NCBI GenBank assembly: GCA_009786925.1
Contig: WRGY01000126.1
Span: 1 to 64,000, forward strand
Reading direction: 5' to 3'
From: Defluviitaleaceae bacterium
GTDB lineage: Bacteria > Bacillota > Clostridia > Lachnospirales > WQUN01
DNA: 64,000 bases
Both the position numbers and the translations under genes were made by a program. The notes below the pieces were generated by a model. That model was given only the letters and a program-made list of their open reading frames with translations, ran no database searches and was not told where the DNA came from. Positions 1 through 64,000 of this stretch are shown one piece after another (the first letter of the stretch is position 1; every line of letters starts with the position of its first letter).

Positions 1-316
1 TAATGACAAATCTGTCATCACCCTCTATCCTTTGCACTATTTCGAACGGCTCCGCCATGGGGGATGGCATGAGCCGTATGCCTCCCGCACCCACGATGCG
101 CATTTCTCCAAACATCTCGCCAAAACTTTCTGTGTATCGCATGTGAAACACATCCGTAAGCCCTGCCGCTCCCGATATGTTGCCCATGAGTTCTCGCTCG
201 GCTTCGCTCCTTATATAACTGCTCACCATCACGTTAAATAAGAAATAAACAACAAGAAAACTCGTAAAAATCACACCTGTGCAGTTTAGCACCAGTTTTT
301 TTGTAAAGCTGTTCAT
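1..316 (-). CDS. Sensor histidine kinase, N-terminal part (runs off the window edge)
   Basis: Manual reverse translation gives MNSFTKKLVLNCTGVIFTSFLVVYFLFNVMVSSYIRSEAERELMGNISG..., a TM segment plus extracytoplasmic region; ATGA overlap with the response regulator stop at 313-316. Confidence 0.75.
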   Translation of the reverse strand, partial: MNSFTKKLVLNCTGVIFTSFLVVYFLFNVMVSSYIRSEAERELMGNISGAAGLTDVFHMRYTESFGEMFGEMRIVGAGGIRLMPSPMAEPFEIVQRIEGDDRFVI

Positions 317-1002
317 ATTTTCACCTCAACTATACGAAAACCATGTCCCCAGACTGTTTCTATGGAGACTACACTCCCTGCTTCTTTTAGCTTTTTGCGC
401 AGGCGTTTTACTGCCGCGTCTGTGGCTCGGGTCTCTACCGCGTTGTCGTAACCCCAAATTTTGTTAAGTAGCTCATCGCGTGATACGGCTTTGTCTTGAT
501 TTTCCAGTAAATATGTCAATAGACTAAACTCTGTGTTTGTGAGGGGTAGTTCGTTTCCATTTACATATGCCATGAATTTTTCCGGATAAATAGTCAAATC
601 GGCCAGGGTGACTGCCTCTGCTTGCTTTTCTGTGTCCATTTCTACCCTGCGAAACATCGCCTTTACACGCATGATTAGCTTTACGGGGTTAAATGGCTTT
701 GTAAAATAGTCGTCGCTACCCAGAGAAATACCCGAGATGTAATCCTCGTCCGTATCGCGAGCGGTTAACATTATGATGGGTACTTTTGAAATCGCTCGCA
801 GTTTTGTACATATAATAAGCCCGCTACTGCCGGGCATCATGATGTCCAGGATGACCAAGTCGCAGACATTCTGTTGAAAAGCCTGATACAGCAAATCGCC
901 GTTTTCGAAAGATTTTACGTGATAACCTTCCTTCTCCAAAAATGAATGGATTAAATGGCGAATGTTTTTTTCGTCCTCGGCTATATAAATTAGTTTGCTC
1001 AT
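313..1002 (-). CDS. OmpR/PhoB-family response regulator
   Basis: Receiver domain (AEDEKNIR, LVILDIMMPGSSG, FTKPFNP) and C-terminal winged helix (ETVWGHGFRI). Confidence 0.95.
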   Translation of the reverse strand: MSKLIYIAEDEKNIRHLIHSFLEKEGYHVKSFENGDLLYQAFQQNVCDLVILDIMMPGSSGLIICTKLRAISKVPIIMLTARDTDEDYISGISLGSDDYFTKPFNPVKLIMRVKAMFRRVEMDTEKQAEAVTLADLTIYPEKFMAYVNGNELPLTNTEFSLLTYLLENQDKAVSRDELLNKIWGYDNAVETRATDAAVKRLRKKLKEAGSVVSIETVWGHGFRIVEVKI

Positions 1003-1140
1003 CTCGACCCTCCCTATTTTAATTATATCATGCTCATGGGTCGGATTAGTTATTGTCCCAATTTTGTTCCAAATTATTGCTGATTTTGTCTCGTTTTGAT
1101 TTGTAAACTAAGCCCATCAAATAATCGGAGGGATAAAAAA

Positions 1141-3285
1141 ATGAAATTTTTAATGCTTGCAATTGTAATGGTGGTTTTTGCCGCTTGTGGTGAAAACGAG
1201 GGCAACGGCACACCCACTGCGTCGCCGGCTATGGGGAGGTATGTTGAGGTTGACATCACCCCACCAAATGCAGAGGGGAGACTCATTAATCTCATAACAC
1301 AGGATGATGTATTATTGGTTTTTGATGAAGGCTTGCGTACACGTTTCGAAAGCAATGACATGGGTGTATCGTGGACACAGTCTTTGGGTCCCGGCCATGA
1401 TAACGACCGTTTTGAGACGGTGTTTAATGCAGGGATTTTGCCTGATGGCAGGTTGCTTGTGTATTTGCAGGGTGAAGGTATTGTGTCAGTAGAGCAAGAC
1501 GGAACGACAGCACATTTTCCGATTTCTTCAATAGACGAAGGTATAGCCGACGGAGAAGAGTTTAATGTTTCGCTATTTCATGTGCTGGATGATGAACGGA
1601 TAATGCTTGTGTACGGCATAGATTGGATTGCGAGGATTATGCGTGAAAACCAAGCCGAAGAAGAAGGCGGTGAACGCGCCGAAGGTGGCGAACGCACTAC
1701 AAATGTACGTGTAGGCGGACGTTTTGGCGGCGGTGGCGGCGGAATGGGACTCGGAATGTCAGGCATCACAACCGCTATATACTCTCTGATAACAGGACAA
1801 CAGACCGAGCTTGTTTCCTATGACGAATTTTTTAGAATAAATCCCATGGGTGCAAATACCTACGGAGATATTTTTGCAATAGAAAATCATAATCTTGTGA
1901 GGCATGAATCAAATGGAGATGTTGATATTTTGCTGCATGGCACAGCGTTTGCCTTCGGTGCGCCGACAGTGATTAACTCATCTGTACAGCCAATCGCAGA
2001 TGGATTTATTGTAAATGTGATGCACACGGGGCTGTTTAAATATATCTGGGATGCTGATGCCTATGTAGACCCCGCACAAACCATCACAATATGGTCGCTG
2101 GAAGATAGCCCGTTTGTACGTGCCGCCATTACGGAGGTTTGGCGCAACAACCCCAATGCAGAAATCATATATGAAATAGCACTCGGTGATACAGGTGTTT
2201 CTGCCGCAGATGCTGTGCGCACACTTAACACGCGGCTTTTGAGCGGGCGCGGACCGGATATCCTCATATTGGACGGCACACCGATAGACAGCTATGTAGA
2301 GCGCGGTATGCTACTCGATATTTTTGACAGTGTAGATACAAGCGGAGTGTATCAAAGTATTCTTACACCTTTTACAAATAACGGTCAAATGAATGTAATT
2401 CCTACACAGTTCCTAATCCCTGTGCTGATGGGTGCGCAAGAAAATTTATACAAAACCCCTACCCTTTCGGCATTGGTACAGGCGGTGGTGGAGGGCAACC
2501 CATTACCCTCCATAGAGGATGGTAGGATGCTGGGTGGCATACCTGAAGAAGAGCGTGCAAAAATCGCATTTAACGACCTTGCGGAACTCTTTGACATCAT
2601 GTGGCAAGCAAATGCCGCGGCTTTTATCTCTGACAATCAGCTCAACAGTGATGTGCTATATGATTTTCTCTATGCAATAGAAGCAATCCGCAATAAATAT
2701 GAACTGCCACAGCGAGACGAGATGATGGCGGGGGGCGTGTTTATGGCAGTGAGTGCAAGTGGCGGCGGACGTACAAATCCCATAGGCGGCTCAATCATGA
2801 GATATGTAATGCAAAGCACAAATATTGCTGCTTTTGAGGCAAGTAACCTGATGCTGTTGGCTTCGTTTATGGGGCGTGACGGCTCGGAGATTATGCCCTT
2901 CCCGGGGATGGTACAAGGAGCGTGGACACCTTCTGCAATCGTGGGCATTTCGGCGGATACCGCTGTTGCTGATTTCGCAATCGAATTTGTAAACACCATG
3001 CTCTCGCCAAATGTGCAAAACATAAACCACGGTGTAGGCCTGCCGGTAACACGCGACGCAATGCAGTGGCAAATCGCACAAATCAACGAGCAAATGGAAG
3101 AGTTTAATCTGTCGCCCTTTACACTCAATATGGACGCTCTAATCGCACAACTCCAAACCCCTGCCCTACCCGAAACAACCCTACGAGAAATGGTATGGAA
3201 TACAGTAGAACGCCTAGATAGTATAGAAGGAGCTGTACAGGAGATTGAACAAAACATTAGGAATTATCTGGCGGAACGTTCGTAA
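1141..3285 (+). CDS. Lipoprotein: N-terminal beta-propeller-like region fused to an extracellular solute-binding domain
   Basis: ATG at 1141 after GGAGGGATAAAAAA; lipobox VVFAACGE; C-terminal half reads as a sugar SBP (TIWSLEDSPFVRAAITEVWRNNPNAEIIYE...GRGPDILILDG); precedes MalF/MalG-like permeases. Confidence 0.85.
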   Translation: MKFLMLAIVMVVFAACGENEGNGTPTASPAMGRYVEVDITPPNAEGRLINLITQDDVLLVFDEGLRTRFESNDMGVSWTQSLGPGHDNDRFETVFNAGILPDGRLLVYLQGEGIVSVEQDGTTAHFPISSIDEGIADGEEFNVSLFHVLDDERIMLVYGIDWIARIMRENQAEEEGGERAEGGERTTNVRVGGRFGGGGGGMGLGMSGITTAIYSLITGQQTELVSYDEFFRINPMGANTYGDIFAIENHNLVRHESNGDVDILLHGTAFAFGAPTVINSSVQPIADGFIVNVMHTGLFKYIWDADAYVDPAQTITIWSLEDSPFVRAAITEVWRNNPNAEIIYEIALGDTGVSAADAVRTLNTRLLSGRGPDILILDGTPIDSYVERGMLLDIFDSVDTSGVYQSILTPFTNNGQMNVIPTQFLIPVLMGAQENLYKTPTLSALVQAVVEGNPLPSIEDGRMLGGIPEEERAKIAFNDLAELFDIMWQANAAAFISDNQLNSDVLYDFLYAIEAIRNKYELPQRDEMMAGGVFMAVSASGGGRTNPIGGSIMRYVMQSTNIAAFEASNLMLLASFMGRDGSEIMPFPGMVQGAWTPSAIVGISADTAVADFAIEFVNTMLSPNVQNINHGVGLPVTRDAMQWQIAQINEQMEEFNLSPFTLNMDALIAQLQTPALPETTLREMVWNTVERLDSIEGAVQEIEQNIRNYLAERS

Positions 3286-4063
3286 GGTTGAATATATATT
3301 ATTCTTGGCTCCGAGTTTTTTAGGGATTACGATATTCTTTCTTCTACCATTTTTGGATACGGTGAGACGGAGCTTTTATGATGTACGCGGCGTGAATTTT
3401 ATCGGGTGGGAAAGCTACATTTCTGTGGTTAATAATGCGGCTTTCCGCCTGGCCGCGACCAATACCGCAAGGTTTGTCGCAATATGCATCCCACTCTTGG
3501 TGGTCATCAGCCTTGTCACTGCATTGCTTGTACGAGCAATAAAACCATATGGCGGGATTTTTAAAACCAGTTTTTTGTTGCCCATGGCGGTGCCTGTAGC
3601 GAGCATTGTACTTTTGTGGCAGGTGGTTTTTGGCGGGTTTATGCGGTCGGATACAGCATTTTGGGTGTTAGTTTTTACCTATCTCTGGAAAAACACGGGC
3701 TACAATATGATTTTGTGGCTTGCGGGGCTGGACAGTATTTCTGACACACTCTACGAAGCCGCAAATGTAGACGGCGCAAGCAGAATGCAAAGCTTTAGAT
3801 ATATCACCTTGCCCTGTTTGTTGCCTACATTCGGGATTGTCTCGATTTTGTCGCTTTTATACAGCTTTAGGGTCTTTAGAGAAGCCTATCTGGTTGCGGG
3901 TGCCTATCCACATGACTCCATGTATCTTTTGCAACATCTGTTTAATAACTGGTTCCAAAACCTGGATATTAGCAGACTAAGTGCCGCGGCTACTATGATG
4001 GCGGCAGTACTGCTGGTGATTATCATATTGATGCGGGGATTTTTTGATGATAAAGAAGATTAA
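3245..4063 (+). CDS. Carbohydrate ABC transporter permease (MalF/UgpA-like)
   Basis: Multiple TM segments and EAA-like motif (LYEAANVDGASRMQSFRYITLPCLLPT). Confidence 0.93.
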   Translation: MNKTLGIIWRNVRKVEYILFLAPSFLGITIFFLLPFLDTVRRSFYDVRGVNFIGWESYISVVNNAAFRLAATNTARFVAICIPLLVVISLVTALLVRAIKPYGGIFKTSFLLPMAVPVASIVLLWQVVFGGFMRSDTAFWVLVFTYLWKNTGYNMILWLAGLDSISDTLYEAANVDGASRMQSFRYITLPCLLPTFGIVSILSLLYSFRVFREAYLVAGAYPHDSMYLLQHLFNNWFQNLDISRLSAAATMMAAVLLVIIILMRGFFDDKED

Positions 4064-4892
4064 TTTATGCTTTGTTCCATTGGTTGCCCTTGGGCTTTTG
4101 GTATGGTGGGTAATCTGGTTTATGGTAATGGGGAGCCTCATGTCATTGGAAGAACTAAACGCTACCATCGGCCCCGCCCTCGTTGGTGATGGTGGGCAGG
4201 TTGTGTGGACGATTTTACCTACATGGCCTACCCTACAGCCGCTCGTAGAGCTTTTGCTTGATACACCACAGTTTTTTGTGATGTTTTGGAATACATTTCG
4301 CTTAGTGATTCCTTCTGTGCTGGGGCAGTTAGTAATAGGCGCACCTGCGGCATGGGCATTGAGCCGTTTCCGTTTTAGAGGACGCAAAATACTTACTACG
4401 GTGTACATCGCGCTTATGCTCATGCCTTTTCAGGTGACTATGGTGCCTAACTTTTTGGTACTCGACCGCATGGGGCTAATCGACAATGTTTTTGCCGTGA
4501 TTCTACCATTTGCGTTTTCGGCATTTCCCGTATTTATCATGGTCAAAGGGTTTGATGCAGTGCCGAGGGCATTACTCGAAGCGGCATCCATAGATGGCGC
4601 GGGGGCTTTTAGGACATTTTGGAGCGTGGGTTTGCCTCTTGGTACACCCAGTATTTTGGCGGCTATGGTACTTGGATTCTTGGAAGTCTGGGGCGCAATC
4701 GAACAACCGATGACGTTTTTGGGCGACCCGACGACATGGCCACTGTCTCTGTTTTTGCCGCAAATCGTAGCAGAGGAGCTTGGGTTGGCAATGGTCGCTT
4801 CTTTACTTATGCTTTTGCCCGCCGTTTTGTTTTTCTTGTTTGGACAAAAATATCTGGAGCTTGGGATACAGGCCGCCGGGGTTAAGGAGTAA
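4044..4892 (+). CDS. Carbohydrate ABC transporter permease (MalG/UgpE-like)
   Basis: EAA motif (LLEAASIDGAGAFRTFWSVGLPLGTPS); overlaps preceding permease. Confidence 0.93.
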   Translation: MMIKKINLCFVPLVALGLLVWWVIWFMVMGSLMSLEELNATIGPALVGDGGQVVWTILPTWPTLQPLVELLLDTPQFFVMFWNTFRLVIPSVLGQLVIGAPAAWALSRFRFRGRKILTTVYIALMLMPFQVTMVPNFLVLDRMGLIDNVFAVILPFAFSAFPVFIMVKGFDAVPRALLEAASIDGAGAFRTFWSVGLPLGTPSILAAMVLGFLEVWGAIEQPMTFLGDPTTWPLSLFLPQIVAEELGLAMVASLLMLLPAVLFFLFGQKYLELGIQAAGVKE

Positions 4893-4896
4893 TCAC

Positions 4897-6897
4897 ATGC
4901 AACAGCGAAAATATGCGGGATATATTTTAAAATTTTTGGCGATTTTGCTCGCGCTTACGCTGGTCGCAAGAGGCACAAGCGGTGCAACATTGGCTCGAGT
5001 AGTCCTTGCATCGCCTGTGCGGAGCGAAATCATAGATGCGATAAATGCGAGTGCGACGGTGTTTTCTACAGATTATATCGAAATCACTGCACCATCAGGT
5101 CTTGTGATTTCAGAAATATCGCTTAGTGTGGGGCAAAACATCGAAGCGGGTGACTTTGTAGCATCTTTTGAATTAGAGGGTTTAGAAGAACTACGCATAC
5201 GTGAAGCCGCGTCTCTTGATGCAATGCTTTTCGACTTGGAAAGGTTAAATCGTACCGAGGATGTAGAAATCGCAAGGCGCAATCTGCGACGCGCACAGGA
5301 GGACTATGCAACAACCGTAGCCCAAGGCGAAGCAGATATAGCCGAAGCCACCGAATATTCGCCCACCGCTTTGCGTAATCATGAACGAGCGGTGGAGGAT
5401 TTTTATGCAGTCGCAGCGCAGGGCGAGTCGGATATTGCCGCCGCACAGTCAGCCTTATTTAATGCAAAAGCCGATGATACGGCCATTCAAAACGCAATCC
5501 GCAACCTTGCCCGTGCAGTGGAGGATTATGAGTCCACCCGCGATCAGGGCGAAGCCGATATAGCCGATGCACGCCGTCAACAAAGTAATACGGACCGAAC
5601 AGCCATAGAAAACGCACAACGCAATCTGCAACGCGCCCGAGACGACTATGAAACAACAAGGCAACAAACCCAAGAAGCAATCCACTCCGCAGAGCGGTCA
5701 CTGATGCTGGCATGGTACTCTGACAACATGCAAACAATAAACGCGGCGTTTAATGCATTGGAACAAGCGCGTAACGCCGCCGCACCCGCAATGTTGGCCG
5801 CAGAACGACGTGTAGAAGATGCAGAAGAAGCCCTCGCACAAGCACAACGCAATTTTGCAAACATCACACAGGATGAGCGTGAACGCGCAGAAGAAGCCGT
5901 GCTATCGGCAGAAAACCGCGCCACAAGCAACTTGCTCACCGCCTCACGCAGAGTGGAGGATACGGAAGCGGCACTTGCACAGGCTCATGAAAATTTTAAT
6001 AATAATGTACAGTCCGCAACTACTGCACTGGAAAATGCAATAAATCGAGCGGCCGACAATCTGCAAACCGCCGAGCGCAGAATCGAGGACACTACAATCG
6101 AAACCTTTGCCCAAAACGTCAAAGCTCGTGCAGAAGAAAATCGCCTCCAAGCCACACGCAGAATCGAGGACGCGGCTACGGCATTGCAAACAGCACAGCA
6201 AAACGCCGCAGACACCCATGCACAAAACACGATTTTTGCGACCACGCTACAGCTGGATATTGCCGCAAAACAAAACGACATACTCTTACTTGACGCATTG
6301 ATATATACAGGCGGCGTGCTGTATTCACACTATAGCGGCACGATTTCTTTTGTCGCGCAAGCGGGAGAGGCAACGAGCAATTCGCCTATAATAATATTGC
6401 GTGACGGCAGTGGTGGTTTTGAGGCGCGTATGCAAATCACACAACAACAGGCCGAACGCCTATATGCAGGAGCCGAAAGCAATGTAACAACAGGAGGCGG
6501 GACTTTGTTTTTTATGCCAACAGTCACAGGAATTGTTTCGAGTATTTCTCAACCCGACGAAAACAACCTCACTTCCGTCACAATAGCTCTACCCGAAGGC
6601 GACTGGAGCATAGGTCAACGTGTAGATACACAAATTATTTTGCATCGCGCAAACTATGAACTCAGTGTGCCGATTTCTGCGCTGCATTCTGACAACTCAG
6701 GATATTTTGTACATGTAGTAGAGCAACGCAACACCATCATGGGTTTGCAAAACATAGTGGTACGCGCAAATGTATCCATAGTCGCCTCCGACAGTGAAAT
6801 GGCATCGCTGACAGGTGCGGTCAACCGAGATAGCCAAATCATCACTGGCAGCAACAAATCTATTTCTGTCGGTGACAGAATAAGGGTGGATGGTTGA
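4897..6897 (+). CDS. HlyD-like periplasmic adaptor/membrane fusion protein with a very long coiled coil
   Basis: ATG at 4897 after AAGGAGT; lipoyl/barrel-sandwich halves (SGLVISEISLSVGQNIEAGDFVASFE ... LYSHYSGTISFVAQAGEATSNSPIIILRD) flank about 370 aa of A/E/R/Q-rich heptads. Confidence 0.85.
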   Translation: MQQRKYAGYILKFLAILLALTLVARGTSGATLARVVLASPVRSEIIDAINASATVFSTDYIEITAPSGLVISEISLSVGQNIEAGDFVASFELEGLEELRIREAASLDAMLFDLERLNRTEDVEIARRNLRRAQEDYATTVAQGEADIAEATEYSPTALRNHERAVEDFYAVAAQGESDIAAAQSALFNAKADDTAIQNAIRNLARAVEDYESTRDQGEADIADARRQQSNTDRTAIENAQRNLQRARDDYETTRQQTQEAIHSAERSLMLAWYSDNMQTINAAFNALEQARNAAAPAMLAAERRVEDAEEALAQAQRNFANITQDERERAEEAVLSAENRATSNLLTASRRVEDTEAALAQAHENFNNNVQSATTALENAINRAADNLQTAERRIEDTTIETFAQNVKARAEENRLQATRRIEDAATALQTAQQNAADTHAQNTIFATTLQLDIAAKQNDILLLDALIYTGGVLYSHYSGTISFVAQAGEATSNSPIIILRDGSGGFEARMQITQQQAERLYAGAESNVTTGGGTLFFMPTVTGIVSSISQPDENNLTSVTIALPEGDWSIGQRVDTQIILHRANYELSVPISALHSDNSGYFVHVVEQRNTIMGLQNIVVRANVSIVASDSEMASLTGAVNRDSQIITGSNKSISVGDRIRVDG

Positions 6898-7925
6898 TGG
6901 TTATTTTCAAACGTGTTTTGTTTTGGGGGGCATTTTGTGTTTTTTTGCTCCTTGGGACTCGGGAGGCAAATAAAATCGGACAGTTTTCGCCTGTTTCTCT
7001 GCGATTTGATACGCCTGTATGTGGTGAAGCGGCTCATCGTGCGCGACAGTTTTCTATTTACGAAGGTGACACGTTTTGGCCGACATTTTGGAGCGAATCA
7101 CAGGCAGAACTATCCGCCGGCGCAAGGACGGCATATGTGAATGCCATTTCGTTTTCAGGCGACGCGACACTTGTATGGCCTACAACCTACATCGCGGGTA
7201 CTGCACCCGGCTCCGTTGATATAAACGGAATCGCTGTATCCTATGCACTGGCGCATCGACTATGGGGTAGCATCGACATCATAGGCCAAACAGTATATGT
7301 AGAAGAATCTTCCCGCATAGTGCGAGGTGTATTCGAAGGCTCAACAGAATTAGCCCTCATCTCCTTCCATATAGAGGATGTGTCACAGAGCTGGACAGTG
7401 GTGGAGCTTTCCGGCGGCATGGCGCATCCCACCCGACGCGATGCAGAACAGTTTGCGATTTTTTCGGGACTCGGCGCACCCGACTATGTAATAATGGGCG
7501 GTGCGTTGGCACTCGCCCGATTTGTATCATTATTGCCTGTTTTGGTGCTTGCGGCACATGGCGCGGTTTGGATTTTTATACAAACACCTACATCTGCTCG
7601 CTACGCGGGGTTGATTATGATTGCACTGTCTTTGCCATTAGTGCTTAACGCACTCCCACCATGGCTGATTCCAAACCGATGGAGCGATTTTTCTTTTTGG
7701 GCAAATCTCACACAAAATGCAAATGACGGCATACGCGAATTTTTTGGCATAAATCCGACATTGCGTGATGTGGAGCTAAAAATCCATCTGCTACGGCAAA
7801 TGGTGATTGGTGTCATTGGGGCAATGCTGGCAACGACTCAAATAGCCGCTCTACAGGCTCGCCAAAAATATGGGGTTGGCGAAAAAATCCTAAACGCCCG
7901 GGGCCTTCGGCCTCGCGAGTTGTGA
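6894..7925 (+). CDS. MacB/FtsX-type membrane protein with a periplasmic-core-like domain
   Basis: N-terminal TM, then MacB-PCD-like text (GIAVSYALAHRLWGSIDIIGQTVYVEESSRIVRGVFEG) and C-terminal TMs; 4-bp overlap with upstream gene. Confidence 0.6.
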   Translation: MMVIFKRVLFWGAFCVFLLLGTREANKIGQFSPVSLRFDTPVCGEAAHRARQFSIYEGDTFWPTFWSESQAELSAGARTAYVNAISFSGDATLVWPTTYIAGTAPGSVDINGIAVSYALAHRLWGSIDIIGQTVYVEESSRIVRGVFEGSTELALISFHIEDVSQSWTVVELSGGMAHPTRRDAEQFAIFSGLGAPDYVIMGGALALARFVSLLPVLVLAAHGAVWIFIQTPTSARYAGLIMIALSLPLVLNALPPWLIPNRWSDFSFWANLTQNANDGIREFFGINPTLRDVELKIHLLRQMVIGVIGAMLATTQIAALQARQKYGVGEKILNARGLRPREL

Positions 7926-9561
7926 TAAAGGATAATCTTACACGGATTTCGTTTTCGTCTCTAATCCGTGATTGCCCTGCTATCGAGCGCATATAGCGTG
8001 TATTTTCTACCATACCTTGCGATACGATTTCTACGATTTCGGCAATCCGAGCCCGGTCAAACTCTACTATCTCCAGAGGCTCGTTGATGTCGCCACCCGT
8101 AAATGTCATCCTTATGCGATTTATTTCTTCGGGATTTCTCAAAATCGAATATGGTGCCAGTATTACATGCTCGGCATTCAAAAACTCATAAAATCCTGTA
8201 TCTGCAATAAAATCGCTTGTTATGCTATATTGCCGCAATACAATGCGACCGTTATTTAAAATATATTTTATGAATATATTTTCGCGGGAAGTGACAGTAC
8301 CATCCTCATGGACTCGCCGATAGCTACCCATGTTCACATGTGGTATGCGATGCAGTCTGCGCCTCTCGTCCAGTATTGTGCGATGTGCTGTCCGAGTAGC
8401 CTCGACCAAATCCGGGTCTGTGAATGCAAGATTTCTCCATTCTTCGTTACTGAGTCCGCCCCATAAAAATGTGTTGCTCACATACACACCATATACATTG
8501 GATGGTATACGATTTACATAAAAGCCCAGGCCAAACTGCGTCACAATAAGCATCACGACATAAATTCCAATCGCCATACCACCAAAAATCGGAAGATATT
8601 TCATCTTATTCAGCACAAGAAATGTTTTTTCGGCAATCATCTGTGCCACTATATAGCTGATGACAAAACCAATGACGAGTCCGATATTCATATGCGTAAA
8701 ACGCTCCCTGCCCACGGCAAAAAAGATTATCCCGACAAACCACATACCCACATATGAAAATAAAAACACCAACAAATGCTTTATGGGTGTAAAGATGACA
8801 GAATCCCCGGTGCGCTCGGGTCGTCTTGCACGGCCTATAAAAAATGCCGCCGCAAACAGCCCTACAGCAATCAACACATAAGAAATCACGGGATATACTG
8901 CCGACTGTGCAAAGCTGTAGCCACCGCGCAAAAGTGCGCCCCATGCCGCCGGTGTGTGATAGATGAAGAACAAGTCCATGACATTTCCGTCAAACAGTCC
9001 CGAAAATCCAAAAACAAACATCGACCCCACCATCTCCGTTACACCTACCAAAGCCACAGGTACAAACGGAACTACAGCCACAAGGCAGAGCGCGACAAAA
9101 CTATGCCCTGCCAATGAAAACGCAAAACATGCAACAGCAAAATAAAATACAGTAACGAGCGAAGCCATGATTAAAAACAAAATAGCTTCTATGCCTGCAA
9201 AAGGCATCATCATGATACTAAACACAAGGACGGGGATGATGCTCAAAACAACCCCCGCCAGTACATTTGTAGCAAAAAGCTGTGCCTTGTTAAGCGGAAA
9301 AGAATAAAATGCTGTAGCCCTCTTTTTGTTAAAGTAAAAACCAAATGTGCAAAATGCCGCCAAGACCGGGGTAATCACTAATGCAAACGGTACAGACAGA
9401 TTACGCATTGCCACAATATCATCTATCCTGCGCCAAGGTGAACCACTCCACTGCAACAGCGGCAAATACGACACAAGGAAATACCACAGCAAAGCCAACG
9501 CAGGGATTGCCCAAAATCGCTTTATCTGCTCTATGAACAATGCTCGGTTAAAAAAGTTCAT
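7813..9561 (-). CDS. ABC-2-type permease subunit, paralogue of the next gene
   Basis: MNFFNRALFIEQIKRFWAIPALALLWYFLVSYLP; ATG at 9561 preceded by GGAGGG; polytopic, extracytoplasmic C-terminal domain. Confidence 0.8.
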   Translation of the reverse strand: MNFFNRALFIEQIKRFWAIPALALLWYFLVSYLPLLQWSGSPWRRIDDIVAMRNLSVPFALVITPVLAAFCTFGFYFNKKRATAFYSFPLNKAQLFATNVLAGVVLSIIPVLVFSIMMMPFAGIEAILFLIMASLVTVFYFAVACFAFSLAGHSFVALCLVAVVPFVPVALVGVTEMVGSMFVFGFSGLFDGNVMDLFFIYHTPAAWGALLRGGYSFAQSAVYPVISYVLIAVGLFAAAFFIGRARRPERTGDSVIFTPIKHLLVFLFSYVGMWFVGIIFFAVGRERFTHMNIGLVIGFVISYIVAQMIAEKTFLVLNKMKYLPIFGGMAIGIYVVMLIVTQFGLGFYVNRIPSNVYGVYVSNTFLWGGLSNEEWRNLAFTDPDLVEATRTAHRTILDERRRLHRIPHVNMGSYRRVHEDGTVTSRENIFIKYILNNGRIVLRQYSITSDFIADTGFYEFLNAEHVILAPYSILRNPEEINRIRMTFTGGDINEPLEIVEFDRARIAEIVEIVSQGMVENTRYMRSIAGQSRIRDENEIRVRLSFITTREAEGPGRLGFFRQPHIFGEPVERLFESLPALPQ

Positions 9562-11491
9562 CCAATCCCTCCTGCTCGCCCAGTCCATGCTCGATTAATA
9601 ACTCATGAAGGCGTATTGCCGCATCACCATCAATCCTTGGCGCGCTCCACCATGGCAAATTAGACCACCCTCCGTCATAACGCATTCTCGAAGTCTGGTT
9701 AAACCAGATACTTGTCGTCACAACAGGTGTCTCAAAGCTACGCACAAACATATCCCGCCTTGTTTCATCTACATTCTCCATAGCCACCTGAGAAATTAGC
9801 TCCATAGCGATGTTTATCTCCGCGGCATTTGTAATCGTTGTTGCATGAACAATGTCACTCCAATTACCAAAATCCCCACGATGATGAAACCGGATTTCTA
9901 TTTGGCTTATGGCAGAGGGGTCACGCAAGGCAATAAACGGCGCAAGCACCACAGCCTCACTCATCAAAAACTCCGTCAGTCCCGCATTTTGTATAAAATC
10001 CCCTGTGATGGAATACTGCCGAGACACGACAGTTCCGTCATTTAGGATATATCTGAAAAATAAATTTTCGCGGGTGCGGATTGTTCCGTCGTGTTGCGAG
10101 ATTGCGTATGTGCGAGCCCTATATCCGATTCTGTCGGGGATCTGGTGCAGTTCGCCTCTTCCGTCCAGTATTTTTTGGTGTGCGGCGAGTGTTGCTTCTA
10201 TTACATCGGGGTCAGTGAAAGAGATGCTTCGCCATTCTCCGTCCGTTACGTTTCCCCCAAAAAGATGATGACCTGTTACATAAACCGCATAGACCTCATC
10301 TCTCGAAGGCAGACGATTTACAAAAAAACTAAGTCCAAACTGTGTCACCAAAATCACCGCAAGATAAACCCCAACGGCCACACCACCAAAAATCGGCAAA
10401 CATTTCATCTTACCCAACACAAGAAAAGATTTTTCTGCAATCATCTGTGCCGCTACATAGCCAACCACAAACCCAATAACAGCACCGATATACATATTTG
10501 CTATATTGTTGCTTGTGCCAAGGAAAATAATCGCCATGATGAGCATACTCGCAAACGAGAAAAGAAAAACAAGCACATGCCGCACAGGGTTAAATATTAC
10601 GGAGTTGCCCGTGCGTTCGGGTTTACGCTTATGGCTCACCAGCCAAGCGCAAGCAAACAACGCCGTCGCAATCACTATATATATGAGAGCGGGGATGTAA
10701 ATCGCCTCCACACGAGAGAGGACACCGGGCCTAATCAAGATTCCCCAAGCCGCAGGATTGTGATACGCCAAAAAGTTTGAAAACTGCGAGGATTGGAACA
10801 AGCCATTAAACCCAAATACAAACAAATTTCCAATCCCCTCCGCACTCATCATCAAGCCCATCGGCACAAAGGGCAGTACCACAACAAGACAAAGTGCGAC
10901 AAAACCATGCCCCGCCAGCGAAAACGCCAGCCATGCCACAGCAAAATAAAAGACCGTAACCAGACTCATCTGCATAAACAGGCTAAAAATCACAGGGAAT
11001 GTGTTAACAGGCGCACCGGGCGTGACCCCGCCGGGCAAGACCGAAATCGGCATAGTGTTTTGCGGATTCCAAGACCATGTAGTCAAATGAAAGTCCTGCG
11101 CCGGACCGGTATGCACGCTAATCGGCAACAAAAGCAATAAACAAAAAACCAAAACAGGAATCAAACTCAAAACAATCCCCGCAAGTACGTTTGTAGCAAA
11201 GAGCTGATTTTTGCTAAGTGGCATAGAATAAAACGCCGTAGCGGTTTTTTTGTTAAAAAACATGCCAAAGGTACAAAATGCTGCCAACACAGGGGTCAGC
11301 ACAACAATAAACAAATGAAAATTAGGCCCCATAGTCACGATGTCGATGAGTTGTCGCATTGTCCACCAGTCATCGTTTCCGCGCATTGGCATATACACCA
11401 GCAACATATAAGCCACCGTACTAAATGCAGGTATAGCCCAAAACCTTTTTATTTGTTCAATAAGCAAAGCGCGATTGATTATACTAGACAT
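9548..11491 (-). CDS. ABC-2-type permease subunit, paralogue of 7813-9561
   Basis: MSSIINRALLIEQIKRFWAIPAFSTVAYMLLVYMP; colinear with the neighbouring permease over its whole length. Confidence 0.82.
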   Translation of the reverse strand: MSSIINRALLIEQIKRFWAIPAFSTVAYMLLVYMPMRGNDDWWTMRQLIDIVTMGPNFHLFIVVLTPVLAAFCTFGMFFNKKTATAFYSMPLSKNQLFATNVLAGIVLSLIPVLVFCLLLLLPISVHTGPAQDFHLTTWSWNPQNTMPISVLPGGVTPGAPVNTFPVIFSLFMQMSLVTVFYFAVAWLAFSLAGHGFVALCLVVVLPFVPMGLMMSAEGIGNLFVFGFNGLFQSSQFSNFLAYHNPAAWGILIRPGVLSRVEAIYIPALIYIVIATALFACAWLVSHKRKPERTGNSVIFNPVRHVLVFLFSFASMLIMAIIFLGTSNNIANMYIGAVIGFVVGYVAAQMIAEKSFLVLGKMKCLPIFGGVAVGVYLAVILVTQFGLSFFVNRLPSRDEVYAVYVTGHHLFGGNVTDGEWRSISFTDPDVIEATLAAHQKILDGRGELHQIPDRIGYRARTYAISQHDGTIRTRENLFFRYILNDGTVVSRQYSITGDFIQNAGLTEFLMSEAVVLAPFIALRDPSAISQIEIRFHHRGDFGNWSDIVHATTITNAAEINIAMELISQVAMENVDETRRDMFVRSFETPVVTTSIWFNQTSRMRYDGGWSNLPWWSAPRIDGDAAIRLHELLIEHGLGEQEGLDELF

Positions 11492-12227
11492 TAGCAGTCA
11501 CATCCTTTTCGTACAGATGTATAAAAATTTCGTCGAGAGTCGGTGGCGAGTGTTCGAAGTCTCCGCTTTCGCTCATTTTTGTTTTTAGCTCATCAAGGTC
11601 GCTTTCGAGGAGCATTTTTCCATCTTTTATGATGCCTACGGTATCGCATATGCCGTCCATCTCTTTCAAGTTATGGCTGGAAATCAATACCGTCATCTGC
11701 CTATCCGCCACATCTTCTATTATCCATTTGAAAATACGACTGCGCACAATCGGGTCAAGACCGTCTATAGGCTCATCCAACAGCAATACCTCAGGCATAG
11801 TAGAGAGCGCGAGTGCAAGCGCGGACTGCTTTTGCATTCCCTTAGAAAAACGGCCGACACGGCGTTTTAGGTCAAGACCCATCAACGCAATAAGTTCGTA
11901 AAACCTATCCGCATTCCAGTTTTTATACATATTTCGATAAAACTTTGCAAGCATCTTTAAATTATATTGTGGGAAAAAATATAAATCGTCGGACACATAT
12001 CCCATGCGCGATTTTACTTTTTCGTTGTCATACACATTTTCGCCATCGAGCAAAATGTTACCCATGTCATGCTTATAAATCCCTGCGAGATGCTTGATTA
12101 CCGTAGTCTTTCCCGCACCGTTTACACCCACCAAACCATAGATACTGCCTTTGTTTACATTCATGCTAAAATCCTTTAGCGCGTGAAAGTCGTCAAACGT
12201 CTTGTTTACATTTTCTAACTTAATCAT
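11484..12227 (-). CDS. ABC transporter ATP-binding protein (YtrB-like)
   Basis: Walker A GVNGAGKTT, signature FSKGMQKQ, Walker B VLLLDEP. Confidence 0.94.
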   Translation of the reverse strand: MIKLENVNKTFDDFHALKDFSMNVNKGSIYGLVGVNGAGKTTVIKHLAGIYKHDMGNILLDGENVYDNEKVKSRMGYVSDDLYFFPQYNLKMLAKFYRNMYKNWNADRFYELIALMGLDLKRRVGRFSKGMQKQSALALALSTMPEVLLLDEPIDGLDPIVRSRIFKWIIEDVADRQMTVLISSHNLKEMDGICDTVGIIKDGKMLLESDLDELKTKMSESGDFEHSPPTLDEIFIHLYEKDVTANV

Positions 12228-12591
12228 TTTTGTCCTCCATATTTGAGATGTATAAACCTATCTCACTTTTGCTTTCGCCACGGAAAATAAGCTCACGCAC
12301 TATGCCCGCCAGCTTTTCGTAGAGCGACGTGACCTCTTTGCTTGTTTCTTCTTCGGGCGGCGCGGCGATAAAACTCCCCTGCCCTATCACTGTATAAAAA
12401 TACTTTTGTGACTCCAACTCACGATATGCCTTTTGTACCGTGTTTGGATTTACTCCAAGCTCCCGAGCCATGTCACGTATAGACGGCACGCGAGTGTTTT
12501 CGGTAAATTTACCCGAGATTATTTGCCGCTTAAAATTTTCTATGACTTGTTCGTAAATCGGCTTGCGATTTTTCAGGTCAATCTTGAACAA
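12220..12591 (-). CDS. GntR-family regulator, YtrA subfamily
   Basis: YEQVIENFKRQIISGKFTENTRVPSIRDMARELGVNPNTVQKAYRELESQ; short C-terminal region; overlaps the ATPase gene. Confidence 0.93.
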   Translation of the reverse strand: MFKIDLKNRKPIYEQVIENFKRQIISGKFTENTRVPSIRDMARELGVNPNTVQKAYRELESQKYFYTVIGQGSFIAAPPEEETSKEVTSLYEKLAGIVRELIFRGESKSEIGLYISNMEDKND

Positions 12592-12610
12592 GCTCTCACC
12601 TCCTGTTTAA

Positions 12611-12633
12611 GTGTATTATATACGTTAATACAC
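12611..12633. promoter_or_regulatory. Probable GntR/YtrA operator
   Basis: Inverted repeat GTGTATTA-N7-TAATACAC just upstream of the gntR start. Confidence 0.6.
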
Positions 12634-12649
12634 ACATGTCAATATTTTT

Positions 12650-12679
12650 TTGTGACATTTTTTAAGAATATGGTATAAT
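12650..12679 (+). promoter_or_regulatory. Putative sigma-A promoter for the bactofilin gene
   Basis: TTGTGA-N18-TATAAT upstream of 12713. Confidence 0.55.
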
Positions 12680-12712
12680 CACAATCAGACTTAATCTTGA
12701 AAGGACGATTTC

Positions 12713-13147
12713 ATGTTATTTTTTAAGAAATCCACCCCTGTAAGCGACCTTGATTCTCCAAGCACGGTAATAGGAAAAGATGTCTATCTGGAATCCGCCC
12801 GAATGAAAGCCACAGAGTCCGTGCGCATAGACGGCATTTTCAAAGGCAATATAGAAATCGACGGCTCGTTAGTACTCGGCGACAGCGGCTCGGTGACGGG
12901 AGATATACGAGCATCGTACTTTCTGGTAGCGGGCGAAGTTAACGGCAATATCGCGTGCAACTCACAACTGCATTTTGCCTCTACAGCAAAAGTCGTAGGT
13001 GATGTACAGGCAAACTCACTAATCGTTGACGAAGGTGCGCAAGTGAGCGGAAGATACATCATCAGCGGCAGCAACTCCATGCCCGCACTGTCAGACCGCG
13101 AAGCCCCACAGAGGTTATCAGGCGGATACGGCTCAAATGAAGACTAA
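12713..13147 (+). CDS. Bactofilin (polymer-forming cytoskeletal protein)
   Basis: TVIGKDVYLESARMKATESVRIDGIFKGNIEIDGSLVLGDSGSVTGDIRA beta-helix repeats. Confidence 0.93.
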   Translation: MLFFKKSTPVSDLDSPSTVIGKDVYLESARMKATESVRIDGIFKGNIEIDGSLVLGDSGSVTGDIRASYFLVAGEVNGNIACNSQLHFASTAKVVGDVQANSLIVDEGAQVSGRYIISGSNSMPALSDREAPQRLSGGYGSNED

Positions 13148-14015
13148 AATATCACTAATGACCATGGCTTTTGTCATGGTTTTTTTCGTGTGTGTGTCAT
13201 ATGCGACAGAACTCACGGATGTTATTTTTATTGTAGAAACCAGCGATACTATGCGTGAGGCCGACCCCGGTCATGAAGTAATGTCGGCTATTGCGCAGTT
13301 TGTGAGCGATGCAGGTGAATCTCGTGTTGGTGTTATCGGGTTTTCTTCGCATACCGTGACATTGCCGCTTACACTGTTAGACTCGGAGACAGCTGTAGCA
13401 GCAAAGCGTGCCGCTATTTTCGGCATCGCATACCATGGCGAACATGCAGACATTATCCCTGCTTTGCAGACCGCATCTCATATGCTAAACGACGCACATA
13501 ATCCCATAGTTTTTTTGGTTACAAGCAATAATCGACAAACGTCATACCCAAGTATGCGCGTCCCCGTACACAGCATCATAGTGGACGAAACAACTAACCT
13601 ACGCGCCCTCCCCGGGCTTTTTTCAGGCATGTTTGATGCCCACTCACCATCACCGACACCTGAGCCGACTCCTGAACCGACACCAACACCGTCTCCAACC
13701 CCCGAGCCAACTCCACCTCCCGAATTAACGCCCGAATTAACGCCCGAATTAACGCCCGAGCCGACTCCCGAGCCGACCCCGGAGTTCCAAATACCTCCCA
13801 TCCACGAATGGCCTGAAGATTATTTCGATGATTGGCAGGACGAAATTATTGAAGAAGAAGAAGAAGAAGAAGAAGCTGACGACTACGAAACTCTCCCATA
13901 CGAAGAGCCACCTCCCCCCGATGACCCGAGCTACACAATTCTAGTGTTTTTGGCGATTATATCCGGTGCTGTAGCGACATTTAGCGTAGCGCGTTTTATT
14001 AGAGTAGTTGTATAA
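13137..14015 (+). CDS. Signal-peptide VWA-domain protein with PTPEP linker, acidic stretch and C-terminal TM
   Basis: DVIFIVETSDTMREADPGHEVMSAIAQFV (VWA/MIDAS-like), PTPEPTPEPT repeats, EEEEEEEEADD, terminal hydrophobic helix. Confidence 0.8.
   Translation: MKTKISLMTMAFVMVFFVCVSYATELTDVIFIVETSDTMREADPGHEVMSAIAQFVSDAGESRVGVIGFSSHTVTLPLTLLDSETAVAAKRAAIFGIAYHGEHADIIPALQTASHMLNDAHNPIVFLVTSNNRQTSYPSMRVPVHSIIVDETTNLRALPGLFSGMFDAHSPSPTPEPTPEPTPTPSPTPEPTPPPELTPELTPELTPEPTPEPTPEFQIPPIHEWPEDYFDDWQDEIIEEEEEEEEADDYETLPYEEPPPPDDPSYTILVFLAIISGAVATFSVARFIRVVV
13719..13754 (+). repeat. 3 x 12-bp tandem repeat CCCGAATTAACG within the linker coding region
   Basis: Three identical consecutive units. Confidence 0.9.
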
Positions 14016-14030
14016 ACAGGAGGTATCCAT

Positions 14031-14855
14031 ATGACACTGGAAGCAGCCTTACAGCAGGGGATAAAAATAGCAGGGCGGCGCGATGCAGGACTTTTTCTTG
14101 CTCATGCGACAGGTTATAGCACAAATGGCGTAATCGTTAATATTCTCAAAGAAATGGCTGCCGAAGACTATGTACGCTATATTTCTTATCTGGAAAGATG
14201 GCAGACAGGCGAGCCATTGCAATACATAATCGGCGAGTGGGATTTTATGGGACTTACATTTACCACGGATAAGCGAGCATTGATTCCACGACCAGAAACA
14301 GAGCTTTTGGTAGAAGAAGCCTTCAAATTTATCAGCATACTCGACAAATCTCCTGTGCGCATACTGGATGTATGTACGGGAAGCGGTTGTATCGCATTGT
14401 CACTGGCCTGCGGCACAAGCGGCTGGACAGAAATCACAGCTACGGATATTTCTGAGGACGCGCTTGCACTTGCACAAGAAAACACCCGTCGCCTCGGACT
14501 CCCCCCGGAAAGGGTAAAATTTATCCGCTCCGACCTCTTAGAAAATGTAACCGGTATGTACGATGTAATCATTTCTAATCCTCCGTATGTCACAAGCGGT
14601 GACATTGCGGGGCTTTCTACTACGGTACGCGACCACGAGCCTCACCTGGCTCTCGATGGCGGAGAGGACGGCCTCGATATATATCGCCGACTTATCCCAC
14701 AAGCAAAACAACTCCTGTCTCCGAGTGGCATGATGCTCTTAGAAATAGGGCCGCCCGCTGTCATGGATATAATGCAAGCAGAGGGCTTTGATGCAGAGAT
14801 GTTACCGGATTATGCCAAGATTAACAGAATCGTATGCGGGGTGCAGGGACAATAA
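14031..14855 (+). CDS. prmC: Peptide chain release factor N5-glutamine methyltransferase
   Basis: RPETELLVEEA, DVCTGSGCIALSLA, NPPYV motif. Confidence 0.94.
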   Translation: MTLEAALQQGIKIAGRRDAGLFLAHATGYSTNGVIVNILKEMAAEDYVRYISYLERWQTGEPLQYIIGEWDFMGLTFTTDKRALIPRPETELLVEEAFKFISILDKSPVRILDVCTGSGCIALSLACGTSGWTEITATDISEDALALAQENTRRLGLPPERVKFIRSDLLENVTGMYDVIISNPPYVTSGDIAGLSTTVRDHEPHLALDGGEDGLDIYRRLIPQAKQLLSPSGMMLLEIGPPAVMDIMQAEGFDAEMLPDYAKINRIVCGVQGQ

Positions 14856-14939
14856 TTTCTCCCCCCCTTGATAACACACAAACACAATGCTAGAATATTT
14901 AGGAAAAATAAATCTGCAACAATGGGAAGGGGTTATTCA

Positions 14940-16133
14940 ATGCTTAATAAAAAAAGTGTTGACGACATCAATGTAAAAGGAAAGCGCGTGCTTGTACGTT
15001 GCGATTTTAACGTGCCGCTTATTGACGGCAAAATCACAGACGAGAGCCGCATAGTGGGCGCATTGCCTACGATTAAAAAACTAATCGCAGATGGCGGAAG
15101 GGTTATCCTCTGCTCACATCTGGGCAAACCAAAAGAGCCAAATGCCAAGGACTCTCTTGCACCTGTGGCAGAAAGACTAAGCCAACATCTTGGCAAAGCC
15201 GTCAAATTTCTCGACTGCGACGATGTAGTATGCGACGATTGCCGCACAAAACTATCAGACCTAAAAGACGGCGACGTTGCTCTTTTGCAAAACACCCGTT
15301 TCCGTAAAGAAGAAACCAAAAACGAGGACACTTTTTCAAAAGACTTGGCCTCTATTGCAGATGTATTTGTAAACGACGCATTTGGTGCGGCACACAGAGC
15401 GCATTGTTCCACAGTAGGCGTTGCAAAACTCGTTAAAGAAAACGCAGTAGGCTACCTCATCGAAAAGGAGCTGAAATTCCTTGGCAATGCGGTAAACAAC
15501 CCCGCTCGTCCTTTTGTAGCAATCCTCGGCGGCGCAAAAGTCTCTGACAAAATCCCTGTAATAAACAGCCTGCTCGGTAAAGCAGACAAGCTTATTATCG
15601 GCGGCGGCATGGCATACACATTTTTTGCGGCACAGGGATATGGTGTCGGTAATTCTCTTTTAGAAAAAGACCGCATCGACTTTGCAAAAGAAATGATACA
15701 AAAGGCAAAAGACGCGGGCGTGGAGTTGTTGCTACCCATTGATACCGTCGTTGCAAAAGAATTTGCAAAAGATGCAGAGCATAAAACCGTACCATCGAGC
15801 GGCATAGAGGACGGCTGGATGGGTCTCGATATAGGCGAAAAAACACGCGAGCTTTTCTCCAATGCAATCAAGAGTGCAAAAACTGTGATTTGGAACGGCC
15901 CTATGGGTGTTTTCGAGTTCCCAAATTTTGCAAAAGGCACACTTGCACTTGCACAGGTGATGGCCGGCATGGATGACGCAACCACCATAATCGGCGGCGG
16001 CGACAGCGCGGCGGCAGTTAACCAACTCGGATACGGCGACAAAATGACCCACATCTCCACGGGTGGCGGTGCGTCGTTGGAGTTTTTAGAAGGCAAAGAT
16101 TTACCGGGCGTAACAGCCATACAAGATAAATAA
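14940..16133 (+). CDS. pgk: Phosphoglycerate kinase
   Basis: [27 protein letters not shown]...; [13 protein letters not shown] at 14940 preferred over the upstream ORF start. Confidence 0.98.
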
Positions 16134-16146
16134 GGGGGGACATGGC

Positions 16147-16896
16147 ATGGCTCGCAAAAAAGTAGTAGCAGGCAACTGGAAAATGAATCTAACACCTTCA
16201 AAGGCAGAGTCCTTTATCGGTGAAATCAAGGATAAAATAAACACAGACGCAGTGGAAGTAGTGCTATGTGTACCCTACGTCAACTTGGCGACAGCACAAA
16301 ACGCATTAAAGGGAACAAAAATCCATGTAGGTGCGCAAAACATGCACTATGCCGACGAGGGCGCGTACACGGGAGAAATCTCGGGTAAAATGTTGGCAGA
16401 GATGAAAGTACCCTATGTAATAATTGGGCATAGCGAACGCCGCGAGTATTTTAAGGAAAGCGACACAGAGGTCAATATAAAATCCCTAAAAGCCCTTAAA
16501 AACAACCTAATCCCCATCATTTGTATAGGTGAGACATCAAAACAACGTAACAGCGGCCGTACTTTTGACGTAGTGCGCAAACAACTCTCCGTTGCCCTTG
16601 ATGATATGACCGCTGATGATGTAAAAAAAGTCATCATCGCTTATGAGCCTATCTGGGCAATCGGCACAGGTGTAACCGCAACAAAAGAACAGGCCGAAGA
16701 GGTCTGCGCTGCCATACGCAAACAAATCGAAGAAAAGCTTGGCAAATCGGTTGCCGACAGCACTCGCATACTATATGGCGGCAGTGTCACACCCGACAAC
16801 GCCAAAGAACTGTTTAACATGCCAAACATTGACGGTGGCCTCGTCGGCGGTGCAAGCCTAAAAACAAGCTTTGAACAGGTGGTGCGCTTTGAGTAG
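16147..16896 (+). CDS. tpiA: Triosephosphate isomerase
   Basis: VAGNWKMN, IGHSERR, AYEPIWAIGTG. Confidence 0.98.
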   Translation: MARKKVVAGNWKMNLTPSKAESFIGEIKDKINTDAVEVVLCVPYVNLATAQNALKGTKIHVGAQNMHYADEGAYTGEISGKMLAEMKVPYVIIGHSERREYFKESDTEVNIKSLKALKNNLIPIICIGETSKQRNSGRTFDVVRKQLSVALDDMTADDVKKVIIAYEPIWAIGTGVTATKEQAEEVCAAIRKQIEEKLGKSVADSTRILYGGSVTPDNAKELFNMPNIDGGLVGGASLKTSFEQVVRFE

Positions 16897-18421
16897 TCCA
16901 AAAGACACCGTAGTACTGATGATACTGGACGGCTTTGGCCTTGGCGATAAAGAAAACAACGCCATCCAACTCGCCGAAACCCCACATCTCGACTGGCTAA
17001 TGGAAAAACATCCATGCCAATCGGGAGCGGCCAGTGGAATGGACGTAGGTCTACCCGATGGTCAAATGGGTAACTCCGAAGTAGGTCATACAAACATCGG
17101 TGCAGGCCGCGTAGTATACCAAGAGCTGACTCGTATTACAAAAGAAATTGCCGATGGGGATTTCTATAATAACGAGGTCTTGCTCGGTGCGGTAGAAAAC
17201 GCAAAAACAAACAACTCTGCTCTGCATCTGTACGGACTTCTTTCGGATGGAGGTGTGCATAGTCACAACTCACATCTATACGGCTTGTTGGAAATGGCAA
17301 AACGAAACGGCCTCTCCGAAGTGTATGTACATGCATTCCTGGATGGCCGCGATACACCGCCTACTTCTGCACTCGGATTTGTAAAGGAACTCGAAGCAGA
17401 AATGAAAAAAATAGGCATTGGCAAAATCGCAACAATCAGCGGTCGGTATTATGCCATGGACCGCGACAACCGCTGGGAAAGAGTCCAACTCGCTTATGAT
17501 GTACTAACCTCCGGCAAGGGCGAAACGGCTTCTTCTGCCGTAGAATGCTTGGAAAAGTCATATGCGGCAGGTGTTAACGATGAGTTTGTAGTCCCAACCT
17601 TCATCCAAAACGACAAAGTTGGTGTCATAAAAGCAAAAGACTCTGTTGTGTTTTTCAACTTCCGACCCGACCGCGCACGCGAAATCACACGCGCATTCTG
17701 CGACCCTGATTTTGATGGGTTTAAGCGTGAGATGATTCCGCTTTATTACGCATGTTTTACAGAGTATGACACGAGCATTCCCAATAAGCATGTAGCATTT
17801 AAGGCGCAGTCAATGAACAATGTACTTGGACAATACCTATCGGATAAGGGGCTTACACAACTTCGTCTTGCAGAGACAGAAAAATACGCTCATGTAACAT
17901 TCTTTTTCAACGGCGGCAACGAGGCTCCCTACGAAGGTGAGGACAGAATCCTCGTCCCTTCACCAAAGGTAGCCACTTATGACTTGCAACCCGAAATGAG
18001 CGCGCCCGAAGTAGCTGACAAGCTATGCGATGCCATAGCGGCACGCAAATATGACCTCATCGTGGTCAACTTTGCAAACTGCGACATGGTAGGACACACA
18101 GGTATGATGGACTCTGCAATCGAGGCAGTACAAACCGTTGACACATGCGTGGCTCGCGCAATGGATGTTATGCTTAAAAATAACACCCGCATGTTTTTGT
18201 GCGCTGACCATGGCAACGCCGACAAAATGGTTGACTCGGCTACAGGCGGGCCTTTTACGGCACATACCACCAACCCTGTTCCGTTTATTTTGTTTAACTG
18301 CGGTGACGGTGTTACACTCGCGCCGGGCGGAAAACTCGCCGATATAGCCCCTACACTGCTCGACCTCATGGGTCTGCCAAAACCACCCGAAATGACAGGC
18401 AAATCCTTGCTTGTTAAGTAA
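16889..18421 (+). CDS. gpmI: 2,3-bisphosphoglycerate-independent phosphoglycerate mutase
   Basis: VLMILDGFGLG, GNSEVGHTNIGAGR, CADHGNADKM; likely TTG start at 16889 inside tpiA. Confidence 0.96.
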   Translation: MSSPKDTVVLMILDGFGLGDKENNAIQLAETPHLDWLMEKHPCQSGAASGMDVGLPDGQMGNSEVGHTNIGAGRVVYQELTRITKEIADGDFYNNEVLLGAVENAKTNNSALHLYGLLSDGGVHSHNSHLYGLLEMAKRNGLSEVYVHAFLDGRDTPPTSALGFVKELEAEMKKIGIGKIATISGRYYAMDRDNRWERVQLAYDVLTSGKGETASSAVECLEKSYAAGVNDEFVVPTFIQNDKVGVIKAKDSVVFFNFRPDRAREITRAFCDPDFDGFKREMIPLYYACFTEYDTSIPNKHVAFKAQSMNNVLGQYLSDKGLTQLRLAETEKYAHVTFFFNGGNEAPYEGEDRILVPSPKVATYDLQPEMSAPEVADKLCDAIAARKYDLIVVNFANCDMVGHTGMMDSAIEAVQTVDTCVARAMDVMLKNNTRMFLCADHGNADKMVDSATGGPFTAHTTNPVPFILFNCGDGVTLAPGGKLADIAPTLLDLMGLPKPPEMTGKSLLVK

Positions 18422-18457
18422 AAAACAAAAACCGAAACACAATATAAGGAGGAATAG

Positions 18458-19810
<1,353 letters not shown>

Positions 19811-19830
19811 TTTTATACGCTCAAATTAAG

Positions 19831-19864
19831 AAAACCCCATACGGTTGACGTTGGGGTTTTTTTG
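19831..19864 (+). terminator. Rho-independent terminator of the glycolytic operon
   Basis: AAAACCCCA...TGGGGTTTT followed by T-run. Confidence 0.9.
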
Positions 19865-19941
19865 TGCGTCGCCCAATCATGATTAGACAAACCAGCCCAT
19901 ATGCGGTAAAATTCTAAAAACAAAACTAGGGAGTGAATCAC

Positions 19942-20445
19942 ATGCCTTTATTAGACGCATGGAAGCGTGTTGCATTCGACACGCAAAACCAACCCGTAAA
20001 ACATGTATGGGACGAATATTTGGCAAAAGAAAAATCCGTTTATGTAAGCATTCTCAAAGAGAAAAGAACAAAATTTGAAGGTACAATAGCAGACCTGGCT
20101 AAGGAACTCCGCCTTTCAAATGTACAGATGTGTGCGTGGCTCGACGGCATCCACGAGTGCGTAGATGGGCTTCCGCCGCTTACGGAAGTAGAAGAAAACA
20201 CCGAAATTTCATTTAGCGTTGAGTTTGACCGCCTGTACAAGCAAATGGTGGAATACAAGGCCGACACACTCTACAACCTCGATGAGTGGGACAATATCTT
20301 TACACCCGATGAACAAAGAGACCTATATAAGTCACAAAAAAGCTCACACACAGTAGTACGCAACGAGGCAAAAATCGGTCGCAATGACCCATGTAACTGC
20401 GGGAGCGGCAAAAAATATAAAAAATGTTGCGGAATCATAGCATAA
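19942..20445 (+). CDS. SEC-C metal-binding motif protein
   Basis: C-terminal [30 protein letters not shown] before ATG 19942. Confidence 0.88.
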
Positions 20446-20446
20446 G

Positions 20447-21433
20447 ATGAATATAACACAAGCCGCCAAGCTCATTCGTAAGGGTGAGCTTGTAGCATTC
20501 CCTACGGAGACGGTGTATGGGCTTGGTGCAGACGCTTTTAATGCAGACGCGGTGGCGCGAGTTTATTCCGAAAAAGGACGACCCGGCGACAATCCGCTTA
20601 TTTTGCATATCGCGAATAAAACGCAGTTTTCTGAGATTGCTGACAACCCACCGCCATATGCCTATGAGCTAATCGAAGCGTTTTGGCCGGGTCCTCTTAC
20701 ACTTGTTGCTAAAAAAAATCCGCTCTTGCCTACATGGGTCGGAGGTCATCCCGAAAAAACAACCGCCACAGTTGGTATTAGAATGCCTTCTCATCCGGTG
20801 GCATTAGAGTTTATAAAAGAAGCCGGCATCGTCGCCGCTCCCAGCGCGAACAAATCAGGCAGACCCAGCCCCACAAGCCTGGCGCATGTATTAGAAGATT
20901 TCCCCGACATAGCCGCACTCGACGGCGGGGACTCATATGTAGGTCTGGAATCCACGGTTGTGGACATCACAGGTGACGACCCCGTTATTCTTCGCCCGGG
21001 AACCATAACCGCCGAAAAAATTAACGAATTTGCGATAAGCACAGATAGAGTACCACAGGGACAGCCTCGCGCCCCAGGTATGAAATACAAACACTATGCC
21101 CCACGAGCCGATATGACTCTGGTGTCGGGCAACGCACCCGATGTCGCCGCATATATTTTTAATGAATGCAAAAAAGAGCCGCACTCTCGTGTAGGTGTTC
21201 TTTTTCGGTATAGGATAGAGCGTGGGACACACCTCACACCCCAAAATGCAAAAATCCTCATGCTCGGCGGCGACGATGAGAGTATGGCACGCAATTTGTT
21301 TGCATGTCTGCGTGAGTTTGACAAAATAGGGGTGGACAAAATCTATGCCGAAACTGTATGCGAAAAAGGCATAGGGGTAGCCATAATGGACAGAATGCGT
21401 AAAGCCGCGGAAGGACGTGTCATACATGTTTGA
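20447..21433 (+). CDS. L-threonylcarbamoyladenylate synthase (Sua5/YwlC/TsaC)
   Basis: GELVAFPTETVYGLGADA, SANKSGRPSPT, RAPGMKYKHYAP; Sua5 C-terminal domain. Confidence 0.95.
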   Translation: MNITQAAKLIRKGELVAFPTETVYGLGADAFNADAVARVYSEKGRPGDNPLILHIANKTQFSEIADNPPPYAYELIEAFWPGPLTLVAKKNPLLPTWVGGHPEKTTATVGIRMPSHPVALEFIKEAGIVAAPSANKSGRPSPTSLAHVLEDFPDIAALDGGDSYVGLESTVVDITGDDPVILRPGTITAEKINEFAISTDRVPQGQPRAPGMKYKHYAPRADMTLVSGNAPDVAAYIFNECKKEPHSRVGVLFRYRIERGTHLTPQNAKILMLGGDDESMARNLFACLREFDKIGVDKIYAETVCEKGIGVAIMDRMRKAAEGRVIHV

Positions 21434-21869
21434 TGTATTGTTTGTTTGTACAGGAAACACCTGCCGCTCCCCCATGGCGGCAACCCTCGCCGCCGAAATA
21501 TTTACCCAAAAGGGTCTAAAAATCACCGTAGCCTCGGCAGGGGTCAGTGCATATGGTGGTTCGCCTGCCAGCAAAAATGCAATCCTCGCCATGGAGGCCT
21601 TAGGTCTCGACCTTTCTGTACACAAATCGCAGGCCGCCGCGCACGCGCTAATAAAAAATGCCTCGCTCGTACTTACAATGACAAAGGCTCATCTCATGCA
21701 TATAAAAGCCGCCTGCCCCACCGCAAACGCCTTCACATTGGGAGAATACGCGGGCAGTATCGCCGATGTCTCTGACCCCTTCGGCGGCAGTTTGGAAGAA
21801 TATAAAAATTGCGCGACACAAATAAAAAATTTATTGGAAAACTGCATAGAAAAAGGAGGGTTTGTATGA
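21417..21869 (+). CDS. Low-molecular-weight protein phosphatase (YwlE-like)
   Basis: [16 protein letters not shown] active-site loop; DPFGGS. Confidence 0.93.
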
Positions 21870-22507
21870 CAGACATCATCGCACAACGGCTTCATATCAA
21901 TACGCACCCGCTCGTCCGTAGCAAAATCACCATGCTGCGTGACAAGGAAACAGGGAGCAAGGAATTTCGAGAACTTGTATCAGAACTTGCGGCATTTATT
22001 TCTTATGAGGCGACAAAAAACACGCCTGTAAAAGAAAAATTTGTCGAGACTCCCGTAGGCACTGCCGAAGGTTGGGAATGCGAGCAAAAATTTGGGCTTG
22101 TGCCGATTTTGCGTGCGGGTTTGGGTATGGTAGACGGCATTTCTAATTTGCTGCCCACTGCAAAGGTAGGGCATATCGGCATTTATCGCGACCCCGCCAC
22201 ACTAAAGCCCGTAGAATACTACTGCAAGCTCCCTCCGGAAATCGACGAGCGCGACATACTTCTCCTCGACCCTATGCTCGCCACAGGACGCACCGCCGAG
22301 GCCGCGATTCGCTACCTAAAAGATGCGGGCGCGAAATGCATAAAACTCTTATGCCTCGTAGCAGTCCGCGAAGGTGTAGAAGAAGTACTGCGCAACCACC
22401 CCGATGTAGACATCTACACAGCCGCATATGATGCAACACTCAACGACCACGGCTATATAGTACCCGGCCTTGGAGATGCAGGCGACAGACTTTTTGGCAC
22501 GAGATAG
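21866..22507 (+). CDS. upp: Uracil phosphoribosyltransferase
   Basis: [51 protein letters not shown] overlap start at 21866. Confidence 0.97.
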
Positions 22508-22525
22508 AGGACTGGAGAGATTTTT

Positions 22526-24181
22526 ATGAAATATATTTTTGCACTATTTTTTATCGCTTTTTTTATCATTTTTACAGCATGTGGTGTTGATTCATCGGAT
22601 GAGTTGTTGACCCATCACATGGAAGAAATTTTACCCGCGCCATCTTCGGCAGGCCCCCCACCCTCCCCCATCCCAAGCCCGGAAACTGTAATCTACATTC
22701 CTGAGCCTGAACCCGGAGATTTTTCGTTTGAAACGGGGACATATGGATTTTCTGCGCGGGGAGCGGGGAGCGTTAGTCGCACCAACGAAGCCGCAAGAGC
22801 GGGTGATTACTCTTTGCTTGTCACGGGACGCACTGCTTCTTGGAATGGGATTACCGTAGATGTGACCGACCGCTCTGTTCCCTTTGGCGAATACGAGTTT
22901 ACTCTATGGGTAATGCCTACGGATGCCGCAGGTGCAACAAATTTTCAGCTTACGGCAGAATTTGTGCTGGACGGAAGCACCACATGGCGCGGATTTGGCG
23001 GCACAGAGGCTCGTGTAAGGGCGCAACCGGGCGAGTGGACTTTTATGCGTGGCACATTGCCGTTTTACGGTTTTGACTCCGTAAATGTATATATCGAAAC
23101 CGACAGTGCGGGTGCTACAGCGGATTTTTTCATTGATGATGTGAGCTTCCGCAGTATCGCTGTAGAATATGCATTTGACGAAAATCTGCCGCGATTGTTT
23201 GAAATCTATGCCGACTATTTTATTTTTGGTACAGCGGTTGTTCCGCGTGATATGCGCGGCATACGGCTGGATTTTATCCGCCACCATTTTAATGCCGTAA
23301 CCGCAGGCAATGACATGAAGCCTGATGCCATACAGCCACGTCCGGGTGATTTTACATTTGATGTAGCGGACGAAATAGTGCGCGAGACATTGGATAGTGG
23401 TATGTATATGGTCGGGCATACATTGGCATGGCATTCTCAGTCACCTGACTGGATGAATCCCGAGGGCATCAGCCGCGAAGAAGCCATAGAAAACCTCGTG
23501 ACACATATCACCGAAGTTGTAACGCGCTACAGAGGCCAAGTCATCGTATGGGATGTGGTCAACGAGGCATTCCCGAGTTCCGTACCCATCGGCCAAAACC
23601 CCTCCGACTGGCGCAGACATCTGCGGCCTACGCCTTGGCTCGCGGCGATTGGATACGAATATATCGAGATTGCCTTCCGTGCCGCACATGCCGCAGACCC
23701 CAATGCAATTTTAATCTACAACGATTACAATATGGACAATGTGGGCAAACGCGAAGCCGCCTTCCATATGATACAAGAATTGCGCGAAAACGGTGTCCCC
23801 ATACATGGTGTGGGAATGCAGGGTCACTACAGCCTACGCACCACCCCACAGCATGTAGAAAACTCCATCATACGCTTCCGCGAACTTGGCGATGATTTTT
23901 TGATTAGCATCACAGAACTTGACATCACCGCACAAGGCTCACTCGGCCATGATGTAATGCCAGAGATGTTCGAAATGCAACAGGCGATTATGTATGCGCG
24001 TTTGTTTCAAATTTTCCGCTACCATGCCGACGCGATTCATCGCGTAACATTGTGGGGACTGTGTGATGCAACAAGCTGGCGCGCCGACCGCTTCCCACTT
24101 CCATTCAACCGTGACCTCTCGGCAAAACTTGCCTTCCATGCCATCGCCGACCCTGATGGCTTTTTGGATTTGCATGGCTGA
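22526..24181 (+). CDS. Lipoprotein endo-1,4-beta-xylanase, GH10 with N-terminal CBM
   Basis: Lipobox FTACG; CBM4/9/22-like region; GH10 motifs VIVWDVVNEAF (acid/base) and ITELDI (nucleophile). Confidence 0.95.
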   Translation: MKYIFALFFIAFFIIFTACGVDSSDELLTHHMEEILPAPSSAGPPPSPIPSPETVIYIPEPEPGDFSFETGTYGFSARGAGSVSRTNEAARAGDYSLLVTGRTASWNGITVDVTDRSVPFGEYEFTLWVMPTDAAGATNFQLTAEFVLDGSTTWRGFGGTEARVRAQPGEWTFMRGTLPFYGFDSVNVYIETDSAGATADFFIDDVSFRSIAVEYAFDENLPRLFEIYADYFIFGTAVVPRDMRGIRLDFIRHHFNAVTAGNDMKPDAIQPRPGDFTFDVADEIVRETLDSGMYMVGHTLAWHSQSPDWMNPEGISREEAIENLVTHITEVVTRYRGQVIVWDVVNEAFPSSVPIGQNPSDWRRHLRPTPWLAAIGYEYIEIAFRAAHAADPNAILIYNDYNMDNVGKREAAFHMIQELRENGVPIHGVGMQGHYSLRTTPQHVENSIIRFRELGDDFLISITELDITAQGSLGHDVMPEMFEMQQAIMYARLFQIFRYHADAIHRVTLWGLCDATSWRADRFPLPFNRDLSAKLAFHAIADPDGFLDLHG

Positions 24182-24210
24182 TTTGGTCAGTAAAGGGTAA
24201 TTGCATTTAA

Positions 24211-24239
24211 AAAAGGGGATGCCTAGACATCCCCTTTTT
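24211..24239. terminator. Bidirectional terminator between convergent genes
   Basis: AAAAGGGGATG-CCTAGA-CATCCCCTTTT. Confidence 0.9.
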
Positions 24240-24244
24240 ATAAC

Positions 24245-24781
24245 CTACGCAAGCCAGTTATAATAACCATCCTGCGTGTTGTCGCTTCTTCCTTCGTTTA
24301 GCATCTCAAGCTTTTGTGAGATTAGCTCTGCCCATGCTTGTTTATGGGCAGGAAGTTCGAACTCCGTGCGTGTTTCTGCTCCGAGCAAGTCGCGGATTAG
24401 CCCTACGCCCCTGTTTGCATCATCACCGAAGGCGAGACCAAACTCCAGATATTTGCCCGGGTTTTGTGCTTTCCACTCTTCCAGGCCGGGTACAGCTTCT
24501 TCTAAGTCGAGGATTAATGCCTTGTAGCGCACCATTGCCTCAGGGTCGTTTGCCATGTTTTCTAGTGTTTGCTGCGAAATCTCGATGTTACGCGCACCTT
24601 CGCCCCAGTTGGACGAACTCGTCGATATATTCCAGCCTGGCATCATGGAACGCAAAGACTCCAACACTTCATTTGCGGATTTCCTTGTACCTTGTTTCTC
24701 ATCCACGATTTGCCTTGCTCTGCGATAGGAAGCCTCCGTTACGGCAAGCCCACTCAAATTAACAATACTCAACTTATCCAC
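24245..24781 (-). CDS. Conserved hypothetical protein (possibly DUF6033-like)
   Basis: SSSNWGEGARNIEISQQTLENMANDPEAMVRYKALI; no enzymatic motif recognised; family assignment from memory only. Confidence 0.55.
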   Translation of the reverse strand: MDKLSIVNLSGLAVTEASYRRARQIVDEKQGTRKSANEVLESLRSMMPGWNISTSSSNWGEGARNIEISQQTLENMANDPEAMVRYKALILDLEEAVPGLEEWKAQNPGKYLEFGLAFGDDANRGVGLIRDLLGAETRTEFELPAHKQAWAELISQKLEMLNEGRSDNTQDGYYNWLA

Positions 24782-24870
24782 TCTCCTTGTGATGACGCGC
24801 TGTTTGCACGTCTTATTTTTGTTCCCGTTACCTCTATATCGTCAAGCCTGTGACAAAACCTTAGGATATG

Positions 24871-27435
24871 TCAAATAGAGCCCTTTCTCCCGTGGAGGCG
24901 CAAGAACAGTTTTCTTCCAAAGTCCACAAACACCACGCTGGAGGCCAAAATGAGTACAAGCGAAAACTCCCTAAGGCTAAGTCCCGTAGTCCTAAACACC
25001 GTCCCGCCAAAATAAATCAGCATAATCTGCAATACCGATACCGCAAGCATAATCCCGATAAACATTTTATTACGCGCAATATAAGCAAAAATATTTAATC
25101 TATGTGTCCGCGCATTTAGGCTGTTGAATACGCCCGCAAATATAAATAATGCAAAAAACGCAGTGAGTACATCCTCAAAAAATGTAAGTTTGAAGAATGC
25201 CAAACTAAGCAAAGTTGTATAAACCCCTGTAGCTACGATTTGGCTATACATATAGCGGTTGATAATCGGCTCGGTGCGTCGCTTGGGCTTTTCCAGCATA
25301 TACTCCGCCAGTGGTGTCTCGCCCGCATATGCCAGCCCTGCCAATGTGTCCATTATCATATTAATCCAAAGCATCTGTATGACCGTAACAGGCACAGGCA
25401 CGCCAATAAACGGCCCGATTACACTGACTCCCACCGCACATAAGTTAATAGTAAGCTGAAAAATCAAAAACTTACGAATGCTCTTAAAAATAGTACGGCC
25501 ATATAACACGGCCTTTACAATAGAAGCAAAATTATTGTCCAAAATGACAACATCGCCCGCCTCCTTTGCAATTTCCGTTCCATCACCCATCACAAATCCC
25601 ACGTCAGCCTTTTTTAAAGCGGGTGCATCATTCACACCATCTCCGGTCATGCCTGCGACCAGTCCCATTTCTTGTGACAGCCGCACAAGTCGCCCCTTGT
25701 CAGAAGGCAATGCTCGCGCAACTACACGCAGTGACGGCAATATTTTTTTTACTTCTGTGTCGGACATTTGATTTAGATGTCGACTTGTTAAAATTTCACC
25801 TTGCAGACCAAGCTTATGTGCAACAGAAACAGCCGTGTCCATATTGTCACCCGTCACCATCACCACCTGCACGCCCGCACCATGGATTTCTTCGATTGCG
25901 CCCTTTGCCTCGGGACGGATTTCGTCACGTATTCCTATAAAGCCAACTAAACGCAGTCCGCGCAAGTTTCCGCTTTCGCCTTCACAAATCGCCAGCATAC
26001 GCATACCCTCACGAGCCTGCGCTTGCAATGCCGCTTTCCCGCTCTCCCGCAAGACATCACTGCATAGCGGCAACAATACCTCCGGTGCGCCTTTGACCAA
26101 CACCTTATTTACCTCACCGCTCACCACAGCCACCGACATTTTATCTTTTGAGTTAAATGGTGTAGAAGAATCCTTTTTGCATAATGGCAAACGCGCCGCA
26201 TTTTCCTTCACATATTCCAGTAATGCACGGTCGGTGGAATTACCCCCGATTGCCCGAGTGCGCATTTTTTTTGTCGCAAGCATGGCAGAGTTATTATAGA
26301 AGCAATTGAGTGCGACACGTTCATATATTGGTGTTTTTCTAAACTCTTCCGCGTCAAAAATCCTGCCTTCGGGCGTGATAAAACTAACGACCTCAAGCAC
26401 ACCCCGCGTGAGTGTGCCGGTTTTATCCGTAAATAAAATATTCATACTGCCCGAAGTTTCTATCCCGACGAGTTTACGCACAAGCACATTGTCCTTTAAC
26501 ATCCTGCGCATATTGGCCGAAAGCACGACTGTAATCATCATAGGCAAACCCTCGGGTACAGCCATCACGATTACAGTAATACCCAGCGTCACCGCCATCA
26601 TCACATCAGGGAAAATCATGTGAAAATCGCTGACATGCTCCACCACTCTTGCAAAGTTAAAACCATTTGCAATCACAATCGAATTAAATAAATTTGCAAT
26701 CACAACAAAAACAGCGGCGGCATACCCAAAGCGGCTAATAGTTTTTGCAAGCTGTGCAAGGCGTGCCTTCAGTGGGCTGTCTATAGTGGCTTCTTGTATT
26801 TCTACTGCCAACTGCCCATAAAATGTACCGTCGCCCACACGACTGACACACATTACTCCCTCGCCACTGCATACCACACTACCGCGGAACAGCTCCGTGG
26901 CCGAAAGGAAATCGCCATCACCTGCTGTCCTGCTAAAACCCCCACCTATTTTGCAAGCCTCTTTTGTTTCTCCATTTAGTGCGGACTGGTCTACATGGAG
27001 TTCTCCCTGCAAAAGCACACCATCGGCAGGCACCCTCTCCCCTGCCCCGATGCTTACGATGTCACCCACAACAAGCTCGTCTATACTAAGCTCCACCAAA
27101 CGCCCATCGCGTTTTACGCGGCATTTTATATTAGCAGCTTCTTCTTGCAGTTTTTCAAACGCTGTTTCGCTTCCCATTTCCGATAACGTAGAAATAAGCG
27201 TCGCAAGCAAAACCGCCACCGCGATTCCTACACTTTCGTACCAGTTAGCATCACGGAACATAAGCAGCAAATTAACACCCAATGCCAAAAGCAAAATTCT
27301 AATAATCGGGTCGCCAAAGCTCGCCAAATACCTCCTAAAAAAACTCACCCTCGCCCTCTTTGTAAGCGCGTTTGTGCCATGCTGTTGCGCCGAGAGTTCA
27401 GCGTTTTTTGTGCTATGCCCTTTATATTTGTTCAT
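24871..27435 (-). CDS. P-type (type II, calcium-like) cation ATPase
   Basis: FTDKTGTLTRG, TGDGVNDAPALKKADVGFVMG, VPEGLPM (PEGL in TM4). Confidence 0.95.
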   Translation of the reverse strand: MNKYKGHSTKNAELSAQQHGTNALTKRARVSFFRRYLASFGDPIIRILLLALGVNLLLMFRDANWYESVGIAVAVLLATLISTLSEMGSETAFEKLQEEAANIKCRVKRDGRLVELSIDELVVGDIVSIGAGERVPADGVLLQGELHVDQSALNGETKEACKIGGGFSRTAGDGDFLSATELFRGSVVCSGEGVMCVSRVGDGTFYGQLAVEIQEATIDSPLKARLAQLAKTISRFGYAAAVFVVIANLFNSIVIANGFNFARVVEHVSDFHMIFPDVMMAVTLGITVIVMAVPEGLPMMITVVLSANMRRMLKDNVLVRKLVGIETSGSMNILFTDKTGTLTRGVLEVVSFITPEGRIFDAEEFRKTPIYERVALNCFYNNSAMLATKKMRTRAIGGNSTDRALLEYVKENAARLPLCKKDSSTPFNSKDKMSVAVVSGEVNKVLVKGAPEVLLPLCSDVLRESGKAALQAQAREGMRMLAICEGESGNLRGLRLVGFIGIRDEIRPEAKGAIEEIHGAGVQVVMVTGDNMDTAVSVAHKLGLQGEILTSRHLNQMSDTEVKKILPSLRVVARALPSDKGRLVRLSQEMGLVAGMTGDGVNDAPALKKADVGFVMGDGTEIAKEAGDVVILDNNFASIVKAVLYGRTIFKSIRKFLIFQLTINLCAVGVSVIGPFIGVPVPVTVIQMLWINMIMDTLAGLAYAGETPLAEYMLEKPKRRTEPIINRYMYSQIVATGVYTTLLSLAFFKLTFFEDVLTAFFALFIFAGVFNSLNARTHRLNIFAYIARNKMFIGIMLAVSVLQIMLIYFGGTVFRTTGLSLREFSLVLILASSVVFVDFGRKLFLRLHGRKGSI

Positions 27436-27459
27436 AACCGGCCTCCTTACATAGACAAG

Positions 27460-28080
27460 TTATACATATGCAGAGCATGGCCACTTTAGTATAACGAAAT
27501 AACTCCTCTCATAATCAATCAGCCCATCCTTTTTCATGCGAGACAGCTCTCTCGATAACGCGCTGCGCTCTACATTGAGATACTCTGCCATAATATTTCT
27601 GTTTATGGGTATGCTAAAAGAAAGGCTTTTTTTCTCGCAAGAAATTTTGTGCAAGTAGTTAAGGATTTTTTCACGAACTGTAGGCTCCAACAGACAGTTG
27701 ATTCTTTCATGGAGTTCGAGACCTTTTTCTGCTACGAGGGTTATAAAATTTTGTAACATTGTTTTGTGGTTAATGCAATTTTCGTCACAAGGAGTCAAAA
27801 TTTTATTGTAAGCAACCATCATTACGGTGGTGTCACGAGTGGCTTGTACGGTTAGCGGACTCACACGGCCGGGGCTTGCGGCCAAAAGTACGCCTATTGC
27901 ACCGCCCTTTTCCACCATGGTTATGATAATCATCTTGCCTGTGGCATTCCATTTTATAGACTGCACACTGCCCTCCAGTATAAAACCGAACTCATCTGCC
28001 TCTGCACCTGCTTCTATTATGATTTCGCCTTTTTTGAAATAGGCGATGCGCGTGTTTTTGCATTTTTCAAAAATCTCCAT
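27460..28080 (-). CDS. Crp/Fnr-family transcriptional regulator
   Basis: cNMP-binding-like beta roll and C-terminal HTH (IPINRNIMAEYLNVERSALSRELSRMKKDGLIDYER); start at MEIFEK (28080) preferred. Confidence 0.92.
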   Translation of the reverse strand: MEIFEKCKNTRIAYFKKGEIIIEAGAEADEFGFILEGSVQSIKWNATGKMIIITMVEKGGAIGVLLAASPGRVSPLTVQATRDTTVMMVAYNKILTPCDENCINHKTMLQNFITLVAEKGLELHERINCLLEPTVREKILNYLHKISCEKKSLSFSIPINRNIMAEYLNVERSALSRELSRMKKDGLIDYERSYFVILKWPCSAYV

Positions 28081-28093
28081 TGCGCTCCCTTTC

Positions 28094-28109
28094 TGTTGCA
28101 CATGCAACA
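28094..28109. promoter_or_regulatory. Candidate Crp/Fnr-type operator
   Basis: Perfect palindrome TGTTGC-ACAT-GCAACA (contains TTGC-N4-GCAA) between the divergent regulator and SBP genes. Confidence 0.5.
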
Positions 28110-28168
28110 TTTTATTTTGTCTGATTATAGTATAGTTGTGCAGAAAAATAAATTTTTGGAGGTATTTT

Positions 28169-29113
28169 ATGAAAAAACTACTTATTCTTGTACTGGCTGC
28201 GATGCTTTTATTTGTTTCTTGCGGAGCAGAAGAAGAGTATGAGGCTATGACAATCCGCGTAGCGGCAATGCGCGGGCCTACCGCGATGGGCTTATTGCAT
28301 ATGATGGATAACAGTAATCATGAGTTTGAAATCCTGGGTTCACCCGACCTTGTTCCCCCGTTGTTTGCACAGGGTGCGGTAGATATTGCCGCCGTGCCGG
28401 GCAATCTTGCCGCCGTTTTGCATAACAGAATGGATGTAAAAGCTCTCGCAGTCGTAACCCTTGGCGTATTGCATATCGTGGATACAACCGATACAATACA
28501 CAGCATACAAGACCTCGCGGGTCGTACTGTTTTTTTACATGGTCAGGGTGCAACTCCTGAGTTCGCATTAAATTATGTCTTGACACAAAACGGACTTACG
28601 CCCGGTGTGGATGTGTATATAGAGTATCGTGCAGAACATTCCGAAATCGCCGCATTGCTCGAAAGCGGACATGCCGAAATCGCATTGCTTCCCGAGCCTT
28701 TTGTGAGTACAGTACTCATGCGCGACATAGATGGACTACGTGTTGTATTAGATTTGACCGAAGAATGGAATCGAGTACAGCCGCATTATGACCTCATCAT
28801 GAGTGTTGTCATCGCCTCCCGAGAATTTGCAGAAAACCATCCCGAGGCCATTGTCTCCTTTATGGAAGAATACGCCGCTTCGGTGGCATTTGTTAATGCA
28901 AATGTGGCAGAGGCCGCACAGCTGGCCGTTGATTTTGATATAATCCCAAATACCAACATCGCCGCTTCCGCCATCCCCCGCACAAATATTGTTTTTATCA
29001 CAGGCGAAGAAATGCGCCAAAATCTCTTGGGCTTCTACCAAGTATTGTACAATGAAGAGCCACAATCCATAGGAGGCGGTATGCCTGCGGACAGCTTTTT
29101 CTTTATGCCTTAA
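28169..29113 (+). CDS. SsuA/NMT1-like ABC transporter substrate-binding lipoprotein
   Basis: MKKLLILVLAAMLLFVSCGAEEE lipobox; GAVDIAAVPGNLAAVLHNR; followed by permease and ATPase genes. Confidence 0.92.
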   Translation: MKKLLILVLAAMLLFVSCGAEEEYEAMTIRVAAMRGPTAMGLLHMMDNSNHEFEILGSPDLVPPLFAQGAVDIAAVPGNLAAVLHNRMDVKALAVVTLGVLHIVDTTDTIHSIQDLAGRTVFLHGQGATPEFALNYVLTQNGLTPGVDVYIEYRAEHSEIAALLESGHAEIALLPEPFVSTVLMRDIDGLRVVLDLTEEWNRVQPHYDLIMSVVIASREFAENHPEAIVSFMEEYAASVAFVNANVAEAAQLAVDFDIIPNTNIAASAIPRTNIVFITGEEMRQNLLGFYQVLYNEEPQSIGGGMPADSFFFMP

Positions 29114-29840
29114 AACCCTACCTGTCGTATTTTTTTGGCTGTTGGTCTGGGAGGGCGCTTATGCCCTGATTGGTAGTGACATAATTATCGTATCGCCGCG
29201 TACAGCATTTACGCGGCTTTTTGCGTTGTCTCAGACAGCCACTTTTTGGGAAAGCATAGGAATGTCTCTACAGCGGATTTTGCGCGGCTTTTTGCTCGCA
29301 CTGGTGGTAGGAGTGATTGTCGCGGCTCTTTCTGCACAGTTTTCTGTTTTTAAAAAACTCGTTGCACCTGCAATCAATGTTATTAATGCCGTACCGATTG
29401 CGTCATTTACTTTACTTGCACTTATGGCCTTTCATTCTTCACAACTAGCAGTTTTCATTGCATTTATTACTGTCATGCCCATTGTTTTTTATAACACAAT
29501 AAAGGGAATCGAAAACACAGACAAAAAATTATTGCAAATGGCGACCCTTTTTGATGTACCTCAGTACAAAAAGATTTTTTATATCTATTTTAAGACCGTC
29601 GCGCCATATGTAGTGTCTGCCGCGACGGTGGGCATCGGATTTGCGTGGAAATCCGGCATCGCTGCAGAGCTAATCGGCGTGGTGCGTGGCACCATCGGTG
29701 CTAATTTGCATACGGCGCGGATTTTTCTTAATACAGCAGACCTGTATGCATGGACGATTGCAATTGTGTTGCTTAGTTATTTAATGGAACGTGCTTTCCG
29801 ATTCTTTTTCAGCAAGGTGGTCACATGGAAATCTCTTTGA
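29085..29840 (+). CDS. SsuC/TauC-like ABC transporter permease (proposed CTG start; ORF track starts at TTG 29142)
   Basis: AGGAGG at 29071-29076 and in-frame CTG at 29085 restore an N-terminal TM (LRTAFSLCLKTLPVVFFWLLVWEGAY); downstream EAA-type permease sequence. Confidence 0.75.
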   Translation: MRTAFSLCLKTLPVVFFWLLVWEGAYALIGSDIIIVSPRTAFTRLFALSQTATFWESIGMSLQRILRGFLLALVVGVIVAALSAQFSVFKKLVAPAINVINAVPIASFTLLALMAFHSSQLAVFIAFITVMPIVFYNTIKGIENTDKKLLQMATLFDVPQYKKIFYIYFKTVAPYVVSAATVGIGFAWKSGIAAELIGVVRGTIGANLHTARIFLNTADLYAWTIAIVLLSYLMERAFRFFFSKVVTWKSL

Positions 29841-30406
29841 AAAATATTTGCAAATCCTACGATGACCCACCACAGAAGGTTTTGGATGGGTTATCTTTTA
29901 CGTTCGGCGATGGTTTTACATTTATTATGGGGGCTTCGGGGATTGGCAAGACGACACTTGTTAATATTATCGCAGGATTTGTAAAACCCGACAGCGGCGA
30001 AATCATCGGCATGGAGGGCAAAAAGGTTTCCATGGTATTCCAAGAGGACAGACTGCTGGAATGGGAAACAGCACTGACAAATGTTACATTTGTAAAAAAA
30101 GAACGCGAATATGCCACGCGGCTTCTTACACAGGCGGGACTCGGCGACAGTCTGCATAAAAAAGCATCGGAACTCAGCGGCGGCATGAAACGTCGTGTCT
30201 GCCTATGCCGCGCACTCATTGCCGACTACGATGTACTAATCCTCGATGAGCCATTCAAAGGACTCGATACCGAGCTAAAGCCCATAATCATGCAAATGGT
30301 AAAAGAACATGCCCACGGTATAATCATATGTATCACACATGACCCCGCAGAGGCAGAGTTTTTGGGTCGTGACGGAAGTGCGAATATGGTCTTGGATGCG
30401 CAATGA
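29825..30406 (+). CDS. SsuB/TauB-like ABC transporter ATP-binding protein
   Basis: GASGIGKTTLVN, ELSGGMKRRVCLCRAL, VLILDEPFKGLD. Confidence 0.94.
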   Translation: MEISLKNICKSYDDPPQKVLDGLSFTFGDGFTFIMGASGIGKTTLVNIIAGFVKPDSGEIIGMEGKKVSMVFQEDRLLEWETALTNVTFVKKEREYATRLLTQAGLGDSLHKKASELSGGMKRRVCLCRALIADYDVLILDEPFKGLDTELKPIIMQMVKEHAHGIIICITHDPAEAEFLGRDGSANMVLDAQ

Positions 30407-30421
30407 AAAGACCGGCAACAT

Positions 30422-30637
30422 CAGGAGTTGCCGAAGTGCGCTGGTAGGGGTCGCGAGCGGAAGTTGCGTTCGCTATGCTACGCCTTTGCTCCTCTGGTAT
30501 CACGGCTAAAAATACTGCCTCCGACGTTGCCGTCGTCGGCAGTATTTTTAGCCGTGATAATGCGTTACGCGGCGCACGCAATCGCTCACTGCAATCTTCC
30601 GCTCGCGACCCCTACCAGCGCACTTCGGTAACTCCTG
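30422..30637. repeat. Nested inverted-repeat element (outer 42-nt arms, inner 21-nt arms)
   Basis: 30422-30463 pairs with 30596-30637 (one mismatch); 30499-30519 pairs perfectly with 30538-30558. Confidence 0.93.
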
Positions 30638-30764
30638 CAACAGCTGATTTAAAAGGGCTTGAGCGGTTATGACCAAAACATCTACATTTCACGTTTACAT
30701 TTTTATGTCAAAATGGTAACATAAGTGGTATTTACACAAATTTTATAATGGAAATGGTGACAAC

Positions 30765-31823
30765 ATGAGAACCTACAATTTTTCCGCAGGGCCTGCTGCA
30801 TTACCGCAGGAAGTTTTGGAACGCGCCGCCAGAGAATTAGTGGAATACGGCGACGCGGGTATGTCAGTTATGGAGATGAGCCACCGCTCAAAATCTTACG
30901 AGGACATACACAACGCCGCCACACAGCTATTGCGCGACCTCATGAACATACCCCAAAATTACAAGGTCTTATTTTTACAAGGCGGAGCATCACAGCAGTT
31001 TGCTATGATTCCGATGAACCTTTCAAAAAAGGGTAAGGCTGACTTTGTAATCACAGGCGAATGGGCTACACGAGCCTACAAAGAAGCATCCCGCATACTT
31101 AATGCGAATATCGCCGCAAGCTCCGAAGCACAAAAATTTGCCAACATCCCGGAAATCACAAAGATTTCTGCCGATGCCGATTATTTTCATATATGCACAA
31201 ACAATACGATTTGTGGCACGAGGTTTACAGAAATCCCCGACACAGGCAATGTTCCCCTGGTCGCAGATATGTCGTCCGGTATTTTGTCAGAGGTTTTTGA
31301 TGTGCAAAAATTCGGCCTAATCTACGCAGGTGCGCAAAAAAACATCGGCCCCGCAGGTGTCACAGTCGTGATTATCCGTGAGGATTTATTAGAAAACGAA
31401 AACAAACTTCCCGCATTTATGCAATACAAAACCCACGCCGACGCAGGCTCTATGTATAACACACCGCCGACATATTCTATCTACATGGCAAAATTATGTT
31501 TTGAGTGGCTAAAGTCTAAGGGTGGTGTTGCCGGGATTCAAAAGGTCAACGAGGCTAAAGCAAAAATCCTCTACGACTTCTTGGACGAGTCCTCCCTATT
31601 TAAAGGAATCGCCGCCAAATCCCATCGCTCACTCATGAATATCCCCTTCACCACAGGCGACGAAACCAAGGATAAGCAATTTGTAAAAGAAGCCGCATCA
31701 GCAGGACTGGAAAACCTTGGCGGACACCGCTTGGTAGGCGGTCTGCGTGCGAGTATCTATAACGCAATGCCAACCGAGGGTGTACAAGCTTTGGTTGACT
31801 TTATGAAAAAATTTCAAAATTAA
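30765..31823 (+). CDS. serC: Phosphoserine aminotransferase
   Basis: YNFSAGPAALPQEVLERA, GGASQQFAMIPMNL, GAQKNIGPAGVTVVI. Confidence 0.98.
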   Translation: MRTYNFSAGPAALPQEVLERAARELVEYGDAGMSVMEMSHRSKSYEDIHNAATQLLRDLMNIPQNYKVLFLQGGASQQFAMIPMNLSKKGKADFVITGEWATRAYKEASRILNANIAASSEAQKFANIPEITKISADADYFHICTNNTICGTRFTEIPDTGNVPLVADMSSGILSEVFDVQKFGLIYAGAQKNIGPAGVTVVIIREDLLENENKLPAFMQYKTHADAGSMYNTPPTYSIYMAKLCFEWLKSKGGVAGIQKVNEAKAKILYDFLDESSLFKGIAAKSHRSLMNIPFTTGDETKDKQFVKEAASAGLENLGGHRLVGGLRASIYNAMPTEGVQALVDFMKKFQN

Positions 31824-31854
31824 CTAACCCGCACCTAAAACAGGAGGAGATATA

Positions 31855-33015
31855 ATGTTTAAGATTTTGACACGTAACAAAATTGCCGAATGCGGTCTAA
31901 ATGAATTACCAAATGCACAATTTACAGTATCTGATGATGAAAAAAGTCCTGATGGGATTATACTGCGGAGCTATGTGCTTCCCGAGTCGGAGCTGACACC
32001 GGGCTTGCAGGCCATTGGCCGTGCAGGTGCGGGTTATAATAATATCCCCGTCGATGCTTGTGCAGAAAAGGGGATTGTTGTTTTTAATACTCCCGGTGCC
32101 AATGCGAATGGGGTAAAAGAAATGGTTTTGGCGGGGCTTTTGCTTTCTTCTCGCGACATATACGGTGGGATTAGTTGGGCGCAGAGTCTACAGGGCGAAA
32201 CCGGCGTGGCCAAAACCGTAGAAAAAGGCAAATCTGAATTTGTCGGACCCGAAATTTCGGGCAAAAAGCTTGGAGTTATTGGACTCGGAGCGATTGGTGG
32301 GCTTGTGGCTAATGCTTGCCGCTTGCTCGGCATGAGCGTGGTGGGCTATGACCCATTTATTTCTGTAGACGCGGCATGGGGACTTTCTCGCGGAGTTCAT
32401 AAGGCTCCCGATTTGGACACGCTTTTGAGCGAATGCGATTATATTTCACTCCATGTACCTGTTACAAATGATACAAAGGGTATGTTTAATAAAGAAATGT
32501 TTGCTAAATGCAAAAAAGGCATGAGAATCATTAATACTGCAAGAGCGGAACTTGTGGACGATGCCGCTCTGTTACACGCCATAGATGACGGAACTGTTTT
32601 TTGCTATGTTACAGATTTCCCTACGGAAAATATGCTGGGTCATAAGAGGATTGTTCCGATTCCGCACCTTGGGTCATCCACTCCCGAATCAGAGGACAAC
32701 TGCGCGACCATGGCATCCGCACAACTGCGCGACTATCTGCTGTATGGCAACATAAAAAATTCTGTCAATTTTCCAAACTGTGAGCTTCCGTATGTGGGTA
32801 AAAAACGGATTTGTGTGATTCACCGCAACCTGCCAAAGGTGATTAACCCCGTGACAACCATGCTCGCCGACCGCTCCAGCAATATAGCCAACATGCTCAT
32901 GAAAAGCCGCGGCGAGTTTGCATACGCTATGATTGACGTGGATTGCCCGGACCTCAAAAATATTGAGACAGAAATCGCGGCACTACCGAATATAATTAAA
33001 GTAAGGGTGATATAA
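31855..33015 (+). CDS. serA: D-3-phosphoglycerate dehydrogenase
   Basis: IGRAGAGYNNIPVD, LGVIGLGAIGGLVAN, NTARAELVDDAAL; C-terminal ACT-like tail. Confidence 0.95.
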   Translation: MFKILTRNKIAECGLNELPNAQFTVSDDEKSPDGIILRSYVLPESELTPGLQAIGRAGAGYNNIPVDACAEKGIVVFNTPGANANGVKEMVLAGLLLSSRDIYGGISWAQSLQGETGVAKTVEKGKSEFVGPEISGKKLGVIGLGAIGGLVANACRLLGMSVVGYDPFISVDAAWGLSRGVHKAPDLDTLLSECDYISLHVPVTNDTKGMFNKEMFAKCKKGMRIINTARAELVDDAALLHAIDDGTVFCYVTDFPTENMLGHKRIVPIPHLGSSTPESEDNCATMASAQLRDYLLYGNIKNSVNFPNCELPYVGKKRICVIHRNLPKVINPVTTMLADRSSNIANMLMKSRGEFAYAMIDVDCPDLKNIETEIAALPNIIKVRVI

Positions 33016-33016
33016 A

Positions 33017-34270
33017 ATGGGCGTGACAATAAGAGCATTCAAAGCATTGCGCCCAAAACCCGACCTCGCCTCAAAAGTAGCCGCATTACCCTACGATGTT
33101 ATGAATACAGAAGAAGCACGCGAAATGGCGACGGGCAATCCATATTCATTTTTGCATGTGGATAAGGCAGAGATTGACCTACCGCCGGATACAGACCCAT
33201 ACAGCAATCAGGTTTATTCAAAAGCGGCAGAAAATCTAAAATCACTGGCCAAAACCGCGATGCTCCGGGACGAACAGCCCAACTTATATATCTATCGCCT
33301 TACGGGATACGGCCAAACGCAAACAGGCCTTGCCGCCTGTGTGTCGGCGGCAGAATACGAGCTTGGGTTAATCAAACGCCACGAGTTTACCCGCCCTGAC
33401 AAGGAGCAAGACCGTATAAACCACATGGAGGCATGTGAAGCACATACAGGTCCGATTTTTCTGGCGTATCGTTCTGACGAATCAGCAAAACCCGAAGAAA
33501 TAATATCCGAGTGCATAAAGCAAACCCCTGTCTATGACTTTACGGCAGAGGACAACGTGCGCCACGAAATGTGGGTAATCTCCGATAAGACGACACAGGA
33601 CGCTCTCGCCGCCGCATTCCGCGATATTTCATATCTTTATATAGCCGACGGTCATCACCGCAATGCTACCGCGGTAAAAGTTGCACATGCCCGCAACGAA
33701 AAGATTACATCCGCAGGCGGTGACTTAGACCCCAATGCCGAGCATGATTTCTACCTTGCCGTCATATTCCCGCATTCACAGTTAAAAATCTTGGATTACA
33801 ACCGTGTAGTAAAGGACTTAAACGGCATGGATAAGGCTTCGTTTTTGGGCAAACTAAACGAGGGGTGGAGTATAGAAAAATCCCCTACCCCTGTCAAACC
33901 CTCCAAAAAGCACGAAGTTGGCATGTATATGTCAAAACAATGGTACAAACTCACAGCAAAAAATCCACCCGGAGCAGATGATGCAATCGGCAACTTGGAC
34001 TGCTCCGTACTACAAAACTCCTTACTCTCCCCCATACTTGGCATCACAGACCCCCGCTCTGATAAGCGGATAGACTTTGTGGGCGGTATCCGCGGTTTGG
34101 AGGAGTTAGAAAAACGTGTAAACAGTGGCGAAATGGCAGTTGCCTTTGCCCTATTCCCTACCTCTATGGAAGAACTGATGAACGTAGCAGACAAAGGTCA
34201 AATAATGCCGCCAAAGTCTACGTGGTTTGAGCCAAAGTTGCGAAGCGGGTTGCTTGTTCATAATTTTTAA
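33017..34270 (+). CDS. DUF1015-family protein
   Basis: VTIRAFKALRPKPDLASKVAALPYDVMNTEEAREMA; ADGHHRNATA; in serC-serA context. Confidence 0.92.
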   Translation: MGVTIRAFKALRPKPDLASKVAALPYDVMNTEEAREMATGNPYSFLHVDKAEIDLPPDTDPYSNQVYSKAAENLKSLAKTAMLRDEQPNLYIYRLTGYGQTQTGLAACVSAAEYELGLIKRHEFTRPDKEQDRINHMEACEAHTGPIFLAYRSDESAKPEEIISECIKQTPVYDFTAEDNVRHEMWVISDKTTQDALAAAFRDISYLYIADGHHRNATAVKVAHARNEKITSAGGDLDPNAEHDFYLAVIFPHSQLKILDYNRVVKDLNGMDKASFLGKLNEGWSIEKSPTPVKPSKKHEVGMYMSKQWYKLTAKNPPGADDAIGNLDCSVLQNSLLSPILGITDPRSDKRIDFVGGIRGLEELEKRVNSGEMAVAFALFPTSMEELMNVADKGQIMPPKSTWFEPKLRSGLLVHNF

Positions 34271-34311
34271 GCAACCTTTACAAGGAGCGTGTTGAATAAG
34301 GAGGACTCCCT

Positions 34312-36456
34312 GTGAATTTTATTAAATCATTTTTTTCCAGACTTTTTGGAAATCCAAACAAGGATGAAATCATCAACAATCTGCTCGGCATATTAAATCC
34401 ACAAGACTTTGAAATCATAGCTGTACGCGGCAAATCATGCCGCATTGTTTTTGCTAATGAAACAGCAAAAAGCCGCACCTATACACAGGAAGGCCATACA
34501 GATGATTGCAAAGTCGGCTTATCAAAAAACTTTCCATCTCTTTGTCAACACTGCCCACATAGCACCCGTAAAAATGAAATACCTAGTTCTTTCGAAATAA
34601 AGGATATAAACAACAGAACATATCAAGCAAGCTTTAGCGATGTAAAGTGGGTGGATGGTGCCGCGGCCACTGTTTTTGTGTTTAACGATATTACTTTTGA
34701 AACAGAGGCAAAAAACAAGCTTTTTAGGCTGGCGTATATTGACCAGCTAACAGGTGTACCAAACAGGCAAAAGCTAAAAGAGGACTTTAGCGCACTGGAA
34801 GAAAAAATCGAAAACAATGAACTCACAGGCATCGTGTCGCTATTCGACCTTGACCATTTCAAGGCAATTAACGATACATACGGACATAACACAGGCGACA
34901 TAGTGTTGCGCAGACTTGCAGAGCATTTTGAGGGGGACTCGGATTTTAACGGACATTTGTACAGGCTGGGCGGCGATGAATTTGTGCTTTTATTCTCTGA
35001 CCCCGTCGAGCGTTTTTCTTCGCCTGAGGAGGTAGAAAACCACTATTCCAATCTGCTTAACAAAACTTTACGTTCCTATTCCCTACCCAACATAGAGCTA
35101 AAATGCACACTTAGCATGGGCGTTACATCCTTCCCTAAAAACGGAACAAATCTCTCTGAGCTTATGCGAAAAGCAGACATCGCACTATACCAAGCAAAAG
35201 AAGCAGGACGCAATCAGATACACCTCTTTATTGACAAATACGAAACTTCTCCAAAGTTTAAGGATGTATACATCAACATAAAACCCATCCTATGCAAAGA
35301 TGATAAAACTTTTGGCTACGAACTTACTGACGATACGGCAAGCAGTGTCGACGATGACGATACCGTAAAACTGCAAGAATTTAACCGAACACTGGAGGCA
35401 ATTGGGCTAAACAATATGGAAGAGGGCAAGTATTACTTTATCCCCTATTCTTTGCAATTGTTAAACCCGATGGTGCTTAAAAATCTACCCGTGGACAAAC
35501 TTGTCATACAAGTTAATACAAAAACCATAGCATCAAGCGATTTGGAACAATACAAAAATTTACGTTCACATGGCTACAAGCTGGCACTGTTTGAGCTAAG
35601 TAGTGACTCGCCCAATATTGAGCTAATCAGGTTGGCGGACTATTGCAAATTTAGTGCCGATGACGATGATTTAAAAAAACAGCGCGTGACCATCGCAGAA
35701 AACAGTGACAAGGGTTTTATCGCAACCGATGTAAACTCTATCTCTGATTACAAGGTGGCAAAAAGCGTAGGATTCCAATATTTCCAAGGCTTTTATTTTA
35801 ACCAACCCGTAAAAGAAAGACGCGACAAAGAAATTAATCCGTTAAAAATAAATTACATGCGTTTATTAAAATTATCCAATGCGGACGACTATATGGACTT
35901 TAGCGAAATAAGCAATGTTATCTCCTCTGATGTTGCACTCACATACAAACTGCTTCGCATCCTAAACTCTGCGGCTGTTGGTCTGCGAAATGTCTCTTCT
36001 ATTTCTGCGGCGGTGGCATATCTCGGAGAAGGTAATCTAAAAAAATGGATTGCCGTGCTTGCACTGCGAGGCATCGCAGAGGATAAACCACTCGAACTCA
36101 TCAGACTCTCCCTAATCCGAGCAAGATTTGGGGAGCTGTTATCACCGCATTTTAGAGTAAGGCGCAATCCATCCAAGGTTTTTATGGTCGGCCTGCTATC
36201 CCTCTTACACATAGCCCTTGATGTGACCAGAGAGCAAATGCTGGAGGATATACCCGTGGATGACGATATACGTGATTCATTTATATCCAAAGATGGTATA
36301 TACTCCGAGCTGCTTAGCTTCTTTTATGATTATGAATACTCAAACTGGGAACTCGTCTCCGAGTTTTCTAAACGCAATAGCCTGGATACCTCTACCATGA
36401 ACGACGCTTATCTGGAGTCGGTAAAATGGTATAACGATTTGGCGAGTGACGAATAA
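34312..36456 (+). CDS. Multidomain signalling protein: PAS-like, GGDEF, degenerate EAL, HDOD
   Basis: DQLTGVPNRQKLKED...YRLGGDEFVLLF; EAL-like region with YFQGFYFNQPV but no intact EAL; HDOD-like SSDVALTYKLLRILNSAAVG; GTG start. Confidence 0.85.
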   Translation: MNFIKSFFSRLFGNPNKDEIINNLLGILNPQDFEIIAVRGKSCRIVFANETAKSRTYTQEGHTDDCKVGLSKNFPSLCQHCPHSTRKNEIPSSFEIKDINNRTYQASFSDVKWVDGAAATVFVFNDITFETEAKNKLFRLAYIDQLTGVPNRQKLKEDFSALEEKIENNELTGIVSLFDLDHFKAINDTYGHNTGDIVLRRLAEHFEGDSDFNGHLYRLGGDEFVLLFSDPVERFSSPEEVENHYSNLLNKTLRSYSLPNIELKCTLSMGVTSFPKNGTNLSELMRKADIALYQAKEAGRNQIHLFIDKYETSPKFKDVYINIKPILCKDDKTFGYELTDDTASSVDDDDTVKLQEFNRTLEAIGLNNMEEGKYYFIPYSLQLLNPMVLKNLPVDKLVIQVNTKTIASSDLEQYKNLRSHGYKLALFELSSDSPNIELIRLADYCKFSADDDDLKKQRVTIAENSDKGFIATDVNSISDYKVAKSVGFQYFQGFYFNQPVKERRDKEINPLKINYMRLLKLSNADDYMDFSEISNVISSDVALTYKLLRILNSAAVGLRNVSSISAAVAYLGEGNLKKWIAVLALRGIAEDKPLELIRLSLIRARFGELLSPHFRVRRNPSKVFMVGLLSLLHIALDVTREQMLEDIPVDDDIRDSFISKDGIYSELLSFFYDYEYSNWELVSEFSKRNSLDTSTMNDAYLESVKWYNDLASDE

Positions 36457-36458
36457 CC

Positions 36459-38186
36459 ATGAAGCTCCTACTTAAACTAATCAAAGCATCACGCGCATAC
36501 TGGTCGTATCTTGTCATATCATTGCTTGCCATCGTGGGTATGACTGCGGCGCAGTTGTACGCGCCATTGGTGGTACGCCGCCTCACCGATATGGCAATCA
36601 ATGCCGACCCGCGCCTTGCCGACGAAGCACTGCGGCTTGGGCTTATTTTGGGTGGGGTTTATTTGTTGCAAGCGATATGTGCATACATACGTTCATATTT
36701 TACGCATTATGCGGCATGGCATTTTGTTGCAGATTTGCGCACGCGGGTTTACGCCACATTACAGCGGCTGTCCATGAAATTTTACCATGACAAACAAACG
36801 GGACAAATCATGTCGCGTGTGGTAAATGACACAAACAACATCGAAGTATTGATTGCCCATGCGGTGCCTGATATTTTGGTTAACTTGGCGATTCTTATAG
36901 GTGTTGCTATTATTTTGTTTGCCATTAACCCATTGCTTGCGGCGTTGAGCCTATTAGCGATGCCCATACTCTTGGTGATGAGCGTGGCATTTGCAAAGCG
37001 CGTTTTGCCGATTTTTCGTGATGCACAACAAATTTTAGGCGAACTAAACGCAAACTTGCAGGACAATATCTCGGGCATGAAAGAAATCCAAGTTTTTAAC
37101 CAACATACACGCGAAAAAGAAAAAATAAAAAAAAGCGCGCGTGGCCATGCGATGGCGGTTTTGCGAGCATTACGGCTTAGTGCGGCATATGGCAGTGCTG
37201 TACAGTATTTTTCCGGCATGGGGTCGGTGGTAGTGGTTGCATATGGTGGTTATATGGCATTGCATGGCAATGTACCTGTTGCGGATATTGTGGCATTTTT
37301 GATGTATCTTGCGATTTTTTACCAGCCTGTGACAATGCTTGCGCGCATTAACGAGGATTTGCAGACATCCATCGCAGGTGCCGAGCGCGTTTTCGAAATC
37401 CTCGACGCGGAGATTGATGTAAAAGAAAAAGAAAATCCCCAGGAGCTAAAAAACGTCAAGGGGCATATTGTTTACAGCAATGTATCCTTCCACTATATAG
37501 AAGGCAATGATGTGTTAAAAAATATTAATGTAGAAATAAAACCCGGCGAAGTCGTTGCACTTGTAGGCCCTACAGGCGTAGGCAAAACTACTTTTATTAA
37601 CCTGCTCAACCGATTTTATGACCCTGTGGACGGCACGATTACACTGGATGGGCATGACTTGCGTGATGTTTCGCTAAAAAGCCTTAGGCATTCTATGAGC
37701 AATGTTTTACAGGATGTTTTCCTCTTTAATGATACATTAGAAGAAAATATCGGATACGGCCGCCCCGATGCAAGCCGCGAAGAAATCATAAAAGCCTCAC
37801 AGCTCGCCCGCGCCGATGATTTTATCACTGCACTAAACGACGGATACGAGACAATGGTCGGCGAACGTGGGCTTCGACTTTCGGGTGGGCAAAAACAACG
37901 TGTATCTATTGCCCGTGCAGTTTTGCGAGACCGTCCGATTCTTATTTTGGATGAGGCAACCGCCGCCGTGGATGTCGAGACAGAAAAGCAAATCCGCGAA
38001 GCCATGGATGATGTAATGCGCAACCGCACCACCATCATCATCGCTCACCGCCTTTCCACAATAAAAAAAGCTGACAAAATAATAGTCCTAAACGAAGGGC
38101 AAATAGAAGATATGGGTACACATGACGAGCTGATGGAACGCGGCGGATTGTATGCCCATATGACAGGAATCAATATGTATGCGTAA
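36459..38186 (+). CDS. ABC transporter, fused permease and ATPase (exporter type)
   Basis: TM domain plus GPTGVGKTTFINLLNRFYDP, LSGGQKQRVSIARAVL, ILILDEATAAVD. Confidence 0.96.
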   Translation: MKLLLKLIKASRAYWSYLVISLLAIVGMTAAQLYAPLVVRRLTDMAINADPRLADEALRLGLILGGVYLLQAICAYIRSYFTHYAAWHFVADLRTRVYATLQRLSMKFYHDKQTGQIMSRVVNDTNNIEVLIAHAVPDILVNLAILIGVAIILFAINPLLAALSLLAMPILLVMSVAFAKRVLPIFRDAQQILGELNANLQDNISGMKEIQVFNQHTREKEKIKKSARGHAMAVLRALRLSAAYGSAVQYFSGMGSVVVVAYGGYMALHGNVPVADIVAFLMYLAIFYQPVTMLARINEDLQTSIAGAERVFEILDAEIDVKEKENPQELKNVKGHIVYSNVSFHYIEGNDVLKNINVEIKPGEVVALVGPTGVGKTTFINLLNRFYDPVDGTITLDGHDLRDVSLKSLRHSMSNVLQDVFLFNDTLEENIGYGRPDASREEIIKASQLARADDFITALNDGYETMVGERGLRLSGGQKQRVSIARAVLRDRPILILDEATAAVDVETEKQIREAMDDVMRNRTTIIIAHRLSTIKKADKIIVLNEGQIEDMGTHDELMERGGLYAHMTGINMYA

Positions 38187-39306
38187 ACATGGATTGCATA
38201 TCCTCGTAATTGTCTTGGCTGTTTTATTTTTGTTTATCGGAAACCGCATGACAGAGGTATACCAGCCACAAAACCCCTACGAAATGCCGTTTTACAATGC
38301 CGTTATCACAGAAATTTTGGATGTCAGAGAAACGGATCTGGGCTGGGGTCTTAGCACGAGCATCACCTTTTCTGCACGGCTCACAGGCACCGAACGGCGC
38401 GGAGAAATGATTACCGCAACCCAACATATCGACGATTTTTTTCTGGTAAACGAGCGCGAAGTATCTCTTGGCGACAGAATAGTTGTTGTATATGCTCCAT
38501 GGGACGATGTGTTTTATTTTGCACACTATAACAGAATTAATCTTGTCGCAGTTCTTATTGCCATCTTTTTTGTCCTCATACTCCTTTTTGCAAAAATGAA
38601 AGGCTTTAACTCCATCATCGCACTTGGTTTTACATGCATGGCGGTGTTTTTGGTATTTGTACCCGCCATTTTGGCAGGACGAAATATCTACATCACCACC
38701 ATAATAATCTGTGCATACGCAATTATCTCCACCCTGCTCATCGTAATCGGCTTTGAAAAAAAGGCCATGGCCGCAATGCTAGGCTGCCTTGGCGGAGTGT
38801 TTGTATCAGGACTTTTAATGCTTGCGGCTGATATGGTTTTTAGGCTTACCGGTGGGCTGGATCAAGAGACAGAGTTTTTGCTTCTACTGCCGACAGGGAC
38901 CCCCATCAACCTACGAGCCATAATATTTGCGGGTGTTATTTTAGGTGCAGTCGGAGCCATTTTGGACGTGGCGATGTCCATCTCCTCATCCCTATGGGAG
39001 CTAAAAGAAGCCGGCGGTGTTTCTGATTTTAACAGCATTTTCAAATCAGGCATCAATATAGGAAAAGATATTTTAGGCACAATGCTCAACACACTAATCC
39101 TAGCATATATCGGAAGCTCCCTATCCTTAATTTTACTGCTCAATGTCAACTCTACATCACTCATCGCGCTCTTTAACGAAGAGCGAATCATCGTAGAATT
39201 TTTACGTGCCTTAATAGGCAGTTTTGGAATGCTGCTCGCGATTCCTCTAACGGCAGGGATATGTGGTTGGCTTTATGGTGGGCTAACGATTCAGAAAAAT
39301 GAGTAA
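38179..39306 (+). CDS. YibE/F-family membrane protein
   Basis: GAVGAILDVAMSISSSLWEL and TM pattern typical of YibE/F. Confidence 0.9.
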   Translation: MRKHGLHILVIVLAVLFLFIGNRMTEVYQPQNPYEMPFYNAVITEILDVRETDLGWGLSTSITFSARLTGTERRGEMITATQHIDDFFLVNEREVSLGDRIVVVYAPWDDVFYFAHYNRINLVAVLIAIFFVLILLFAKMKGFNSIIALGFTCMAVFLVFVPAILAGRNIYITTIIICAYAIISTLLIVIGFEKKAMAAMLGCLGGVFVSGLLMLAADMVFRLTGGLDQETEFLLLLPTGTPINLRAIIFAGVILGAVGAILDVAMSISSSLWELKEAGGVSDFNSIFKSGINIGKDILGTMLNTLILAYIGSSLSLILLLNVNSTSLIALFNEERIIVEFLRALIGSFGMLLAIPLTAGICGWLYGGLTIQKNE

Positions 39307-39316
39307 GCGCGTCCTT

Positions 39317-40783
39317 TTAATCCCCTGCCTCCGAAACGACACCGGGTCTATCCAGCCTTTCCTTATCCTTTATAGCCTTATTTGCTTTCCAGACATATAG
39401 CCCAAGAGAAACGCCGATTACACCATATACCATAAATGTCCGCATATATTCACCTGCATTGCCGTCATTAAACACAAACAATCCCACCGCAGGTGATACG
39501 ATAAACATAGCATGGAAGAGCAAAAGTCCTACCATGGCATTTTTTACGCTTGCCCGGGCGGCAGTCGCGCCACCCACCAAAATCGCAGCGACAGAGAAAA
39601 ATCCAATATTTCTATGCACGGTATAGGTGCTTACATGTCCCATGTCTTGTAAAAAAATAATCATACCCCAAGCCGCAAGCACAGTAGAAATAATTGTTGC
39701 AATTATCCGTGTACGGTCAACATCAATCCCCGATACATTGGCGATTTGTTGACTTTGCCCAACACTGCGGCAGTCCTGCCCGAGTTTTGTTTTAGAAAAA
39801 TAAACAATGAACAAGCCCACAGCCGCGATTACCATGCCTGTAACGACAGGCACCCTGTCTACACGGCTAATTTCTACTACAAAATTAGAAATACCGGGCA
39901 ACAAGTCAAGCCTGGTAATGTACGGATGATTTTGCAACTCATTGTACCAATAATAAATTTGCCCCGAGCTAAAAATTGCAAAGGCCAGAATTGCCCCGCA
40001 CACTGCGATTTTTAGGCAAAAAGACCAGAGTGGCTCGTTTAGCTTGGACAAAACGGCGGGGTTTTTCTTCATATAAATACGTCTGATTACAAGGAAGGCA
40101 AACACCGCAAGCGAAACCACCGCAAGTGCATAAATAAACTCTATACGCCAAAGGTTATTTAAAGCTCTGGCCATACCCGGTATTTCATTTTGAAATCCCC
40201 TGCCCGTCATTTCTCCCGCGGGCAAGCCCATTTCAAAAGAGCTTCTGATGCCTACGGGGCGCACGCCCTCTGCTACAGGGTTTATCATCCTATGCCCACG
40301 TGTCACAGGGATAATACCGCCGACCACAAAAAGAAGAAATATTTCATACAAACCACCTGCAAAAAAGCCTACGATAAGACTTGCGACCATTTCCTGCCCG
40401 CGAGTCTTGTTATAAAGTTTTCCGGTCAAAAAGCCAAAAAGGATTGCGATAGGTGTAGCAATGGCAAAACAAAGCAAAAGTCCTCCAATCCCGGGGAATA
40501 ATGCATAATGGTAACGCACAAAAACGATGGAAAGCAGTCCCGCCAACGCCCCTACGACTATACCAAAGTTCAGCCCAAGTCCCGCCATTATAGGGATAAT
40601 AAGCGAAAGCACCAATACTCCATTTCTAAAAAACCGTGAAATAATGTCGTTGGTAAAAGAACTGGGCGTAAAGGTATCAGAAACAATAAAACCAAAGACA
40701 ACAAATCCCAAAAAAATAATTGTTACAATATTGTCAAGCAAAAAAGCGCGGATTTTTTCGCCGCTTATATTCGTCGTCATCAT
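39317..40783 (-). CDS. ABC transporter permease of the DUF3798 importer
   Basis: BPD_transp_2-like polytopic protein; VSGIDVDRTRIIATIISTVLAAWGMII. Confidence 0.88.
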   Translation of the reverse strand: MMTTNISGEKIRAFLLDNIVTIIFLGFVVFGFIVSDTFTPSSFTNDIISRFFRNGVLVLSLIIPIMAGLGLNFGIVVGALAGLLSIVFVRYHYALFPGIGGLLLCFAIATPIAILFGFLTGKLYNKTRGQEMVASLIVGFFAGGLYEIFLLFVVGGIIPVTRGHRMINPVAEGVRPVGIRSSFEMGLPAGEMTGRGFQNEIPGMARALNNLWRIEFIYALAVVSLAVFAFLVIRRIYMKKNPAVLSKLNEPLWSFCLKIAVCGAILAFAIFSSGQIYYWYNELQNHPYITRLDLLPGISNFVVEISRVDRVPVVTGMVIAAVGLFIVYFSKTKLGQDCRSVGQSQQIANVSGIDVDRTRIIATIISTVLAAWGMIIFLQDMGHVSTYTVHRNIGFFSVAAILVGGATAARASVKNAMVGLLLFHAMFIVSPAVGLFVFNDGNAGEYMRTFMVYGVIGVSLGLYVWKANKAIKDKERLDRPGVVSEAGD

Positions 40784-41853
40784 TTGCCTCCCTTACTCAT
40801 TTGCGCAAGCGCGTAAAGAATAATTCCGTTTTGTACTACCATGCGTATCTGGTTAACTACACCTGCTACATCTGTCCCCGCAAGTGCGCGACTAAATACA
40901 GGCAATACTATAGCAATAAGCCCCTGGAACACAAATGTACCTACGACAACATTTGTGACATTTGCTCTTTGCTTACTCGCACCGCCCACCAAAATGCCGG
41001 CAATCGCAGGGAACGCCATAAACATAGGGAAGTCATAAAGCTGGATAAATCCAAAACCCTGTGCATAAACAATCACGCCAAACGCCGCGATTGCAGTAGA
41101 CATCATATTTGCAATGACCCTGCTTCGGTCTACATTAATACCTGTTGCCTTTGCAAAAAGCGGATTTCTGCCGACTGCGGAAATCGCAATCCCTGCCTTT
41201 GTGCGAAAGAACAAGTACATCAACAGGCAAGCTACAAAAACAACCAGCAACTCTCCTGTGCGCACTTCAAGTCCAAAAACTTCGAAATACAAAAATTCTG
41301 CCAAAATAAAATTAGCACCAAAATAATCCAAAGGAATTTGATGCCTAAGCCCATCACCGAGAAAGAAAACCATATTTGGGTGATTTATCGGAATCGCAAG
41401 CCACACCAACCCAAAAGCGGCAGTAATGGCAAACCCGGTATAAGGAGCTATTGCCATCTCACTACCCTTTACCGCATTCATCAATCTTCCATAAAGGTAT
41501 CCCGACAGACTTCCAAAAACCAATGCAGTGACAGATGAAACAATAATAAACCAAATTCCTGTAAAACCTGCCGCCAAAACAAGCACCATGGCAAGAAGCC
41601 CATTTACAATGCCTATGGGCAAAGCAAAGTTTGGCCCTGTACCGGACTGTATGGAAGGCACATTGGCTAACGCAAAAATCGCCCACACACCAAAGAAATG
41701 TAAGCTTGCAGAAATCAATGTAGCAATACTAAATCCAAAAACTACACCCAGTACCAAAACAGCCAAGTACAAACCGCCGACTACCCTAGTAGAGAATGGT
41801 ATTTTCTTAAATAAGCTTAGCAAGCTAAATCTTTCCTGTGCAAGTTCAGTCAT
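40780..41853 (-). CDS. ABC transporter permease of the DUF3798 importer
   Basis: BPD_transp_2-like; AVGRNPLFAKATGINVDRSRVIANMMSTAIAAFG; overlaps upstream and downstream genes. Confidence 0.9.
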   Translation of the reverse strand: MTELAQERFSLLSLFKKIPFSTRVVGGLYLAVLVLGVVFGFSIATLISASLHFFGVWAIFALANVPSIQSGTGPNFALPIGIVNGLLAMVLVLAAGFTGIWFIIVSSVTALVFGSLSGYLYGRLMNAVKGSEMAIAPYTGFAITAAFGLVWLAIPINHPNMVFFLGDGLRHQIPLDYFGANFILAEFLYFEVFGLEVRTGELLVVFVACLLMYLFFRTKAGIAISAVGRNPLFAKATGINVDRSRVIANMMSTAIAAFGVIVYAQGFGFIQLYDFPMFMAFPAIAGILVGGASKQRANVTNVVVGTFVFQGLIAIVLPVFSRALAGTDVAGVVNQIRMVVQNGIILYALAQMSKGGK

Positions 41854-43444
41854 GTTTTCCCCCCTCTAAATCTTTGATGCCTGACATCAATAGCCCAAAC
41901 TTTGTCGGCGAAGCATCCGGCGGCAAAATCCCTGCAACTTGTCCTTCGCAGATGACGGCAATTCTGTCACAAATACTGCAAAGCTCCGCAAGCTCCGAAG
42001 AGGTCATGACGATTGTCATACCTTTGTCACGGCTAAGCTCCAAAAGTAGGTCAAGTATTAATTTTTTAGCACCTATATCTATACCGCGTGTTGGCTCCGA
42101 TACAAAAAGGATGGTCGGTTTTTGTGTCAAAGCCCTCGCCACACACACCTTCTGCTGGTTGCCTCCGCTTAGCCTGCCAGTGTGTTGCCGCTCAGATGTA
42201 CAGCGGATGTCGAGCATATCTATCATCTTGCGTGCGTTCCGGCGGATTTTCTTCTTGTCCGTCATTTTAAATACATTCAAAAATTCAGATTTTATATTCA
42301 TCGCCGTAAACATGATATTGTAGTCTATGGCCTTCTCTACTAAAAGACCCACTTCTTTTCTATCCTCGCTTACAAACGCCAAACCTGAGTCCAAAACTTT
42401 TCTCGTATCGTTTAGTGGCAAGCTTTCATCGTCGATGGTGATATTTCCCCTTGCCTCATACATTCCCATTATGCCGTTTGCAATCCCAAGCTTACCCTGC
42501 CCCGCGAGCCCACCTATGCCAAATATTTCTCCCTTACGCACGTCAAAACTTACGCCTTTTACACGTTCGTTAGGCATGGCAACATGCAGGTCTTTTACAG
42601 AAAGTTTGATTTCGTCGCTTATTTCTCGCGCCTCTGTGCTTGTTCTTTCTATGCTCACTTGTCTGCCAACCATGTATTCTGCTATTTCGAGGGCATTTGT
42701 ATCTTTTACATCCTTCGTTATAACAAACTCACCGTCACGCAAAATCGTTACCCTGTCTGCAACAGCCGTGATTTCGTTAAGGCGGTGGCTTATGAATATG
42801 ATGGCTATGCCTCTTTTAGAAATATTGCGCATGGCCTGCAACAGGCTCTCTGCCTCTGACTCCGTAAGCACCGCCGTAGGCTCATCCAAAACCAACAATT
42901 TCAACTCTGTCTTATCAATCTCGCGTGCGATTTCTACAAACTGCATATAGCCGATGGGCAAACCCTTTACCAGAGTAAATTCTTCTATGCTCATATCCAA
43001 CTTGTCCAGAGCAATCCTTGCGTCCTTATTCATTTTTTTAAAATCTAGAGTTTTCATACGCCTTCCAAAAAGCGTGGATGTGATTTTGTTTTTCACGTTG
43101 TTTTTTTCAATTTCACGATTGAGTTTAATGTTTTCTGCGATAGTGAAGCCGGGGATAAGCATGAATTCCTGATGCACCATGCCTATGCCAAGAGCCATTG
43201 CTTCAAAAGGGGATTTGGCCTCCACTTTTTCGCCGTTCAGCTCAATTTCACCTTCATATCCGCCTGTCGTATGTATGACGGGCATACCGAAAAGAATATT
43301 CATAAGGGTGGATTTTCCCGCGCCATTTTCGCCGATAAGCGCGTGGATTTCTCCGGGTCGGATGTCAAAACTCACATCATGCAAAACCTGATTGCCTGAA
43401 TAATTTTTTGATATGCCTTTAAATTCTAACAAGTTGCGGCTCAT
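41846..43444 (-). CDS. Two-domain ABC ATPase (sugar/BMP-type importer)
   Basis: IGENGAGKSTLMNILFG and second half with RLSGGNQQKVCVARAL. Confidence 0.95.
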   Translation of the reverse strand: MSRNLLEFKGISKNYSGNQVLHDVSFDIRPGEIHALIGENGAGKSTLMNILFGMPVIHTTGGYEGEIELNGEKVEAKSPFEAMALGIGMVHQEFMLIPGFTIAENIKLNREIEKNNVKNKITSTLFGRRMKTLDFKKMNKDARIALDKLDMSIEEFTLVKGLPIGYMQFVEIAREIDKTELKLLVLDEPTAVLTESEAESLLQAMRNISKRGIAIIFISHRLNEITAVADRVTILRDGEFVITKDVKDTNALEIAEYMVGRQVSIERTSTEAREISDEIKLSVKDLHVAMPNERVKGVSFDVRKGEIFGIGGLAGQGKLGIANGIMGMYEARGNITIDDESLPLNDTRKVLDSGLAFVSEDRKEVGLLVEKAIDYNIMFTAMNIKSEFLNVFKMTDKKKIRRNARKMIDMLDIRCTSERQHTGRLSGGNQQKVCVARALTQKPTILFVSEPTRGIDIGAKKLILDLLLELSRDKGMTIVMTSSELAELCSICDRIAVICEGQVAGILPPDASPTKFGLLMSGIKDLEGGKHD

Positions 43445-43512
43445 GTTCCGCCTCCGTTTTGCTTAATATAATGCCGCGAAACGGTTTAACCCATTCCGCG
43501 GCAAGATTTGTT

Positions 43513-44784
43513 TTAGTATACGATGTATGGCATTAATATAACATACATTGTGGAGAATGTGTCATCTCCGATTTGCAACGGTGTCAGTATCGGATACATG
43601 CGTTCACCTAAGACCTCTTCTGCGTAGTCACCAAATAGCCGAAGAAGAACTGCCGTATCTACATGACCGACTTCTTGCGAAACACGCTCGTTAAGCCACT
43701 CTACAGCGTACATAAAACCTACTGTTGTGTATGCCATGCTTCCGGGCAATGCCCAGTTTGCCAGTCTTCCTGACATGTCGGCATCGTTAATCGCGCTTCT
43801 TGTTGCTCCGATAATTTCAGAGATACTAAAGCCTTGTACCGCTTCTTCTTGTGTTGCGGCAAGACCAAGTGCTTGTGGGAATGCGTGGAAAGGTGAAGGA
43901 CAGCAAGGCTGTACATACATTGCACCATGTTCAAGTACTTGTTGCAAAAGTGGAATTTGTTGGCCGCAGTTTGTGGAGAAAAACGCAGTGTTTCTGCCAA
44001 GGGCTTCTACTTGTCTGCCTACGTCTTGTGAAATAAACAACTGACTCGCAGCCATGCCACCTTCTTCCATCGGGTCGGGTGAAGGGAGGTCGTAAAAACG
44101 CAAGCCCGCTGCCGCTGCTGCCGCTGCCATATTGTCGCGACGTGCGGCGAGCATTGGGATAGCCATATGTCTTGGGAATGAGTAGTGAGCAATAGCTTCT
44201 GCGCCCATCTCCACTGCTTGCTGTACAAACAACGCGCCTATATCGGGGTTGTTAACGTCAAGCGAAAGGTCAACCCTTGCGTATACGTCTCTTGGGTCTT
44301 CTGCCGCAGATGCTACCACGATGAATATATCGTCACCGCGGATCTCGCGTACTGCGTCTATTGCCGCATTTGTGTTTGCAACCGCTTGGTTTATCACAAT
44401 CGCGCCTACGTCGAGATTTGATGCAATCTCTACAAGGATGGTCAGCATCATTTCTGGCTCTGTTGCAAAGTACACAGGCCATGTCCTGTGAATCACTCTG
44501 TCCGAGCCAAATCTGTTTACCAAAGCTTCTGCACTGCGAAACTCCTCTTCGTTTTGGTCAACAGTGTTTGTTACCAGCGCGATAATGCCAGGGAATGGTG
44601 CATCGTCTACAGCTGGTGTTGTATCTTCTGTCGTAGGAGCGGTTGTGTCTGCGGGGGTAGTTGTGTCTACTACTTGATTTCCGCTATCAACCGGTGTCGG
44701 TGTCGCTTCATCTGAAGAACATGCTGTTACAACAAACAACATACATAGCGCCAAGATGAGTCCTAATGCCTTTTTCATGTTCAC
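43513..44784 (-). CDS. DUF3798-family substrate-binding lipoprotein
   Basis: Lipobox FVVTACSS; IIALVTNTVDQNEEEFRSAEALVNRFGSDRVIHRTWP; upstream of importer genes. Confidence 0.88.
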   Translation of the reverse strand: MNMKKALGLILALCMLFVVTACSSDEATPTPVDSGNQVVDTTTPADTTAPTTEDTTPAVDDAPFPGIIALVTNTVDQNEEEFRSAEALVNRFGSDRVIHRTWPVYFATEPEMMLTILVEIASNLDVGAIVINQAVANTNAAIDAVREIRGDDIFIVVASAAEDPRDVYARVDLSLDVNNPDIGALFVQQAVEMGAEAIAHYSFPRHMAIPMLAARRDNMAAAAAAAGLRFYDLPSPDPMEEGGMAASQLFISQDVGRQVEALGRNTAFFSTNCGQQIPLLQQVLEHGAMYVQPCCPSPFHAFPQALGLAATQEEAVQGFSISEIIGATRSAINDADMSGRLANWALPGSMAYTTVGFMYAVEWLNERVSQEVGHVDTAVLLRLFGDYAEEVLGERMYPILTPLQIGDDTFSTMYVILMPYIVY

Positions 44785-44961
44785 TCTCTTTTCTATAATT
44801 TTTTGCTACACGTTCAGTTCAACGAAACGATTTTCGTACAACTAATATGTAACGCATGACATATTATACGAAAAACATATTGCAGTCAAATTTTTTCGTT
44901 TTCCCTTGCCTTATATTTTATTTGTATTACAATATAGTAAAACATGTCAGAGGAGAAAATA

Positions 44962-46137
44962 ATGGCGAAGAAAAAAGCTTCTGAATCAAAAAAGAACAAA
45001 GAAGTCATAATATTCGAGGATCACGCGGCAAAAGAAGAGGCGTTACATAACGCCCTGGCTAACATAGAAAAGCAGTTTGGCAAGGGCGCAGTCATGAAAA
45101 TGGGCGAAAAAATGGGCGACATGAGTATCCCTGTAGTGACGACGGGAATAATAAGCATAGACGCTGCGCTTGGTGTTGGCGGCGTACCAAAGGGTCGGAT
45201 TGTGGAAATCTACGGTCCGGAATCATCGGGCAAGACCACATTAGCACTGCATATAGTAGCAGAATGTCAAAAACTCGGAGGTATCGCAGGATATGTAGAT
45301 GCGGAACATGCCATGGATCCCGTATATGCACGCAAGCTTGGCGTAAATATAGATGATTTGTATATTTCACAGCCCGACGATGGTGAACAAGCATTAGAAA
45401 TCGCCGAGGCAATGGTACGCTCGGCGGCTATAGATGTGGTTGTCGTAGACTCTGTGGCAGCATTGGTTCCTCGTGCAGAAATCGAAGGCGAAATGGGGCA
45501 ATCTACTGTAGGTGTGCAAGCTCGCCTCATGTCACAAGCTCTGCGAAAACTCACAGGGATTACGCACAAAACAAACTGCATAATTATTTTTATCAACCAA
45601 TTGCGCGACAAAATTGGCGTAACATACGGAAGCCCTGAAACTACCACAGGTGGACGTGCATTGAAATTTTATTCATCCGTTCGCATAGACATACGCAGGG
45701 GCGAAGCTATTAAGGTCTCAGACAATCAAGTAGGCAACCGCACGAAAATCAAAATCACAAAAAACAAAGTCGCACCACCGTTTCGCACGGCAGAAGTGGA
45801 TGTTATGTATGGCGAAGGAATATCAAAAGAAGCTGACCTGCTCGACCTTGGCGCACAGCTTAACTTGGTACAAAAAAGTGGCTCATGGTTTTCCTATGGA
45901 GAAACGCGGCTTGGGCAAGGACGTGAAAATGCAAAATTATATCTACGCGACCACCCGGAAATCCGCAGTGAAATAGAAGGAAAAGCAAGAGAACATTTTG
46001 GCATGAAACCCCTCGAAGCACTCGCAGCGGCAGACAATTTCATAAAAGTAGATAAAAAAGCATTGGAAACAGCCGATACAGCCGACGACAACGACGAATC
46101 CTTAGAAATTGAAATAATGGATATGGATGAGGAGTAA
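44962..46137 (+). CDS. recA: Recombinase A
   Basis: [39 protein letters not shown] before ATG 44962. Confidence 0.98.
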
Positions 46138-46142
46138 TCAAA

Positions 46143-47159
46143 ATGGAACGAAGAGGAAGAACAAACACTATCGGAGAAATGAAAATTTTTGCCGCAAGCG
46201 CGAGCAAAACCCTCGCCAAAAGTGTGGCAGTCCAGCTAAAGCTGGAGCTGGGCGATGCAGAGACAGGATTTTTCCCTGACAGTGAGTCAAAGGTAATTAT
46301 TAACGAGACGGTACGTGGCGGAGATATTTTCATTATTCAATCTACCTGCGCACCTGTTAATGATAATTTGATGGAACTGCTTATCATGATAGATGCGATG
46401 AGGCGTTCTTCGGCAGGAAGGATAACTGCTGTCGTACCTTATTTTGGTTATGCAAGGCAAGATAGGCGTGCTAGGTCTCACGACCCGATAAGCGCGAAAC
46501 TCGTGGCGGATATGATTACATCTGCGGGCGCGGACAGGATTCTTTCTATGGACTTGCACTGCCCGCAGATACAAGGATTTTTTAATATTCCGCTCGACCA
46601 TTTGCGTGGCATCTACCTGTTTTTACAATACTATCGCATGAAGAGCGGCATCGGTGACAATCTTGATGATGTCGTGATTGTGTCACCAGATTTTGGTTCT
46701 GTTGCACGATGCAAATATTTTGCCGAGTTGCTTGGAGTGCCTCTTGCCATCGTTGACAAACGTAGGCTTGACGACAAAAAAAGCAAAATCGACCATTTCA
46801 TAGGCGATGTAAGAGGCAAAAAAGCAATTCTTTTAGATGATGTGCTGGCTACAGGCGGCTCGCTTTGCAATGCCGCAAAAACTGTGATGGACAACGGAGC
46901 AAAAGATGTTTTTGCCTGTGTCACTCATCCCATCCTTTGTGGCGACGCTGTCAAAAACCTAATTGCGTCGGATATTAAGGAGCTTGTTGTGCTAGATACA
47001 ATAGAGCTTACCCCTGAAAAGAGAAATGACAAAATAAAAGTGCTTTCCGTTGCCGAGTATCTTGCAAATGCCATTCATTGCATACACACAAATGAGTCCA
47101 TCGGCGAACTGTTTGAAGTAATGAGTACAGACGGTATGGTTAGCTTTGAGACGCTTTAG
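46143..47159 (+). CDS. prs: Ribose-phosphate pyrophosphokinase
   Basis: YFGYARQDRRARSHDPISAKLVADMI, VSPDFGSVARCKYFA, ILLDDVLATGGSL. Confidence 0.95.
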   Translation: MERRGRTNTIGEMKIFAASASKTLAKSVAVQLKLELGDAETGFFPDSESKVIINETVRGGDIFIIQSTCAPVNDNLMELLIMIDAMRRSSAGRITAVVPYFGYARQDRRARSHDPISAKLVADMITSAGADRILSMDLHCPQIQGFFNIPLDHLRGIYLFLQYYRMKSGIGDNLDDVVIVSPDFGSVARCKYFAELLGVPLAIVDKRRLDDKKSKIDHFIGDVRGKKAILLDDVLATGGSLCNAAKTVMDNGAKDVFACVTHPILCGDAVKNLIASDIKELVVLDTIELTPEKRNDKIKVLSVAEYLANAIHCIHTNESIGELFEVMSTDGMVSFETL

Positions 47160-48471
47160 TTTAGCGATACGCAATGCCCGCAGCTTTGTTGCGACACAGC
47201 CGATAACGGTAAAATACGGCATAGACGGAATACTAACGCTGGGCGCGGTATCCATGGCATCAAACAATAACAACTTGTTTGCACAACGCCTCGGAGCTGA
47301 CGATTTCCAGCTTAGTATGCTACAGTTTATGCCTCAGATGTTGAGTCTTTTATTGCTCATCCCTATGGGCTTGTTTGCTGACAGCCTGAGCAACAAACGG
47401 CGTATGCTTTGTTTCGCGCTGGTAATGGCAGGCGTTTTTTTTGCTGTAGCAGGTAGTGCGGCTTTTTTGCCGGTACATATGGTCTATTTTTTTATCGGAT
47501 TTTTGTCACTTGCGACCGTTTCTATAGGAATGTACAACCTAGCGTGGCAGTCATATTTTCCTGAGGTGGTGCCGGAGGGTGTTTTGGCAGGAAGCGAAAA
47601 TCGCAACGATGTTTTGACCTTCCGCGCACGCATGACTATGATTGTATCACTGGTTGTCCCACTTAGTGTGGGTGCGATTTTGACTGCAATAGCAAGCGAA
47701 GAAGGCAAAATCGCTGCTCATCAAGTGTTTTATATACTCGCAGCAGTTATGCTAATTGCGAATGCGATTCATTTTAAAAAAATAAAAGCCATAAAACCTG
47801 CCACACCTAAGCGCGTTTCTTTTGCGGAAATGAAAACGGCGGCACGCAGGCTTTCTAAGAACAAGTTATTTGTTTATTTTTCGCTCACTATTTTATTTTT
47901 CCATATGATGTGGCACGCAGACTGGACGCTGTTTTTTATCGGTCAGCGGAACTACCTTGGCATGAACGAGGTCTTGCTTAGTCTCACACCTGTAGGTGCG
48001 ATGATTACGCAACTTTTGACATTAAAATACTGGAGCAGGAATAACGCACGGCAGGGCGTGGAATGGCCACTTGCATATGGTATGGCAGGGCTGGCCTTTA
48101 GCCCATTGGCGATTATCGTCGGTGTGAGCATACCACATGCAGGTGTGGGAATCGCCGCGTTTTTGCTGATGCACGCGGCGGGGCAGATGGCTTTTGCAAA
48201 CATAACGCTAAATCTGTTCCAATGTCTGCTAAAGGTCGTAGATGAGGATTATCGCAGTTTTTCGATTTCCGTATATATTATGTTTATAACGCTAAGCAAT
48301 GCTGTCATGCCTGTGGTGGGTGTCGCAATATACCGCGGACTCGGCGGTAACAGAGAAGCGTTGATTTATACTTTTGCAATGTTTTTTGTGCTAAGATTTG
48401 TTGCGGCGGGATTGTGGCTACTTTATGTAAAACATGCGGAGAAAGTGAGGGCGGAGAATGCAAAGCAATGA
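47146..48471 (+). CDS. Major facilitator superfamily transporter
   Basis: About 12 hydrophobic helices; MFS-like loop GLFADSLSNKRRML. Confidence 0.85.
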   Translation: MRRFSLAIRNARSFVATQPITVKYGIDGILTLGAVSMASNNNNLFAQRLGADDFQLSMLQFMPQMLSLLLLIPMGLFADSLSNKRRMLCFALVMAGVFFAVAGSAAFLPVHMVYFFIGFLSLATVSIGMYNLAWQSYFPEVVPEGVLAGSENRNDVLTFRARMTMIVSLVVPLSVGAILTAIASEEGKIAAHQVFYILAAVMLIANAIHFKKIKAIKPATPKRVSFAEMKTAARRLSKNKLFVYFSLTILFFHMMWHADWTLFFIGQRNYLGMNEVLLSLTPVGAMITQLLTLKYWSRNNARQGVEWPLAYGMAGLAFSPLAIIVGVSIPHAGVGIAAFLLMHAAGQMAFANITLNLFQCLLKVVDEDYRSFSISVYIMFITLSNAVMPVVGVAIYRGLGGNREALIYTFAMFFVLRFVAAGLWLLYVKHAEKVRAENAKQ

Positions 48472-49012
48472 CATAAGCAAACTACGCAAATACTATGCAG
48501 GGTTAAATTTTGCGCAGAAAAAAATTTTTATAGTGAATTTGAAAAGCAAGCTGGACAATGTTAACAGTGAGCCGCACAGGACGCTCTTAGAAGAATGTGT
48601 GAAATCATATAATGAGGAAGTGCGCGAACGTAACGCGGCGGCAGGATACGAAAATAAAATGCCCGAGGTCTCTGCTGACACTTTTGCGATTGCACTATCC
48701 AGCCTAATCGGAGGTGGGCTGTTTGTCGGAGTGGGTGCGGCTGCGATAAGGGCAAAGCTGTTAGGAAAATGGCAATGCGATGAACGTAGTTTTTATTATT
48801 TCTTTAACGAGGACGGCTCGTTTGAAACAAACGAATTTGATGGAGATGGTGATATATTGCATGGTGATTTTACCGTCAGCCCTGACAATATTGTATTAAT
48901 CGAGCCTTGTGAGCAGTTGCGTTTTGATACCCTTATGTTTTCGCAAACGGGAGACAGCTTGATTATCAGGCTAAAGGATGGGTTAACCTTCGAGTATAAG
49001 AAATCAGTATAA
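48458..49012 (+). CDS. Hypothetical protein with a central TM/Gly-rich helix and lipocalin-like C-terminal region
   Basis: LLGKWQCDERSFYYFFNEDGSFETNEFDGDGDILHGDFTV; overlaps MFS gene by 14 bp. Confidence 0.65.
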   Translation: MQSNDISKLRKYYAGLNFAQKKIFIVNLKSKLDNVNSEPHRTLLEECVKSYNEEVRERNAAAGYENKMPEVSADTFAIALSSLIGGGLFVGVGAAAIRAKLLGKWQCDERSFYYFFNEDGSFETNEFDGDGDILHGDFTVSPDNIVLIEPCEQLRFDTLMFSQTGDSLIIRLKDGLTFEYKKSV

Positions 49013-49648
49013 AAAATTTTGCCACCATTCTATTACGCGAAAACGCACCACAAGCTCGGGTGAGCTTTCTTCTTGATGCATCAGAAGCCTAAATCCATCT
49101 TCGCTTACAGTTTCGGAGAGCCGGGCGCGCCCCTCTTCTGTTGCGGTCATATCTACATAACATAGCGGCGGAAACATAAGACACCACCAATTTTGACCCT
49201 CGCCGCTACCGATTATAATTTGTACGGCTTCATAGTTACCCGGGGGAAATGCCATGTTGCCGTAAAATGTCGTAGGGAAAAACACATCTGTCATCTCTGC
49301 ACTAACCTCATGAGCAAAACCCGCATTGTGTACCGCGTTTTGCGCGTGGAGCTGTAAAGACGGCAACATCTCACGGAAATTTTCGCGTGTTGTAATAATG
49401 TCAGACTCTGCCATAAATTTGTTCGCAAACTCTTCCAAAATCTCTGTGCGCACATGATATTTTAGCTCTTGCTCATTTTCGCAGTCACTATGCGCCATCA
49501 CATGGAATCTAATTACATTTTGTGCAATATTCTCTTGCGTCACAGCCGAGTACACATAGGTATACGCGGCGACACAAAAGGCGAAAAGCATACCGATACA
49601 TAATGATACTGCAAGGATTTTACTTTCTTTTTTAAGCCAATTAATCAT
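49004..49648 (-). CDS. spoIIR: Stage II sporulation protein R
   Basis: NVIRFHVMAHSDCENEQELKYHVRTEIL; N-terminal TM. Confidence 0.93.
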   Translation of the reverse strand: MINWLKKESKILAVSLCIGMLFAFCVAAYTYVYSAVTQENIAQNVIRFHVMAHSDCENEQELKYHVRTEILEEFANKFMAESDIITTRENFREMLPSLQLHAQNAVHNAGFAHEVSAEMTDVFFPTTFYGNMAFPPGNYEAVQIIIGSGEGQNWWCLMFPPLCYVDMTATEEGRARLSETVSEDGFRLLMHQEESSPELVVRFRVIEWWQNFLY

Positions 49649-49759
49649 TTTAAATTCCCCTTTTAAATTTTCATATGATACCTCATGGGTACATCCTTGC
49701 CTTTAAAATTGCCATTTATACAGGGAATATTGACAAATCATTTAAGTTGAACTATCATA

Positions 49760-49783
49760 CACTTGAACATTCGCTCAAGTGTA
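49760..49783. promoter_or_regulatory. ArsR/CadC-type operator 1
   Basis: Palindrome ATACACTTGA-N8-TCAAGTGTAT (49757-49784) upstream of the arsR-family gene. Confidence 0.75.
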
Positions 49784-49797
49784 TCAGGAGGTAGACC

Positions 49798-50148
49798 ATG
49801 CAAAAAAATGTATGTGACTGTGTCATCATCCACGAGGAGGTAGTAGAACGTGTACGCAGTTCCATGCCCGATAGCGACAAGCTGTACAACCTCGCAAATC
49901 TTTATAAAATGTTTTCTGACAATACTCGGCTAAAAATTTTGTCTGCGTTGTCATGTGAGGAAATGTGTGTGTGTGACCTTGCGGCATTGTTAAATATGAC
50001 AGTATCGGCCATTTCACATCAACTAAAATCGCTCCGTCTTGCTAATCTGGTGAAATACGAAAAACAGGGCAAAATTGTTTATTATTCACTTGCCGACTGC
50101 CATGCACGAGAAATTTTCAAAATGGGACTGGAACATATCATGGAGTAA
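49798..50148 (+). CDS. ArsR/SmtB-family metalloregulator (CadC/CzrA-like)
   Basis: LKILSALSCEEMCVCDLAALLNMTVSAISHQLKSLRLANLVKYEKQGKIVYYSL. Confidence 0.95.
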   Translation: MQKNVCDCVIIHEEVVERVRSSMPDSDKLYNLANLYKMFSDNTRLKILSALSCEEMCVCDLAALLNMTVSAISHQLKSLRLANLVKYEKQGKIVYYSLADCHAREIFKMGLEHIME

Positions 50149-50163
50149 GTTTTTTTACCCGAA

Positions 50164-50187
50164 CATTTGAATATATGTTCAAGTATA
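50164..50187. promoter_or_regulatory. ArsR/CadC-type operator 2
   Basis: CATTTGAATATATGTTCAAGTATA, 18/24 identical to operator 1, upstream of the P-ATPase gene. Confidence 0.7.
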
Positions 50188-50207
50188 ATCATTAAGGGGG
50201 CTTAATT

Positions 50208-52088
50208 ATGAAAACATGTTGTGAAAAAGAACGGCCAAACCGAGCCACATTATGGCTTACAGTGGGAGCTGTTACATTTTTTGCGGGTATTGTCTTTATG
50301 TATGTGATTGACACGTATGTGAGTAAATATCTCGCACTTGGATTCTTTACATTCAGCTATTTGCTTCTTGGAGGAAAAGTGCTTCTTCGCATGTTTAAAA
50401 ATATCGCAAGGGGTCAAATTTTTGATGAAAATTTCCTCATGGGTGTTGCCACACTCGGTGCGATTGCGATAGGCAAATATGCAGAGGCTGTCACGGTAAT
50501 GCTGTTTTATCAAATCGGAGAATTTTTCCAGGACATGGCGGTAGAAAAATCTAAAAAACAGATAAGCGACCTCATGGACATCCGACCCGACTATGCAAAC
50601 ATAGAAAAAAATGGGCAGTTTATAAAAACAAACCCTGACGAAATAAAAATCGGCGACACATTTATAGTAAAGCCGGGAGAAAAAATCCCGCTCGACGGAG
50701 TAGTAATCGAAGGTGAAGCCCTGCTTGATACATCGGCACTCACGGGCGAGTCTACTCCACGGAAGGTGACGATAAACGATGGCGTAATATCGGGATGCAT
50801 AAACCAAAACGGCGTGCTAAAAATAAAAGCCACTCAAACCTTTGGAGAGTCCACAGTATCAAAAATCCTAGAGCTCGTAGAAAATGCCGCGAGCAAAAAA
50901 GCACCTACAGAGACATTTATCGCAAAGTTTGCGCGATACTATACCCCTACTGTCGTGGGGTTTGCGATGGTGCTTGCTACTGTGCCGCCTCTGTTTTTTG
51001 GCGAGGAATGGTTTGACTGGATAAGCCGCGCACTTATTTTTCTTGTAATTTCGTGTCCATGTGCTTTGGTTGTGTCTATACCGCTGGGTTTTATGGGTGG
51101 AATCGGCGGCGCATCGAAGCGCGGTATTTTGGTAAAAGGAGGCAACTATCTGGAAGCATTGGCAAATCTTAATTTTGTCGTTTTTGACAAAACAGGCACA
51201 CTTACAAAAGGCGTGTTTAAAGTGACACAAATATCGCCGTCAAATGGTTTTTGTAAAAGCGACCTGCTGGAAGCCACTGCCCAAGCCGAGGCATTTTCTA
51301 ATCACCCCATAGCGGTATCTATTCTCAAAGAGTACGGCAAAGATGTCGATAAAAACGCTTTGAAAAACTACGAAGAAATCGCAGGCCACGGCGTTAGTGT
51401 AATCGCCGATGGCAAAAAAATCTTGGCAGGCAATGTAAAGCTCATGGATATAAATCACATTCCATATGAAGAAACGCAATCAAACACAACTGTCTATACC
51501 GCGATAGACGGTGTATATGCGGGCAGTATCACCATCGCCGACGAAATAAAACCCGACAGCTACGGTCTACCCGACATGCTAAAAACCATTGGCATAAAAA
51601 GAACAATAATGCTGACAGGCGACACAGTACAAATAGCAAACTCCGTCGCAAAAGAATTAAATATCACCGAAGTACACGCAAGCCTTCTGCCACAACAAAA
51701 AGCAGAGGTGGTCGAATCGCTTAAAAATGTCGCTTTTGTAGGCGACGGAATAAACGACGCACCTGTGCTTGCGATGGCAGATGTGGGCATAGCAATGGGT
51801 GGATTGGGCTCTGACGCGGCAATCGAAGTGGCTGATATAGTACTTATGACAGATGAGCCTTCTAAGCTCATAGAAGCAATAAAAATCGCCCGCTTCACAA
51901 AGCGGGTGGTATGGCAGAATATCGTGTTTTCGCTCGGTGTAAAATTTTTATTTATATTCTTGGCCACACTCGGCGTTTCGTCTTTATGGGAAGCAGTATT
52001 TGCAGATGTCGGCGTTTCGCTGTTAGCAGTTTTTAACAGCTTACGCATCAACAACAAACCTTTACAAAACCACGCCAACAATCTATAG
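50208..52088 (+). CDS. cadA: Heavy-metal (Cd/Zn-type) P1B ATPase
   Basis: SCPCALVVS, FDKTGTLTKG, GDGINDAPVLAMADVGIAMG; no N-terminal HMA domain. Confidence 0.93.
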   Translation: MKTCCEKERPNRATLWLTVGAVTFFAGIVFMYVIDTYVSKYLALGFFTFSYLLLGGKVLLRMFKNIARGQIFDENFLMGVATLGAIAIGKYAEAVTVMLFYQIGEFFQDMAVEKSKKQISDLMDIRPDYANIEKNGQFIKTNPDEIKIGDTFIVKPGEKIPLDGVVIEGEALLDTSALTGESTPRKVTINDGVISGCINQNGVLKIKATQTFGESTVSKILELVENAASKKAPTETFIAKFARYYTPTVVGFAMVLATVPPLFFGEEWFDWISRALIFLVISCPCALVVSIPLGFMGGIGGASKRGILVKGGNYLEALANLNFVVFDKTGTLTKGVFKVTQISPSNGFCKSDLLEATAQAEAFSNHPIAVSILKEYGKDVDKNALKNYEEIAGHGVSVIADGKKILAGNVKLMDINHIPYEETQSNTTVYTAIDGVYAGSITIADEIKPDSYGLPDMLKTIGIKRTIMLTGDTVQIANSVAKELNITEVHASLLPQQKAEVVESLKNVAFVGDGINDAPVLAMADVGIAMGGLGSDAAIEVADIVLMTDEPSKLIEAIKIARFTKRVVWQNIVFSLGVKFLFIFLATLGVSSLWEAVFADVGVSLLAVFNSLRINNKPLQNHANNL

Positions 52089-52119
52089 TACTCCCTAGAC
52101 ATTTGTCGAGGGGGATAAC

Positions 52120-53382
52120 ATGAAGGCTGATTTTTTTCAAGAAGCATTTTTAAACAAGCCATATCGTGTACATGGATTGTTGTATATATTTTTTATCATT
52201 GCGGGTTTTGTTTATGATTCACCTGCGCAGGTTTTTTTAGGGCTTATTGAGATTTCTACAGGTGCGGATATTCTTGTAACGGACTATATTTTTACCGGCG
52301 GACTTGGGGCGGCGATGGTGAATGCAGGGCTTTCGGGTCTGCTTGCGGTAGGCGCGTTGGCTTTGGCAAAGCACAAGCCTATCGGCCTCACCATGGGAAC
52401 GCTTGGTCTTGTTGTTGGTATCGGTTTTTTTGGCAAAAATCTAATCAATATGCCGCCCATTATTTTGGGTGGCTTTTTGTATGCAAAATACGCAAAAATG
52501 CCATATGGCGTAAGTGTTTTGCGTGCGGTGCTTGCCACATGCCTTGCACCCGCGGTTACTCAGTTTGCGTTTATTATTGATATACCCGTTACCATCAGTA
52601 CCACCATCGGTGTTTTTGTCGGTATCGGCATTGGATTCTTAATAAACCCCCTTGCAGTACATAAATTTGATGCACATAAGGGCTATAATTTGTACAACGT
52701 AGGTTTTGCGGCAGGATTTATCGGCATGTTGATTTTCGCGCTTTACAGCCTTATTGGCTATGATTTTTATACATTAAGTTATTGGAGCAGCGGGTACAAT
52801 CTGCAACTCTCCATTTTGTTGGTGGCATATTCATTATATTTTATTGTATGCGGTGCTTTATGTAAGACAGAAAAGACGCTCTCGTTTAAGGATTATTTTA
52901 AATTCCACGAGTTTGAACTGGATTTCTTTGAAGATTATAAAGAAAAATCCTATATCCACATGGGGATTATGGGATTTGCATGTTTTATTTTTATGCTCAT
53001 CATACGAGGTCAGTATAGCGGACCCGTGATTGGTACGATTTTATCGGTCGTGGGATTTGGTGCTTTTGGTAAGGCAATTTTTTCGGCACTGCCTGTCATG
53101 CTGGGTGCCATGCTTGCAGCGGCGGTCAGCTGGCATTTTAGGGGGACACCTATCAATGAAGGCAGTATGCTGGTCGCCATTCTCTTTTCGACATGCCTTT
53201 CGCCGCTTGCACGCAAATTTGGATGGCGGTGGGGAATGCTCGCCGGCTTTATCCATCTGACATTTGCAGCCAATATCGGCGGATTCCATGGCGGGATGAA
53301 CCTTTATAATAACGGATTTGCAGGCGGACTTACGGCGATGATGTTATTCCCGATTATTACCTTTTTTAGGCATGAGACCTGA
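52120..53382 (+). CDS. DUF1576-family membrane protein
   Basis: Polytopic protein with internal repeats and GGFHGGMNLYNNGFAGG motif. Confidence 0.85.
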   Translation: MKADFFQEAFLNKPYRVHGLLYIFFIIAGFVYDSPAQVFLGLIEISTGADILVTDYIFTGGLGAAMVNAGLSGLLAVGALALAKHKPIGLTMGTLGLVVGIGFFGKNLINMPPIILGGFLYAKYAKMPYGVSVLRAVLATCLAPAVTQFAFIIDIPVTISTTIGVFVGIGIGFLINPLAVHKFDAHKGYNLYNVGFAAGFIGMLIFALYSLIGYDFYTLSYWSSGYNLQLSILLVAYSLYFIVCGALCKTEKTLSFKDYFKFHEFELDFFEDYKEKSYIHMGIMGFACFIFMLIIRGQYSGPVIGTILSVVGFGAFGKAIFSALPVMLGAMLAAAVSWHFRGTPINEGSMLVAILFSTCLSPLARKFGWRWGMLAGFIHLTFAANIGGFHGGMNLYNNGFAGGLTAMMLFPIITFFRHET

Positions 53383-53947
53383 CGACAAACAGAGATTTTT
53401 TCTTATAAATGATTTCGACATATTTGAATATGGTTTTTAATTTTTTTATGGAACTCTCCGCGCCATGTTTTTTTTGGATTACAATATAAAACGCGCCATC
53501 GGGGGTGAGGTGGGCGGCAGAATCTTCGTACATACGATACATTACATCCTTGCCTGCGTGTATGGGTGGATTTAGGGTGATTGTTTCGAACTTGCCGTTG
53601 ATTTTTTCGAATGAATCGGAGTGAATCAATGTGGCGATGACCCCATTGCGAGCCGCATTTTTTTGTGCATAACTAAGCGCGAGGCTGTTTATATCACTTT
53701 GAGTTAGCACGATTTCATTTGTTTTTGCAAGAGATATGCCTATGACCCCATAGCCACATCCCAAATCCAAGAAAGCCCCCTTCACAGGGGGCATATTTTG
53801 TATGAGTATGAGTGAGGCATCATCAATCTTGTCGCAAGAAAACAAGCCGTTATTTGTTAAAAATCCCAGCCTGTGGCCAAAAATTTCTAGTGGAATTTCT
53901 CTATCCTGCGTCAAAACCTCGTGGTTTTCTATGAAGTAATGGCTCAT
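53366..53947 (-). CDS. Class I SAM-dependent methyltransferase (RsmC/YbxB-like)
   Basis: GAFLDLGCGYGVIGISLA, TLNPPIHAG. Confidence 0.92.
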   Translation of the reverse strand: MSHYFIENHEVLTQDREIPLEIFGHRLGFLTNNGLFSCDKIDDASLILIQNMPPVKGAFLDLGCGYGVIGISLAKTNEIVLTQSDINSLALSYAQKNAARNGVIATLIHSDSFEKINGKFETITLNPPIHAGKDVMYRMYEDSAAHLTPDGAFYIVIQKKHGAESSIKKLKTIFKYVEIIYKKKSLFVVRSHA

Positions 53948-54579
53948 TTAGCAAGTTGTACCGCTTCGCGTGTTAGCTCAGTGATTTTTGCAAAATCGCC
54001 GTTGTTGATTAGCTCGTCCTTTACCATCCAACTGCCGCCGCACGCAAACACGCTTTTTATTGCGAGATAGTCTTTGATATTGGAAGGTGTAAGTCCACCC
54101 GTGGGCATAAATTTCATTTTATTGTATGGCGCGGTAAGGGCTTTTAGCATATTGGCTCCACCTGCCGCTTCTGCCGGAAAAAACTTTAATGCCTCAAGGC
54201 CGAGTGATAGGCCCTGCTCGATTTCGCTCGGAGTGCATATCCCCGGCAACATCGGTACACCACGGTCGTTGCAGTGGCGCACGGTCGCAGGATTTAGACC
54301 CGGGGCAACCATAAATTTTGCACCGGCGGCGATGGCCTCGTCCACCTGCGCAGAAGTAAGTACAGTACCAGCTCCCACCAGCATATCGGGAAATTCTTTT
54401 GTAATAGCGCGTATGGCATCTGCCGCCGCCGCCGTACGGAATGTAACCTCGGCACACGGCAATCCGCCTTCGCATAATGCACGAGCAAGGGGGACGGCCT
54501 TTTCTACATCATTTATTACTATGACGGGAACAATTTTCATTTTTGCTAAACTTTCGAATATCGGGTGCATAAAAAACAA
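53944..54579 (-). CDS. eda: KHG/KDPG aldolase
   Basis: EVTFRTAAAADAI, VGAGTVLTSAQVDEAIAAGAKFMVAPG, KFFPAEAAGG, FMPTGGL. Confidence 0.96.
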   Translation of the reverse strand: MFFMHPIFESLAKMKIVPVIVINDVEKAVPLARALCEGGLPCAEVTFRTAAAADAIRAITKEFPDMLVGAGTVLTSAQVDEAIAAGAKFMVAPGLNPATVRHCNDRGVPMLPGICTPSEIEQGLSLGLEALKFFPAEAAGGANMLKALTAPYNKMKFMPTGGLTPSNIKDYLAIKSVFACGGSWMVKDELINNGDFAKITELTREAVQLAK

Positions 54580-54629
54580 CTCCTTTTTTTGTAATAACTT
54601 TATTGTAGCATACTAGAAAAGAAATACAA

Positions 54630-54659
54630 TTGACATATGTTCATTTGTTGCGTTAGAAT
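54630..54659 (+). promoter_or_regulatory. Putative sigma-A promoter
   Basis: TTGACA-N18-TAGAAT upstream of 54693. Confidence 0.6.
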
Positions 54660-54692
54660 GAAGCAAATTTAAAAAAAAGGAGAAGATTATTA

Positions 54693-56168
54693 ATGAAAAA
54701 AAGCACATCTCGTTTTACCGCATTGCTTGTAGCGATTGCTATGATTGCGGCTATTTTCCCGGCCATGGTTGTTTCTGCACAGGAAACAGTTGCCCTTGGT
54801 GAGTTTAACTACCCGCATGACTGGGCTCCCAGATGGAATGCGGACGGTGTAAACGACGCTACTTATCCCCTACAGTGGGAAGACGTTGTATCAGCAGTAC
54901 AGCTTGTTGTAGAGCTTTCTGATGTACCCGAAGGTACAGTTGAATTGGTAATGCAAAGCGACGGTAACAACTGGTGGGGACAAGCCCCTGTTTTTAATCC
55001 TGATTATGAAGAAGGCACAACCATCGTTGTTGACCTTGCAGATGTTGCAGGTTGGGATGCCTTCATCAGCGAAGGCCCGGGTCGTTTTGGACTTAGCTTC
55101 ATAGGTGACATTATTGTAAGCGCGCATTTGGTACTTGGTGACGCACCTGCGGCACCCGTGGCGATTGCCGCACCAGTAGCAGTAGGCGCGTCCGGCCAAA
55201 GTGTTCTGCGTCTCGTGACAGACAGCACAGCATATGACCTCGACGGCGTACAAGGCACACTGGAAGTTGCCCCCATAAATGTAGACGGCCGCACACTCAT
55301 TCCTTTCCGCTTTATCGGCGAAACAATGGGCGCAGTCGTAACACACACACCTGCAACAGACGCAACACCACTCATTGCGCATTTTGCACTCGACAACATA
55401 AATGTTGACATCACAATGGGCGTAGATATTTTCCACAATGGTGTAAATATCGGCACACCCGACATAGTTGATGGCAGAACACTCGTACCTGTCCGCGTTG
55501 CAGAAATGATGGGCGCGGAAGTAGTGTGGGAGCCTGTAGCTCGCGCTGTATATGTAATCTTTGGCGAGGACTATGTTCCCGAACTTCCTACCGAACTTCC
55601 TATAGAGGAAGAAGAAGAGGAAGTTGAAGAAGAAATAGAAGAAGAAATAGAAGAAGAAATAGAAGAAGTTGAGGAAGAGGAAGAAGAGGAAATTGAAGAA
55701 GCTCCCGCCGCCGGCGCAGACAATCCTCCCACAGGCAATGTACTCCGTGGCACACAGCTCAATGCATCAGGTCATGGCTCTGTACAGTTTGATGTTAATG
55801 TAACAGCGGGTCAAGAATACACATTGTCTGTTTGGGTAATGAATGCACCCGGACGCGACAACTTCATGTTCCAATGGTCACACTATCCTGCTAACATCGA
55901 CGGATTGTGCTGTGGAGAACGTGATTGCGACGGACTACCTTCTACCCCCGGCGAATGGGTTTTCCACGAAATCACATTCACCGTACCCGCTACAAACAAT
56001 TCTATGATGCAGTTTGTATCCGGCGATGGTGGAGCAGGAGACATTTTCTATATCGCAGACGTAACAATCACAAACTCCGCAGGTGTTTCTACCGTAATCC
56101 CCCTCAATGCAATCAGGAGACACTGGGATGACTCCAGCTTTGCAGTAAGCATCGTACCCGCACCTTAA
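54693..56168 (+). CDS. Secreted copper-amine-oxidase-N/stalk-domain protein with acidic linker and C-terminal carbohydrate-binding-like domain
   Basis: Signal peptide; VDGRTLIPFRFIGETMGAVV...VDGRTLVPVRVAEMMGAEVVWEP; (EEEIEE)n; CBM-like C-terminus. Confidence 0.88.
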   Translation: MKKSTSRFTALLVAIAMIAAIFPAMVVSAQETVALGEFNYPHDWAPRWNADGVNDATYPLQWEDVVSAVQLVVELSDVPEGTVELVMQSDGNNWWGQAPVFNPDYEEGTTIVVDLADVAGWDAFISEGPGRFGLSFIGDIIVSAHLVLGDAPAAPVAIAAPVAVGASGQSVLRLVTDSTAYDLDGVQGTLEVAPINVDGRTLIPFRFIGETMGAVVTHTPATDATPLIAHFALDNINVDITMGVDIFHNGVNIGTPDIVDGRTLVPVRVAEMMGAEVVWEPVARAVYVIFGEDYVPELPTELPIEEEEEEVEEEIEEEIEEEIEEVEEEEEEEIEEAPAAGADNPPTGNVLRGTQLNASGHGSVQFDVNVTAGQEYTLSVWVMNAPGRDNFMFQWSHYPANIDGLCCGERDCDGLPSTPGEWVFHEITFTVPATNNSMMQFVSGDGGAGDIFYIADVTITNSAGVSTVIPLNAIRRHWDDSSFAVSIVPAP

Positions 56169-56185
56169 ATAAGATTGAATGTAAG

Positions 56186-56218
56186 AAGCCCCGGACATTA
56201 ACTGTTTGGGGCTTTTTT
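56186..56218 (+). terminator. Rho-independent terminator overlapping the 3' end of the convergent spoVB-like gene
   Basis: AAGCCCC...GGGGCTTTTTT. Confidence 0.85.
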
Positions 56219-57763
56219 GAATGTAGCCATAAACAGCCGTTTGATTTCGTCACGCGAGATACTCCCGGAGAGCAAAACGCCCAGAAGATAAATAAATCCG
56301 AGCAACATAACCGCAAGCACAAGACCGATGCGCAGTCCCGCCGCTTCTAATAAAAATCTATCTGCAATGAGCCGAGCAACGAGACCTGCCGCCGCCGCCG
56401 CAACCAACGGACGCAGTAGCCATCTGCTAAACTGCATTTCCAGAGGCATAAACTGCCTCACCTTATACAGTCCCAAACCAATCACCACAACAAGGCTGAT
56501 TAGCCATCCAAAAATATAAGCCACAAGCCCAAAACTCGGTACAAGAAAAATTATAAACGCAATGCATATTCCCGAAGAGATAAGGCTGTTTCTAAATATA
56601 AACATCTGACAGCCCAGCCCGTTCAGCACACCCGACAGTAGGATTTGCATATAAATGAATGGACACATAATCCCAAGCAGTTGTAACATCAGACCGATGG
56701 GTTGGTTATATATGACCATTCCCAGCTCATGTGCAAAGAAAAAAAACAGAGATGCCGCACCCATGCCCGTAACGGCTGCAAAAAGCATAGCCTTAGACGC
56801 AATGGAAGAAATCCCACGCATATCACGCGCCGCAGCCGCTTCGGAAACAGCAGGGACAAGCGTAACCGACAACGCGGTAAGCACCGCCGTAGGGAAAAAT
56901 ATTAGCGGAATCGCCATACCTTGGATTCGGCCAAACTCGCTTATGGCCTCGGTGGCGGGCAAGCCATATACCTGCAACTGCCGCGGGATTAGCACATTTT
57001 CCCATGCGGTTAATAATGACCCCGCCACCCGATTGCCGGTAAGCGGCAGAGCCATTGTCATAATTAACATAAGGCTCTGTGCCGCCGTTATAGATGTTTT
57101 GGTCAAAACCGCTCCGAGCCTCTGTTTATGCCGCTTGTAGGCAATAAAGACAAACACAAATGAGAAGATTTCTTCTGCCACGATGGCAATAAGAGCCGCC
57201 GCCGCCGCATACTCTAAACCCCTCGGCACAAATGCCGCCGCGATAAAATAAATGACGACCATCCGCACGATTTGTTCCAACACCTGATTGATTGCGGGGA
57301 TTTTTGTCTCCTGCAATCCGATAAAATATCCGCGGATACAAGTACCCGCCGCCATAAACGGAAACGCAAACGATAAAATCTGCAAAGGCAACAAAGTACG
57401 CCTATCATTAAAAAAGTAAACAGCCATATACTCAGCACCAAAATACAACACAAATGTAAGCAAAACGCCCAACACCGAGGTGATGACAACACTCTGCTTC
57501 AGCATCAGCGACATATTGCCATACTCGCCTTTTGCACGCTCTTGTGCCGTTAGCTTGCTCACCGTTGTGTTAAATCCCGCGCAAGCGATACTCCAAGCCA
57601 ATGTATACACAGGCATAATAAGCTGGTACAGCCCCATGCCCTCTGCACCCATGAGGTTTGACATGTAGATTCGGTATACAAAACCAAGGACTCGTGTGAT
57701 TATACCCGCCGCCGTCAGTATAAGCGCACCGGTTAAGATTTTTTTCTTGTTAATCTTCGCCAC
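56198..57763 (-). CDS. spoVB: Stage V sporulation protein B-like polysaccharide flippase (MOP family)
   Basis: Long polytopic protein beginning LTGALILTAAGIITRVLGFVYRIYMSNLMGAEGMGLYQLI. Confidence 0.9.
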   Translation of the reverse strand: MAKINKKKILTGALILTAAGIITRVLGFVYRIYMSNLMGAEGMGLYQLIMPVYTLAWSIACAGFNTTVSKLTAQERAKGEYGNMSLMLKQSVVITSVLGVLLTFVLYFGAEYMAVYFFNDRRTLLPLQILSFAFPFMAAGTCIRGYFIGLQETKIPAINQVLEQIVRMVVIYFIAAAFVPRGLEYAAAAALIAIVAEEIFSFVFVFIAYKRHKQRLGAVLTKTSITAAQSLMLIMTMALPLTGNRVAGSLLTAWENVLIPRQLQVYGLPATEAISEFGRIQGMAIPLIFFPTAVLTALSVTLVPAVSEAAAARDMRGISSIASKAMLFAAVTGMGAASLFFFFAHELGMVIYNQPIGLMLQLLGIMCPFIYMQILLSGVLNGLGCQMFIFRNSLISSGICIAFIIFLVPSFGLVAYIFGWLISLVVVIGLGLYKVRQFMPLEMQFSRWLLRPLVAAAAAGLVARLIADRFLLEAAGLRIGLVLAVMLLGFIYLLGVLLSGSISRDEIKRLFMATFKKAPNS

Positions 57764-57941
57764 CCCCTACATGCATGTATATGTGGAGAAGGACAAAGAA
57801 ATGTTTAGCATATTAAAACGTGTATTTTACTACGATACTTATTTATAACTGCAAAAAACTTGGGATAAATTTGCAGATTGTTTCTGTGGCGTAGGCTAAT
57901 ACAAGCCACCTATGCATATTTTGTATAAGGTGAGCAAAATG

Positions 57942-58106
57942 ACTTCGGATAATGATGTCCTGATTGAACTAAAGTTACATATTCTCAACAGGTTACATAA
58001 AAAAGGCTATTTAAGTGACGAAATGTGTGCTAATGCTACAGAGTTGGTGTTGGAGGATTATGATGCTTTGCAACATGAAAAACAGACTAAACTCGTCAAT
58101 CTATGA
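57942..58106 (+). CDS. Small acidic helical protein upstream of and overlapping the recombinase gene
   Basis: MTSDNDVLIELKLHILNRLHKKGYLSDEMCANATELVLEDYDAL. Confidence 0.55.
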   Translation, partial: TSDNDVLIELKLHILNRLHKKGYLSDEMCANATELVLEDYDALQHEKQTKLVNL

Positions 58107-59580
58107 TTTGCCGCTAAGGGTGACATTTTATGCGCGTGTTTCTACCGGGTCGGACGAGCAGGCTAATTCTTTGCAAAACCAAATCGGCTATTACTCTGAT
58201 TTTATTAAAAGCATAAAGGCGTGGACGTTTGTAGATGGTTACATAGACGAAGCACTTAGCGGGACATCCGTAACAAAGCGAGAATCATTTTTACAGATGA
58301 TAGCGGATGCCAAGGCAAGCAAGTTTGATTTCGTTATCACCAAAGAGATTTCGAGATTTTCGCGCAATACATTGGATAGCATAAAATATACACAGGAGTT
58401 GCTGAGATACGGCGTAGGCGTTTTTTTCCAATCAGATAATATAAATACACTCATGCCCGACTCAGAGCTTAGGCTTACAATCATGTCAAGCATAGCTCAG
58501 GACGAAGTGCGCAAGTTATCCGAAAGGGTAAACTTTGGTATGCAACGTTCAATGGCAAAGGGTGTTGTGCATGGCAACAGCAATATTTGGGGCTACGAAA
58601 AGCAAAACGGAAAATTAATAATCGTAGAAGAAGAGGCCGAGCTTGTGAGGAAAATCTTCACATTATATGTCACCGAAAATATCGGAATACGGGCTATCAG
58701 TCGGCGTATGAGCGAAATAGGATATAATAACAAAAACGGAAATCCGCTTACGATGTCCACGATACGCCGCATAATTACAAATCCAAAATACAAAGGATAT
58801 TATTGTGGAAACAAAAGCCATAAATTTGATTATCGTTTGGACACAAAAATAATAAGAGACAAATCCGAATGGCTAATCTACAAGGATGAAAACGCCGTCC
58901 CTCCAATTGTGACGGAGGAGCTTTGGGATAAGGCAAATGCGATTTTGGAAGCGCGGAGCAAAAAGCAATCATCGGAGGATAGAACAAGCTATCAAAACAA
59001 ATACTCATATAGCGGCAAAATTTTTTGTGGAGAGCATAATCGCCCATTTTTTCATGATATATACAAATATCCATCGGGCAATAAGGATTTGTGGAAATGC
59101 AAGCAAAAAAATGAATGCAATCTCCCCATTGTATACACAACAGAGATAGACAAAATCGTCAAGGGGATTTTTAATCAATATGTACAGGATAAAAACAGCC
59201 TGGTCGAAGAACTCGTTAATCTTTATTTGCGAGTTTCAAAGCTCTCAAAAAATGAGACTCGTCTAAATAAACTTTTGGCGCAGGTCTTAGCACTAAAAAA
59301 GAAAAGAGACAGGCTTTTGACATTAAACATTGACGGGCGAATATCCGATGATGAGTTTGAGGAGCGTAATAATGCGTTTAATGGTGAAATAACTGCCATA
59401 AACCACAGGCTTACAGCACTCCAAGAAGAAAGCATATGTAAACCGACGGACGAAATCCGAAACATTATACTTAGTGAGCTGGATTTTAATGATGGGTTTA
59501 GCCACTCACTCGTAGATGCACTCATTGAGCGGATTGAAATACATAAAACCGACATCAAGGTGTATTTGAGGGCTTTTTAG
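58063..59580 (+). CDS. Large serine recombinase (resolvase/invertase N-terminus, recombinase and zinc-ribbon domains)
   Basis: VTFYARVSTGSDEQANSLQNQI (catalytic Ser), EISRFSRNTLDSI, SIAQDEVRKLSERVNFG, ITNPKYKGYYCGNK; likely start 58063 after GGAGG. Confidence 0.93.
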   Translation: MLCNMKNRLNSSIYDLPLRVTFYARVSTGSDEQANSLQNQIGYYSDFIKSIKAWTFVDGYIDEALSGTSVTKRESFLQMIADAKASKFDFVITKEISRFSRNTLDSIKYTQELLRYGVGVFFQSDNINTLMPDSELRLTIMSSIAQDEVRKLSERVNFGMQRSMAKGVVHGNSNIWGYEKQNGKLIIVEEEAELVRKIFTLYVTENIGIRAISRRMSEIGYNNKNGNPLTMSTIRRIITNPKYKGYYCGNKSHKFDYRLDTKIIRDKSEWLIYKDENAVPPIVTEELWDKANAILEARSKKQSSEDRTSYQNKYSYSGKIFCGEHNRPFFHDIYKYPSGNKDLWKCKQKNECNLPIVYTTEIDKIVKGIFNQYVQDKNSLVEELVNLYLRVSKLSKNETRLNKLLAQVLALKKKRDRLLTLNIDGRISDDEFEERNNAFNGEITAINHRLTALQEESICKPTDEIRNIILSELDFNDGFSHSLVDALIERIEIHKTDIKVYLRAF

Positions 59581-59746
59581 TCTGCTTTTTGACTGGTCGC
59601 GGTTCAAAGAGGGTGCATCTCTCTCCCGTTGTTTCGAATACTACTTCGGAGGGCATTTTTTTTGATTTGAAACCAAAAAAACGACAGGCTCTGGGTTGAG
59701 CCGGTCTCCATGTATTAATATAATGTTTGCATTTTATACAATTCAC
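59555..59746 (-). CDS. Small Cys-rich protein (CxxC...C...C), last gene of the Hsp70 cluster
   Basis: MNCIKCKHYINTWRPAQPRACRFFGFKSKKMPSEVVFETTGERCTLFEP; ATGA overlap with the upstream gene. Confidence 0.7.
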   Translation of the reverse strand: MNCIKCKHYINTWRPAQPRACRFFGFKSKKMPSEVVFETTGERCTLFEPRPVKKQTKKPSNTP

Positions 59747-61251
59747 ATCTTCACCAAAAATTCTCGTGTGTAGTTTGATTTTGGAAACAAGTCACCAAAA
59801 CCCATGTCCGTTATTTTTAGGGTAAGCTCTGTGTTAGAGCGGAATGTCGGTCGGATTTCCAATCTGGTTACACCTTTTGGGCGTTGTGGGAAGTCGTCGA
59901 GCCGGATTTTGGAAACAATACGACCGTCACCTGCGGGATATGCTTCTACCAGGTCGAGTGACATGTCGTCAGTCGCACTGTTAACAAGAAAAAGCTTGCT
60001 CGGATGTGTTTGCCACCAAAATCCGTTTCGTTCGATTAATGTTAAAAAACTCCTGCCGTCAGAGAGGCCAATATCATTCACCAGTTGGTGTTTATCTTCT
60101 ATTGCCAAGGGTGCATCTGTTATTCCCAGCTCGCGTGCGGCTATGCAGGCCGCACCTTCGGCGGTAGCGAGTTTTGGATTTTTATATACCTTCACACGCT
60201 CTTTTGGGAAGATGGCGGTTACAGCTTCTTTTGCCCATAGCATATCAAAGCCTCCGCCCACACATAGGACTGTGTCTATTTCGGATGGCATAAATGCTTT
60301 GCCCGATAGACTTTTTGCCAGCACATCGCTGATAAATTGGTTAAAACGTTTTATATATGGCGCGGTTAGTTCCTGCACACGTTCATATGTGAGGGTGTGT
60401 TGCACAGGTGGATATATAAAGTTGTAGTACAGTTTTTGTGGCTTTGTGCGGATATTCTTCTGAAATAATATATCCTTATGCTGATACGTAAAGACCTTTA
60501 ATTGCTCACCGCCGTCATCTTCTAAAAACGAACCAAACAGCTCATTTGCATCCCTTGTTATGGCCGACATGCTTATTTCGTTATCAAATACGGAGGACAG
60601 GCTCACGGCGTTTACGCCTCCGTCTTTTTCTGCGACGCTGTACAGTCCGCCGCGCAGCTCTCTATTGCCTATGTCCAGAAGCAATACGTTTTCGGGTGAT
60701 TTTGGTGGTGTTTTATAATGATGGGCCAACACACACTCTCTGTCGGGGATGAACGCGATTAGCTCTTTTTCATATCCGGCTTGTTTGAAAACACGAGTAA
60801 ATTCTTCATGCGCCTGTGTACTAAAATACGCAGGTATGGAGACAACTATACCTACGATTTCTGCTTTGGGATTTATGTTTTTTACGCTGGAGAGTATTTC
60901 TTTGATAAAAAGTGCAAATACGCCTGACACACTAAGCGAACGCCCACCCACATCGAGATAGTCGAATCGCCCCATCCGCGAAAGCAGGGATTTAAACACC
61001 TTGCCCGCACCCGCGTTTAGCACCGCGTATTCTCCAAACACCCACTCCTTTGTCTCGGTGATGTACTGCATCACCGTAGGAATGGAGGGTTTTCCGTATC
61101 CGCCGCTTAGGTCGATGGCCTCGGCCGCACTCTCTGCCAAATTGTAAAACGCGATGCCCGATGAGTCATTACCTATGTCGAGACCTATGATATAGTGCGC
61201 TTCGTTTTGTTTTTGCTCGGCGGGGAGCGACTTGTATTTTTTCCAATTCAT
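59743..61251 (-). CDS. Divergent Hsp70-like actin-fold ATPase (possibly DUF5716-like)
   Basis: Phosphate-1 YIIGLDIGNDSSGIAFYN, phosphate-2-like NVLLLDIGNRELRGGLYS, adenosine motif DTVLCVGGGFDMLWAKEA; C-terminal beta-rich region. Confidence 0.85.
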   Translation of the reverse strand: MNWKKYKSLPAEQKQNEAHYIIGLDIGNDSSGIAFYNLAESAAEAIDLSGGYGKPSIPTVMQYITETKEWVFGEYAVLNAGAGKVFKSLLSRMGRFDYLDVGGRSLSVSGVFALFIKEILSSVKNINPKAEIVGIVVSIPAYFSTQAHEEFTRVFKQAGYEKELIAFIPDRECVLAHHYKTPPKSPENVLLLDIGNRELRGGLYSVAEKDGGVNAVSLSSVFDNEISMSAITRDANELFGSFLEDDGGEQLKVFTYQHKDILFQKNIRTKPQKLYYNFIYPPVQHTLTYERVQELTAPYIKRFNQFISDVLAKSLSGKAFMPSEIDTVLCVGGGFDMLWAKEAVTAIFPKERVKVYKNPKLATAEGAACIAARELGITDAPLAIEDKHQLVNDIGLSDGRSFLTLIERNGFWWQTHPSKLFLVNSATDDMSLDLVEAYPAGDGRIVSKIRLDDFPQRPKGVTRLEIRPTFRSNTELTLKITDMGFGDLFPKSNYTREFLVKM

Positions 61252-61254
61252 AAT

Positions 61255-62958
61255 CTACCTCGCCGCGATTACGTTTGCACGCAAAATCACTTGCTCTTTG
61301 TGTTTGTAGCCCGCTGTCATAACCTTTACGATTTCGCCTTTTTCAAAGTTGCTATGCTTTTCGGCAATGATGACCTCATGCTCCTTGGAATTAAATTGCT
61401 CTTTTAGTAGCGGGCGGATTACAGTGATATTATTTTTTTTCAATATAACTTCTAATGAGCGGAATGTGAAATCCAAATCCTGCGCCGCCGCCAGTACATG
61501 TCTGTCCTGTGAATCTCTCAGGCGCGAAACGCTGTGGGTCAGGATTTCTTCGAATGTGCATACCTCATACAACAGCACCTCTCTTTTAAAACGAAGGGAT
61601 GCCTTCTCCAGCTTTTCTGTGTATTTTATTTTTTTGTTTTCCAAAAGCTCACGGCATGGGTCAAAAGTTCTGCCATTTTTGCATTCTTCGAAAAATCCGC
61701 CGATTGCAGACTCATCTTCGGGTGGGTTTTCTGTCCATGCGGCTCTGACATTTTCCAAAATCGGTTGCATTTCTTCGCTCCCGAAAGCAGTTTTTTCTGT
61801 AGAAAACTCCTTCAACACATCACCGCATTGGCTTGTAAACGTTACGATGTTTTCCTTTAGTCCTGATATTTTTATTTCGATAGTCTCACAAATCCCTGTC
61901 AAGATGTTTTTTTCTGACTCGACTTCTGCCTGATTATTATTTTTTATACTCGCCAAGCTTTTTACAAAAACATCGGTGATTTCTTCTGCTAACAAAACCT
62001 CTGCACTCACCATACGTTGCAAGGTGTAAGCCGCCTTTTTATATTCCATGTCAAAACCGCCGAGCAGCACCGTAGCCTGTGCGTCCAACGCGTCCAAAAA
62101 CATTTGCTTCTCGGGCTGCACGGGAGAAGCGGCTACCAGTGCGGCATTCAGCTCACTCTCAAACTCCTCCAGTGGGCGGCATACTGTGGTGCGTGGCGAC
62201 GAAGCAAGTAGCTTTTGCAATTCCTCGATAATAGGTGCTGTCTGCTGGTATGCCTCGCGCAATGCATCCAAAATGCATGTTACTGTAGGCTCTCTTGGTG
62301 CGGCTTCTTCGAGAGCAAGCACCTGTACCTTTATGATATTGCCTAGCTCTTCCCACTCGCGCTCCACCAGCGCGGTATAAAACCGTGATGTCTTACGCCC
62401 TTGCAGGTCATCAAACTTAGCCTGACAAAACCGCAGTGCTTCACGATATGTTGTATAAAAATCATAAAAATTGCCGAGCAAAATCATCTCAAATGAGTCA
62501 TCCCATACCTCGTTTTCGTTACGTAGACCGGTCGCAAATTTGCTTTCATGCTTTTCGATTACTTCCACTGCTTTTAGTACTGCTTCATCTACGATTGCGC
62601 ATTTTTCCAGAGTTATGGGGTTTGAGCCTTCTTGGAAATCGCCGGTCTCTTCTTCAAACTCACGCAGTCGTGATTTTAACACCTCGCATATGCCCATGAT
62701 GAGTGCGCGGACAGTCGGGCTTTCAAAAGAACTATCTGCCGCCAAATCTACTACTCGACGATACACACCCATGAGTCCTACAAGATGTGCATAAACAGTC
62801 TCATCGCTTTCTCCAAGGCGCGAAAAGCGAGCCGCGTCTGCTGCGATTTGCGCACGCACGGCTTCTCTGATTGCCGAAAATTTTTCTTTTATGCTTTGGC
62901 CTAAGCTTTTGGAAGAAACGGCTTTATATTCCTGCCAAGCCGAAAAAAGATTACTCAT
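61255..62958 (-). CDS. Large helical protein with C-terminal GrpE-like domain
   Basis: C-terminus FNSKEHEVIIAEKHSNFEKGEIVKVMTAGYKHKEQVILRANVIAAR matches the GrpE head pattern (HEAV...pGTVvevlqkGY...RvLRpA.V); about 480 aa N-terminal extension. Confidence 0.75.
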   Translation of the reverse strand: MSNLFSAWQEYKAVSSKSLGQSIKEKFSAIREAVRAQIAADAARFSRLGESDETVYAHLVGLMGVYRRVVDLAADSSFESPTVRALIMGICEVLKSRLREFEEETGDFQEGSNPITLEKCAIVDEAVLKAVEVIEKHESKFATGLRNENEVWDDSFEMILLGNFYDFYTTYREALRFCQAKFDDLQGRKTSRFYTALVEREWEELGNIIKVQVLALEEAAPREPTVTCILDALREAYQQTAPIIEELQKLLASSPRTTVCRPLEEFESELNAALVAASPVQPEKQMFLDALDAQATVLLGGFDMEYKKAAYTLQRMVSAEVLLAEEITDVFVKSLASIKNNNQAEVESEKNILTGICETIEIKISGLKENIVTFTSQCGDVLKEFSTEKTAFGSEEMQPILENVRAAWTENPPEDESAIGGFFEECKNGRTFDPCRELLENKKIKYTEKLEKASLRFKREVLLYEVCTFEEILTHSVSRLRDSQDRHVLAAAQDLDFTFRSLEVILKKNNITVIRPLLKEQFNSKEHEVIIAEKHSNFEKGEIVKVMTAGYKHKEQVILRANVIAAR

Positions 62959-64000
62959 AAAGCTCGTCCACTGAAAGCTCTGTCACTACTCCGTCCGTAG
63001 AAAGGCTTTTAGCCATCACTCTCAGCATATTATCCTGCCCCACATGGAAGATTACCTTTACTTTTTCCTGTCCGCGCACACCCTGCGGAATCCCACGTAG
63101 TGATGTGCCGGCGAGGCGTTTCATACCCTCGCGGTTTACTGTTATATTTTTATCTACATCCAATGCGGGCATGGTATTTTCGTATGCTACGATTGCCATA
63201 CTCGTTACATTGTCGTGATTTGTCATGAGCGGCTCGGGTGCATCCACAGTCAGACCCTCTTTTGGTATATCCAGCCCGGCGGGTACTATTTCCATAAACC
63301 GCCGTCCTGCGATTTCCAACCCAAGCGGATGAATCGTCCGCTCTTGCACGACCGGGCCGCGCACGGTGGGCATCATTATCATATTGCAATAATACGCTGC
63401 ACCCTGCGAAATACTAAGCGCGGGACTGATTTTTGATTTAAACGGCTCTTTGTTAAACCGCTCGGTGATTTTTTCGCCTACATACAGAACGGAAGAACTA
63501 CCTCCCACGAGGAAAATCTCGTCTATATCCCCTTCGGTAAGCCCGCCCGCTTCCAGACAACGACTCACACATGTCAATGTCTCGTCAATGAGGTCGCTTA
63601 CGCTTTTGTCACGGAATTTTTCATAAGATTCTTGTGAATCCCCCAGTGCGTTCACCCTCTTATGTGTCAAAAATTGCTCGCGGGTTATCTCCATGTTTAT
63701 GTTTACGATTTTTGGCTCTTGGATAAGTGGTGCCAGTGTCACCTTTGTTGTTTTTGTTTGGCTTAGGCGTTCTTTTGCTTGGTTGGCGGCTTGTTGTAAC
63801 CGTACGAGAGCGACCTTTTTTTGACGCTTAGAAACACCATCGTCTGCATCCTCATCAAAGAGGTCGATTTCTTCTCCCGTGAGCTTTTTAAATTCTTCGT
63901 ACACAATATCCATGATGACCTTGTCTATGTCGTTTCCGCCCAAGTCATTGTCTCCATATGTGCTTATGATAGAAATGGTAGGCTCGCCCGCCTCTTCTGT
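62951..64000 (-). CDS. Hsp70/DnaK-family chaperone, N-terminal part outside the window
   Basis: Open frame continues upstream (TEEAGEPTISIISTYGDNDLGGNDIDKVIMD...); EIFLVGGSSSVLYVGEKI; beta substrate-binding-like C-terminus; no alpha-helical lid. Confidence 0.9.
   Translation of the reverse strand, partial: TEEAGEPTISIISTYGDNDLGGNDIDKVIMDIVYEEFKKLTGEEIDLFDEDADDGVSKRQKKVALVRLQQAANQAKERLSQTKTTKVTLAPLIQEPKIVNINMEITREQFLTHKRVNALGDSQESYEKFRDKSVSDLIDETLTCVSRCLEAGGLTEGDIDEIFLVGGSSSVLYVGEKITERFNKEPFKSKISPALSISQGAAYYCNMIMMPTVRGPVVQERTIHPLGLEIAGRRFMEIVPAGLDIPKEGLTVDAPEPLMTNHDNVTSMAIVAYENTMPALDVDKNITVNREGMKRLAGTSLRGIPQGVRGQEKVKVIFHVGQDNMLRVMAKSLSTDGVVTELSVDELYE

Follow-up and report, generated by a model that had tools for sequence, protein, structure and literature searches.

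Comparative sequence analysis of a chaperone-like system inherited vertically within one order of gut bacteria

At the end of the window, by which we mean the whole analysed stretch of 64,000 nucleotides (positions 1 to 64,000 of contig C126, 111,701 bp), four minus-strand open reading frames overlap or abut one another and bring together an Hsp70 and a protein ending in a GrpE-like domain, which raises the question of whether they belong to a dedicated, non-housekeeping chaperone machine and, if so, which other parts it has and what task it would perform. A sequence-only reading of this DNA had proposed a four-gene system, with two ATPases served by their own exchange factor, for envelope assembly, sporulation or defence. 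The features concerned are the following:

62951..64000, minus strand: 3' part of hsp70A, cut by the window edge (PF00012, E 4.3e-31 on the fragment)
61255..62958, minus strand: grpF, 567 aa, a helical body (residues ~1-455) followed by a C-terminal GrpE domain
61267..61593, minus strand: GrpE-homologous stretch of grpF (residues 456-564; PF01025 match positions 57-162)
59743..61251, minus strand: DUF5716 protein, 502 aa, Hsp70 fold, predicted pseudo-ATPase
59555..59746, minus strand: small Cys-rich ORF, 63 aa, coupled translationally to the DUF5716 gene by GTGA
58015..59580, plus strand: large serine recombinase (Resolvase, Recombinase and Zn ribbon domains), convergent with the operon

The four frames lie where they had been placed, with the 8-bp overlap between hsp70A and grpF and the 3-bp gap between grpF and the DUF5716 gene; only the last overlap, given as ATGA, in fact reads GTGA, with a GTG start at 59746 and a TGA stop. 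Past the window edge, hsp70A continues to C126:64633, its start being taken as MGTLGLD, which is conserved in relatives, and the full-length product of 560 aa scores 219 bits against PF00012. Upstream of hsp70A lies a divergent gene that is VanZ-like by inspection, and hsp70A is therefore the first gene of the operon in the window genome. The GrpE head assigned to the C-terminus of grpF was confirmed at 57.1 bits, against a Pfam cut-off of 25.8, and the third protein matches both PF18980 (DUF5716_C; 72.7 bits, curated cut-off 34.7) and PF00012 (HSP70; 43.3 bits). The Cys-rich ORF has a C-x2-C motif near its start and two further Cys; of all the loci fetched, only those of G023 (L047/L052), the nearest relative, contain a homologue, and the ORF was consequently rejected as a component. 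Thus, three genes of the proposed four-gene system stand, and the true set is larger, with further Hsp70s encoded elsewhere in the genome.

Gene order proved to be conserved in neighbourhoods across many families of the order. Loci of 29 genomes from the same family (those relatives that carry names are MAGs, for the most part under the label Defluviitaleaceae) contain hsp70A-grpF-DUF5716, followed in many of them by hspX and hspVWA, and loci from other families carry the complete set, the ancestral order being DUF5717a-DUF5717b-hsp70A-grpF-DUF5716-hspX-hspVWA-TPR. The additional products are DUF5717a (~390 aa), DUF5717b (~900 aa, TPR-like), the Hsp70 hspX (~545 aa), hspVWA (~693 aa, Hsp70 plus vWA) and a TPR protein (~387 aa); by inspection, one member of the DUF5717 pair is TPR-like and the other beta-rich. 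Further, five loci from several lineages encode, close to the end of the operon, a coiled-coil protein of ~390 aa with two predicted transmembrane segments, and its copies are homologous between two groups of families (hhalign, 99.8%).

Some loci depart from this arrangement. In family f3, a short grpF of 279 aa (L114:9514-10353) with intact neighbours may represent either a reduction or an ancestral state that preceded expansion of the helical body. A small aspartyl (retropepsin-type) protease-like protein, recognized by inspection, lies between hsp70A and grpF in G022 (L046:3932-4417), and a 576-aa TIR-domain protein between grpF and a DUF5716 without N-terminus in G020 (L051:7518-9248). In f4, probably the Lachnospiraceae and the order's largest family in the sample, the operon retains only a fused DUF5717 (~1,190 aa) and short forms of DUF5716 and of the TPR-type protein, the latter related to the long one (hhalign, 99.7%); in several genomes this reduced module lies near valS or purB, two genes identified by inspection.

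None of the eight cytosolic parts is missing from the window genome, where they are spread over four sites:

C126: hsp70A-grpF-DUF5716
C60: hspX-hspVWA
C125: DUF5717a-b
C109: TPR

Apart from these, and as had been anticipated, a canonical housekeeping locus hrcA-grpE-dnaK-dnaJ is present on C21, and it contains the single J-domain protein of the genome (~90% complete). The operon has been broken at different junctions: between DUF5716 and hspX in the genus of the window genome, between hspX and hspVWA in G183, a genome of another family in which contigs of >100 kb show both sides of the break, and in genus g10 hsp70A is missing in front of grpF. The parts remain co-retained after dispersal, and the different positions of the breaks argue for retention by selection.

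The serine recombinase gene, which overlaps the end of the Cys ORF by 26 bp and is accompanied by a 64-aa ORF at 57912-58106, was considered as the cause of the split and rejected, since members of the genus without a recombinase in their loci show the same split; no homologue of it was found in the other loci fetched. Elsewhere in the window, a plus-strand gene at 54693-56168 encodes a secreted-looking protein in which a Cu_amine_oxidN1 domain is combined with a long run rich in Glu. On C60, a 901-aa protein with an HD domain and PRTase-CE (L014:3763-6468, G000) is encoded ~10-15 bp before hspX-hspVWA, and the other loci fetched likewise yielded no copy of it.

An order-wide survey of 246 genomes, each at least 85% complete, detected grpF in 74, hspVWA in 75, DUF5717b in 118 and PF18980 in 116. 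Both grpF and hspVWA were present in 74 genomes and neither in 171, the sole genome with hspVWA only being G191, whose DUF5716 sits at a contig edge; the corresponding Fisher p of 6e-63 takes no account of shared ancestry and reads only as a near-perfect profile match. DUF5717b accompanies grpF in 74/74 genomes, and grpF and hspVWA are on different contigs in 23 of these 74. Within the family of the window genome, grpF was found in 34/38 genomes, including all 21 of high quality, and the copies are syntenic and single-copy; conversely, it is absent from the 45/45 sampled f4 genomes listed with DUF5716. In a class-wide sample of 392 genomes, which includes ~20 of the order, DUF5717_N was not found outside the order (~370 genomes), and the hspVWA profile matched only the window genome and, weakly, G498 and G557 (E about 1e-23); the latter matches cover mainly the vWA part, were judged as vWA domain sharing and were rejected as relatives. 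On these sequence comparisons, a chaperone-like system is seen to be inherited vertically within one order of gut bacteria. The claim of a dedicated, non-housekeeping Hsp70/GrpE machine was thereby upheld by the separate canonical locus, the conserved gene order and the co-occurring further Hsp70s; GrpE similarity, a second dnaK/grpE locus and a conserved order, on which that claim hinged, are all present.

Whether these Hsp70s are likely to work as ATPases was assessed by aligning 32 hsp70A, 27 hspX, 21 hspVWA and 50 DUF5716 sequences with DnaK, HscA and HscC of E. coli. Residues D8, T11, K70, E171, D194, T199 and D201 are invariant in hsp70A, hspX and hspVWA, and recognizable SBD-beta-like sequence remains in them. 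By contrast, the position of K70 is Lys in 0/50 DUF5716 sequences and that of T199 is Thr in 1/50, E171 is lost and the GGGTFD loop is gone, so that DUF5716 is predicted to be a pseudo-ATPase; of the seven catalytic positions only D8 and D194 escape loss, most sequences still having an acidic residue there, so that it may still bind nucleotide without hydrolysis. Accordingly, the second ATPase that had been read in the third window gene holds as an Hsp70-fold protein but is predicted to be dead as an enzyme, and instead of two ATPases there are three live Hsp70s, two of which, hspX and hspVWA, are encoded elsewhere in the window genome.

The three live families depart from DnaK in their regulatory features. 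N170, T173 and D393, which together with R167 we take to be the J-domain contact residues of DnaK, are replaced in hsp70A, hspX and hspVWA, the R167 region of hsp70A contains a local insertion in the alignment, and the linker differs from VLLLD. The missing alpha lid noticed in the first gene (HSP70, E 4e-31) is a family trait, as no residue aligned to DnaK D526 in any of 32 hsp70A or 27 hspX sequences, and hspVWA carries its vWA domain at the lid position, with the DxTxS, T and D columns of the MIDAS site (DxSxS...T...D) invariant in 16 sequences. In a maximum-likelihood tree, hsp70A, hspX, hspVWA and DUF5716 formed four monophyletic groups apart from DnaK/HscA/HscC, with long branches and an unsure order of the four groups.

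The exchange-factor protein is similarly unusual. In 41 relatives grpF measures 502-653 aa, and in the head, with E. coli GrpE numbering, G168, G177 and A188 are conserved in 41/41, H154 in 40/41 and Y178 in 39/41; the solved GrpE structure 4ani was matched at E 8e-6. An AF2 model from 7 sequences is all-helical to residue 508 (mean pLDDT 76.5), with the head poorly modelled, and a Foldseek comparison of it with the PDB returned generic helical bundles only, none at E<=0.001. The AF2 model of DUF5716 had a mean pLDDT of 50.6 and was unusable.

The operon ancestrally united three Hsp70s with intact sites, a degenerate Hsp70, a GrpE fusion, the DUF5717 pair and a TPR protein, and we consider it probable that these constitute an order-specific, J-independent multi-Hsp70 machine that assembles or remodels a specific large complex, has its own scaffold and is probably membrane-tethered. 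The live Hsp70s would cycle ATP without a J-protein, hydrolysis being triggered by assembly onto their own scaffold or by the client, and the GrpE head of grpF would reset them while its helical body holds them in the complex; alternatively, the head could serve the housekeeping DnaK. DUF5716 would act as a fixed, nucleotide-insensitive hub, a role that would explain why it survives ATPase loss together with DUF5717, and this survival suggests that both form the scaffold. The vWA domain, with its intact MIDAS, and the TPR and DUF5717 proteins would bind the client, and in some lineages the two-TM coiled-coil protein would tether the complex to the membrane. The likeliest job would be the assembly or remodelling of one specific large complex, probably at the membrane's inner face, as opposed to general refolding: the membrane protein and the vWA/TPR binders together suggest assembly near the membrane, and the envelope role advanced earlier finds a weak hint in that membrane protein near the operon end. 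A more explicit version, which we offer tentatively and regard as rather doubtful in its full detail, is a stable heteromer of four Hsp70-fold subunits, three ATPases and a pseudo-ATPase hub, that has an integral GrpE and clamps its client by the vWA domain. It would be a J-independent motor unlike described chaperones, and its ATP-less remnant DUF5717-DUF5716-TPR would persist in f4 as a core module.

Other explanations account for part of these observations. The Hsp70-fold proteins may be actin-like or scaffold ATPases of a developmental or structural machine in sporulation, division or cell shape, as their fold is common to Hsp70, MreB and FtsA, hspVWA and hspX score against MreB_Mbl, and the loss of lid and linker speaks against ordinary refolding. 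We judge this unlikely, given that Hsp70-type catalytic residues and SBD-region sequence are kept, HSP70 scores greatly exceed MreB scores, a GrpE partner suits a chaperone cycle, and no gene for sporulation or division recurs constantly beside the operon in the loci. The genes may also be ordinary DnaK/GrpE paralogues whose proteostasis roles overlap and whose clustering reflects descent alone, and extra DnaK copies do exist in 6.4% of bacterial genomes (PMC11019930); however, four distinct clades rather than recent DnaK duplicates, lost J-contact residues, the missing lid, a GrpE on a large body and a constant association with DUF5717, DUF5716 and TPR proteins leave this account very improbable.

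A role in conflict or defence, in the manner of the GAP1-N2 GTPase systems, would have the Hsp70s set the threshold for an effector complex or assemble it on infection. This account draws on a common inventory (HSP70, GrpE, an extra HSP70 and TPR proteins; PMC7159879), on the TIR gene inside the G020 operon and on the HD/PRTase-CE gene directly before hspX in the window genome. The TIR and PRTase-CE genes, however, occur in one genome each, the operon contains no GTPase, DnaJ or constant effector, PADLOC recognized none of the core parts specifically and gave only weak matches to candidate profiles at the level of common domains, and presence in 21/21 high-quality family genomes, syntenic and single-copy, differs from patchy defence islands. 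Core and vertical inheritance argues against defence, which we find quite unlikely, and nothing was found in support of either the sporulation or the defence role advanced in the sequence-only reading.

The assembly machine that we favour, with its eight cytosolic parts and a membrane protein, appears to be uncharacterized so far: among open-licence papers we found nothing on DUF5716, DUF5717 or such a system beyond the analogy of Kaur et al., the one paper mentioning DUF5716 being apparently unrelated, to judge by its title. If correct, the proposal would provide the first functional frame for DUF5716 and DUF5717, whose genes belong to the core set of a large order of gut bacteria. It would also contradict the textbook view that J-protein, lid and hydrophobic linker are all indispensable to an Hsp70; moreover, relatives with the pseudo-Hsp70 scaffold and without all three ATPases and the exchange factor constitute a natural loss experiment.

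Compared with known systems, the machine has in common with DnaK-DnaJ-GrpE of E. coli K-12 an Hsp70 core with all the catalytic residues tested, an SBD-beta-like region and a GrpE head, but lacks the lid, the VLLLD linker, the J-contact residues and a J partner, and comprises three live Hsp70s and a dead one. Its GrpE head is carried on a helical body several times longer: a GrpE of ~200 aa has a paired long N-terminal helix, a plan from which grpF, with its length of 502-653 aa and its modelled helical body, departs. HscA and HscC are non-housekeeping Hsp70s too, yet both keep the N-E-P-T motif and the linker Asp, which the families studied here do not, and the J-type co-chaperone genes hscB and djlC adjoin hscA and hscC in E. 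coli, whereas the present operon has none. The closest published analogue is, by analogy of gene content, the HSP70/GrpE theme of the GAP1-N2 GTPase systems (Kaur et al., 2020), in which HSP70 and GrpE occur with another HSP70 and with FNIII-DnaJ/TPR proteins; in both cases one neighbourhood brings together two HSP70s, a GrpE and TPR or beta-sandwich proteins. By the published description, the present system differs in having no GTPase, DnaJ domain or effector (a Pfam scan of the operon genes revealed neither a GAP1-N2 GTPase nor an effector), in being core and vertical rather than patchy, and in its DUF5717 proteins and the vWA fused to Hsp70, which are absent from that description. Finally, Pfam membership places the third window gene in DUF5716 (PF18980) and the DUF5717 pair in DUF5717 (PF18983/PF18984), families without a described function that are tied here to Hsp70, GrpE and vWA proteins.
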